From positions 1-38,926 of the forward strand of contig JAOZSV010000015.1 of NCBI GenBank assembly GCA_029939505.1: DNA of 38,926 bases, read 5' to 3'. The notes under the pieces are model-generated. The model made no database searches. It saw nothing but the letters and a program-made list of their open reading frames with translations, and was not told the origin of the DNA. A program made the position numbers and the translations under genes. Position 1 is the first letter of the stretch. Each line of letters starts with the position of its first letter. This stretch comes from Thiotrichaceae bacterium. Lineage in GTDB: Bacteria > Pseudomonadota > Gammaproteobacteria > Beggiatoales > Beggiatoaceae. This document shows, piece by piece, positions 1-38,926 of the stretch.

Positions 1-59
1 AAATCGGTGGAATTTAGGTGGTATTCAAATTGGAAGAACCCCGCGTAACATCAGTAGTT

Positions 60-177
60 AAGTAGGTCGGGTTAGATTTTTTTGCACCGCAAAGTAACCC
101 GACACAGTTAAGTCGGGTTAGGTAAATGTCGGGTTACGTTATCAAGCGTCGCTTGATAAGCTAACCCGACCTACCTT
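60..177. repeat. MITE-like inverted repeat
   Basis: The ends AAGTAGGTCGGGTTAG (60-75) and CTAACCCGACCTACCTT (161-177) are inverted copies. Further GTCGGGTTA and TAACCCGAC units and a small GCGTCGCTTGATAAGC-type hairpin lie inside. A fragment of another repeat end (GCGTAACATCAGT, also at 23625-23637) lies just to the left at about 44-56. No reading frame is seen in 1-187. The element sits directly downstream of recG and could act as a transcription barrier, but no T-run typical of a terminator is seen. Confidence 0.7.
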
Positions 178-187
178 GAAATCAATT

Positions 188-2251
188 TTAAACTTCGCCA
201 TAATGTAATTCTTTTTTCACCCACCGCTGTACTAATGCTTTACAGGGTTCTGGATAGGTTTTAAATAAGATTTTGCCCGCATCAACAATATCATCTAATA
301 AAGTTCTATCCCGTTGTAAATCAGCGACTTTGAAATTCAGAACCCCTTTTTGGCGGGTTCCCAATACCTCACCCGGTCCGCGTATATCTAAATCGCGTTG
401 GGCAATCGCAAAACCATCGTGAGTGTCGCGTATGATCGCCAGACGGGATTTAGCTATTTCAGATAAAGGCGGTTGGTACAACAACACGCAATAACTTTGT
501 AACGCGCCCCTGCCGACACGCCCCCGTAATTGATGCAATTGAGCTAAACCAAGCCGTTCAGCATTTTCAATAATCATCAAACTCGCATTAGGCACATCGA
601 CTCCAACTTCAATCACCGTTGTTGCGACGAGTAAATCCAATTCCCTTGCCTTAAAATTTCTCATAACCTCTTCTTTTTCCTTGGCTTTTATACGTCCATG
701 TACCAAACCAACTTGTATTTCAGGCAAGGCTTTTCGCAATTGTTCAGCCGTTTCTTCTGCCGCCTGAAATTGCAAAACTTCAGATTCTTCTATTAAAGTA
801 CAAACCCAATAAGCTTGGCGTTCCTCATTTTGACAAACATGCTTAATTCGTGCAGTGATTTCATCACGGCGCGTATTGGGAATAACAACGGTGGTAACGG
901 GAGTACGCCCTGGCGGCAATTCATCAATAATAGAAATCTCTAAATCGGCATAAGCCGTCATTGCTAAAGTACGGGGAATCGGTGTCGCCGTCATAATGAG
1001 TTGATGGGGATAAAGTCCATCTTGACTGCCCTTCTGACGCAAACTTAAACGTTGATGTACGCCAAAACGGTGTTGTTCATCAACGATCACTAGCCCTAAT
1101 TTCGCGAAAGCCACCTTTTTTTGAAAGAGGGCATGAGTTCCTATGATTAAGGATGCTTGCCCGGATGCGATTTTATCTAAAGCCACTTCCCGTTTTTTCT
1201 TCGTTAAGCTGCCAGTTAACCAAGTGAGTTCAATGTTCAAAGGTTCTAGCCATTGCGTAAAAACGTGCTTATGTTGTTCCGAGAGTAATTCAGTGGGAGC
1301 CATGACAGCCACTTGATAACCCGATTCAATCGCTTGCAAGGCACCCAAGGCTGCGACAATGGTTTTACCAGAACCCACATCTCCTTGCAAAAGCCGCTGC
1401 ATCGGGTGCTGGGTGCGTAAATCCTCAGCAATTTCAACCGTCACCCGTTCTTGGGCGCAAGTGAGTTTAAAGGGCAATTGTGCCAATAATTTTTGGCACA
1501 ATTCTCCGGCATTATCTAAACAAGGTGCATTGCGATTGCGATTACTGGCATGTAGTGCATATAAACTCAGGTGATGAGCCAATAATTCTTCAAAAGCCAA
1601 CCGTCGCTGTGCGGGATGTTTATTGTCTTGCAATGCTTTGATAGAAACATTGGGCGGTGGATGATGTAAAAGATGTACAGCGTCTTTTAAAAGGCATAAA
1701 TTAAATTTTTTTCTGACGGTATCGGGAATATAATCAATAATGTCTTGTTTTTCAAAGATTTGTGCAATCAGCGTGTGAAAAATTGATTGATCCAATTGCC
1801 TCGTGCTGGGATATATCGGAGTGAGATGTTTCTCTAAAAGAGCTGTAGAGTTATTAGCATCAATACATTCATATTGTGGATGCACAAATTCTAAACAATG
1901 ATAACCCTGGCGCACTTCACCAAAACAACGTAGGCGGATTCCTGGTTTTAAATTATCTCGTTGCGATGGGTAAAAGTGAAAAAATCGTAGCATGATTTCG
2001 CCCGTATCATCAGTGAGCATACAAACGAGGGAACGTTTTTTACCGAATTTGACTTCGGATTCTTGGATAGTGCCTTCAATTAATACACTATCTCCTACTT
2101 TTAATTTGGCTAATGGCTTAATTTGTGTATGATCTTCGTAGCGTAAGGGCAGGTGAAATAGCATATCTTCCACAGTATGTATATCAATACGCGCCAATTG
2201 TTCAGCGATCTTTTCGCTGATGCCATGCAAAGTTGTTATCGGTGTAGTCAT
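188..2251 (-). CDS. recG: ATP-dependent DNA helicase RecG
   Basis: RecG is a superfamily 2 helicase that remodels stalled replication forks and branched recombination intermediates in the cytoplasm. The product is 687 residues from the chosen start, close to the 693 of the E. coli protein. An N-terminal wedge domain with the conserved stretch LLFHLPLRYED-like (MLFHLPLRYEDHTQI here) is followed by the helicase core with Walker A GDVGSGKT, the DEAH-type box DEQH, the motif III-like TATPIPRT, and the C-terminal motif VI region QLRGRVGRG. An upstream in-frame ATG at 2350 would add 33 residues, but that stretch reads through an interspersed repeat (AAAGCTGAAGCTTTGG) and has no match to the family N-terminus. 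The ATG at 2251 (MTTPITTLHGI) fits the family. It is transcribed away from a long inverted repeat. Confidence 0.96.
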   Translation of the reverse strand: MTTPITTLHGISEKIAEQLARIDIHTVEDMLFHLPLRYEDHTQIKPLAKLKVGDSVLIEGTIQESEVKFGKKRSLVCMLTDDTGEIMLRFFHFYPSQRDNLKPGIRLRCFGEVRQGYHCLEFVHPQYECIDANNSTALLEKHLTPIYPSTRQLDQSIFHTLIAQIFEKQDIIDYIPDTVRKKFNLCLLKDAVHLLHHPPPNVSIKALQDNKHPAQRRLAFEELLAHHLSLYALHASNRNRNAPCLDNAGELCQKLLAQLPFKLTCAQERVTVEIAEDLRTQHPMQRLLQGDVGSGKTIVAALGALQAIESGYQVAVMAPTELLSEQHKHVFTQWLEPLNIELTWLTGSLTKKKREVALDKIASGQASLIIGTHALFQKKVAFAKLGLVIVDEQHRFGVHQRLSLRQKGSQDGLYPHQLIMTATPIPRTLAMTAYADLEISIIDELPPGRTPVTTVVIPNTRRDEITARIKHVCQNEERQAYWVCTLIEESEVLQFQAAEETAEQLRKALPEIQVGLVHGRIKAKEKEEVMRNFKARELDLLVATTVIEVGVDVPNASLMIIENAERLGLAQLHQLRGRVGRGALQSYCVLLYQPPLSEIAKSRLAIIRDTHDGFAIAQRDLDIRGPGEVLGTRQKGVLNFKVADLQRDRTLLDDIVDAGKILFKTYPEPCKALVQRWVKKELHYGEV

Positions 2252-2339
2252 CGGGCTATCTAGGAGTACAACAATTTGGAGTTCAAAGCTGAAGCTTTGG
2301 ATTTGGAGTGGGGTGTTAAATTTGAGGTGATTTAGCTGA

Positions 2340-2600
2340 GAAATTTTCACCCCTTTCTTGTTTGAATCAGAATTTTCAGAATTTGAGAATTTTCAGAATT
2401 AAACCTAAAATTATTATAGTAGGTGAAAGCATAAACGCTTATGCCGATTTTTCAATAAAAACAAATTAAATCAATAAGTTATTATTAATAATAACAAAAT
2501 TTAAGTATTTATTAAGTATTTATTCTGAAAATTCTCAAATTCTGAAAATTCTGATTCAAACAAGAAAAGGGTGAAAATTCAAGAAAAGGGTGAAAATTTC
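2340..2600. repeat. Long inverted repeat between comM and recG
   Basis: The left arm (about 2340-2400) and right arm (about 2521-2600) are nearly perfect inverted copies of about 57 bp. Each carries two AATTCTGAAAATTCTCAAA-type units plus a TTTCTTGTTTGAATCAGAA block. The inner 120 bp are AT-rich with no reading frame. On the right arm the block AAGGGTGAAAATT occurs twice. A related element with the same TTTCTTGTT(A/T)GAATCAGAATT arms lies at 13881-14053. The stretch 2252-2616 has no gene; it holds this repeat and presumably the recG promoter. Confidence 0.8.
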
Positions 2601-2616
2601 TCCGCAGAGCTTTGGC

Positions 2617-4128
2617 TCAAATCTTACTTCTTTCCAATCGTCGATAAGTAATTGCTTCTGTTAAATGTGAAGTTCGAATATTTTCGGTATCAGACAAATC
2701 TGCAATTGTCCGTGCCACCTTTAAAATCCGATACCATGCTCGCGCTGACAAACCCAATTGTTCAATCGCTGTGTCAAGTAAACGTTCATCATTTTCATTT
2801 AAAGCACAAAATTGCTCAATTTCTCGATTACCTAACAAATTATTTGCCTTGCCGCAGCGTTTTAATTGTATTTCTCTTGCAGCGATGACGCGGGCGCGAA
2901 CATCCGCACTACTTTCTCTCGCCGTATCTTGACGTAACTCGGAACGAGGCTGATTTGGCACTTCTATATGTAAATCAATTCGATCTAACAAGGGACCAGA
3001 AATTTTCCCACGATAACGCCTGATTTGTGGTGGACTACATTGACAACGATTACTTGGATCACCCAGGTAGCCACAAGGACAAGGATTCATCGCCGCAATC
3101 AGTTGAAAATTCGCCGGAAATTCAGCCTGTTGAGCAGCGCGGGAAATGATGATATGCCCTGATTCCAGCGGTTCACGCAAAACTTCTAAAACTCGTTTTT
3201 CAAATTCGGGCAATTCATCTAAAAATAATATGCCATTATGTGCTAATGAAATTTCACCAGGGCGTGGATGGCTACCACCGCCCACTAAGGCAACGCCAGA
3301 TGCGGTATGATGGGGCGCACGAAAAGGGCGAATGTTCCAGATACTGGCATCAAAACCACCCACCGCAATGGAAGCAATTGTCGCCGTTTCTAATGCATCG
3401 CTCTCCTTCATCGGAGGCAAAATCCCTGGCATACGACTGGCTAACATGGTTTTACCCGTGCCAGGTGGACCTAACATTAATAGATTATGCCCTCCCGCCG
3501 CCGCCACTTCTAAAGCGCGTTTCGCATGATGTTGACCTCGGACATCGCTTAAATCGCCTATATGGGTAGTGGCAGGCTCTGGGGGATGTTCCGTGCAATG
3601 GGGCGTAATTAGCGTGGTTTCCTGTAAATGGGCGCAAATATCAAGTAGATTTTTGATAGGCAGAACGGATACACCGCTAACCATAGCCGCCTCAGTGGCA
3701 TTCTCATAAGGGACAACGACTTGCCGCTTTGCATTACGCGCTTCCAAAGCCATTGGTAAAACGCCGCGTACTGTACGCAAATCACCATTTAAAGCCAATT
3801 CGCCAATAAATTCATATTGCGACAAACCATCTGTTGGAATTTGTTGAGAAGCCGCAAGTATGCCCAAAGCAATAGCGAGATCAAAACGTCCCCCTTCTTT
3901 GGGCAAGTCGGCGGGGGCTAAATTAATCGTGACGCGCTGAAGCGGAAATTCAAATTGGCTATTAAGTAAAGCACTGCGAACCCGAACTTGGCTTTCTTTA
4001 ACCGCCGCTTCTGGTAATCCAACGATGGTTAAACGGGGCAAGCCATTGGTCAAATGGACTTCAATCGTAACTGGGAGTGCTTGAATACCAACTTGAGCGC
4101 GACTATAAACGATGGCTAGAGAAGACAG
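2617..4128 (-). CDS. comM: YifB/ComM family Mg-chelatase-like AAA ATPase
   Basis: ComM is a hexameric AAA+ helicase that promotes branch migration when transformed DNA is integrated. The family N-terminal Lon-protease-like fold is followed by Walker A GPPGTGKT, Walker B LFLDELPEF and the C-terminal Mg-chelatase domain; a zinc-finger-like CPCGYLGDPSNRCQC stretch is visible. Beginning at the TTG at 4053 would give 478 residues and lose the conserved N-terminus. Reading upstream in frame gives SSLAIVYSRAQVGIQALPV, which is the family's normal start region, and the first possible start there is a CTG at 4128. A purine-rich AGAAGAG lies 8 nt before it and the ubiK stop is 5 nt upstream, so ubiK-comM look cotranscribed and coupled. 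CTG initiation is inferred; 503 residues result, close to the E. coli length. Confidence 0.9.
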   Translation of the reverse strand: MSSLAIVYSRAQVGIQALPVTIEVHLTNGLPRLTIVGLPEAAVKESQVRVRSALLNSQFEFPLQRVTINLAPADLPKEGGRFDLAIALGILAASQQIPTDGLSQYEFIGELALNGDLRTVRGVLPMALEARNAKRQVVVPYENATEAAMVSGVSVLPIKNLLDICAHLQETTLITPHCTEHPPEPATTHIGDLSDVRGQHHAKRALEVAAAGGHNLLMLGPPGTGKTMLASRMPGILPPMKESDALETATIASIAVGGFDASIWNIRPFRAPHHTASGVALVGGGSHPRPGEISLAHNGILFLDELPEFEKRVLEVLREPLESGHIIISRAAQQAEFPANFQLIAAMNPCPCGYLGDPSNRCQCSPPQIRRYRGKISGPLLDRIDLHIEVPNQPRSELRQDTARESSADVRARVIAAREIQLKRCGKANNLLGNREIEQFCALNENDERLLDTAIEQLGLSARAWYRILKVARTIADLSDTENIRTSHLTEAITYRRLERSKI

Positions 4129-4133
4129 GGGAT

Positions 4134-4394
4134 TTACTCTTCTATTTGGTTAGATTGATTGGATGAATGTTGAGCCATTTGGGCTTCAAGTGTCTCTAAA
4201 CGGACGAGAGTACGCTCTAGTAAAGCACTTTGTAACTCAAATTCTTCTCGTGTCACTAAATTCATTTTGCGTAGAGCAGCATCTAGGGCAACTCGTAAAT
4301 TTTTTTCTAAGTCCTTATGAAAACTAAAAAGACTTTTTGGCACTGTTTCTGTAAATGATTTAAAAAAACCATCAATATGGGTAGTTGTATTCAT
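4134..4394 (-). CDS. ubiK: UbiK-type ubiquinone biosynthesis accessory factor (BMFP/YqiC family)
   Basis: UbiK is a small coiled-coil protein that helps the UbiJ-containing ubiquinone (Q8) biosynthesis complex. The 86-residue product has an N-terminal amphipathic stretch followed by the family block DLEKNLRVALDAALRKMNLV and the heptad-like segment REEFELQSALLERTLVRLE. An ATG at 4490 would add 32 residues, but that extension is translated from a palindromic repeat, so the ATG at 4394, preceded by GGAG at 11 nt, is preferred. It is the middle gene of queH-ubiK-comM, with only 5 nt to the proposed comM start. Confidence 0.9.
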   Translation of the reverse strand: MNTTTHIDGFFKSFTETVPKSLFSFHKDLEKNLRVALDAALRKMNLVTREEFELQSALLERTLVRLETLEAQMAQHSSNQSNQIEE

Positions 4395-4412
4395 ATTTTG
4401 AATTTCTCCGTA

Positions 4413-4445
4413 AGAAATCCGATTTTTGAAAAAAATCGGATTTCT
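4413..4445. repeat. AGAAATCCGA palindrome copy
   Basis: A 33-bp palindrome with arms AGAAATCCGATTTTT and its complement. The same sequence occurs at 11316-11348, 14178-14210, about 23571-23604 and about 33218-33252. Here it lies in the 95-bp queH-ubiK gap next to the fragment GAGTTTTGCAAGAGG (4467-4481), which is the end of another repeat seen at 35768-35888. Confidence 0.85.
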
Positions 4446-4489
4446 AAATCTAAACTCGAAAAAGCGAGTTTTGCAAGAGGCTTCTAGCA

Positions 4490-5125
4490 TCAGTAATATT
4501 TTACATCCATTCTAACCTGTTCACGCCCTTGTGCAATACGCCTTTGATTAACATCGCGTAGCGAATGGGCGCAACCACAATATTCTTGTTGATAAAAACC
4601 TTCCTGTTTAGCCATTTCTACCATACGTTGTGAGCCACCTTTTTTGCGCCAATTATATGCCCAATAGGTTAAATCAGGATAACGTTCAGCGGCGCGATTG
4701 CCGGATTTATTGACTTGTTCCATATCCTTCCAGCGGGAGATGCCCATTGAACTGGTGAACGCTTTAAAACTATTTTCGTGTGCGTATAAGGCGGCGCGTT
4801 CAAAACGCATATCAAAGCATATTGTACACCGATGCCCCCGCTCAGGCTCATTAGCCATATTTTTAGTACGTGATAACCATTTATCATTATCATAATCGGC
4901 ATCAATAAAGGGAATACCCTGTTTTTCAGCAAAACGTTTATTTTCTTTTTTGCGAATTTCGTATTCTTCATAAGGGTGAATATTAGGATTATAGAAAAAA
5001 ATAGTATAACCTATTCCTGAAATGGTTAATGTTTCCATGATTTCCCCTGAGCAAGGGGCGCAACAAGAATGTAATAAAATACGTCTTTCACCGTTAGGTG
5101 GCGATAGAATAGGATGTTCTGACAT
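4490..5125 (-). CDS. queH: Epoxyqueuosine reductase QueH
   Basis: QueH reduces epoxyqueuosine to queuosine in tRNA, the last step of queuosine modification; it is the non-homologous alternative to the cobalamin-dependent QueG. The 211-residue protein shows the family's cysteines in order: [10 protein letters not shown] (Cys21, 22, 25), the RCTICFDMR pair (Cys100, Cys103) and YCGC (Cys183, Cys185), which together bind the Fe-S cluster and metal. [13 protein letters not shown] is also conserved. The start ATG at 5125 gives the usual length. Its TGA stop is followed after a repeat by ubiK and comM on the same strand. Confidence 0.95.
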
Positions 5126-5203
5126 TTATATTCTCAATTTCAAGGCTCAAAGCTAAAGTCTGTTAAAACAGACTTAGTAACTACTCAGGGCAACCATAAA
5201 GGA

Positions 5204-5246
5204 TTCGAGGTTAAAGTTTTTTCTTTAAAAAAACTTTAACCTCGAA
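5204..5246. repeat. TTCGAGG palindrome, inner arm TTAAAG
   Basis: A 43-bp palindrome, TTCGAGGTTAAAG...CTTTAACCTCGAA, inserted into the GGATTGCCCC segment of an ACTCAGGGCAACC element. The intact form of that segment is visible at 27421-27430, so the insertion is recognisable by comparison. Net growth is about 42 bp. Confidence 0.85.
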
Positions 5247-5367
5247 TGCCCCTACAACAATATTCTGACAGAAAGGATTGCCCCTACAACATTTCAGCCT
5301 AAAGTTTTCTTCAAAAAACTTTAGGCTGAAATATTCTTATGTCGAGTGACGAAAATATTCTGATGTA

Positions 5368-5482
5368 ATGTCCATCCTGAAACGGCTTTTAAAATCCCAA
5401 AGCTGAAGCGTTGAACTCCAAACAAACAATGGGCATCTTGAAGTCCAACGCTTTAGCTTTGGAGATGTTTCCGGATGGACAC
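5368..5482. mobile_element. GTGTCCATCC hairpin element, copy 1
   Basis: A 115-bp inverted-repeat element beginning ATGTCCATCCTGAAAC and ending GTTTCCGGATGGACAC. The inner stem is AAGCTGAAGCGTTG.ACTCC paired with GG.GTCCAACGCTTTAGCTT, and the central segment is CAATGGGCATCTT. Flanks GATGTA (5362-5367) and TATGTA (5483-5488) look like a 6-bp target duplication with one change. It sits within an older ACTCAGGGCAACC element. Copy 2 is at 28528-28634. Confidence 0.8.
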
Positions 5483-5514
5483 TATGTAGAGGCAATCCCT
5501 TGTTTCTCGTTCCC

Positions 5515-5557
5515 TTCGAGGCTAACGTTTTTTCTTTAAAAAAACGTTAGCCTCGAA
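5515..5557. repeat. TTCGAGG palindrome, inner arm CTAACG
   Basis: A 43-bp palindrome TTCGAGGCTAACG...CGTTAGCCTCGAA lying between CTCGTTCCC and CTCCGTTTGGGAATGCC. The uninterrupted host sequence CTCGTTCCCAAACTCTGTTT is seen at 30001-30020. The same palindrome with the same inner arm sits at the same place of the host repeat at 33145-33188. Confidence 0.85.
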
Positions 5558-5656
5558 CTCCGTTTGGGAATGCCTTTCGTGACGCTCTGCGTCACTCATC
5601 ATTTCTGTTCTTAAGAACGCAGAGCGTTACCGGTAGGCAAAGTCACACTCCTACAA

Positions 5657-6385
5657 TTAATTAAAGAATTTATCAATTTCAATCACAAGTTCTTTGAGTT
5701 TAACAATTTGATTTTTAAGATTAATGTAAATATTGGCATAATCAAGACATTCAATTGTTCTTTCCCGATGCTCCCGTTTTTTACTGTAGGATTTACCGAC
5801 AATTTGATATAGTTTTTTCAAGTCTTCCGCTGGTTCAAATCTTAAAGTTAAATCATCACTGTAAGGATTAAATCCAAGATTATCAATTTCGGAAAGAATT
5901 TGAGTTTTGGTTAATTTTGCATCAATACAAGCATAATGATTTATCTCAGCTAAAAACCAAGTTTCAATTTCCATTACTGCGATCACAATATGGGTTGGTA
6001 AAGGAGAACAATGTTTTTCAACCACTTTAGAAGCTAATTCTAACTTTGGCAAATCAGTTAAACTCATTTTCCGACCATTTTGTTCACCGCGTAAATCTCT
6101 TAACCCAATAATTTGATTGAAACCTTGTGCTTTAAGCGTTGGTAATTTTCTTTTAATGTCATGATTAACTTGATTATCTGTACCACTAACATAAATAAGA
6201 GCATAATACTTTTCATCAGTTATAGAAGACTTTGCTAATAGCTGATCCCGCCTGTTTGTTTTTTTACCACCAAAACATTTGTAAGAATCGATGGAGATAT
6301 TTTTTTGTCCAATAACTTCTTTTAGAAATTTGCTCACAAATTCAAGTTCTGTTTCTCCTTCAACAAAAATGGCGATTTTTTTCAT
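5657..6385 (-). CDS. TOPRIM/DUF4276-like protein, partner of the upstream ATPase
   Basis: A 242-residue protein that begins with a TOPRIM-type strand-turn, IAIFVEGETELEF (Glu9 in the catalytic position). The segment IIGLRDLRGEQ (Asp97) is in the place of the second acidic motif, and AVMEIETWFLAE (about 136-147) matches the pattern seen in DUF4276-like proteins. Such proteins typically act as nucleases beside an ABC-type ATPase, as in OLD-, PARIS- or AbiLii-like anti-phage systems. Its ATG overlaps the ATPase stop by one base (TAATG), so translation is probably coupled. It is the last gene of a four-gene minus-strand operon and appears intact. The family call is from motifs only; the exact nuclease activity is inferred. 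Confidence 0.75.
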   Translation of the reverse strand: MKKIAIFVEGETELEFVSKFLKEVIGQKNISIDSYKCFGGKKTNRRDQLLAKSSITDEKYYALIYVSGTDNQVNHDIKRKLPTLKAQGFNQIIGLRDLRGEQNGRKMSLTDLPKLELASKVVEKHCSPLPTHIVIAVMEIETWFLAEINHYACIDAKLTKTQILSEIDNLGFNPYSDDLTLRFEPAEDLKKLYQIVGKSYSKKREHRERTIECLDYANIYINLKNQIVKLKELVIEIDKFFN

Positions 6386-7548
6386 TAGATAACATCTTTT
6401 ACATAATCTTCAAAACCATGAATAAAAAATTCAGAGGTATAAAAATCAAAATTATTTAATCCCGTAAATGCAAAATCATCAAAGTTTTGCTTTGCATTTC
6501 TATCATTGTAAAAAATTGATTTGTTTTCAAGTCGTTGAATAACATGCCAATATTCAAATGGAATCTTATCCATAACAAATTGATCATTCGTTGTCATAAT
6601 GACTTGCACAGAAGAGTTTTTGACTTTCTCAATAATCAAATCAATTAAGGCTTTTGATCTTTCATAATCTAAACCTTCACCAATATCATCAATCAGGATG
6701 CAACTTGGAATTTGGGCTAAAAGAGAATAATTCAGTTGAATTAATAATGATAAGGCTCTAAACATGCCTTGTGACATATCTAATTGGTTGGTTACATCCT
6801 TTAATTCTGTCTCTTGAACATTTAAAACCAAACCAAATAGTTTAGATTGCAATACTAAAGGTTTAATATCTATACTAGATATTGAATAACCGATTTTATC
6901 CATATCATCAATAATGCAATGAATGAATTTTTTACCTAGATTATTCTGACCTTTTATAAAAATTTTGCAAACATCATTCCCATCTTTTAAATCCACTTTT
7001 TCTGAAAGGACTCTATTAGCATCTGTAATAGCGAAATATTTACCCAGTTTATCCCCAAATTTATAATGAGTGAGATTTTTTCCCCATATTTCAAGGCTTT
7101 CAAAAAACGGTTGTTGCTTTGAATCTCGTCTTGATAAAGCTAACACATCCTCATCAGTCTCGAAAGAGAGATTTTTACCAATTTCTTCGTAAAATAACTC
7201 GCCTTTAGCCCGATTCAACTTTTCAATTCCATTAATTTTGAGTGTTTCTTGAATAACTCTACTGTTTTCAAAATCCAAAAAATACTCTACTTTGTCATTT
7301 CCATTTTCAAACCGAAGTTCATAAGTGGAAGTCGCATAAATTAATTCCGAGAGCTTAGTATCTCCAGCTAATAAATCAGCAATTTCACGGATAATTTCTA
7401 TGGTATTAGTTTTTCCAGAAGCGTTTCTGCCCACAATCAAATTAATTTGGTTTAAATCCAACCATTCATTATCGACTGGATTACTTCTAATACTCCATTC
7501 ATTTTTTTCACCTTTATTTTTACAATATTTAATTGCTTTTAAAATCAT
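6385..7548 (-). CDS. AAA15/ABC-type ATPase of a putative defence system
   Basis: A 387-residue ABC-type ATPase without a long coiled coil. Walker A is GRNASGKT near residue 40, the signature-like segment is DMSQGMFRALSLL, Walker B is CILIDDIGEGLD with the D-loop following, and MTTND gives the switch region. The C-terminal DDFAFTGLNNFDFYTSEFF is a stretch common to COG1106/AAA15-type proteins. Such ATPases sense phage triggers or hold a TOPRIM effector in check in PARIS/OLD-like systems. It begins one base after the HEPN stop and its own stop overlaps the TOPRIM start. Codon use is AT-rich, as for the rest of the operon, which suggests acquisition. The family is clear; the system type is inferred. 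Confidence 0.8.
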   Translation of the reverse strand: MILKAIKYCKNKGEKNEWSIRSNPVDNEWLDLNQINLIVGRNASGKTNTIEIIREIADLLAGDTKLSELIYATSTYELRFENGNDKVEYFLDFENSRVIQETLKINGIEKLNRAKGELFYEEIGKNLSFETDEDVLALSRRDSKQQPFFESLEIWGKNLTHYKFGDKLGKYFAITDANRVLSEKVDLKDGNDVCKIFIKGQNNLGKKFIHCIIDDMDKIGYSISSIDIKPLVLQSKLFGLVLNVQETELKDVTNQLDMSQGMFRALSLLIQLNYSLLAQIPSCILIDDIGEGLDYERSKALIDLIIEKVKNSSVQVIMTTNDQFVMDKIPFEYWHVIQRLENKSIFYNDRNAKQNFDDFAFTGLNNFDFYTSEFFIHGFEDYVKDVI

Positions 7549-7549
7549 T

Positions 7550-8288
7550 TTAAGTCTCCAAATTCACATAGTGTTTATGAACAATAAAAATTTCAATTTT
7601 ATCAATGACATCAGATAGAAAATCCAGTGTTTCATCCTTAAAGTTTTCTAATTCTCCGACTGTAAATTCTCTTCCTATTTGAGAAAAAGTAAAATCTCCA
7701 TGAGCCAAGTGATTTCGCTTATTTTTTATCGTCACCAAATTTCTGCCATTGGATTCGAGGTTTTAGTTTTTTGAAGAAAAACTAAAACCTCGAATGCTTT
7801 TGAAAACCATATTGTTTTGCAAGTTCCCTTATTTTTTGTGCATCAAGATTACCGGAAAAATCTAATTTATCTTTAGAAAGAAGAATAGTCTCTTTTGTTA
7901 AAATTGATTCAGTAATATCGAATACACATTTATTTAAAACTTTTTGTGTCAAATTATTCAGATGAGGGCTACTTTGTTCAATCCAAATTTTTTTCAGATT
8001 TTCCGAAAGTTGCTCAAAAGTAATTTCTTCATTTTCAATGACATCATAAATTTCTAAAATGGCATTTCTTAGTGTTGCTTCAATCAAATTGTATAGTAAA
8101 AGAAAACCATTAGAAATGAGTATATTTTCAATATTTTTAGAGATATCCGATAATTTATCCTCGACAAAATCTTGATGTTTTTTATACTTCAAAAGGGTAT
8201 TTTCTTCATCAGTTAAAATGGCAAGAAAAGAAAAATAGCCTTCAATTTCGTCTTTTCTTTCCTTAAAATCACGTCTGACACTATCCAT
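7550..8288 (-). pseudogene. MAE_28990/MAE_18760-like HEPN nuclease, split by a palindrome
   Basis: HEPN proteins of this type are predicted RNases. The 5' part (8288 to 7782) encodes MDSVRRDFKERKDEIEGYF and a helical region and stops at a TAG inside a 41-bp palindrome (7754-7794). The 3' part (about 7753 to 7550) continues as SNGRNLVTIKNKRNHLAHG, which carries the HEPN active-site motif R-x4-H (RNHLAH). If the palindrome is removed (net 40 or 43 bp) the two parts join in one frame, giving QK.SNGRN or QKPNGRN and about 230 residues. The catalytic motif is therefore cut off from the N-terminal helices and the toxin is probably inactive, unless the 3' part is translated separately from a GTG at 7738. 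It lies 13 nt after the DUF262 stop and 1 nt before the ATPase. Confidence 0.85.
7754..7794. repeat. TTCGAGG palindrome, inner arm TTTTAG, inside the HEPN gene
   Basis: A 41-bp palindrome TTCGAGGTTTTAG...CTAAAACCTCGAA. It supplies a stop codon to the 5' half of the HEPN gene and shifts the frame. It is the clearest case in this window of the palindrome moving into coding sequence. Confidence 0.9.
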
Positions 8289-8301
8289 AGTTTAAAGCAT
8301 C

Positions 8302-8859
8302 TTAAAGGGTTGAATAAGAACTTTTTCTAAGTTCACTATGAGTTAAATGTTCACTACTGGTATTTATCCGACTAAATATATCTTTCCTAATTGCAATATC
8401 AGCCTTACTTAATACAATTACTCGGAAATCTCTATTTTCAATAAAACGTTGCCATCGTTTTGGTAAATCGGAAAATTTAGATTCTTTAATATTGCTCAAT
8501 ATCTTTAAATCAATAAGAACCAAATCATTCTTACAAAATTCAACTAATGTTTGTATTCTTTGTGAACCATCAATAATTTCTAATCGACCATTTTCGTCTT
8601 CAGAAACTAAAAAAGGGGTTAAAGGAGCACCCAATAAAACTGATTCAATAAATCTTGATTGTCTATCTTGCTTCCAAACAAAATTCCTCTGATAACTTGG
8701 AATATATAGTGTTGCTTCAGGATCCTTCTCTTTGCCAAATTTTGTTCTAATAACTTCAAGCGGATAATCTTTAGTACGATAATCATAAGATATTGATTTA
8801 TCTGCAATTTATTTCCCAATATCAGCTAATTCTTGTTCAGAAAATTGACTTTTTGCCAT
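8302..8859 (-). pseudogene. DUF262 (GmrSD-type N-terminal domain) protein, nonsense mutation and 3' loss
   Basis: DUF262 domains are ParB-like NTPase or nuclease modules of modification-dependent restriction and related defence proteins. From the ATG at 8859 the frame reads MAKSQFSEQELADIGK and then hits TAA at 8809-8811. Reading on without it gives IADKSISYDYRTKDYPLEV, PSYQRNFVWKQDRQSRFIES, the hallmark IIDGSQRIQTL, and RKDIFSRINTSSEHLTHSEL. The frame ends at 8302 right after LRKSSYSTL, where family members normally continue for another 100 or more residues. Both changes argue for a dead gene, although translation from an internal TTG at 8634 could make a 110-residue fragment. It heads the operon with HEPN, ATPase and TOPRIM genes. 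Confidence 0.85.
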
Positions 8860-9012
8860 AATGACTTTCTTTTAAATGTTTGAGGATACTTAGCCCTATT
8901 ATTTCACCAAGTTGAGGAGGAATTGTTATTTACTCTTATGAACATTAAGTTTCATTGAACTTTCGATAGGCGGAAGGTTTAATGTATTGCCCAATGTTTT
9001 GTAGTATTTCTT

Positions 9013-9159
9013 TTAAATAGGAGTTCTATGATCAATTCCGGTGTTAATTCTCTCAAATACGTCTCGTCTGACTTTTGCATCTACCTTTTCTGTCAGTCCA
9101 ATCATTCTTAATGTTTTTCTCTTGAATCGTCGTTGGCGAGACAAAATTAAATCATTATA
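9013..9159 (-). pseudogene. Fragment of a second DUF262 gene
   Basis: On the minus strand this reads YNDLILSRQRRFKRKTLRMI followed by GLTEKVDAKVRRDVFERINTG and a stop. This is the middle of a DUF262 domain: the segment L.SRQRRFK.KTLR.I.L..KAD...R.D.F.RINTG is a family hallmark. The corresponding part of the 8302-8859 gene (KRWQRFIENRDFRVIVLSKA) is clearly different, so this is not a recent duplicate but a remnant of another family member. It has no start; upstream it is cut by the transposase end at 9163. Confidence 0.8.
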
Positions 9160-9162
9160 AGT

Positions 9163-9346
9163 ATGCGAATTAAGAGTTAAAAGCCAATAAAAACATAGCT
9201 ACGAGTCTGCCGAAGATATGCACCATTAGACCTTTAGAAGAACGAACTTTAGAAGCGACTTGAATGTGAGTTTTTTCTTGAATCCAATTGAAAAGAGATT
9301 CAATGGATTGACGAACTCGACTAACAATGCGAATTAAGAGTTAAAA
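9163..9346 (-). mobile_element. Transposase C-terminal remnant with duplicated IS end
   Basis: The minus strand of 9170-9328 encodes IVSRVRQSIESLFNWIQEKT, then HIQVASKVRSSKGLMVHIFG and RLVAMFLLAFNS before a stop. This is the typical C-terminus of a DDE transposase (the R.SIES.FNWI.EKT..Q.ASKVRS..GL..H.FG pattern). The stop codon lies in the motif TTTTAACTCTTAATTCGCAT, apparently the IS end. The same end is repeated in the same orientation at 9327-9346, so two truncated 3' ends are stacked. Single copies of this end also occur at about 23446-23465 and 33319-33338. Confidence 0.75.
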
Positions 9347-9363
9347 TTTTGGTGTTATTTTGA

Positions 9364-9489
9364 AGTCCAACGCTTTAGCTTTGGAATAGGAGTCCAACGC
9401 TTTAGCTTTGGGTGTTTCTTGGAGTCCAACGCTTTAGCTTTGGGTGTTTTTGAGGCTAAAGTTTTTTGAAGAAAAACTTTAGCCTCAAA
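9364..9489. repeat. Triple AGTCCAACGCTTTAGCTTTG repeat and a palindrome
   Basis: Three head-to-tail copies of the AGTCCAACGCTTTAGCTTTG unit occupy 9364-9442. They are followed by a 41-bp palindrome TTTGAGGCTAAAG...CTTTAGCCTCAAA (9449-9489), a TTCGAGG family variant with matching changes at both ends (TTTGAGG/CCTCAAA). The block lies 28 bp downstream of the nuoB stop. Confidence 0.85.
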
Positions 9490-9516
9490 TGGACTCCAGA
9501 AAAAAACCAAACCCGC

Positions 9517-9999
9517 CTAGCTCACACGCGCAATCGTATCAGTCCGTTTAATTTTCTCTTGCAATTGCAAAATGCCATAAAGTAAAGCCTCTGGCGTGGG
9601 CGGACAACCGGGTATATAAATATCAACCGGGACAATCCGATCACAGCCACGCACTACAGAATAAGAGTAATGATAATAACCACCCCCATTCGCACAAGAA
9701 CCCATTGAAATCACCCAGCGCGGATTGGGCATTTGATCATACACCTTACGCAGGGCAGGAGCCATCTTATTAGTCAAAGTCCCCGCGACGATCATCACAT
9801 CAGATTGACGAGGGCTTGGTCTAAAAACAATGCCAAAGCGATCCAAATCATAACGCGATGCCCCCGCGTGCATCATTTCCACAGCACAACAAGCTAAACC
9901 AAAAGTCACTGGCCACATAGAACCTGTACGCGCCCAATTTATCAAGGCATCTGCCGATGTGGTGACAAAGCCTTTTTCCAGAATACCTTCTACTCCCAT
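9517..9999 (-). CDS. nuoB: NADH-quinone oxidoreductase subunit B
   Basis: NuoB carries the terminal N2 [4Fe-4S] cluster of respiratory complex I and passes electrons to quinone. The 160-residue protein has all four ligands: the adjacent Cys37-Cys38 ([12 protein letters not shown]), Cys102 ([14 protein letters not shown]) and Cys132 (PGCPP). The start at 9999 (MGVEGIL) is preferred over one 21 bp upstream because it matches the family and follows AAGGGGG by 7 nt. It overlaps the nuoA stop by 10 nt. The expected nuoC does not follow; instead there is repeat debris, so nuoAB is detached from the remaining complex I genes. Confidence 0.97.
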
Positions 10000-10346
10000 T
10001 CTAACGCCCCCTTTTTCCATTCATAAGCAAAACCAATCACCAAAATCGCTAAAAATATCATCATAGCGACAAACCCAAACAGTCCAATATCCTTGAACAC
10101 CACTGCCCAGGGAAATAAAAATGCGATTTCAAGATCGAAGATAATAAACAAAATAGCAATTAAGTAATAACGCACATCAAATTTCATGCGTGCATCTTCA
10201 AAAGCCTCAAAACCACATTCATAAGGCGAATTTTTTTCTGGATCAGGTTGGCGCGTGCCTAGAAAAAAACCGAGTATAGGCATAATCAAGCCTATCGCCA
10301 AACCAATAATAATAAACAACAAGATAGGAAAATAATTTTCTAACAT
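9990..10346 (-). CDS. nuoA: NADH-quinone oxidoreductase subunit A
   Basis: NuoA is a small membrane subunit of complex I next to the quinone channel. The 118-residue product has three hydrophobic helices (about 5-29, 62-84 and 89-110) and the family block [23 protein letters not shown] with its conserved cysteine loop (split here for length: [20 protein letters not shown]). AAGGG lies 7 nt before the ATG. It is cotranscribed with nuoB. Confidence 0.97.
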
Positions 10347-10375
10347 TGGATACCCTTTTTAGTTGTCCATGTTTT

Positions 10376-10381
10376 ATTATA
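10376..10381 (-). promoter_or_regulatory. Putative -10 box for nuoAB
   Basis: A consensus TATAAT on the minus strand, 29 nt before the nuoA start codon. No good -35 hexamer is seen 17 nt upstream, where the sequence runs into the AATGGTGAATTATT tandem repeat. Confidence 0.4.
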
Positions 10382-10385
10382 CTAA

Positions 10386-10545
10386 CTAATGGTGAATTAT
10401 TAATGGTGAATTATTAATGGTGAATTATTAATTATTCAAACCATTCACCATTCGAGGTTTGAGTTTTTTAAAGAAAAACTCAAACCTCGAAACCATTCAC
10501 CATTCACCATTCACCATTCACCATTCACCATTAATAATTAATCAA
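10386..10545. repeat. AATGGTGAATTATT and ATTCACC tandem repeats around a palindrome
   Basis: The left side has three AATGGTGAATTATT units. The right side has CATTCAC-type heptamers in tandem (ATTCACC repeated about six times) ending in ATTAATAATTAAT. Together they form a large imperfect inverted repeat. In the middle sits a 41-bp TTCGAGG palindrome with inner arm TTTGAG (10451-10491), placed exactly between ACCA and ACCA of the heptamer array. It lies between the divergent nuoA and the zinc peptidase gene. Confidence 0.85.
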
Positions 10546-10578
10546 TTATTAAAATAATTAGCTTTGAGAGGGATTTTT

Positions 10579-11262
10579 ATGCCTTTTCTTATTTTACTAC
10601 TATTATTACTCGCTATTATTTTTGTTCCCCAATTTTGGGCGAAACGAGTATTGACTAAATATAGTAAGCACCGCGAAGATTTTCCAGGCACAGGAGGAGA
10701 GTTTGCACAACATTTATTGAATGAATTCAATATGTCAAATGTCAAAGTTGAAGTCACTGAAACAGGTGATCATTATGATCCCAGAGAAAAAACAGTGCGC
10801 CTCAGCCAAGCCAACTGGGAAGGTCAATCATTGACAGCAATAGCAACCGCCGCACATGAAGTCGGACATGCCATCCAGGATAAGATAGGTTATCAACCTT
10901 TACAAGCCCGCACTCGATTAGTTCTCATTGCACAAGTCGCGGAAAAAATCGGAGCAGGTTTAATGGTAATGATACCTATAATCACGATTATAGCGCATCT
11001 TCCTGCGGCTGGCGTATTAATGTTTTTGGGCGGCATGGCGAGTTTAGGCGCGTCGGTGGTGGTTCATTTGATGACTTTGCCTGTTGAATGGGATGCCAGT
11101 TTCAAACGCGCCTTGCCGATTTTAGCGAAGGGCGAATATCTTTCTAATAAAGATCAAAGGGCAGCGCGAAAAATTCTGACGGCTTGCGCGTTGACTTATG
11201 TAGCAGGTTCATTGGCAAGTCTGCTAAATCTGTGGCGATGGATTGCTATTTTGAAACGGTGA
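10579..11262 (+). CDS. Membrane zinc metallopeptidase, YugP/Zn_peptidase_2 family
   Basis: A 227-residue membrane protein of the YugP family. It has an N-terminal hydrophobic helix (FLILLLLLLAIIFVPQFWA), the zinc-binding HEVGH motif after TAIATAA, two further membrane segments (about 119-160) and a C-terminal segment ending in ALTYVAGSLASLLNLWRW. Substrates are unknown for the family. The ATG at 10579 follows GAGAGGG and is preferred to the TTG at 10564. It appears monocistronic. Confidence 0.9.
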   Translation: MPFLILLLLLLAIIFVPQFWAKRVLTKYSKHREDFPGTGGEFAQHLLNEFNMSNVKVEVTETGDHYDPREKTVRLSQANWEGQSLTAIATAAHEVGHAIQDKIGYQPLQARTRLVLIAQVAEKIGAGLMVMIPIITIIAHLPAAGVLMFLGGMASLGASVVVHLMTLPVEWDASFKRALPILAKGEYLSNKDQRAARKILTACALTYVAGSLASLLNLWRWIAILKR

Positions 11263-11541
11263 TTGTTTTAATTATTAATTATTAATTATTAATTATTAAT
11301 GCGAATTTCCGTCAAAGAAATCCGATTTTTGAAAAAAATCGGATTTCTAAAATCCGCTTCAGCTTTGGGCGTTTTTCCGTCAAAGAAATCCGATTTTTTT
11401 GTTCTAAAATAGTATTTCTAAAATCAACATTTTTAAAATCAATCAAAAACGAATAGCGGAGCAGGTTCATACTATTTGATCCAAAAATCCTGTATAATGC
11501 AGCTTAAAAATTTTAAATGCGATATTTAATGAGGTTAATCA
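11263..11541. other. Repeat-rich intergenic region with tpiA promoter candidate
   Basis: AATTATT heptamers (about 11271-11300) are followed by an AGAAATCCGA palindrome (11316-11348) and a second half-copy (11385-11400). A TATAAT at 11493-11498, 44 nt before the tpiA start, is a -10 candidate; no clear -35 is found at 17 nt. The block AAAACGAATAGCGG...AGGTTCAT (11446-11470) recurs at about 33260-33284 and marks another repeat end. Confidence 0.5.
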
Positions 11542-12294
11542 ATGCGTCAATCACTGGTTGTTGGCAATTGGAAAATGAATGGTTCGATTCAAAGTAACCA
11601 ATCATTACTTGATAGTCTGAAAGAAAACATTAAAAGCGTACAACATGCTCAAATTGGAATCTGCGCCCCCTTTGTGTATTTGCAACAAGTGAGCGAATTA
11701 TTAAAAGGAACGCAGATTGCTTGGGGAGCGCAAAATATTTCTCACAAAGATTCTGGAGCCTTTACAGGGGAAGTCGCAGCTTCTATGTTGCTCGACTTTG
11801 ATTGTAAATATGTGATTATAGGACATTCGGAGCGTCGCCATTTATATGGTGAAAGTGATCAACTTGTCGCAGAAAAATATGTTAAAGCACAATCTGTTGG
11901 TTTAATACCCATTTTATGTGTCGGTGAATTACTTGAACAACGTGAGGCGGGAGAAACTGAAAACGTCGTTGAACAACAATTAAATGCGATAATTAATTTA
12001 CAAGGTGTTGCTTCTTTAAGCCAATCTGTGATAGCCTATGAACCCGTTTGGGCAATTGGCACTGGCAAAACGGCAACACCCCAACAAGCCCAAGACGTTC
12101 ATGCCTTTATTCGCCAAAGAATTGCTGAACAAGATGCAGTGGTTGCAGAAAATGTGCAAATCCTGTATGGTGGCAGTGTCAATGGCAGCAATGCCGCCCA
12201 ATTATTTTCTATGCCAGATATTGACGGGGGCTTGATTGGCGGCGCGTCATTGAAAGCCAATGAATTTTTAACCATTTCCCAAGCCGCCCAATAA
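11542..12294 (+). CDS. tpiA: Triosephosphate isomerase
   Basis: TpiA interconverts dihydroxyacetone phosphate and glyceraldehyde 3-phosphate in glycolysis and gluconeogenesis. The 250-residue protein has the catalytic residues Lys11 (GNWKMN), His95 (IIGHSERR) and Glu167 (AYEPVWAIGTGK), and the phosphate-binding ILYGGSV. GAGG lies upstream of the ATG. secG follows after 11 nt, and the tpiA-secG-tRNA-Leu order is the one that precedes nuoA in many proteobacteria. Confidence 0.98.
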   Translation: MRQSLVVGNWKMNGSIQSNQSLLDSLKENIKSVQHAQIGICAPFVYLQQVSELLKGTQIAWGAQNISHKDSGAFTGEVAASMLLDFDCKYVIIGHSERRHLYGESDQLVAEKYVKAQSVGLIPILCVGELLEQREAGETENVVEQQLNAIINLQGVASLSQSVIAYEPVWAIGTGKTATPQQAQDVHAFIRQRIAEQDAVVAENVQILYGGSVNGSNAAQLFSMPDIDGGLIGGASLKANEFLTISQAAQ

Positions 12295-12305
12295 GAAATT
12301 AAATT

Positions 12306-12686
12306 ATGTTACAAGAAATACTTACAATTGCTCATGTTTTCCTTTGTGTTGGACTCATTGGACTCATATTAATCCAACATGGTAAAGGAGCAGATGCGGG
12401 TGCCGCCTTTGGTAGTGGCGCATCTGGCACTGTATTTGGTAGTCAAGGATCGTCTTCGTTTTTAACTCGTACCACAGGCATTTTAGCGACGATATTTTTT
12501 ATAACGTGCCTCGCATTGGCTTATTTTTCTATACAACAGATAAAAACGCCTCAAAGTGTGGTTAAAGATGCACCAACGACTATAACGACTGAACCTGAGT
12601 TGCCCGCCGACACCAATAGCGAATTGCCACCTGTGGATGATGTACCTACGATACCAGTGGATAGTGAAGTGCCTTCAATTCCGTAG
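12306..12686 (+). CDS. secG: Preprotein translocase subunit SecG
   Basis: SecG is the small membrane subunit of the SecYEG translocon and speeds up SecA-driven export. The 126-residue protein has two membrane helices (about 3-22 and 55-75) around the conserved GLILIQHGKGADAGAAFGSG and GSQGSSSFLTR segments. The C-terminal 40 residues are a proline- and acid-rich tail (EPELPADTNSELPPVDDVPT) that is cytosolic or periplasmic and not conserved. It forms an operon with tpiA. Confidence 0.96.
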   Translation: MLQEILTIAHVFLCVGLIGLILIQHGKGADAGAAFGSGASGTVFGSQGSSSFLTRTTGILATIFFITCLALAYFSIQQIKTPQSVVKDAPTTITTEPELPADTNSELPPVDDVPTIPVDSEVPSIP

Positions 12687-12691
12687 TAACT

Positions 12692-12724
12692 AAACCTGAC
12701 AGGTTTTAAAAACCTGTCAGGTTT
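12692..12724. repeat. AAACCTGACAGGTTT palindrome, possible secG terminator
   Basis: Perfect 16-bp arms, AAACCTGACAGGTTTT and its complement, start 5 nt after the secG stop. There is no T-run on the plus strand after the stem, so it is not a classical intrinsic terminator. The same core occurs at about 27231-27245 and 27290-27295, so it is an interspersed repeat that may have been co-opted. Confidence 0.7.
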
Positions 12725-12742
12725 GAAGCACAAAAAAAATGG

Positions 12743-12771
12743 TTGACATTCCATACATTTTACTATAAAAT
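12743..12771 (+). promoter_or_regulatory. Promoter of tRNA-Leu
   Basis: TTGACA (12743-12748) and TAAAAT (12766-12771) are separated by 17 nt, a near-consensus sigma-70 promoter. Transcription would begin near 12778, about 47 nt before the mature tRNA 5' end. It shows the tRNA has its own promoter after secG. Confidence 0.7.
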
Positions 12772-12824
12772 TCGTTACCAGAATAGTTTGACACAATAAT
12801 TTTTAGACCTCAATTTGGGGTATT

Positions 12825-12910
12825 GCCGATGTGGTGGAATTTGGTAGACACGCCGTCTTGAGGGGGCGGTGGCGTAAGCCGTGCCAGTTCGAGTCTGGCC
12901 ATCGGCACCA
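12825..12910 (+). tRNA. tRNA-Leu (anticodon GAG)
   Basis: The acceptor stem GCCGATG pairs with CATCGGC and the gene encodes its ACCA end. The D arm TGGTGGAATTTGGTAGACAC, the anticodon stem CCGTC/GGCGG with loop TTGAGGG (anticodon GAG), a long variable arm typical of Leu (TGGCGTAAGCC region) and the T arm with GTTCGAGTC are all present. A run of nine T follows at once (12911-12919), which can serve as terminator. It reads CUC and CUU codons. Confidence 0.97.
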
Positions 12911-13120
12911 TTTTTTTTTGACTTGCTATCCCTCAATTTCTTCTTTACGCTAATCTTCAATTTCTATAGACCTCTTTATTTTGTAAATTATTGATTTAAA
13001 AAATAAAATTTAATTTAATAGAAAGGAGGTCTAATGTTCACCCATTTATTGAGAACCAAACTCAAAAAATGTTTTTTTTGCAAGAATTTCTTTCACCATT
13101 TGATTAGGAGAAATTTCATT

Positions 13121-13789
13121 ATGAATAAGCCATTTCAATTTCCATTCAAAAAAACCGCCTTATCTGTTGCTATTTTAACTGCCTTAGGTTTAGGAGCTAA
13201 CGTCAACTCAGAACCTTCTGCGACTTATACACCAATACTTAGTGATTCAACCAAGGCTGGAGAAATCCGTTTCGATAAAATGATGGTAGAGCTTTACAAT
13301 CCACTAACAGATGATCCGACGGGGGAATACGCGATATTTGAAGCAGGGGGAAATCCTCTCGTTTTAGATGTACTCCCTGGTTATCAGGACACCCGTATTC
13401 CACCTTCAACAATCGCCGCCTTAAACGGAGCGGGTTTATTTGGAATCGCGTCATTATTTCCAGCTGCACCGACTCCTATTCCCACAATTGCGTTTACTCT
13501 CCCTGTGTGTTCTGCCGCACAACTTGGGGGTTCGATGGACATACAAAATGTAAACACAGGCGCAGCAATTAATGCAAACTTTGGAAGCATTGTAACTTAC
13601 TCAGCAAAACAAGAAACGTTATGTATTCCCAGTCTTGCCATATCTGATGTAGTCGTATTGCCAGGCGGTCAAATTACTTTGCTCCCGCCAAGAGATTGCA
13701 ATGAAGTCGTTCTGAAAACATCAACAACACAACCAGATGTGTTGAAAGTTGAGAATATGTTCAGAGTTTCCTTTACTCTTTGTCAGTGA
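13121..13789 (+). CDS. Exported protein of unknown function
   Basis: I do not recognise the family. From the ATG at 13121 (preceded by AGGAG) the 222-residue product starts with a signal peptide: NKPFQFPFKK, hydrophobic TALSVAILTALGLGA, and a likely cleavage near NVNSE. The mature part is rich in Pro, Ala and Thr with four well-spaced cysteines (LPVCSAA, ETLCIPS, RDCNEV, FTLCQ), which suggests two disulfides in the periplasm or outside. An in-frame ATG at 13034 has a much better Shine-Dalgarno (AAAGGAGGT, 4 nt away) and would add 29 residues rich in Lys, Phe, His and Cys, giving an unusually long n-region. Either start could be used. Confidence 0.75.
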   Translation: MNKPFQFPFKKTALSVAILTALGLGANVNSEPSATYTPILSDSTKAGEIRFDKMMVELYNPLTDDPTGEYAIFEAGGNPLVLDVLPGYQDTRIPPSTIAALNGAGLFGIASLFPAAPTPIPTIAFTLPVCSAAQLGGSMDIQNVNTGAAINANFGSIVTYSAKQETLCIPSLAISDVVVLPGGQITLLPPRDCNEVVLKTSTTQPDVLKVENMFRVSFTLCQ

Positions 13790-14289
13790 TTGATGGCAAG
13801 TACAACGGATTTGGGAATGAAACGGATTGTTTTAAAAGACAAATAAAATTTAACTCTTTGATTTTTGTACAGGACATTTTTTCTTGTTAGAATCAGAATT
13901 GACAGAATTTGAGAATTTTCAGAATTAAAAATCAAATTCGTTTTCAAGGTTGGTGTTTTTTTTAACTAAAACCTCGAATCGACTCAAATTGATTTATGAA
14001 GTTTTAAATTCTGAAAATTCTCAAATTCTGAAAATTCTGATTCTAACAAGAAAGTGATTTAAATCAATGAATTATAAAAAAATGTCCTGCACAAACAATA
14101 GCTTCGCCAATTACCCTTCCAATTTCTTTTTAATCCCTCTTCATAGAACCTCTTGCAAAACTTGCTTTTTCGAGCTTAGAAATCCGATTTTTTTCAAAAA
14201 TCGGATTTCTTAAACCTTTTGTGAAGGTTTTTGCCTCCACTATATAATTCCAACAATAACTCTTAACAATTAACTAACATGAAGTCATT
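13790..14289. repeat. 500-bp gene-free stretch with nested inverted repeats
   Basis: The outer element has GTACAGGACATTTTTT (13867-13882) facing AAAAAAATGTCCTGCAC (14076-14092). Within it lie the arms TTCTTGTTAGAATCAGAATT (13881-13900) and their inverted copy (about 14000-14053), related to the 2340-2600 element, and at its centre a decayed TTCGAGG palindrome half (ACTAAAACCTCGAA, about 13965-13978). To the right are a repeat end CCTCTTGCAAAACTTGC (14151-14165) and an AGAAATCCGA palindrome (14178-14210). No gene is seen. Confidence 0.75.
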
Positions 14290-15030
14290 ATGAACTTTCA
14301 CGATTTTATTGCTTCTCTGACTAAGGAAGACTTAGAAAAAATTACACAGGAATTTAACAAATTAAAGAATGAAATACCCACTTACACTTTTAGCCAAATT
14401 GAACATAAAGATTTAAGAAAATTATTTGATATTGAAAGAATATTTGATCATAAAATTTTTGATTCTTGGTTCAATTTTGAGATTATTTTAACAGATGAAG
14501 AGGTTTTATTTTTAACCGAACTTTTAAAGCAAGAAATTGATTTAATTAGAATTTATAATGAAGAAGATTTAAAAATACATTTTGTGTCGCCTATTTTGAA
14601 TAAAGTGAATTTTAAATCTTTAAAAAATAAAATACGAGATTTTTATGAAGAAACTTTGATTTATGAAACGAATGATTTTATTATAAAAGGTGTAACAGAT
14701 TTTGTAGTCGCAAAAGGTTTAGAATATCCTGAAAAACCTTATTTTTTCATCCAGGAATTTAAAAAGGGACTTCAATATTCAAATCCTGAACCCCAGTTGT
14801 TAGCAGAATTGATTAGTGCAGTCGAATTGAATAATTTCAAACAAATGAAAGGGGCATTCATAATCGGTGAAAATTGGAATTTCGTGATTTTAAACAAACT
14901 TGATCAAAATAAATATCAGTATTTTATCAGTCGCACATTTAATGCAACTCAAATTAATGATTTGGAATGTATTTATAAAAATTTACTTTTCATCAAACAT
15001 CTTTTTCTATCTGATTCTGTTCAAAGCTAA
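14290..15030 (+). CDS. Hypothetical protein with PD-(D/E)XK nuclease-like core
   Basis: A 246-residue AT-rich gene product of no named family that I can identify. The N-terminal half is helical and charged. The segment IIKGVTDFVVAKG (Asp137) followed by PYFFIQEFKKG (Glu156, Lys158) and a helix with Q.LAELISAVELN has the D-(x18)-E-x-K spacing of PD-(D/E)XK nucleases, and GAFIIGENWNFVIL fits the next strand. It stands alone, so a role in defence or mobile DNA is only a guess. The last codons and the stop (GTTCAAAGCTAA) come from an interspersed repeat at 15021-15067, so the original C-terminus may have been replaced. Confidence 0.65.
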   Translation: MNFHDFIASLTKEDLEKITQEFNKLKNEIPTYTFSQIEHKDLRKLFDIERIFDHKIFDSWFNFEIILTDEEVLFLTELLKQEIDLIRIYNEEDLKIHFVSPILNKVNFKSLKNKIRDFYEETLIYETNDFIIKGVTDFVVAKGLEYPEKPYFFIQEFKKGLQYSNPEPQLLAELISAVELNNFKQMKGAFIIGENWNFVILNKLDQNKYQYFISRTFNATQINDLECIYKNLLFIKHLFLSDSVQS

Positions 15031-15067
15031 AACGTTGAAACTCCTCAAAGCTAAAGCGTTGAACTCC
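15021..15067. repeat. Two CAAAGCTAAAGCGTTGAACTCC-type units
   Basis: Two tandem units (TCAAAGCTAAAACGTTGAAACTC and the more typical AAAGCTAAAGCGTTGAACTCC, here quoted in part) of the interspersed family seen at 9364-9442 and 23313-23400. The first supplies the stop codon of the upstream gene. Confidence 0.8.
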
Positions 15068-15150
15068 AAAAACTCCACCTTGTCAATCCAATTCATACCA
15101 TTTTCTCCGCAAAATAACGCTTCACAACTCTAAATTTATAAAAAACCATA

Positions 15151-15699
15151 ATGTCCCAAAATCCAAACAATCTAATTTGGATCGATCTGGAAATGACAGG
15201 GCTCGATCCCTATAAAAATACCATTATAGAAATAGCAACCCTTGTAACAGATGTTCATCTCAACGTGATTGAAGAAGGTCCCATATTAGCCATTCATCAA
15301 AGCGATGAAGTGCTGGCTGGGATGGATGAATGGTGTACGACTCACCACAGCCAATCAGGGCTAACTGAACGGGTGCAGCAAAGCAATATCGAACTCAAAA
15401 CGGCTGAACGTCTCACGCTAAATTTTCTTCAACGACATGTCCCTGCTAGTACTTCTCCGATATGTGGTAATTCAATTGGTCAAGATAGACGATTTTTATA
15501 TCACTATATGCCTGATTTAGAAGGATATTTTCATTATCGCCATATAGATGTCAGTACCCTGAAGGAACTGGCACAACGTTGGTTGCCTCAGTTAGCCAAA
15601 TTTGAAAAAGAGTCTAAACATCTCGCCATGAATGATATTTACGAATCCATTGAAGAGCTTAAATACTATCGTCAACATTTTTTGCGGCTGGCTATTTAA
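15151..15699 (+). CDS. orn: Oligoribonuclease
   Basis: Orn is the essential 3'-5' exoribonuclease that degrades 2-5-nt RNA and pGpG, the last step of mRNA and cyclic-di-GMP turnover. The 182-residue protein is of the normal length. DEDDh exonuclease residues are Asp12 and Glu14 ([10 protein letters not shown]), Asp112 ([10 protein letters not shown]), His157 and Asp162 ([10 protein letters not shown]). It stands alone between repeats. Confidence 0.97.
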
Positions 15700-15705
15700 A
15701 ATGAG

Positions 15706-15746
15706 TTCGAGGTTTAAGTTTTTCTTCAAAAAACTTAAACCTCGAA
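15706..15746. repeat. TTCGAGG palindrome, inner arm TTTAAG
   Basis: A 41-bp palindrome TTCGAGGTTTAAG...CTTAAACCTCGAA beginning 6 nt after the orn stop. A CCCGTTTTTTGAAAAAAC-type hairpin (15748-15776) follows. Together they could attenuate read-through into vapB. Confidence 0.85.
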
Positions 15747-15815
15747 ACCCCGTTTTTTGAAAAAACTGGGGTTCTAAACAGCCTTAACATCAAAATTTAA
15801 CCCAGGCGTATTTTT

Positions 15816-16067
15816 ATGCAAACGGTAACGATTTCTTTAGAATCTCAAGTGATCATTCCTCGTGAAATAATAGGCAAACTCGAATGGAAACCAGGCAAAA
15901 AGCTTCAAATTGAACAAGTTGAAAACCGAATCGAACTCTTTCCAGTTGATTCTTGGCGAAATAAACCAGATTTTGTAAAAGAAGGCCTTGACAAAATAAT
16001 GCAAGAAGCCGAAGGTTTTTTGAAAGGGATTGATACGACGATTAAACGGGAGGAGGATCGATTTTGA
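15816..16067 (+). CDS. AbrB-type antitoxin (VapB-like)
   Basis: An 83-residue SpoVT/AbrB swapped-hairpin DNA-binding protein: the N-terminal VTISLESQVIIPREI, LEWKPGKKLQIEQVE and IELFPV strands fit the fold. The acidic C-terminus would bind and neutralise the PIN toxin encoded next. The pair normally represses its own promoter. The stop overlaps the toxin's TTG start (TTGA), typical for VapBC. Confidence 0.88.
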   Translation: MQTVTISLESQVIIPREIIGKLEWKPGKKLQIEQVENRIELFPVDSWRNKPDFVKEGLDKIMQEAEGFLKGIDTTIKREEDRF

Positions 16068-16438
16068 ACGTTGTTGATTCATCCGGTTGGTTGGAATTCT
16101 TTGCATCAGGGCAAAATGTGAACTTTTTTCGTGATCCGATTAGGAATCTCTCTAAATTGATTGTTCCAGCAATTAGTCTTTATGAAGTTTATAAACGACT
16201 TTTGCAACAAACAGATAAGAAGAGTGCCTTAAAAGCACTTTCTATCATGAAAATGGGAAAAGTGATTGAATTAAATGCTTCATTAGCGATTGAAGCCGCT
16301 GAAATTTCTATTGATTTAAAAATACCAATGGCAGACAGTATTATTTTAGCCACTGCTCGCCAATACAATGCAACACTTTGGACACAAGATAGCGATTTTC
16401 AAGGAATTGAAGGTGTTCAGTATATTAGCAAAGGGTAA
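16064..16438 (+). CDS. PIN-domain ribonuclease toxin (VapC-like)
   Basis: A 124-residue PIN toxin that cleaves RNA when freed from its antitoxin. The acidic active-site residues are Asp5 (VVDSSGW), Glu41 (SLYEVYKR), Asp91 (MADSIILATA) and Asp109/Asp111 (TQDSDF). The start is a TTG preceded by GGAGGAGG; no ATG is available nearby. It appears intact. Confidence 0.9.
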   Translation: MNVVDSSGWLEFFASGQNVNFFRDPIRNLSKLIVPAISLYEVYKRLLQQTDKKSALKALSIMKMGKVIELNASLAIEAAEISIDLKIPMADSIILATARQYNATLWTQDSDFQGIEGVQYISKG

Positions 16439-16442
16439 AACA

Positions 16443-16720
16443 ATTGATTTCAAGGCTGAATATACTGTTGAAAGAAAAACCAACAATTTCCTAAAAAGGA
16501 ACAGCAAACAATCACTTTAAAAATTGATGACCGCATAAATGAAAAGTTTTTTTGGTTATTAAATCACTTTTCAAAAAACGAAATTAAAATTTTAGAACAA
16601 TCTGAATATATGACTGATGATGATTATTTAAGAACAATTGACGGCATGGTACAAAGTATCAAAGAAGCCAGAAATGAGCCGATTGAAAGGGGTATCACGT
16701 TGGACAAATTGGAGTGGTAA
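16443..16720 (+). pseudogene. Frameshifted antitoxin remnant
   Basis: The main frame reads KKEQQTITLKIDDRINEKFF, then WLLNHFSKNEIKILEQSEYM and TDDDYLRTIDGMVQSIKEAR before ending in GITLDKLEW and a TAA. This looks like a small antitoxin of a RelBE/ParDE-type pair. There is no ATG: upstream, the end of the protein's N-terminus (IDFKAEYTVERK, 16443 on) lies in another frame, so an indel in the A-run near 16480 has broken it, and the first codons are missing. No toxin gene follows, only a MITE. The family call is tentative. Confidence 0.6.
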
Positions 16721-16739
16721 TGTACACCGTTACCCCACC

Positions 16740-16967
16740 CTCGTTCCCAAGTTCCAGCTCTCATCGTTAGTCATAAGCATTTAAGTATTTGATTTAAATG
16801 ATTTTTTCGTAGTATTTGATTTAAATGATTTTTTCGTAGGGTGGGTAGAGCGAGAGCGAAACCCACCAAACCGCCAAAAATGGTGGGTTTCGCTTCGCGA
16901 AACCCACCCGACATTTTATGACATTTTGACTTATGTATAACGATGAGAGCTAGAGCTTAGGAACGAG
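16740..16967. mobile_element. MITE with CTCGTTCC ends and a 27-bp tandem repeat
   Basis: The ends CTCGTTCCCAAGTTCCAGCT and AGCTAGAGCTTAGGAACGAG form a roughly 40-bp imperfect inverted repeat that also contains CTCATCGTTA/TAACGATGAG. Inside is an inner hairpin GCGAAACCCACC...GGTGGGTTTCGC (about 16855-16900) and a perfect 27-bp tandem duplication (16785-16811 and 16812-16838, beginning GTATTTGATTTAAATG). No gene is present in it. Confidence 0.8.
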
Positions 16968-17273
16968 GGGGCTGAGTAGTTACGTAAATTGTTAAATTCG
17001 CCAGATTTTTTTGGGTAAAGTCGCAAGCAAAAAAACGGGAATGTTTTTTTTATTCAAAAGGTTATATTTCGACAGCCTAGGACATTACGGATAATAAGCG
17101 CGATGGTGAACCAATCAAAGTGATCAGTATCACTTGTCTATTATATTTTTTGCGGCTGACAATTTAAAATGAAAAACAAACTTGAAATTGTTGATTTTAA
17201 GGCGGAGTACGAAATATCTATAAACAGCCACCAGTTTCTTCAAGAAACTGGCTTTCTTTTCTAAATAAACGAA
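16968..17273. other. Gene-free stretch with an orn-like 3' tail and antitoxin-like fragment
   Basis: At 17145-17172 the sequence matches the end of orn (15677-15704) at 26 of 28 bases and in the same frame: YFLRLTI-stop against HFLRLAI-stop. At 17169-17264 a 31-codon frame, MKNKLEIVDFKAEYEI and on, starts with the same IDFKAEY-like stretch as the broken antitoxin at 16443. It then runs into a CCAGTTTCTTCAAGAAACTGG-type hairpin (17229-17249). Both look like gene fragments brought together by recombination. The nnr promoter should lie here but was not recognised. Confidence 0.5.
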
Positions 17274-18770
17274 ATGGACAAAAAAACGCTCCCCTTATCA
17301 TTATATCGTGCGAATCAAGTACGTGAACTGGATAGAATTGCCATTGAAGAAATCGGCATACCGGGTATCTGTTTAATGGAACGTGCGGGCAACGTTGCCT
17401 TTGATATTTTAAAATCCCGTTGGCAAAAAGCAAAGCGCATCACCGTTTTATGTGGTATTGGCAATAATGGTGGAGATGGTTATGTACTAGCACGATTAGC
17501 TTATTTAGCAGGTTATCATACCGTCGTATTGCAAGTAGGAGATACGACGAAGCTCAAGGGTGATGCACTTATCGCATATCAAGCAATGACCAAAGTAGGG
17601 CTTCGGATACAAGCGTTTACCAATAAAAAATTGACCATTGTTGATGTGATGGTGGATGCACTTTTTGGTACAGGGCTTGATCGTGAAGTGGCGGGGCAAT
17701 GGCGAGAGGTGATTGAAGATATTAATCGTTGTACTTGCCCCATATTGTCTTTGGATATTCCATCAGGGCTTCATGCTGATACAGGTACGGTTTTAGGTGT
17801 GGCTGTTCATGCGGATGTGACTATCAGCTTTATTGGTTTAAAACAGGGTTTATTGACGGGAGAAGGGCCTGATTATTGTGGTAAAGTCTATTTTAATGAT
17901 TTACAAGTCCCCTTAGAGATTTATAAAAAAGTCAAAGCGACTGCCAATCGACTGGATTATCACGTTTTAAAAACGTCATTGCCTAAACGTTCACGAACTG
18001 CCCATAAAGGCTTATTTGGACATCTGTTGGTTATCGGCGGAGATAGCGGAATGATAGGGGCAGCACGTTTGGCAGCAGAAGCGGCTGCTAGGGTAGGTGC
18101 AGGGCTTATCAGTGTAGCGACTCGTGCTAACCATGCTGCGCTTCTGAGTATCACACGCCCAGAAATTATGAGTCATGGCGTGGAAACGGTAGAAGAACTT
18201 GAACCGCTTTTAGATAAAGCCAATGTCATTGCCATTGGTCCCGGATTGGGTCAATCAAGTTGGGCGCAAGGACTATTAAAGGCGGTCGAAGAATTACAAA
18301 AGCCTATCGTTGTCGATGCCGATGCCCTTAATTTACTCGCCAAAACCCCTTTTCGTTTTTCCAATAGCGTGTTGACTCCGCATCCCGGGGAGGCTGCCCG
18401 CTTATTGAAAATATCTACTGCGGAGATTCAGGCGGATCGATTTGCTGCTGTACGCGCCCTGCAAGTACGCTTTGGTGGTGTGTGTCTTCTCAAAGGAGCC
18501 GGTACATTAGTGGCTGATACGAATAACCAAGTGGGAATTTGCACAGCCGGCAATCCGGGTATGGCTTGCGGTGGTATGGGCGATGTACTGACGGGAGTCA
18601 TTGCCGGTTTACTGGCACAAGGTTTTTCTACCAGTGAAGCGGCACATTTAGGTGTCTGTTTGCATGGTAAAGCAGGGGATCACGCACTTTATGGCGAGGA
18701 GCGCGGCTTATTAGCAAGTGATTTATTACCCTGGTTACGTTATTACGTTAATCCAAAATTGAAATCATAA
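17274..18770 (+). CDS. nnr: Bifunctional NAD(P)H-hydrate epimerase / ADP-dependent NAD(P)H-hydrate dehydratase
   Basis: Nnr repairs damaged NADHX and NADPHX: the N-terminal YjeF domain (about 1-215) epimerises the hydrate, and the C-terminal ribokinase-like domain (about 225-490) dehydrates it using ADP. The 498-residue length is standard. Visible motifs include CGIGNNGGDGYVLAR and DALFGTGLDR in the epimerase half, and HLLVIGGDSGMIGAARLAAE, KGAGT and CGGMGDVLTGVIAG in the kinase-like half. tsaE follows with a one-base overlap, as in E. coli (yjeF-tsaE). Confidence 0.96.
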   Translation: MDKKTLPLSLYRANQVRELDRIAIEEIGIPGICLMERAGNVAFDILKSRWQKAKRITVLCGIGNNGGDGYVLARLAYLAGYHTVVLQVGDTTKLKGDALIAYQAMTKVGLRIQAFTNKKLTIVDVMVDALFGTGLDREVAGQWREVIEDINRCTCPILSLDIPSGLHADTGTVLGVAVHADVTISFIGLKQGLLTGEGPDYCGKVYFNDLQVPLEIYKKVKATANRLDYHVLKTSLPKRSRTAHKGLFGHLLVIGGDSGMIGAARLAAEAAARVGAGLISVATRANHAALLSITRPEIMSHGVETVEELEPLLDKANVIAIGPGLGQSSWAQGLLKAVEELQKPIVVDADALNLLAKTPFRFSNSVLTPHPGEAARLLKISTAEIQADRFAAVRALQVRFGGVCLLKGAGTLVADTNNQVGICTAGNPGMACGGMGDVLTGVIAGLLAQGFSTSEAAHLGVCLHGKAGDHALYGEERGLLASDLLPWLRYYVNPKLKS

Positions 18771-19228
18771 TGGAACTTATTCCTACAGCCACTGCGATGG
18801 AAAATTTTGGTGGTCATTTAGCACGAGCTTGTCATCATCGCACTATTTTACATTTATGCGGAGATTTAGGCGTTGGTAAAACCACATTAGTTAGAGGGTT
18901 TTTACAAGCACTGGGACACCAGGGAATAGTAAAAAGTCCCACTTATACGTTAGTTGAACCTTATCAAATTGGTGAAGATCAGATTTACCATTTTGACTTC
19001 TATCGTTTAGGTGATCCCGAAGAATTGGAGTATTTGGGCATACGCGATTATATTGATGGGAATGTCTTATGCTTAATTGAATGGCCAGAAAAAGGGGGCA
19101 CTTTCACGCCCGCACCTGATGTACAAATTCAGTTATCCCATCACGCCGAAGCCCGTCTTTTGGAATTAAAAGCCTGTAGCGAAATAGGGCAGAATATTGT
19201 TGCTCATCAAAGGCGAATGAAGGGTTGA
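18770..19228 (+). CDS. tsaE: tRNA threonylcarbamoyladenosine biosynthesis ATPase TsaE
   Basis: TsaE is the ATPase that resets the TsaBDE complex during t6A37 synthesis on ANN-decoding tRNAs. The 152-residue protein has Walker A GDLGVGKTTLVRG, the switch region KSPTYTLVEPY, FYRLGDPEELEYLG and LIEWPEKG. The ATG overlaps the nnr TAA by one base, so the pair is coupled. The amiB-mutL-miaA genes that follow in many gammaproteobacteria are absent. Confidence 0.96.
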   Translation: MELIPTATAMENFGGHLARACHHRTILHLCGDLGVGKTTLVRGFLQALGHQGIVKSPTYTLVEPYQIGEDQIYHFDFYRLGDPEELEYLGIRDYIDGNVLCLIEWPEKGGTFTPAPDVQIQLSHHAEARLLELKACSEIGQNIVAHQRRMKG

Positions 19229-19326
19229 TTCGATTTGTTATTGAGAAAAATATTTTTTATTCTGACCAATTAGAGCATTAAAATGTGACAAGCAATTGAA
19301 GCAGTTATTGAAAAAAACGGTAGGAG

Positions 19327-19362
19327 CGAAACCCACCAAACCTTAACAAATGGTGGGTTTCG
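19327..19362. repeat. CGAAACCCACCA hairpin
   Basis: CGAAACCCACCA faces TGGTGGGTTTCG around CCTTAACA; the same unit forms the inner stem of the MITE at 16740-16967. An ATG at 19350 lies within this stem in frame with mntA and should not be used as its start. Confidence 0.8.
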
Positions 19363-19400
19363 GAAGCCAGTCTAAAATACTTAAATCGCGAAGAGTAGCA

Positions 19401-19688
19401 ATGAGATTAGTTCAAGACAAGATAGATAATTTAAAGGCTTCTATATCTTTTATATTGCCAAATTCTAAAATCTACCTGTTTGGTAGCAGAGTAGATGAGA
19501 GTAAAAAAGGTGGAGATATTGATATATTAATACTTGCTAATAGAAAATTAAGTTTTATAGAAAAAGCCAAAGTGGAAAAAAATTTTTTTAAACAGTTTGG
19601 TGAGCAAAAGCTTGATTTAATTAGTTTTAGTTTTGATGAAACAAATACTTTTAAAGAGGTCGTTTTAGAGGAAGCTATAGAATTATGA
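19401..19688 (+). CDS. MntA-like minimal nucleotidyltransferase antitoxin
   Basis: A 95-residue MNT-fold protein. In MntA-HepT pairs this enzyme blocks the HEPN toxin by adding AMP residues to a tyrosine near its active site. The motif GSRVDESKKGGDID (Gly28-Ser29, Asp39, Asp41) has GS-x9-D-x-D spacing, one shorter than the more usual x10. The ATG at 19401 is chosen because upstream codons come from a repeat hairpin. The stop overlaps the HepT ATG by 4 nt (ATGA). Confidence 0.88.
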   Translation: MRLVQDKIDNLKASISFILPNSKIYLFGSRVDESKKGGDIDILILANRKLSFIEKAKVEKNFFKQFGEQKLDLISFSFDETNTFKEVVLEEAIEL

Positions 19689-20131
19689 ATAAAGAAAAGA
19701 TAATACAGCTCTTACATGATGAGTTGTTTTTATTGAATAAGTCATTAGATGTTTTAAACTATTCATTAGAAAATTGTAAAAAAATAGGCATACAACCAGA
19801 ATATAACATGCTGGAACTGAGTGAATTTGAAAGTTTATCAAGTAGATTTGCAAGAAGCAGTGATATATTAACCCAAAAGGTTTTAAAAACCTTGTTTATT
19901 TATATGCAGGAAGAAGCCAAATTCTTTATAGATAGATGTAATTTATCAGAGAAGATTGGTTTAGTTGATACTGCTGATGATTTATACCATATCAGAAAAC
20001 TAAGAAATGATATTTCTCATGAATATTGTATCACTGATATTACTGAAATCTTTGAACCATTATTACAATATAGTAATTTATTGTTAGATATAGTTGACAA
20101 TACAAAAATCTATATCGAAGAAAATATATAA
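19685..20131 (+). CDS. HepT-like HEPN ribonuclease toxin
   Basis: A 148-residue HEPN protein with the complete R-x4-H-x-Y motif: Arg107, His112 and Tyr114 in RNDISHEY. The tyrosine is the residue that MntA-type partners modify. HepT toxins cleave tRNA or mRNA. The pair is intact, AT-rich and has no relation to the broken HEPN gene at 7550-8288, which belongs to another HEPN family. Confidence 0.88.
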   Translation: MNKEKIIQLLHDELFLLNKSLDVLNYSLENCKKIGIQPEYNMLELSEFESLSSRFARSSDILTQKVLKTLFIYMQEEAKFFIDRCNLSEKIGLVDTADDLYHIRKLRNDISHEYCITDITEIFEPLLQYSNLLLDIVDNTKIYIEENI

Positions 20132-20874
20132 CTCGATCATCAAGTTTTTTCGTTACTCAATAAACAGAAATGAGATAGGCGAAATTAATTTAAAAAACTG
20201 TTTTAAAATCAAAGCATTAAAAAATATTCGTCTGTCTGAAATCCAACGCTTTGGCGACCTACATCACTTCGTTCCTACCCATCCTACATTTGCAATGCCA
20301 TTAAGTTAAGGACAGACACACAGGTATGCCCCTACCAATCTCAACATATTCAGGGGCGGTAGAGGCGAACCTGCGTGTTCGCCTGGCTTAAATTAATGGC
20401 ATTTTTTCTGGTTCCCACTCGCTGGCGTGGGAACGAGAAAAACTCAGCTAAACTCTCTTCGAGGTTTAAGTTTTTATCATCAGTAAAAACTAAAACTCGC
20501 ATGAATAGTGGATGTCTTAATAGACCGTTTTTTAGTGTGGCTATTATGTTGATATTGTCGGTGATGAATAAAAAATATCAGTTTAAACAATCACTTGAAA
20601 ATTATTTTCGGTGATTTAAAAGAGAATTTCATGAACTTCAAGAACGGATTGATGTAAAGTGTCTTTTGGAGGTGGTGGAAAAACGTCATGAGCGGGGCAA
20701 CTTGGGCAACTTAAACTGGTTGATTCCATGCAACGGGTACTCGCCGCGTTTTTCTTCAAAAAACTTAAACCTCGAAATTAGTCTGTTTTAACAGACTTTA
20801 GCTTTTAACCTTGAAATCAATTTCAAGGCTAACCGCTGAGTAGTTAAAAATTAGATATTCACCATTCATCATCC
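20132..20874. other. 743-bp stretch without an intact gene
   Basis: It holds GACAGACACACAGGTATGCC / GGGGCGGTAGAGGCGAACC-type repeat ends (about 20308-20385, cf. 35794-35860), a TTCCCACTCGCTGGCGTGGGAA hairpin (about 20412-20433), a decayed TTCGAGG palindrome (20460-20503) and half of another (20751-20777). Between them, about 20555-20750, a plus-strand frame with one TGA reads ELQERIDVKCLLEVVEKRHE and NLGNLNWLIPCNGYS; it may be a gene remnant that I cannot assign. The histidine kinase 3' end lies at its right edge. Confidence 0.5.
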
Positions 20875-23178
20875 CTAAAAATGTTCTCTCTGCCCACTTG
20901 CGACAGGCCAAATAAATTCAAAACGAGTACCCTGCCCTTCTTGACTATCTACTTGAATACTTGCGCCATGCTGATCAGTAATTTTTTTGACAACAGCAAG
21001 TCCCAAACCAGAGCCATCTTCTCGTGTCGTAAAAAAGGGTTCAAAAATGTGCGATAAAATATTTGGGGGAATCCCTGGACCGCTATCCCGAACATAAAAG
21101 CGTACATGAGACTCATCACGGGATAGCCCTTTTTGGCAGCTTTCCCCAATGCACATACCAATCGTAATTTCTCCGCCATTTTGCATCATATGTATCGCAT
21201 TAATCACCACATTAAGCAATACTTGTTTGAGTTGATAAGGATCAGCCCAAAGTTTAGGAATCTTATCTTTTGGATAAACAATATTGATACCTTTTGACTT
21301 AGCCTCTTTGCGTGTCCACAATAGCACATCTTCTAACACTTCATCTAACCGACAAGGTACTGGGTGCATTTCTTGAGGGGCTGAAAAACCATGAAATGTT
21401 CGCAAAAATTCTGATAAGCGATTCACTTCATTAAGCAACCGGTGCAAATTTTTTCGCAGATAATCCGTTAAAGTCTCTTCTTCCAGTGACACTTGTATAA
21501 CCGTTTTCATACCCGCCAAAGGATTACCGATTTCATGTGCCAATCCCATTGCCAGTTCACCCATCGTTGCCATTTTTTCCATTTGAAACATTTGCCGATC
21601 TAATTCGCGGCAATGATCCACACGCTGTCGTTCCTCGCTCATATCGCGTACTAGGACGAGACAACTATGAAGTTGTCCCATCACAGATTCTGGGGTGACA
21701 TTAATAACCAATGTGCGTTTAGCCATTTTTAACTCAAGCCGTTGGCTTGTCTTGTTAAACCAGGATAATTGAGACCAGTGCGGACAACACTCCTCAATGC
21801 GACGACCAATCAACTTATCTTTTGGGAGTTCTAAAAATAATGCCGCCGTTTCATTGGCTAATTCAACATAACCACATGAATCTACAGATAAAATACCCTC
21901 TCCCACATTTTCAATAATCGTGGCTAAATTTTGCCTTTCATGCTCTAATGCGGCGGTTCTTGTTGCGACTTCGCCTTCCAATTGAATTTGCCGCCGCGCC
22001 AAACATTGACACTTTTGCTCCAACTGTGCAGCCATTGAATTAAAACTTTGCCCTAAATCAGCAATTTCATCAGTACCTTTGATTTCAACACGTTGGGAAA
22101 AATTACCCTGAGCAACTTCTTCCGTCTCTTTGCGTAATAAGGATAAAGGCTGTAGCAGGTAACGCGACATATAGAAACCCGCCACCACTGCGACTAAAAT
22201 ACATAATGCCATCAAACCGTAAAGAATATGAAGATTGAGTATATTCGCAAAGAGTTGCCGTTGGGGATAAACCAGCACCACTACCCATTTAGTGAGCGGT
22301 GGTAAAAATTGATTCATTTTCACCGGCGCATAAGTAATAATCCTATTATCAATGACTTCCGTCTGATGTTTTCCTTGCATGATATTTTGCAATAGGGTAT
22401 CAGGAAACTCCTCTTTCAGTTCACTGACCGGTTTCATCTCAAATGTCTTGATTGCAGAATCCGCGCGACGGGCAATATAAAAGCCCGAAAGATTAAAAAG
22501 ATAAGTTATATCGCCCCGTGCCAGTGCGAGTTTTTGATCTAAAAAAAATTCGGCATGGAGGTTAATGATTATAATACCTTGGACGACTCCTTTTCGATCA
22601 GCAACCGGGGTTGCAAACCGTACTATCGGTTTTTCTGGGGATTCCACTTTGCCTTGTTCAACATTCAAATCCATCTGCGAGATAGTGATTTCTCCGACTT
22701 TCAGTTTGAGGGCATCGTGAACATAATAACGTTTAGATTTATTCTGTAATTCGGATACGGTTTTTATCTCTCCTTCTACACGTTCCACGCGAACCATTTC
22801 AAATCCTTGATTATCCAGAAAACGCATTTGATAAATATAAGGATAAGTTCGCGCAAAGACGGTAAAATCGTGTTCCAAAGAGGAACGTATCTCAGCCATT
22901 TTAGGCTCAGGATGATTTTTTATCGCCTCTACAAAATCCAACATGGTACTGTAATTTCCAAAATAAAGCACATCGCTACGCAATTGTTCAATAAATTGCG
23001 CTATGCTATCCGCCTGATTAGCCACTTCTTGTTCAAGGTGATACAAAGTTTCATTTTTGAGAACCTCTAAAGAATAAAATAGACTTACCATACCCGCAAT
23101 AGTGACAGGCAATACGGCGGTAATCAGAAATGCCACATAAATTTTTGAGGATAAACCATGAAATTGAGCAAAAAGCAT
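20875..23178 (-). CDS. Membrane sensor histidine kinase (dCache-HAMP-PAS-HisKA-HATPase)
   Basis: A 767-residue NtrB/AtoS-like sensor kinase. TM1 is about 13-36, the periplasmic double-Cache ligand domain about 40-300 and TM2 about 312-337. HAMP (about 338-392) is followed by a PAS domain (about 415-515, IIENVGEGILSVDSCG). The dimerisation domain carries the phospho-acceptor His548 in LAHEIGNPLAGM. The ATPase domain has the N box (Asn656/Asn660), DSGPGIP (698-704) and DGSGLGLAVV. No response regulator or sigma-54 activator is adjacent, so its partner is unknown. No strong ribosome binding site is seen before the ATG at 23178, but the start fits the transmembrane region. Confidence 0.92.
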   Translation of the reverse strand: MLFAQFHGLSSKIYVAFLITAVLPVTIAGMVSLFYSLEVLKNETLYHLEQEVANQADSIAQFIEQLRSDVLYFGNYSTMLDFVEAIKNHPEPKMAEIRSSLEHDFTVFARTYPYIYQMRFLDNQGFEMVRVERVEGEIKTVSELQNKSKRYYVHDALKLKVGEITISQMDLNVEQGKVESPEKPIVRFATPVADRKGVVQGIIIINLHAEFFLDQKLALARGDITYLFNLSGFYIARRADSAIKTFEMKPVSELKEEFPDTLLQNIMQGKHQTEVIDNRIITYAPVKMNQFLPPLTKWVVVLVYPQRQLFANILNLHILYGLMALCILVAVVAGFYMSRYLLQPLSLLRKETEEVAQGNFSQRVEIKGTDEIADLGQSFNSMAAQLEQKCQCLARRQIQLEGEVATRTAALEHERQNLATIIENVGEGILSVDSCGYVELANETAALFLELPKDKLIGRRIEECCPHWSQLSWFNKTSQRLELKMAKRTLVINVTPESVMGQLHSCLVLVRDMSEERQRVDHCRELDRQMFQMEKMATMGELAMGLAHEIGNPLAGMKTVIQVSLEEETLTDYLRKNLHRLLNEVNRLSEFLRTFHGFSAPQEMHPVPCRLDEVLEDVLLWTRKEAKSKGINIVYPKDKIPKLWADPYQLKQVLLNVVINAIHMMQNGGEITIGMCIGESCQKGLSRDESHVRFYVRDSGPGIPPNILSHIFEPFFTTREDGSGLGLAVVKKITDQHGASIQVDSQEGQGTRFEFIWPVASGQREHF

Positions 23179-23691
23179 ATTAGTTGTTAGTTAAATTATG
23201 ATAGTTCATTATACCATAGCCCCATATCATTGAAGATTACAGGTTTAGGAGCTTGTTCAGAATAATTGAAGACTTAGGAATGAAAATTAAATAATACCCG
23301 AAACTGAAACATTAGCTTTGTTATTGGAGTACAACGCTTTAGCTTTGTTATTGGAGTACAACGCTTTAGCTTTGTTAGTCCGCCCAAAGCTGAAGCGTTT
23401 TCGAGGTATTAGTTTTTTTTTCAAAAAAACTAATACCTCGAACTCCTATTTTCACTCTTAATTCGCATTCCAAAATAACCAAAGCTGAAGCGTTGGACTC
23501 CAGAACGAACAAATTTTATGTTATAATAATTACTTATCTGATGTTACGCACTAAGTTTCCAAGATGTTGAAGAAATCCGATTTTTGAAAAAAAATCGGAT
23601 TTCTAAGCTCGAATAGAATAGCATTGCGTAACATCAGTTACTTATAATAAAATTTGTATAAACGACAAAACTTTCATCAGAGGTATAAAAA
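23179..23691. repeat. 513-bp repeat block upstream of the exporter
   Basis: Two tandem TTATTGGAGTACAACGCTTT units (about 23318-23371), an inverted unit CAAAGCTGAAGCG, a 43-bp TTCGAGG palindrome with inner arm TATTAG (23400-23442), an IS end ACTCTTAATTCGCAT (23450-23464), and a MITE with ends CTGATGTTACGCA (23538-23550) and TGCGTAACATCAG (23625-23637) that encloses an AGAAATCCGA palindrome (23571-23604). No gene is seen. The exporter's promoter must lie in or between these elements. Confidence 0.75.
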
Positions 23692-25980
23692 ATGATTGAA
23701 CGCTATAGTCAATGGGTTATCCGTTGGCGTTATTTTATTGTTCTTGCAACATTAGTATTAGTTGGGCTGACTACCCTTGGCTTTCCGCTCAAGTTTGATA
23801 CTGATTATCGGGTATTTTTTAGTGAAGAAAATCCGCAACTTGTGGCTTTTGAGGATTTACAAAATACCTATACCAAAAATGACAACGTATTAATTGTATT
23901 AGCCCCTAAAGATGGGCGGGTATTTACACAGGAAACGTTGGAAGTGGTAGAAAGGTTGACTCACGAGGCTTGGCAAATTCCCTATTCCATTCGTGTTGAT
24001 TCGATTACCAATTTTCAACACACCTACGCGCATGAAGATGATCTCACGGTTGAAGATTTGATTAGCAATGCGAAAACGCTTTCTGAGGCGGATATGGCGC
24101 GTGCTAAAAAAGTCGCCCTTTCTGAGCCTATGCTGATCAACAAGTTAATTTCACCAAAGGCACATGTCACGGCGATCAATATCACCGTCCAATTACCTAG
24201 CATACATCCCGAAGCAGAAGTGCCAGAAATTGTCGAATTTGTCCGCGAACTGGCTGACAAAGTACGCGCCAATTCTCCTCATCTGGATGTTTATCTCGCA
24301 GGAATTGTGATGATGAATAATTCTTTTCCAGAAGCCGCTCAATCAGACATGCGAACGCTCTTTCCCGCCCTGTTTTTGATGATTATCGTCATATTATGGT
24401 TACTACTACGCGGTTTGTCAGGCGTTTTTTCCACAATATTAGTGGTGATATTTTCCACCATTTCTGCCCTGGGATTAGCAGGATTAATTGGTATAGCACT
24501 AAGTGGTCCCTCAAGCACCGCACCCATTATGATTCTCACATTAGCCGTCGCCGATTCAGTGCATTTTTTAGTCACCCTGAGACATGAAATGTGGGAGAAT
24601 GGGCGCGAAAAACACCAGGCGATTATAGAAAGTTTGCGTGTCAACTTTCAGCCGATTTTTTTAACCAGTTTAACGACGGCTATTGGCTTTTTGAGCATGA
24701 ATTTTGGCGATGTACCGCCCTTTCACGATTTAGGCAATATTGTCGCGACAGGTGTGATGATTGCGTTTGTTTTATCGGTTAGCCTTCTCCCCGCACTGAT
24801 GGCAATACTACCTATGCGTAAAAAACAACAAAGCACTAAAAATACTCATCTGATGGATCGCTTAGGAGATTTTGTCGTTGCTAAGCAGCGTCTATTAATG
24901 TGGGGGATGGCAGGTGTTATTCTATTCCTTATTGCCTTCGTACCCCGCAATGAACTCAATGATGTCTTTGTAGAATACTTTGATGACAGCTTTGCTTTCC
25001 GCCGTGCGACTGATTTTACCACAGAAAATCTCACGGGTACTTATGATATACATTATTCATTAGGGGCTGGAGAATCTCAAGGCATCAGTGATCCCCTATT
25101 TCTACAAAAAGTCGCTGCTTTTACAGATTGGTATCGAGCGCAACCAGAGGTGACGCATGTCAACACGATTACTGACACCTTTAAGCGTCTTAATAAAAAC
25201 CTGCACGGCGATGATCCGACTTATTATCGCCTTCCAGAGCAACGTGATTTGGCAGCACAGTACTTATTGTTATATGAAATGTCTTTGCCTTATGGTTTAG
25301 ACTTGAACAACCAAATTAATATAGATAAATCTGCTACTCGTATCGCTATCACATTAAAAACGTTATCTTCTAATGAATTGTTAGCAATAGAAGAACGCGC
25401 ACAACAATGGCTCAAAAAAAATGGTTTACCTGCCATGCAAGTGCCTGGTGCAAGTACCTCTTTAATGTTTGCTAACATTGGTTCGCGCAATATTCAGAGT
25501 ATGCTATTCGGTGCAGCCCTGGCGTTAATATTGATTTCTATTATTCTCATTTTCGCCTTGCGCTCATTGAAATTTGGCTTAATCAGCCTTATACCTAATT
25601 TAGTACCCACATTAATGGCCTTTGGTTTATGGGGGTTATTGGTGGGGCAAGTGGGATTAGGTTTATCCGTCGTCGCTGGATTAACGATTGGTATTGTGGT
25701 TGATGACACGATCCATTATTTAAGTAAATACCTCCGCGCCCGCCGCGAAAAAGGTCTTGATCCAGAAGATGCAGTACGATATGCTTTTCATAGCGTCGGT
25801 TTAGCTTTATGGGTTACATCACTTGCTCTGGTTGCAGGGTTTGCGATTTTATCCCAATCCCACTTTTATCTTAACTCAACTATGGGTATAATGACTGCTG
25901 TGACAATTGCCTTTGCTTTAATGACTGATTTTCTATTTTTACCCCCTTTATTAATGAAGATTGAGAAGAAAACGACATAA
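23692..25980 (+). CDS. RND/MMPL-family exporter
   Basis: A 762-residue inner-membrane transporter of the RND superfamily (COG1033-like). It has the two-fold layout of one helix, a periplasmic domain and five helices: TM1 about 14-31, periplasmic part with DTDYRVFFSEENPQLVAFED, helices about 225-375, TM7 about 400-417, second periplasmic domain, and helices about 605-755. The charged residues in the TM4-equivalent positions are in AVADSVHFLVTLRHE and VVDDTIHYLSKYLRARRE. Such exporters are encoded with a LolA-like periplasmic protein and move lipids or hopanoid-type compounds. The LolA-like gene is now at 27675, and copies of this gene's last ~130 bp occur twice before it. Confidence 0.9.
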   Translation: MIERYSQWVIRWRYFIVLATLVLVGLTTLGFPLKFDTDYRVFFSEENPQLVAFEDLQNTYTKNDNVLIVLAPKDGRVFTQETLEVVERLTHEAWQIPYSIRVDSITNFQHTYAHEDDLTVEDLISNAKTLSEADMARAKKVALSEPMLINKLISPKAHVTAINITVQLPSIHPEAEVPEIVEFVRELADKVRANSPHLDVYLAGIVMMNNSFPEAAQSDMRTLFPALFLMIIVILWLLLRGLSGVFSTILVVIFSTISALGLAGLIGIALSGPSSTAPIMILTLAVADSVHFLVTLRHEMWENGREKHQAIIESLRVNFQPIFLTSLTTAIGFLSMNFGDVPPFHDLGNIVATGVMIAFVLSVSLLPALMAILPMRKKQQSTKNTHLMDRLGDFVVAKQRLLMWGMAGVILFLIAFVPRNELNDVFVEYFDDSFAFRRATDFTTENLTGTYDIHYSLGAGESQGISDPLFLQKVAAFTDWYRAQPEVTHVNTITDTFKRLNKNLHGDDPTYYRLPEQRDLAAQYLLLYEMSLPYGLDLNNQINIDKSATRIAITLKTLSSNELLAIEERAQQWLKKNGLPAMQVPGASTSLMFANIGSRNIQSMLFGAALALILISIILIFALRSLKFGLISLIPNLVPTLMAFGLWGLLVGQVGLGLSVVAGLTIGIVVDDTIHYLSKYLRARREKGLDPEDAVRYAFHSVGLALWVTSLALVAGFAILSQSHFYLNSTMGIMTAVTIAFALMTDFLFLPPLLMKIEKKTT

Positions 25981-26163
25981 TTGTTTATTGACTTATGATT
26001 GACGCATTGACAAAAAATGTTTTCTTTATAAAAATCATATCGTTATAAAAATTGACACTTAACTCAATTTGTGAAAACTCTCAAAAATGATTGAGTAAAA
26101 ATTTTGTAACACATTGAATTTAAAGAGAAATAATTTTATTATCAATGCGTCAGTTCATAGAGA

Positions 26164-26230
26164 TTATTCAGATGACTACCATTGTTATCAATAGCGGCTA
26201 CGTCGAATGAAGAAGAACTTGCATAAGCGA
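26164..26230 (+). pseudogene. Decayed 5' segment of the LolA-like gene
   Basis: These 67 bases align without gaps to 27702-27768, the signal-peptide and early mature coding region of the LolA-like gene, with 57 identical positions (counted by eye). Shared stretches include TTGTTATCAA, GCGGCTACG and AATGAAGAA. The reading frame is broken. Its position downstream of the intact exporter gene is where the partner gene would be expected in an undisturbed operon. Confidence 0.75.
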
Positions 26231-26288
26231 ATGGATTTAACCCTCGCTTTATGTTGTCAGTTCAAATTAATTTTAAAAGGCATATAAA

Positions 26289-26537
26289 ATGATAAGAGAG
26301 ATTATTATACCTAAATATGATCGTTTTACGATAAAAATACCAAAGGAGTATATAGATAGAAAAATTGAGTTTATTATGTTTGCTTTAGATGAAGATAAAA
26401 GTATAAAAAAATATAAGCCCAAAAAAAGTAATCGTATTGAATTATTGGGTGGAATATTAAATAGATATGCAGATTGCTCTAAAATAGAATTAGAAGAGAA
26501 AGCATGGGAGATGCATGTTTTGGAGAAATATAGATGA
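26289..26537 (+). CDS. Putative antitoxin of a PIN-toxin pair
   Basis: An 82-residue, very AT-rich gene. The N-terminus IREIIIPKYDRFTIKIPKEY resembles the antitoxins that precede PIN toxins; the basic KKYKPKKSNRIELLGG linker and the acidic/helical C-terminus fit DNA binding followed by toxin binding. The stop overlaps the toxin ATG by 4 nt. A partial copy of its 3' end, with changes, is present at 27299-27360. Function is inferred from position. Confidence 0.75.
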   Translation: MIREIIIPKYDRFTIKIPKEYIDRKIEFIMFALDEDKSIKKYKPKKSNRIELLGGILNRYADCSKIELEEKAWEMHVLEKYR

Positions 26538-26908
26538 TTATTTTAGATGCGAATTATATATTGCGATTTTTACTCAAAGATAATGATGAAATGTATGAAA
26601 TTGCTAAAGAGTGTATTAAAAATAATGATTGTATTATTGAAAATGAAGTTTTAGCAGAAGTTGTTTTTGTTTTATTAAAAGTTTATAAAGTGAAAAAAAT
26701 TGATATAAAAAAATCTTTGATTAGTTTTATATCATTTGAAAATATTGTTATATCTAATAAAGATGATATAATCAACTCTTTAGAAGTTTTTAGTGGTAAA
26801 AATTTGGATTTTGTCGATTCTATTTTATGTGTGAAATCCAAAAAATATGAAATTAAAACTTTTGATAAAAAACTAAATAAATGTATTAAAAATTATAAAT
26901 CAAAGTAA
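26534..26908 (+). CDS. PIN-domain ribonuclease toxin
   Basis: A 124-residue PIN protein with the four acidic positions Asp5 (ILDANYILR), Glu42 (NEVLAEV), Asp95 (LDFVDSILC) and Asp111 (TFDKKL). It is intact and lysine-, isoleucine- and asparagine-rich, with base composition well below its exporter neighbour, which suggests recent arrival. The pair sits exactly where the exporter operon has been split. Confidence 0.88.
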   Translation: MIILDANYILRFLLKDNDEMYEIAKECIKNNDCIIENEVLAEVVFVLLKVYKVKKIDIKKSLISFISFENIVISNKDDIINSLEVFSGKNLDFVDSILCVKSKKYEIKTFDKKLNKCIKNYKSK

Positions 26909-26969
26909 CAAATACGGTGAAGTTTTCACAGGTTGAAATAAGATTTTGCCAATTATTACTTATGGGCGG

Positions 26970-27125
26970 GTTGTCATTTTATCCCAATCCCACTTTTATC
27001 TCAACTCAACTATGGGTATAATGACTGCTGTAACAATTGCCTTTGCTTTAATGACTGATTTTCTATTTTTACCCCCTTTATTAATGAAGATTGAGAAGAA
27101 AACGACATAATTGTTTATTGACTTA
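26970..27125 (+). repeat. Second copy of the exporter 3' end
   Basis: This matches 25853-26004: the last about 130 coding bases, the TAA stop and about 24 bases after it (TTGTTTATTGACTTA). Only scattered substitutions are seen, so the duplication is recent. The bases before it (AAGATTTTGCCAATTATTAC) recur before the third copy at 27514 on. Confidence 0.9.
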
Positions 27126-27149
27126 GGAATGTGCATCAAATAAAATCGT

Positions 27150-27192
27150 TTCGAGGCTAAAGTTTTTTCTTTAAAAAAACTTTAGCCTCGAA
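27150..27192. repeat. TTCGAGG palindrome, inner arm CTAAAG
   Basis: A 43-bp palindrome TTCGAGGCTAAAG...CTTTAGCCTCGAA. To its right are decayed halves with GAAGCAGAAGCCTCGAA and GAAGCGGAAACATCGAA within a direct repeat. Confidence 0.85.
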
Positions 27193-27396
27193 GAGGTTTT
27201 CGTTTTTTTGAAGCAGAAGCCTCGAATACTAAACCTGACAGGTTTGATGCAACATTTTTGAAGCGGAAACATCGAAAACTAAACCTGTCAGGTTTGATGT
27301 GCAGATTTTTCTAAAATAGAATTAGAAAATAAAGCATGGGAGATGTATGTTTTGGATAAAGATGAAGATTATGGTGAAGTTTTCACAGGTTGAAAT

Positions 27397-27505
27397 GTAA
27401 CAACTCAGGGCAACCATAAAGGATTGCCCCTACAATATCCTTATTCCGACTGACGAAAATATTCTGATGTAGGGGCAATCCCTTGTGGTTGCCCTGAGTC
27501 GTTAC
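27397..27505. mobile_element. 109-bp MITE with 8-bp target duplication
   Basis: Terminal repeats GTAACAACTCAGGGCAACCA and TGGTTGCCCTGAGTCGTTAC differ at one position. A second inner pair is GGATTGCCCCTACA / TGTAGGGGCAATCC. GTTGAAAT stands on both sides (27389-27396 and 27506-27513). The paralogous sequence at 26931-26950 (GGTTGAAATAAGATTTTGCC) is the same locus without the insertion, which proves the boundaries. An older, heavily interrupted relative lies at 5180-5500. Confidence 0.93.
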
Positions 27506-27547
27506 GTTGAAATAAGATTTTGCCAATTATCACTTATGGGTGGGTTA

Positions 27548-27677
27548 TCATTTTATTACCATCCCACTTTTATCTCAACTCAACTATAGGTATAATGACT
27601 GCTGTGACAATTGCCTTTAATGGCTGATTTTCTATTTTTACCCCTTTATTAATGAAACTTGAGGAAAAAACGACATG
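27548..27677 (+). repeat. Third copy of the exporter 3' end, joined to the LolA-like gene
   Basis: It matches 25853-25980 with more differences, including the loss of a few bases (TTGCCTTTAATGGC against TTGCCTTTGCTTTAATG). It ends GAAAAAACGACATGA, so the exporter's stop TGA overlaps the ATG of the following gene. This is probably the ancestral exporter/partner junction. Confidence 0.88.
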
Positions 27678-28502
27678 AAAAGATTGTTTTTATTATTGAC
27701 ATTATTCACATTACTACCGTTGTTATCAACTGCGGCTACGCCCAATGAAGAACAACTGGCACAAGCGATTGCCAATGCGAAAACGCCTGAAGAAAAAGGT
27801 TTGGCCATTGCAGAGATGGCAGACTATCGTGATACAGGCTGGCAATCTCAAGAAGCTGACATGCTCATGATCCTCCGTAACCGCCAAGGGCAAGAAAGCA
27901 AGCGCAAGATGCGAATGAGGACGATGGAAGTTGCGGGAGATGGCGACAAATCACTATCAATCTTTGACACGCCACGCGATATTAAGGGTACAGCCATGCT
28001 AACCTGGTCACACGCGCTTAAACCTGATGATCAATGGCTTTACTTACCTGCTCTCAAGCGGGTGAAGCGTATTTCTTCCGCAAATAAATCGGGACCATTT
28101 ATGGGCAGCGAATTTGCCTTTGAAGACCTCGCTTCGCAGGAGGTGAAAAAATACACCTATAAGTATCTGCTGGACGAGTTTTACAATGGGATGGATTGCT
28201 ATGTGGTGGAACTTTATCCCGCTTATGAGAACTCTGGCTACACTCGTCAAGTGGGGTGGGTTGATAAAGAACATTTTAATCCACAAAAAACCGTCTATTA
28301 TGATCGCAAGAACGCGCTACTCAAAACGTTGAATGTCGAGGGGTATCGGCAATACTTGGGTAAATATTGGCGTGCTGAAAAAATGATGATAGAAAATCAT
28401 CAGACGGGTAAAAGTACGGAACTCTTATGGGATGAATACAAATTTGATATGGGTTTCACGGATCGAGATTTTGATAAAACTACCCTCAAGCGGGTACGGT
28501 AG
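27675..28502 (+). CDS. LolA-like outer membrane lipoprotein-sorting protein
   Basis: A 275-residue periplasmic protein with a signal peptide (KRLFLLLTLFTLLPLLSTAA) and the LolA-like fold of the family found beside RND/MMPL exporters. Typical stretches are MLMILRNRQGQESKRKMRMR, DIKGTAMLTWSH, DDQWLYLPALKRVKRISS, GPFMGSEFAFEDL and KTVYYDRKNALLKTL. It is expected to take a lipid from, or give it to, the exporter. Its ATG overlaps the stop of an exporter 3'-end remnant, but the intact exporter is 1.7 kb upstream, so coupling to a full-length partner has been lost. Confidence 0.9.
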   Translation: MKRLFLLLTLFTLLPLLSTAATPNEEQLAQAIANAKTPEEKGLAIAEMADYRDTGWQSQEADMLMILRNRQGQESKRKMRMRTMEVAGDGDKSLSIFDTPRDIKGTAMLTWSHALKPDDQWLYLPALKRVKRISSANKSGPFMGSEFAFEDLASQEVKKYTYKYLLDEFYNGMDCYVVELYPAYENSGYTRQVGWVDKEHFNPQKTVYYDRKNALLKTLNVEGYRQYLGKYWRAEKMMIENHQTGKSTELLWDEYKFDMGFTDRDFDKTTLKRVR

Positions 28503-28527
28503 ATTAAAAAAGGTTTTGTTCTAATTA

Positions 28528-28634
28528 GTGTCCATCCGGAAACGGCTTTAAAAATCCCAAAGTTGATGTTGGATACCAAACAATGGGCATCTTGGTATCC
28601 AACATTAACTTTGGAGGTGTTTCCGGATGGACAC
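28528..28634. mobile_element. GTGTCCATCC hairpin element, copy 2
   Basis: A 107-bp element with perfect ends GTGTCCATCCGGAAAC and GTTTCCGGATGGACAC. The inner stem is AAGTTGATGTTGGATACC paired with GGTATCCAACATTAACTT, different from copy 1 on both sides. The centre CAATGGGCATCTT is unchanged. TAATTA flanks it on both sides (28522-28527, 28635-28640). Confidence 0.88.
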
Positions 28635-28733
28635 TAATTACAAAATAATCCGAACCGGGTTCATTTTTCTTGATATTTGTATGATATTGATGAATATTGT
28701 TTGAGATTTAGCGTGCAAGTTTTTTTAACAACC

Positions 28734-28951
28734 AATAACTACAAGGATTAGATATAAACAAGGATAAACCGAATTTGAATTCGAGTCGAGGCTAAAGTTT
28801 TTTTCTTTTAAAAAAAACTTTAGCCTCGAAACGTTTTTTCTTTAAAAAAACGTTAGCCTCGACTTGAGTTTTTCTTCAAAAAACGAAAACCTCGAATGTT
28901 TTTTGGTGCAATTTGACTTATCCCTGCTTATATCAAATCCTTGTAGTTATT
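28734..28951. mobile_element. MITE with AATAACTACAAGGATT ends carrying three nested palindromes
   Basis: The ends AATAACTACAAGGATTAGAT (28734 on) and ATCAAATCCTTGTAGTTATT (to 28951) are an imperfect inverted repeat of about 34 bp, extending to AAGGATAA / TTATCCCT. Inside are a long palindrome with inner arm CTAAAG (28786-28830), a half-copy with CTAACG (about 28831-28861) and another half with GAAAACCTCGAA (about 28875-28897). Except for short flanks, 28503-28992 holds no gene. Confidence 0.8.
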
Positions 28952-28992
28952 TATTGGGGTTAGTTAAAAAAACTTGATAGTCGAGATTTAGG

Positions 28993-29118
28993 ATGTCTCG
29001 CTTGGAGGTGTATTCACATACAACCGTCATTGTAAATTGGCATGGCCCGTTCACTAAAGAAGATGTTAAAGCGCGTGCGGATTGGGAAAATGGCCTGTAC
29101 TCTTGCTACGAATATTAA
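28993..29118 (+). pseudogene. Short ORF, possible 5' fragment of a GIY-YIG-like gene
   Basis: A 41-residue frame: MSRLEVYSHTTVIVNWHGPF, TKEDVKARADWENGLYSCYE, Y, stop. The W-GPF-x3-DV...WENGLY arrangement recalls the N-terminus of small GIY-YIG-type proteins (the NGLY stretch standing for the GIY strand), but the frame ends just there. It may be a truncated gene. A weaker overlapping frame from 29042 leads into the DUF433 gene and is judged an extension artefact. Confidence 0.35.
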
Positions 29119-29146
29119 ATATCACAATGCAATATGGAAAAACTTT

Positions 29147-29380
29147 ATGATTGACCGCATTACCGCTAATCCATTGATACTTGGAGGAAAACCGATTATA
29201 CGAGGAACACGCCTGTCGGTTGAGTTTATTTTGGATTTGTTAGCCTCAGATGTGTCTGAAAAGGAAATTCTTGAAGATTATCCCCATCTCACGAAAAACG
29301 ATATTCAGGCCTGTCTCAGATATGCTGCTCGTTCCTATCAAAATGAAATTTATCTCGAATTGGAGCAGATTGCCGCATGA
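29147..29380 (+). CDS. DUF433 antitoxin
   Basis: A 77-residue protein with the full DUF433 pattern: MIDRITANPLILGGKPIIRG, TRLSVEFILDLLASDVSEKE, ILEDYPHLTKNDIQACLRYA. DUF433 proteins have a winged-helix-like DNA-binding fold and act as antitoxins to DUF5615 (PIN-like) proteins. The internal ATG at 29147 is chosen because the family starts here. The stop overlaps the next ATG by 4 nt. Confidence 0.92.
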   Translation: MIDRITANPLILGGKPIIRGTRLSVEFILDLLASDVSEKEILEDYPHLTKNDIQACLRYAARSYQNEIYLELEQIAA

Positions 29381-29757
29381 AACTTTATCCGATAAAACTC
29401 CTGACCGATGAAAATATTTCTCCAAAAGTCGTTGCCAGCATTCGGCAAATAGGGATTGATATTCTTGATACGAAAGAACAACAGTGGAGTGGAACAGACG
29501 ATGAAACACTTCTGAATAGAGCCTATCAGGAACAGCGGTTTGTGCTGACACATGATTCTGATTTTGGCACACTCGCTGTCAATCAAGGCAAACCCTGTTA
29601 TGGTATTCTCTATTTACGATTGAAGAATGTGAAACCCGTCAATGTAAGCCGAATCTGCAAAGGTCTTTTCCAGAAGGAACTGGAAATCATTCCACATACC
29701 ATTTGGGTGATTGAAGAGACTCGAATACGCATTCGTCATCTCATAGACAATGAATAA
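29377..29757 (+). CDS. DUF5615 PIN-like toxin
   Basis: A 126-residue PIN-like protein (Mut7-C related). It has LLTDENISPKVVASIRQIGI (Asp11), GTDDETLLNRAYQEQRFVLT and HDSDFGTLA (acidic pair near 60-62). It forms a toxin-antitoxin pair with the DUF433 protein. It appears intact and its base composition is close to the housekeeping genes. Confidence 0.9.
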   Translation: MKLYPIKLLTDENISPKVVASIRQIGIDILDTKEQQWSGTDDETLLNRAYQEQRFVLTHDSDFGTLAVNQGKPCYGILYLRLKNVKPVNVSRICKGLFQKELEIIPHTIWVIEETRIRIRHLIDNE

Positions 29758-30264
29758 CTATCTGATATAACATCTGGTGTCATTATACAAGGGTGGTTTC
29801 GAGGTTAAAGTTTTTGTAAAGCAAAAATTTTAACCTCGAAAAGTGTTGCCCACAAAAATAGCGAGTGTAGGCAGGGTAGAGTGAAAACAAAACCTACCAC
29901 ACTCAAGTCGTTGTCATGAGCTTATTCAACAAGGGTTAATGGTGGGTGTAGCATAGCTCTACCCACCCTACTAACCTGAGTTCGACGTAAAAAAATTCTC
30001 TCGTTCCCAAACTCTGTTTGGGAATGCCTTCAATGACGCTCCGCGTCATATTCGCGATAAACTAAATATGATGCTCAGTGAAAAACTAAAATACAACGCT
30101 CCGTGTTGTGAAAAAAATCAATTTCAGGAAACGACAAAAAAAAATCAACTTCGCTTCGTCAATTCGTTGTACCATATTCCAGTCGAATCTTATCAAACGC
30201 GCTTTGATAGTCAAAATCACGTAACTGATCAATTTCGGCAAAACGGAATTGGAATTTGAAAAAA
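29758..30264. other. 507-bp repeat-rich stretch with a V-ATPase gene fragment
   Basis: It holds a TTCGAGG palindrome with partly decayed arms (29798-29840), a GGGTAGAG...CTCTACCC-type inverted element (about 29873-29972), most of a CTCTCGTTCCCAAACTC element (29999-30112, inverted relative of 33014-33200), and a copy of the 3' end of the V-ATPase subunit A gene (30173-30259). No gene is seen. Confidence 0.7.
30173..30259 (-). pseudogene. Copy of the 3' end of V-ATPase subunit A
   Basis: These 87 bases match 33336-33422, the last 25 or so codons of the V-ATPase A gene, at 81 of 87 positions by eye, in the same orientation. It sits 2.9 kb further along the direction in which that gene reads. 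It is not a full gene. Confidence 0.88.
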
Positions 30265-30540
30265 ATGAACGAAGCAAGCATAAATGATGAGAGTTTTACA
30301 TTAAAAAATCATCCGTCAGCCGTTACCGTTTTGATTCCAGATATAATATTAGAAGCACATCAGCAAAAACTCAACTCAATTAGAGAAGTATTACAAGTAG
30401 GAATGGTTATTTGGGAATATTTGAATGGTCATTTATCTCTTCTGGAATGTGGTGACATTTTAAATATTGGTTATAGAGGTTTTTTAGAATGACTTTGGAA
30501 TAAAGGCATTCCAATTGATGGTTTAAATGAAACTGAATGA
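30265..30540 (+). pseudogene. UPF0175-like antitoxin with an internal TGA
   Basis: The frame MNEASINDESFTLKNHPSAV, TVLIPDIILEAHQQKLNSIR, EVLQVGMVIWEYLNGHLSLL, ECGDILNIGYRGFLE meets TGA at 30490-30492. It goes on in frame as LWNKGIPIDGLNETE to a TGA at 30538-30540. The layout (Y..GHLSL...IL.IGYRGFLE.L...GIP) matches UPF0175 proteins, which are antitoxins or DNA-binding partners of PIN toxins. The premature stop removes the last third of the final helix region. No toxin is adjacent. The truncated 75-residue form could still be made. Confidence 0.6.
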
Positions 30541-30879
30541 GCAGCGGCAAATTTCCCAATGACGAACTACAATTAATAAGGGCAGACCTGTGTGTCTTCC
30601 CTTAACTTAATGGCATTGATCCTACATAAGTACTGAAGCACAAGTTATCGGATATTATGGAGTCCATTCGAGGTTTTAGTTTTTTGAAGAAAAACTCAAA
30701 CCTCGAATCCTTCAGATTTGGCACTCAGTAATATGGTCACGTCCAAATCTAAAGGATTCGATTCAAGGTTCAAGTTTTTTTACAGAAAAAACTTGAACCT
30801 CGAATTTAGTTTTTTGAAGAAAAACTAAAACCTCGAATGGACTCCAAAAAGTGCTAAAACTTGTGCTTCGGTACTTATA
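30541..30879. repeat. 339-bp gene-free stretch with a nested MITE
   Basis: A MITE with ends ATAAGTACTGAAGCACAAGTT (30626-30646, last base dropped when quoted strictly) and AACTTGTGCTTCGGTACTTA (30858-30877) holds, from outside in, TGGAGTCCA/TGGACTCCA, TTCGAGG palindromes at 30668-30705, 30763-30803 (ends TTCAAGG/CCTCGAA) and a half at 30803-30836, and an inner pair AATCCTTCAGATTTGG / CCAAATCTAAAGGATT. The left end of the same MITE is seen alone at 32985-33011. Confidence 0.75.
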
Positions 30880-31809
30880 CTAAAATTTATTATTTTCGGC
30901 TAAGTTAAATGTGTCAGTATAACGACCATTAACACTGTATTTATACTCTCCTTTATCTAAACCATAAACAGGTAAGGGAATGATGTGGGTGAAAGGACTA
31001 AAACCTGCTCCACAAGTGAATTCACCCGTAGAAAATTTTTCATCCTGAGTTGAGTACATCCAAATATCAAATCTTTGTTCTAATAATCGGTAACTAATTT
31101 GCCCCATCTCTTGACAACCAGTTGTAAAGTGACCAGTTACTTTCAAGAATACTTGGATAGGAAAAGAGTCCGTTTTAATTATTTCAACTTGATCTAAATA
31201 TTGTAATTCCTTTGTTATTACGAAATCCAACAGTTGCCATTCACCTTCTTTTGTCAATTTGAACTCTACATTTTGATATTCGCCACCTCTTTCTGGTGAA
31301 TCCACAGATGGCAATGAAAGTATACTCTCTTGAAAAGTTGGGTTACTATCAGTAACACTTAATGGTACTGGATCGTTTGGCGTAACTGTTGTTATTGTTC
31401 TATCTTGCTCTACCCGAAGCACTCGTTCATCAAGACTCAAGCGATATGCTTCTTGGGCATCCATTTTCACATGTATTGCATTTATCATATCAAAAATGGC
31501 TATCACTTCTCCGTTTAAGCCGATTTTTTCAGCGACTTCTTGTTTGCTTTGTCCACTGCTAGGCTCCCCGAAAGGAATTTGTATTTCACCTTTTTTCGCT
31601 TTCTCTATTATTTCCTGATTTGGGGGGTCAATGAGAGGTGAAGAACCTTCTGTTGGCTCTTTGAAGGTCACTATATAAGAATCTTTCACGAATTGGCTAC
31701 CTAAGTTTTCCGCATTCGTTTGTATGTCAGCATATACTGATGATATGCTGATAATTGACAATAAAACCACTGCTAAGATGGCTTTAAATGTTTCACCGCT
31801 TATTTTCAT
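30880..31809 (-). CDS. Exported protein with subtilase-propeptide (I9 inhibitor)-like domain
   Basis: A 309-residue exported protein. The signal peptide (AILAVVLLSIISISSVYA, about 10-27) is followed by a region like the inhibitor I9/subtilisin propeptide: DSYIVTFKEP at about 43-52, then QEVAEKIGLNGEVIAIFDMI, NAIHVKMDAQEAYRLSLDER and VLRVEQDRTITT at about 129-140. The expected S8 protease domain does not follow. Instead there is a domain of about 150 residues with four cysteines (CQEMG, TCGAG region) of no family I recognise. A role as a stand-alone protease inhibitor or chaperone is inferred. The gene's stop abuts the end of a MITE at 30878, so the C-terminus could have been trimmed. Confidence 0.65.
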   Translation of the reverse strand: MKISGETFKAILAVVLLSIISISSVYADIQTNAENLGSQFVKDSYIVTFKEPTEGSSPLIDPPNQEIIEKAKKGEIQIPFGEPSSGQSKQEVAEKIGLNGEVIAIFDMINAIHVKMDAQEAYRLSLDERVLRVEQDRTITTVTPNDPVPLSVTDSNPTFQESILSLPSVDSPERGGEYQNVEFKLTKEGEWQLLDFVITKELQYLDQVEIIKTDSFPIQVFLKVTGHFTTGCQEMGQISYRLLEQRFDIWMYSTQDEKFSTGEFTCGAGFSPFTHIIPLPVYGLDKGEYKYSVNGRYTDTFNLAENNKF

Positions 31810-32324
31810 TTGTTGAGTCCTGAAGTTTAAAAAAATTAGTAGTCAATCGGGTAAGATTAAGATAAGGTGAACAATAACATTGGTTGCACAGTTACTAAAA
31901 ATGTGACTTTTTAGTTTTTTCGCTGATGTGTCCACCTAAATAAACTTCGAGGTTAAAGTTTTTCTTTAAAAAACTTTAGCCTCGAAAGGTGTGACGCAAC
32001 GATGGATGAACTGCACATCCTCTACCAAGTCATCATAAGAATTCTTGGTGACTTTTACTCAAAAGTTGAAATTAAACAATGACTTAACTTATGCCTTGCC
32101 GAAGTAGTGCATTTTCATGCTGTGGCTATTAGTTACAAAAGATAAGCGTTTAATCTCAGTTTTTATCACAGCGACGACATACTCTCATGAAATTGAGTAC
32201 AAGTCAATATATTTAAATGCAATGTAAAGTAATTAAAAGTAAATCAATAAGTGATTATTAACAACACCATATTTAACCACCTACCACTAAATCAATTGAG
32301 TCTGTTCCCATTGATTTTGGTACA
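31810..32324. other. 515-bp gene-free stretch with one palindrome
   Basis: A TTCGAGG palindrome with one mismatch in its inner arms (TTAAAG against CTTTAG; 31947-31986) is the only repeat recognised. The rest is AT-rich with no reading frame that looks real. It should contain the promoter of the 31809 gene and the terminator of the 32873 gene; neither was recognised. Confidence 0.6.
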
Positions 32325-32873
32325 TTACCTCAAATTAATCTCATAAATAATTAACTCATCAAATGAGAGTTTTTCTAATAACGGTTGACATATAGGTTGT
32401 TCACTACAGAATAAATTTGTTTCATCTGAATCAGTACAAGATGGCACTTGACAGGATTCTCCCTCTCGAAAATAGTGGCTCAACTGAAAATGCTTTTCAT
32501 CTTGTTGTAGAAAAACGTAAGTGTAATTGACATCAACAATGAGCTTTTGTCTACTGATTGTTCCAGGCGCGAAAACATACAGAAAAGGAGTAGAAAATAT
32601 AGCCACTGCTTGGGTAGGAATGCTATCTCGATAATCTGCTTGTAACGCCCTAACATATGTTTTTTTTGTTAGTGTATTAATGTCTGGCATACCGCATAAG
32701 ATACGCAGGAAAAATAAGTGATCTGCCTGCGCAATCACTTTTATTTCAGAGACTAAAGTTTGGTTTTGAGTATCTACCCCCTGATAAGTGAGAGTAATAG
32801 CCTGAATGTCAGTGGCTGCTAAAAATAACAGGATTCCAACATTTATCCAGAATTTAGAAATAGATTTGCACAT
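32325..32873 (-). CDS. Exported protein of unknown function
   Basis: A 182-residue protein with a signal peptide (FWINVGILLFLAATDIQA, about 8-25). The mature part begins ITLTYQGVDTQNQTLVSEIK, and its C-terminal third is cysteine-rich (CQVPSCTD, LFCSEQPICQPLL), probably disulfide-bonded. I do not recognise a family. It precedes the I9-like exported protein on the same strand, 515 bp away, too far to call an operon. Confidence 0.6.
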   Translation of the reverse strand: MCKSISKFWINVGILLFLAATDIQAITLTYQGVDTQNQTLVSEIKVIAQADHLFFLRILCGMPDINTLTKKTYVRALQADYRDSIPTQAVAIFSTPFLYVFAPGTISRQKLIVDVNYTYVFLQQDEKHFQLSHYFREGESCQVPSCTDSDETNLFCSEQPICQPLLEKLSFDELIIYEINLR

Positions 32874-33327
32874 AAAAGTATTACTTCCTGATTAATGTTG
32901 AGTTAATTGATGTTATACAAGATAACCTTATAGCCAAATCAAGATATATTATAACACTTAATCTAACTTTTAGCTCAGATTGCATAAGTACTGAAGCATA
33001 AATTATCGGATATTCTCTCGTTCCCAAACTCTGTTTGGGAATGCCTTTCACAACGCTCTGCGTTGTCTTTTAATTTTTCACTGGTCATATTTGGTTTATC
33101 GCGAATATGACGCGGAGCGTCATTGAATGCATTCCCAAACAGAGTTCGAGGCTAACGTTTTTTTAAAGAAAAAAACGTTAGCCTCGAAGGGAACGAGAGA
33201 AGCGGCGAAACGAGGTTTGAGAAATCCGATTTTTTCAAAAATCGGATTTCTAGGCTCAAAAACGAATAGTGGGATAGGTTCATCATAAGAGTTTTGCAAG
33301 AACCTCTTTAGACTCCAATTTTAACTC
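32874..33327. repeat. 454-bp gene-free stretch of nested repeats after V-ATPase A
   Basis: From left to right: a MITE end ATAAGTACTGAAGCA (32985-32999), a CTCTCGTTCCC element (33014-33200) with a palindrome inserted near its right end, an AGAAATCCGA palindrome (33218-33252), a repeat end AGAGTTTTGCAAGAACCTCT (33288-33307) and an IS end TTTTAACTCTTAATTCGCAT (33319-33338) that reaches into the V-ATPase A stop region. Confidence 0.75.
33014..33200. mobile_element. CTCTCGTTCCC MITE with a TTCGAGG palindrome inside
   Basis: The ends TCTCTCGTTCCCAAACTCTG and GGGAACGAGAGA are inverted copies. Inner hairpins ACAACGCTCTGCGTTGT and ATGACGCGGAGCGTCAT are visible. The right arm CATTCCCAAACAGAG is cut from GGGAACGAGAG by the 44-bp palindrome TTCGAGGCTAACG... 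at 33145-33188. The same host with no palindrome at that site is at 29999-30020, and the same insertion in the same place is at 5506-5575. Confidence 0.87.
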
Positions 33328-35097
33328 TTAATTCGCATATTCCACTCGAATCTTATCAAACGCGCTTTGATAATCAAAATCACGTAACTGATCAATTTCG
33401 GCAGAACTGAATTGAGATTTGATACGTCTCGCTGTTGCAAGGAGGGGTAAATCCGACAGTTGTTGCACAGGTACACCCGCTTCTAGCAAACTAACACCTT
33501 GATGATAAATGTTAAGCATCAGGCTGAGTAATAACATTTGTTTTTCAGGTGAACAATAACAGTCGATTTCATCCACCGCACTTTGCTGTAAAATACCTTC
33601 TCGGATAAGGGCAGCCCCTTCTAATACCCAACGTTGGGCAGATGAGAGAGCTTCTGGACCAACAAGATTGACAATGCGCGCCAATTCATCAGCATGGGCG
33701 AGTAATTTTAAGGCTTCATTGCGATATTCTAACCAATGGGTATCAATGTTTTCTGCCCACCATTGTTTAGCAGTGTTGACATAATCGGAAAAACTGTCAT
33801 TCCAATCTATTGACGGATAATGACGCGCATCAGCGAGTTCTTTAGATAAAGCCCAAAAGGTTTGAACAATTTCTTTAGTATGGCTCGTGACAGGTTCGGA
33901 GAAATCGCCGCCGGGCGGGGAAACTGCACCGATTAATGTGACAGATGCTTTTTTTCCCCCTAAAGTTGTCACGCGCCCTGCCCTTTCATAAAAGGCAGCG
34001 AGCCGTGAAGCCAGATAAGCAGGATAACCCTCTTCAACTGGCATTTGTCCTAAACGTCCACCGACTTCACGCAAAGCTTCAGCCCAACGACTGGTAGAAT
34101 CTGCAACCATAACAACATCATAGCCCAAATCTCGATAATATTCGGCAATCGTCACTCCAACATAAATAGAAGCCTCTCGTGCAACAACAGGCATATTAGA
34201 AGTATTGGCTATCAGTAATGTACGTTCCATCAAGGAACGTCCCGTGTGGGGATCAATCAGTTTCGGAAAACTCTCTAAAATGTCAACTAACTCATTACCC
34301 CGTTCACCGCAACCGACATAAATCACAATTTCAGCATTCGCCCAGCGAGCAATTTGCTGTTGTAGCATCGTTTTACCCGCCCCAAATGGTCCTGGCACCG
34401 CGCCCTTGCCGCCCTTGAGTAGGGGAAAAAATGTGTCTAATATACGTTGTCCTGTCAGTAAGGGCGAAACAGCATGATCGCGATTTTGATAAGGGCGCGG
34501 GGTGCGAACCGGCCATCGGTGAAACATCTGTAGGTTTTGAATGTCGCCGTTATCCTGTTTGACTTTAGCAATGGTCTGTTCTATAGTATATTCGCCCGCA
34601 TGAGCCAGTTCGATCAATTCACCATGACAGTGAGGAGGAACTAAAATGGGGTGGCTGATACTTGGCGTTTCCTCTACTTTACCGAGCAAAGTGCCAGGCG
34701 AAACTTGTTTTCCTAGCGGCAATTGATTATTAGAAGTAAAACGCCATACCGTATCACGCGCCAATGGTTCAATGTTTAAACCGCGAGCAATGTAATCACC
34801 ACTCTCTGCAAAAATCTTATCAAGGGGACGTTGCACCCCATCAAATATTTTTCCAAGTAGCCCTGGTCCCAATTCGACTGACAATGGATGACCTAATGTA
34901 TGAACTACGTCAGAGGGACGGAGGGATTCTGTCGATTCATAGACTTGTACCGTTGCTTGTTTCCCGTCTAAACGAATGACCTCTCCCATTAAATTTAACT
35001 GTCCCACTCGTACCTGTTCACCGTTACGAACACCCGGCAATTCTACTGTCACAATGGGACCGTTAATTGCAATAATTTCTCCTTTTACTTCAGTCAT
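33328..35097 (-). CDS. ntpA: V-type ATP synthase/ATPase subunit A
   Basis: The catalytic subunit of a V/A-type ATPase, which pumps H+ or Na+ or makes ATP at the membrane. The 589-residue protein has the beta-barrel (about 1-70), the A-subunit bulge, Walker A GPFGAGKT (236-243), the catalytic VVMVADSTSRWAEALRE, and PPGGDFSEPVTSHT. Length is normal. It follows subunit E with a 4-nt overlap. Subunits B, D, I and K, which normally continue the operon, are not here; the gene is followed by an IS end and repeats. A fragment of its 3' end is duplicated at 30173-30259. Confidence 0.96.
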   Translation of the reverse strand: MTEVKGEIIAINGPIVTVELPGVRNGEQVRVGQLNLMGEVIRLDGKQATVQVYESTESLRPSDVVHTLGHPLSVELGPGLLGKIFDGVQRPLDKIFAESGDYIARGLNIEPLARDTVWRFTSNNQLPLGKQVSPGTLLGKVEETPSISHPILVPPHCHGELIELAHAGEYTIEQTIAKVKQDNGDIQNLQMFHRWPVRTPRPYQNRDHAVSPLLTGQRILDTFFPLLKGGKGAVPGPFGAGKTMLQQQIARWANAEIVIYVGCGERGNELVDILESFPKLIDPHTGRSLMERTLLIANTSNMPVVAREASIYVGVTIAEYYRDLGYDVVMVADSTSRWAEALREVGGRLGQMPVEEGYPAYLASRLAAFYERAGRVTTLGGKKASVTLIGAVSPPGGDFSEPVTSHTKEIVQTFWALSKELADARHYPSIDWNDSFSDYVNTAKQWWAENIDTHWLEYRNEALKLLAHADELARIVNLVGPEALSSAQRWVLEGAALIREGILQQSAVDEIDCYCSPEKQMLLLSLMLNIYHQGVSLLEAGVPVQQLSDLPLLATARRIKSQFSSAEIDQLRDFDYQSAFDKIRVEYAN

Positions 35098-35717
35098 TTA
35101 GAGTTTCCTTGTGCTGTGGCAAACAATTGGGCAGTAATGATTTGATAAAGCTCATCTTCCAGGCGCGCAATGAGTCCCTCAAAAGTATTATCTATACGAA
35201 TCCGATCAGCGCGTACTAACACGCCACCGGTAGATTGCTGATGACTATCGGAGAGGGTACATTGTTTATCTGGCACAGATTTGACGATTTCCTCCCATTG
35301 TGGAGCAAGTAGGGCATGATCGTGATGATTGACTTCAACCACCAACGCTTCATCCTCAATTTGTTGGGCAGCACTGATGAAATATTGTTTTAATAAATTA
35401 ATATAAGTCGTTTTGCGTAACCGTTTTAAATGTTCATATAAATGGCTAATCACTGATTGCAGTAATTTCCAACGTAATTGATCCAACTCTGCTTGCATTT
35501 TTATCTCGCTCGCTTGCACAATACGGCGATATTCTTGCTCTGCTTCCGCTTTAGCCATTTCAATTTCGCGTTCTTCGCGCTTTGTCAAACGTTTAGCAGA
35601 CTCTGCCAACATTTTTTCGCGTTGTGCTTGAGCAGCAGAAAGATGACTTTCTGCCAACACTTGGGCACGTTTATGAATAGCACTTTCTAATTGTTCAATT
35701 TGAGTGTGGGTACTCAT
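35094..35717 (-). CDS. ntpE: V-type ATP synthase/ATPase subunit E
   Basis: A 207-residue peripheral-stalk subunit. The N-terminal half (about 5-110) is a long charged coiled coil (HKRAQVLAESHLSAAQAQRE, KREEREIEMAKAEAEQEYRR), and the C-terminal globular part contains GGVLVRADRIRIDNTFEGLI, the family's most conserved segment. The stop overlaps the subunit A start (ATGA). It is the first gene of what is left of the operon; a MITE lies 50 bp upstream. Confidence 0.9.
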   Translation of the reverse strand: MSTHTQIEQLESAIHKRAQVLAESHLSAAQAQREKMLAESAKRLTKREEREIEMAKAEAEQEYRRIVQASEIKMQAELDQLRWKLLQSVISHLYEHLKRLRKTTYINLLKQYFISAAQQIEDEALVVEVNHHDHALLAPQWEEIVKSVPDKQCTLSDSHQQSTGGVLVRADRIRIDNTFEGLIARLEDELYQIITAQLFATAQGNSK

Positions 35718-35767
35718 ACTTATAATTTATGATTTAACCTTTGAAATTGATGTTAAAATTATCTTTA

Positions 35768-35888
35768 ATGAGGTTCTTGCAAAACTCTTATAATGAGGGC
35801 AGACACGCAGCCCCTACAAAACCTCACTGACTGTAGGGGCGAACCTGCGTGTTTGCCCGACATCCATGAGTTTTGCAAGAGCCTCATA
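35768..35888. mobile_element. MITE with ATGAGGTTCTTGCAAAACT ends
   Basis: The ends ATGAGGTTCTTGCAAAACT and AGTTTTGCAAGAGCCTCAT are inverted. The inner pair is GGGCAGACACGCAGCCCCTA / TAGGGGCGAACCTGCGTGTT with GCCC. Single ends of the same element occur at about 4467-4484, 14151-14165 and 33288-33307. It lies between the divergently arranged regulatory space of ntpE and the purB 3' end. Confidence 0.85.
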
Positions 35889-35917
35889 AGACAATAAATT
35901 GACGAAATAATCAAGTC

Positions 35918-37312
<1,395 letters not shown>

Positions 37313-37371
37313 CTATTATTAAGTTGATGAGTACAACGGATTTTAGAAAACAACGGATGAGCTTCGGAGAA

Positions 37372-38926
37372 TTAAAACACTTCAATTCGATGCGCAGTCG
37401 CAATTCCCTGCGTTTGACAAAATTGCAGAGCTTCTTCAGTAAACCCACCTAATGATAAAAAAGCGGGTAAAATCAAAGAGATAGAAAAAACTTGACCATA
37501 AATTTCGACTTTTTCTTGAAAATCGCTCACGGTTTTTAAACCCATTTTCGTTTTGGTTTTTCTCACTTCAACTAACACAAATCGCCCACATTTCGATTCC
37601 GCCACCACATCAATTTCCATCCCTTTGCCATCCTCACGTTGGAAGATCACCCGTTCTTTGACGTTAATGATATTCAGGGCAGTGTTATCATTTACATTGT
37701 TAAAGAAGACGGATAAAGCAAAATGTTTTCGACTCCGAAAAGCGGTGGCTAACTGATGTTCTGCCATTTTGCCAGAGAGATTATTAAGCAAGCCACGTAA
37801 TTGGCGATTTTTCGCCCTTAAATTTTCAATTTGCGCCTGAAATTCCAATTTTAAATCTGACGGTGGCTCAAATTGTTCGATTTCCTTTTCAAAGCGGTTA
37901 CGGAGGATTAAATTAAGCGTACCATCTTGTAAACCTCGAAATTCAATATCTGCCACCCCTCTATCAATTAGATCCGCTTCACTCAGCGTCACTAATTTCT
38001 CTTGAATTTGATCCAATTCTAAATCAATTTGCAATTTTTGTTTGAGCGTTTTTGGTGTCCAATAACTCTCCGCATGTTTGCTTAAATGAAGCAATAGCGT
38101 TTTGGCATATTTATCATTAATCCGTGGCAAAGTTAATTGTAGGTATTCATTCCAAGTTTCTGACATTTCAGAATGTCGATCTGAAATTTCATAGTTCACC
38201 ACTTCCACAACCCCATCTGGCAACGTCAAATCTTTATTAGAGCATTCACTTTGAATGACACAAGAAATGAAAAAGGGATCCGATTGGCATAATTGATTAA
38301 TCATCAACGCCGTTTCGTTCGTGATCGCTTCTTGCCAATATTCCGCATATTTATAGACGGCTTGTAAACCTTCCTCTTCGGAAAGGTACGGAGACATATA
38401 CATACGCTTGAGTCTTCCCGCTTCTAAATATTTACCAATGATTTGAACGAGCCAACCGACATAAGAACCGGTGACTAACATTGGAGCAACTTTTGACTCC
38501 GATAAGGAATGAAAACTACCTGCCAACGTTTCAATTGGACTTGTTTGATATTGCTGATCGGGATAAATATACTGAGTGATATTCTGAAATTCATCCAGTA
38601 TGACTAAAAATCGTATGTCAAATAGGGCGGCAAAGCGATGAGGGGCAGTGTTAGCAATCTCCCACATTGAATCATGGAATCCTCTTTCTTTATTTTTGAG
38701 AAGCGAATCCACATCGCCAACCAAGCGTTTGTTTGAGTGGGTTAACCCATATTCCCGAATTTCATCTAAATCAAGTGGTTGGGTAACTAAACGTTCATTT
38801 CTTTCGAGAAAAGAAATATACTGTGAGGCAAAGGCACAATAGTAATCAATGGCAAAATCGGGATACCAAGCTTTATTTTCCGCAATGTCAAAAAAGAATG
38901 GAATCACTCCCCGCTTGGGATCACTC
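37372..38926 (-). CDS. AAA ATPase with C-terminal PD-(D/E)XK-like domain (5' end beyond window)
   Basis: At least 517 residues; the frame is open to the right edge of the window, so the gene starts beyond 38926. A GTG at 38907 is probably internal: the preceding codons DPKRG are in frame, and the Walker A that should come before has not been reached. Walker B is FLVILDEFQNI, with a sensor-like MLVTGSYVGW and a winged-helix-like SEADLIDRGVADIEFRGL after it. A coiled coil (LEFQAQIENLRAKNRQLRGL) leads to a nuclease-like core, KGMEIDVVAE followed by FVLVEVRKTK (Asp, Glu-x-Lys). Such ATPase-nuclease fusions are common accessory genes; a defence role is plausible but unproven. Confidence 0.75.
   Translation of the reverse strand, partial: SDPKRGVIPFFFDIAENKAWYPDFAIDYYCAFASQYISFLERNERLVTQPLDLDEIREYGLTHSNKRLVGDVDSLLKNKERGFHDSMWEIANTAPHRFAALFDIRFLVILDEFQNITQYIYPDQQYQTSPIETLAGSFHSLSESKVAPMLVTGSYVGWLVQIIGKYLEAGRLKRMYMSPYLSEEEGLQAVYKYAEYWQEAITNETALMINQLCQSDPFFISCVIQSECSNKDLTLPDGVVEVVNYEISDRHSEMSETWNEYLQLTLPRINDKYAKTLLLHLSKHAESYWTPKTLKQKLQIDLELDQIQEKLVTLSEADLIDRGVADIEFRGLQDGTLNLILRNRFEKEIEQFEPPSDLKLEFQAQIENLRAKNRQLRGLLNNLSGKMAEHQLATAFRSRKHFALSVFFNNVNDNTALNIINVKERVIFQREDGKGMEIDVVAESKCGRFVLVEVRKTKTKMGLKTVSDFQEKVEIYGQVFSISLILPAFLSLGGFTEEALQFCQTQGIATAHRIEVF

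Follow-up and report, generated by a model that had tools for sequence, protein, structure and literature searches.

A non-coding 109-bp element with probable IS66-type ends and its empty site in a duplicated segment of a Thiotrichaceae genome

The contig of a Thiotrichaceae bacterium analyzed here (38,926 nucleotides; the window) carries a 109-bp hairpin element in one of two copies of a locally duplicated segment, which raises the question of what this element is, when it arrived, and which enzyme could have moved it. We consider it very probable that it is a nonautonomous MITE with IS66-type ends of the ISBst12 group, served in trans by an IS66-type transposase. The element is short, no open reading frame of at least 90 amino acids in the window's list overlaps it, and its ends, read directly at positions 27397 and 27505, are enclosed by the octamer GTTGAAAT on both sides, so that the exact ends and the 8-bp target duplication proposed in a sequence-only reading of this DNA are both confirmed. 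The 20-bp terminal repeats given in that reading are too short; the arms are imperfect inverted repeats of 38 bp, of which 35 positions match and positions 6, 21, and 24 do not. Folded as RNA, the element forms one hairpin (-63.7 kcal/mol, z -12.8). It ends 169 bp before the start of a LolA-like gene (27675), and the hairpin might reduce read-through toward the latter. The features of the locus and the other family tips in the window are collected in Table 1.

Table 1. Coordinates of the element, its surroundings, and other tips of the family in the window
Feature	Coordinates	Strand	Basis or remark
Non-coding MITE of 109 bp with 35/38 arm complementarity	27397..27505	.	Read directly
Target duplication GTTGAAAT, left copy, 8 bp	27389..27396	+	Read directly
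Target duplication GTTGAAAT, right copy, 8 bp	27506..27513	+	Read directly; same octamer beside the element in G002:C427
Left tip of 12 bp, GTAACAACTCAG, a putative end for transposase binding	27397..27408	+	Conserved block stops at position 12
Right 12-bp tip GTAACGACTCAG	27494..27505	-	Conserved-block comparison
Unoccupied target GTTGAAAT, empty site in copy A	26932..26939	+	Read directly, alignment
Duplicate copy A, empty	26913..27109	+	Window self-comparison, alignment
Duplicate copy B, filled, with 27397-27505 inside	27370..27677	+	Window self-comparison, alignment
Third relative of the segment: terminal 3' part of the MMPL/RND-type gene (23692-25980) plus directly adjoining downstream bases	25838..26001	+	96% to 26968-27131; Pfam
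PIN-domain ORF, toxin-like, between the MMPL/RND-type gene and copy A	26534..26908	+	Pfam, ORF list
Tip of a nested, damaged family copy	5177..5188	+	No partner or duplication found
Exact tip GTAACTACTCAG, different interior (CCCCCTCGTTCC...)	16972..16983	-	No duplication-bearing partner within 600 bp
One-mismatch tip, GCGGTTAGCCTTGAAATT-type copy	20836..20847	-	No partner tip found

Once the element and one GTTGAAAT are removed from copy B, the alignment of the two copies of the segment spans 191 columns, 176 of them identical, in addition to 2 gaps (6 gap positions). Copy A holds the octamer once and lacks the element, as expected from the earlier proposal that an empty site lies in the same window, and a second in-genome pair is formed by locus L008, filled and with CAAAAATC twice, and locus L363, where CAAAAATC occurs once. 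The greater part of the segment is similar to the 3' end of the MMPL/RND-type gene, a sequence that occurs three times in the window (25838-26001, 26968-27131, and 27550-27676) and is single in the congener G001. The stretch just 5' of the PIN-domain ORF (26464-26541) recurs just 5' of copy B (27296-27372), and our guess is that it represents the end of an antitoxin. Part of the start of the LolA-like gene likewise occurs twice (26157-26233 and 27695-27771), and between the copies, at 27142-27299, lie a hairpin (TTCGAGGCTAAAGTTTTTT...) and two inverted AAACCTGACAGGTTT units; short palindromic repeats of this type are also found at other loci of the genome.

The two copies imply, on local evidence, that the insertion is later than the duplication, as the sequence-only reading had it, and two congeners bracket the event. 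In G001, the RND gene runs directly into the LolA-like gene (locus L440); the two matches of this locus to the window (25972-24371 and 28500-27561) overlap, leaving no room for the duplication, the PIN ORF, or the element. In the sister genome G002, which is taken to be Thiomargarita sp. RS_2_10 and would share the family Beggiatoaceae with the present genome, contig C427 starts inside the element and from there matches the right tip, GTTGAAAT, and the gene that follows with 95% identity. Because the element is absent from G001 and present at the same site in G002, the insertion falls after the split from G001 and before that from G002, in the order duplication, insertion, last species split. 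Alternatively, the element could be older than the duplication and have been lost from copy A, either through precise excision or through conversion with an empty copy as donor, a history for which the G002 contig leaves some space, as the left part of the site is uncovered there; however, copy A keeps a single octamer with no scar, and G001 has neither duplication nor element, so that duplication followed by insertion needs only one event each, and we regard the reverse order as improbable.

The element is one member of a repeat family that is very abundant in Thiomargarita relatives. Its 19-base end GTAACNACTCAGGGCAACC was matched 226 times in the genome with at most two mismatches, compared with 0 matches for the reversed pattern, and the 12-bp tip followed by a non-G base was found 316 times, compared with 2 for the control. 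In a separate search, the matches listed represent at least 84 stretches, a count that is not a map of distribution. Copies were censused in 101 stretches of the genome (944,311 bases, of which 57,124 were read as N), consisting of the window and the first 20 kb of each contig in nonrandomly chosen blocks (C1-20, C80-100 without C90, C150-169, C260-279, and C330-349; 100 stretches). Exact tips numbered 126 in this sample, against 0 exact reversed tips. For pairing, every plus tip was joined to the closest minus tip no more than 600 bp away, a rule by which old broken copies can be mispaired. The 8-bp duplication was exact in 19 of the 51 pairs thus obtained, carried one mismatch in 7 (one of these reading as a 9-bp flush repeat within a run of T), and had two or more mismatches in 25, while the chance rates estimated from cross-paired flanks were 0.3% for exact and 2.1% for one-mismatch octamers. 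Flush exact repeats whose greatest length was 4 or 5 bp occurred in one pair each, and 6- or 7-bp repeats in none. The sequence-only reading had named other copies with no 8-bp duplication as evidence against its proposal; taken literally, such copies exist, and the 25 pairs without a good octamer are interpreted as old copies, as rearranged ones, or as pairing errors. The 8-bp duplication characterizes the family, and the many dispersed copies flanked by it, together with the excess of end matches over the reversed pattern, indicate that the element is not a chance arrangement.

A scan that used only GTAAC and an exact 8-bp duplication yielded 18 pairs, compared with a mean of 0.15 and a maximum of 5 for 59 permuted control 5-mers. 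Among the 36 ends of these pairs, positions 7 to 12 (ACTCAG) were kept in 32 to 35, whereas position 13 was G in 16, C in 15, T in 3, and A in 2; since conservation stops after position 12, the common end is 12 bp long and the interiors differ. Only the 12 bp GTAACNACTCAG are common to all copies, and the interiors between the tips are several unrelated hairpin types (GGGCAACC, CCTTGAAATC/GCGGTTAGCC, TCTTAAAGCG, CCCCCTCG, and GTAATGCC). The octamers are A/T-rich (121/144, 84%, compared with 61% in the sampled sequence). These strong hairpins, and the several unrelated short palindromes in the genome, are what a REP-like or replication-slippage repeat would show, in which case the 8-bp repeats would be coincidental; as 19 of 51 pairs carry an exact duplication, where chance predicts 0.3%, and both empty sites hold just one octamer, that explanation is extremely improbable. 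The comparison for empty sites gave matches for own elements in own loci (11/89), in G002 loci (2/89), and in G001 loci (1/89), for G002 elements in own loci (7/43), in G002 loci (4/43), and in G001 loci (0/43), and for G001 elements in own loci (0/5) and in G002 loci (0/5); apart from two pairs that were aligned, these matches were low in identity or represented the element's own locus and were unused. Besides L008 and L363, one cross-species pair was aligned, the G002 element L233 against own locus L048, and was rejected because the own site carries another hairpin and the alignment is not clean. Single matches to GTAACNACTCAGGGCAACC were also seen in L208, L222, L238, and L271, records titled Oceanospirillaceae, Robiginitomaculum, Gammaproteobacteria B20_G6, and Terrimonas, respectively, and may reflect chance or transfer.

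The tips and the octamer together point to the transposase. The sequence-only reading had predicted a parental transposase making 8-bp duplications; elements answering this description are found in relatives, but none in the genome itself. PF03050 is present in 18 of 57 genomes (the present one counted among the 57), and in the present genome an IS66 transposase was found neither with this Pfam model, nor with a 560-amino-acid IS66-like protein of G002 as the query, nor with a six-row profile (best match E 0.117). Likewise, no tip pair spaced 400 to 6000 bp apart with an exact octamer was present in the 101 stretches. Several contigs end inside these elements, indicating that the repeats are poorly assembled.

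Ends around 30 IS66 loci were then defined by an exact octamer repeat and inverted ends, with no tip assumed. Duplication-flanked ends were obtained at 8 loci and none at the other 22; 7 of the 8 have GTAA or GTAT ends, and the hit at L102 (5 mismatches, no GTA) looks like chance. As L121 and L131 are one element, six distinct IS66-like elements with an exact 8-bp duplication remain, four of them in the family of the present genome (L118, GTAACTACTCAAGAAC; L121, GTAACTATTCACG/GTAACCATTCACG; L107, GTAACTACCTACC; L104, GTAAATATTC) and two elsewhere in the class, outside that family (L105, GTAAAACTTC; L123, GTATCTGCTCAA). IS66-like elements in relatives thus end in GTAACTACTCAAG, GTAACTATTCACG, and similar sequences, whereas the 17 control loci, taken from 30 fetched ISAzo13 loci, gave one hit, with 5 mismatches and no GTAAC. 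The closest element, L118, from G018 (taken to be Ca. Thiomargarita nelsonii), is 1250 bp long with GTAACTACTCAAGAAC at both ends and CATTTGAC on both sides; it has an internal deletion, retains the C-terminal half of an IS66 transposase (PF03050, E 3.5e-8), and has A at position 12 (tip ...CAA). In L108, which belongs to a further family of this class, the stop codon of an IS66 frame (E 7e-30) falls inside an exact GTAACTACTCAG tip, which is present at one end only. A full-length element combining a transposase with GTAACNACTCAG at its two ends was not found, L118 being the best. In the sister genome, L119 is the single IS66-like element that was found, and its ends differ (GTATCCTATC, read by eye); L304, closely related to it, carries GTATCCTCTC at either end. 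A looser motif, GTAACNNYTCA, occurs at 13 of the 30 IS66 loci and 3 of the 17 ISAzo13 loci, a weak test in which at least the L119 match is a neighboring MITE.

A published counterpart of these ends is ISDge4, an ISBst12-group element of the IS66 family from Deinococcus geothermalis, whose ends read GTGACTACTCAGCA/GTAACTGCTCAGCA and which duplicates 8 bp of its target (PMC12898284). Over the first 12 bases, each ISDge4 end differs by one base from the tip found here, so that the tip lies within one base of both ISDge4 ends and of L118; in contrast to the present element, which encodes nothing, ISDge4 is described as autonomous, with a 449-amino-acid transposase. IS66 elements proper start with GTAAGCG and have repeats of 20 to 30 bp and 8-bp duplications (PMC11946415); they share the GTAA start and the duplication length with our element but differ in having GTAAGCG in place of GTAACNACTCAG. 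An 8-bp duplication and a GTAA tip matching ISBst12-type ends are therefore both present in the family studied here. From the ISDge4 ends, L118, L108, and the tips of the relatives, an ISBst12-type IS66 transposase is the most likely enzyme. A DDE transposase of this type, supplied in trans by an element that was not found in the present genome, would recognize the 12-bp tips, cut the target with an 8-bp stagger, and join the element there; repair would then double the octamer GTTGAAAT, the insertion having entered copy B after the duplication had formed while copy A kept its empty target.

Besides IS66, 8-bp duplications are made by ISAs1, IS256, ISL3, IS6, and IS1. A transposase of another 8-bp family, hidden in or missing from the draft assembly, is an unlikely but not negligible source, given that no parent was located in the genome, that contigs end inside the elements, and that IS1595 was the sole other 8-bp family sought there. 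One ISAzo13-type element of the sister genome (L151/L192) even lies beside an exact tip; this tip is outside the IS and is due to chance, as similarity to other ISAzo13 copies begins about 36 bp further in, and the ISAzo13 ends themselves do not coincide with the tip, the single hit in the control loci included. IS1595 was also rejected as the parent (PF12762, 0/3 congeners), whereas the IS66-type tips match nearly base for base, and we retain the ISBst12-type enzyme as the probable mobilizer. Naming a parent family in this way makes the proposal testable.

Compared with published MITEs, the element is ordinary in kind, and its documentation is unusually good, since ends, target duplication, empty site, and relative age provide an exact and internally controlled definition. 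MITEAba12 of Acinetobacter is about 113 bp long, and its identity to candidate parents is confined to the terminal repeats (PMC6382973); 36 of its 90 copies keep the target duplication, so that 19 of 51 here is not unusual. It differs in that its parent ISAba12 is present, the duplications are 9 bp, and the ends are GGCTTTGTTGCA-like. MITECca01 of Cardinium was likewise recognized by the terminal repeats of a parent IS (PMC9769881), which in this case belongs to the IS982 family and is present in the genome. Closer in host, and compared here by its published description, is the hupL MITE family of Ca. Thiomargarita nelsonii, from the same bacterial family; it is abundant, its authors report no parent, and its repeats are given as 10 bp direct and 19 bp inverted (PMC4853749). 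No report of an IS66-derived MITE was found in the accessible parts of the open-access literature, and open-access searches for the tip or its GGATTGCCCCTAC core gave only papers with unrelated titles.

The interchangeable interiors suggest, tentatively, that the mobile unit is just the tip, a single 12-bp IS66/ISBst12-type end that brackets different hairpins, with the enzyme now gone; we hold this to be possible rather than probable. The shortest copy, of 26 bp (L140/L338, G000:C6:14956-14981), is built from two tips set back to back, of which the second has a single mismatch; it is flanked by an exact 8-bp duplication, GAAATTTT, and may be a later internal deletion. A 2.8-kb candidate "cargo" element at L264 (2275-5117), with an exact octamer at both ends, was rejected as a transposon; because its left flank is repeated beside the inner copy, the octamer match stems from a tandem duplication. 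With its repeated flank and a tip-bearing copy at each end, it parallels the arrangement around the element in the window, and it encloses a 313-codon frame, which we presume may encode a PD-(D/E)XK/Rpn-type protein.

Position 6 of the tip varies among copies but usually carries the same base at both ends of one copy, across unrelated interiors: the 51 pairs comprise 36 T/T, 8 G/G, 4 T/G, and one each of A/T, C/T, and A/G. This agreement is above chance (Fisher p 5e-6, leaving out the three pairs with A or C and assuming that the four T/G pairs split evenly over the discordant cells) and could reflect two or more transposase specificities. The A/G pair is that of the 109-bp element, and in G002 the corresponding right tip carries T, so that position 6 does mutate. 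Within the damaged copy at 5177-5560, the TTCGAGG...CCTCGAA hairpin occurs twice, TTTCAGCC...GGCTGAAA forms another hairpin, and a TGTCCATCC...GGATGGACA piece has TA on either side.
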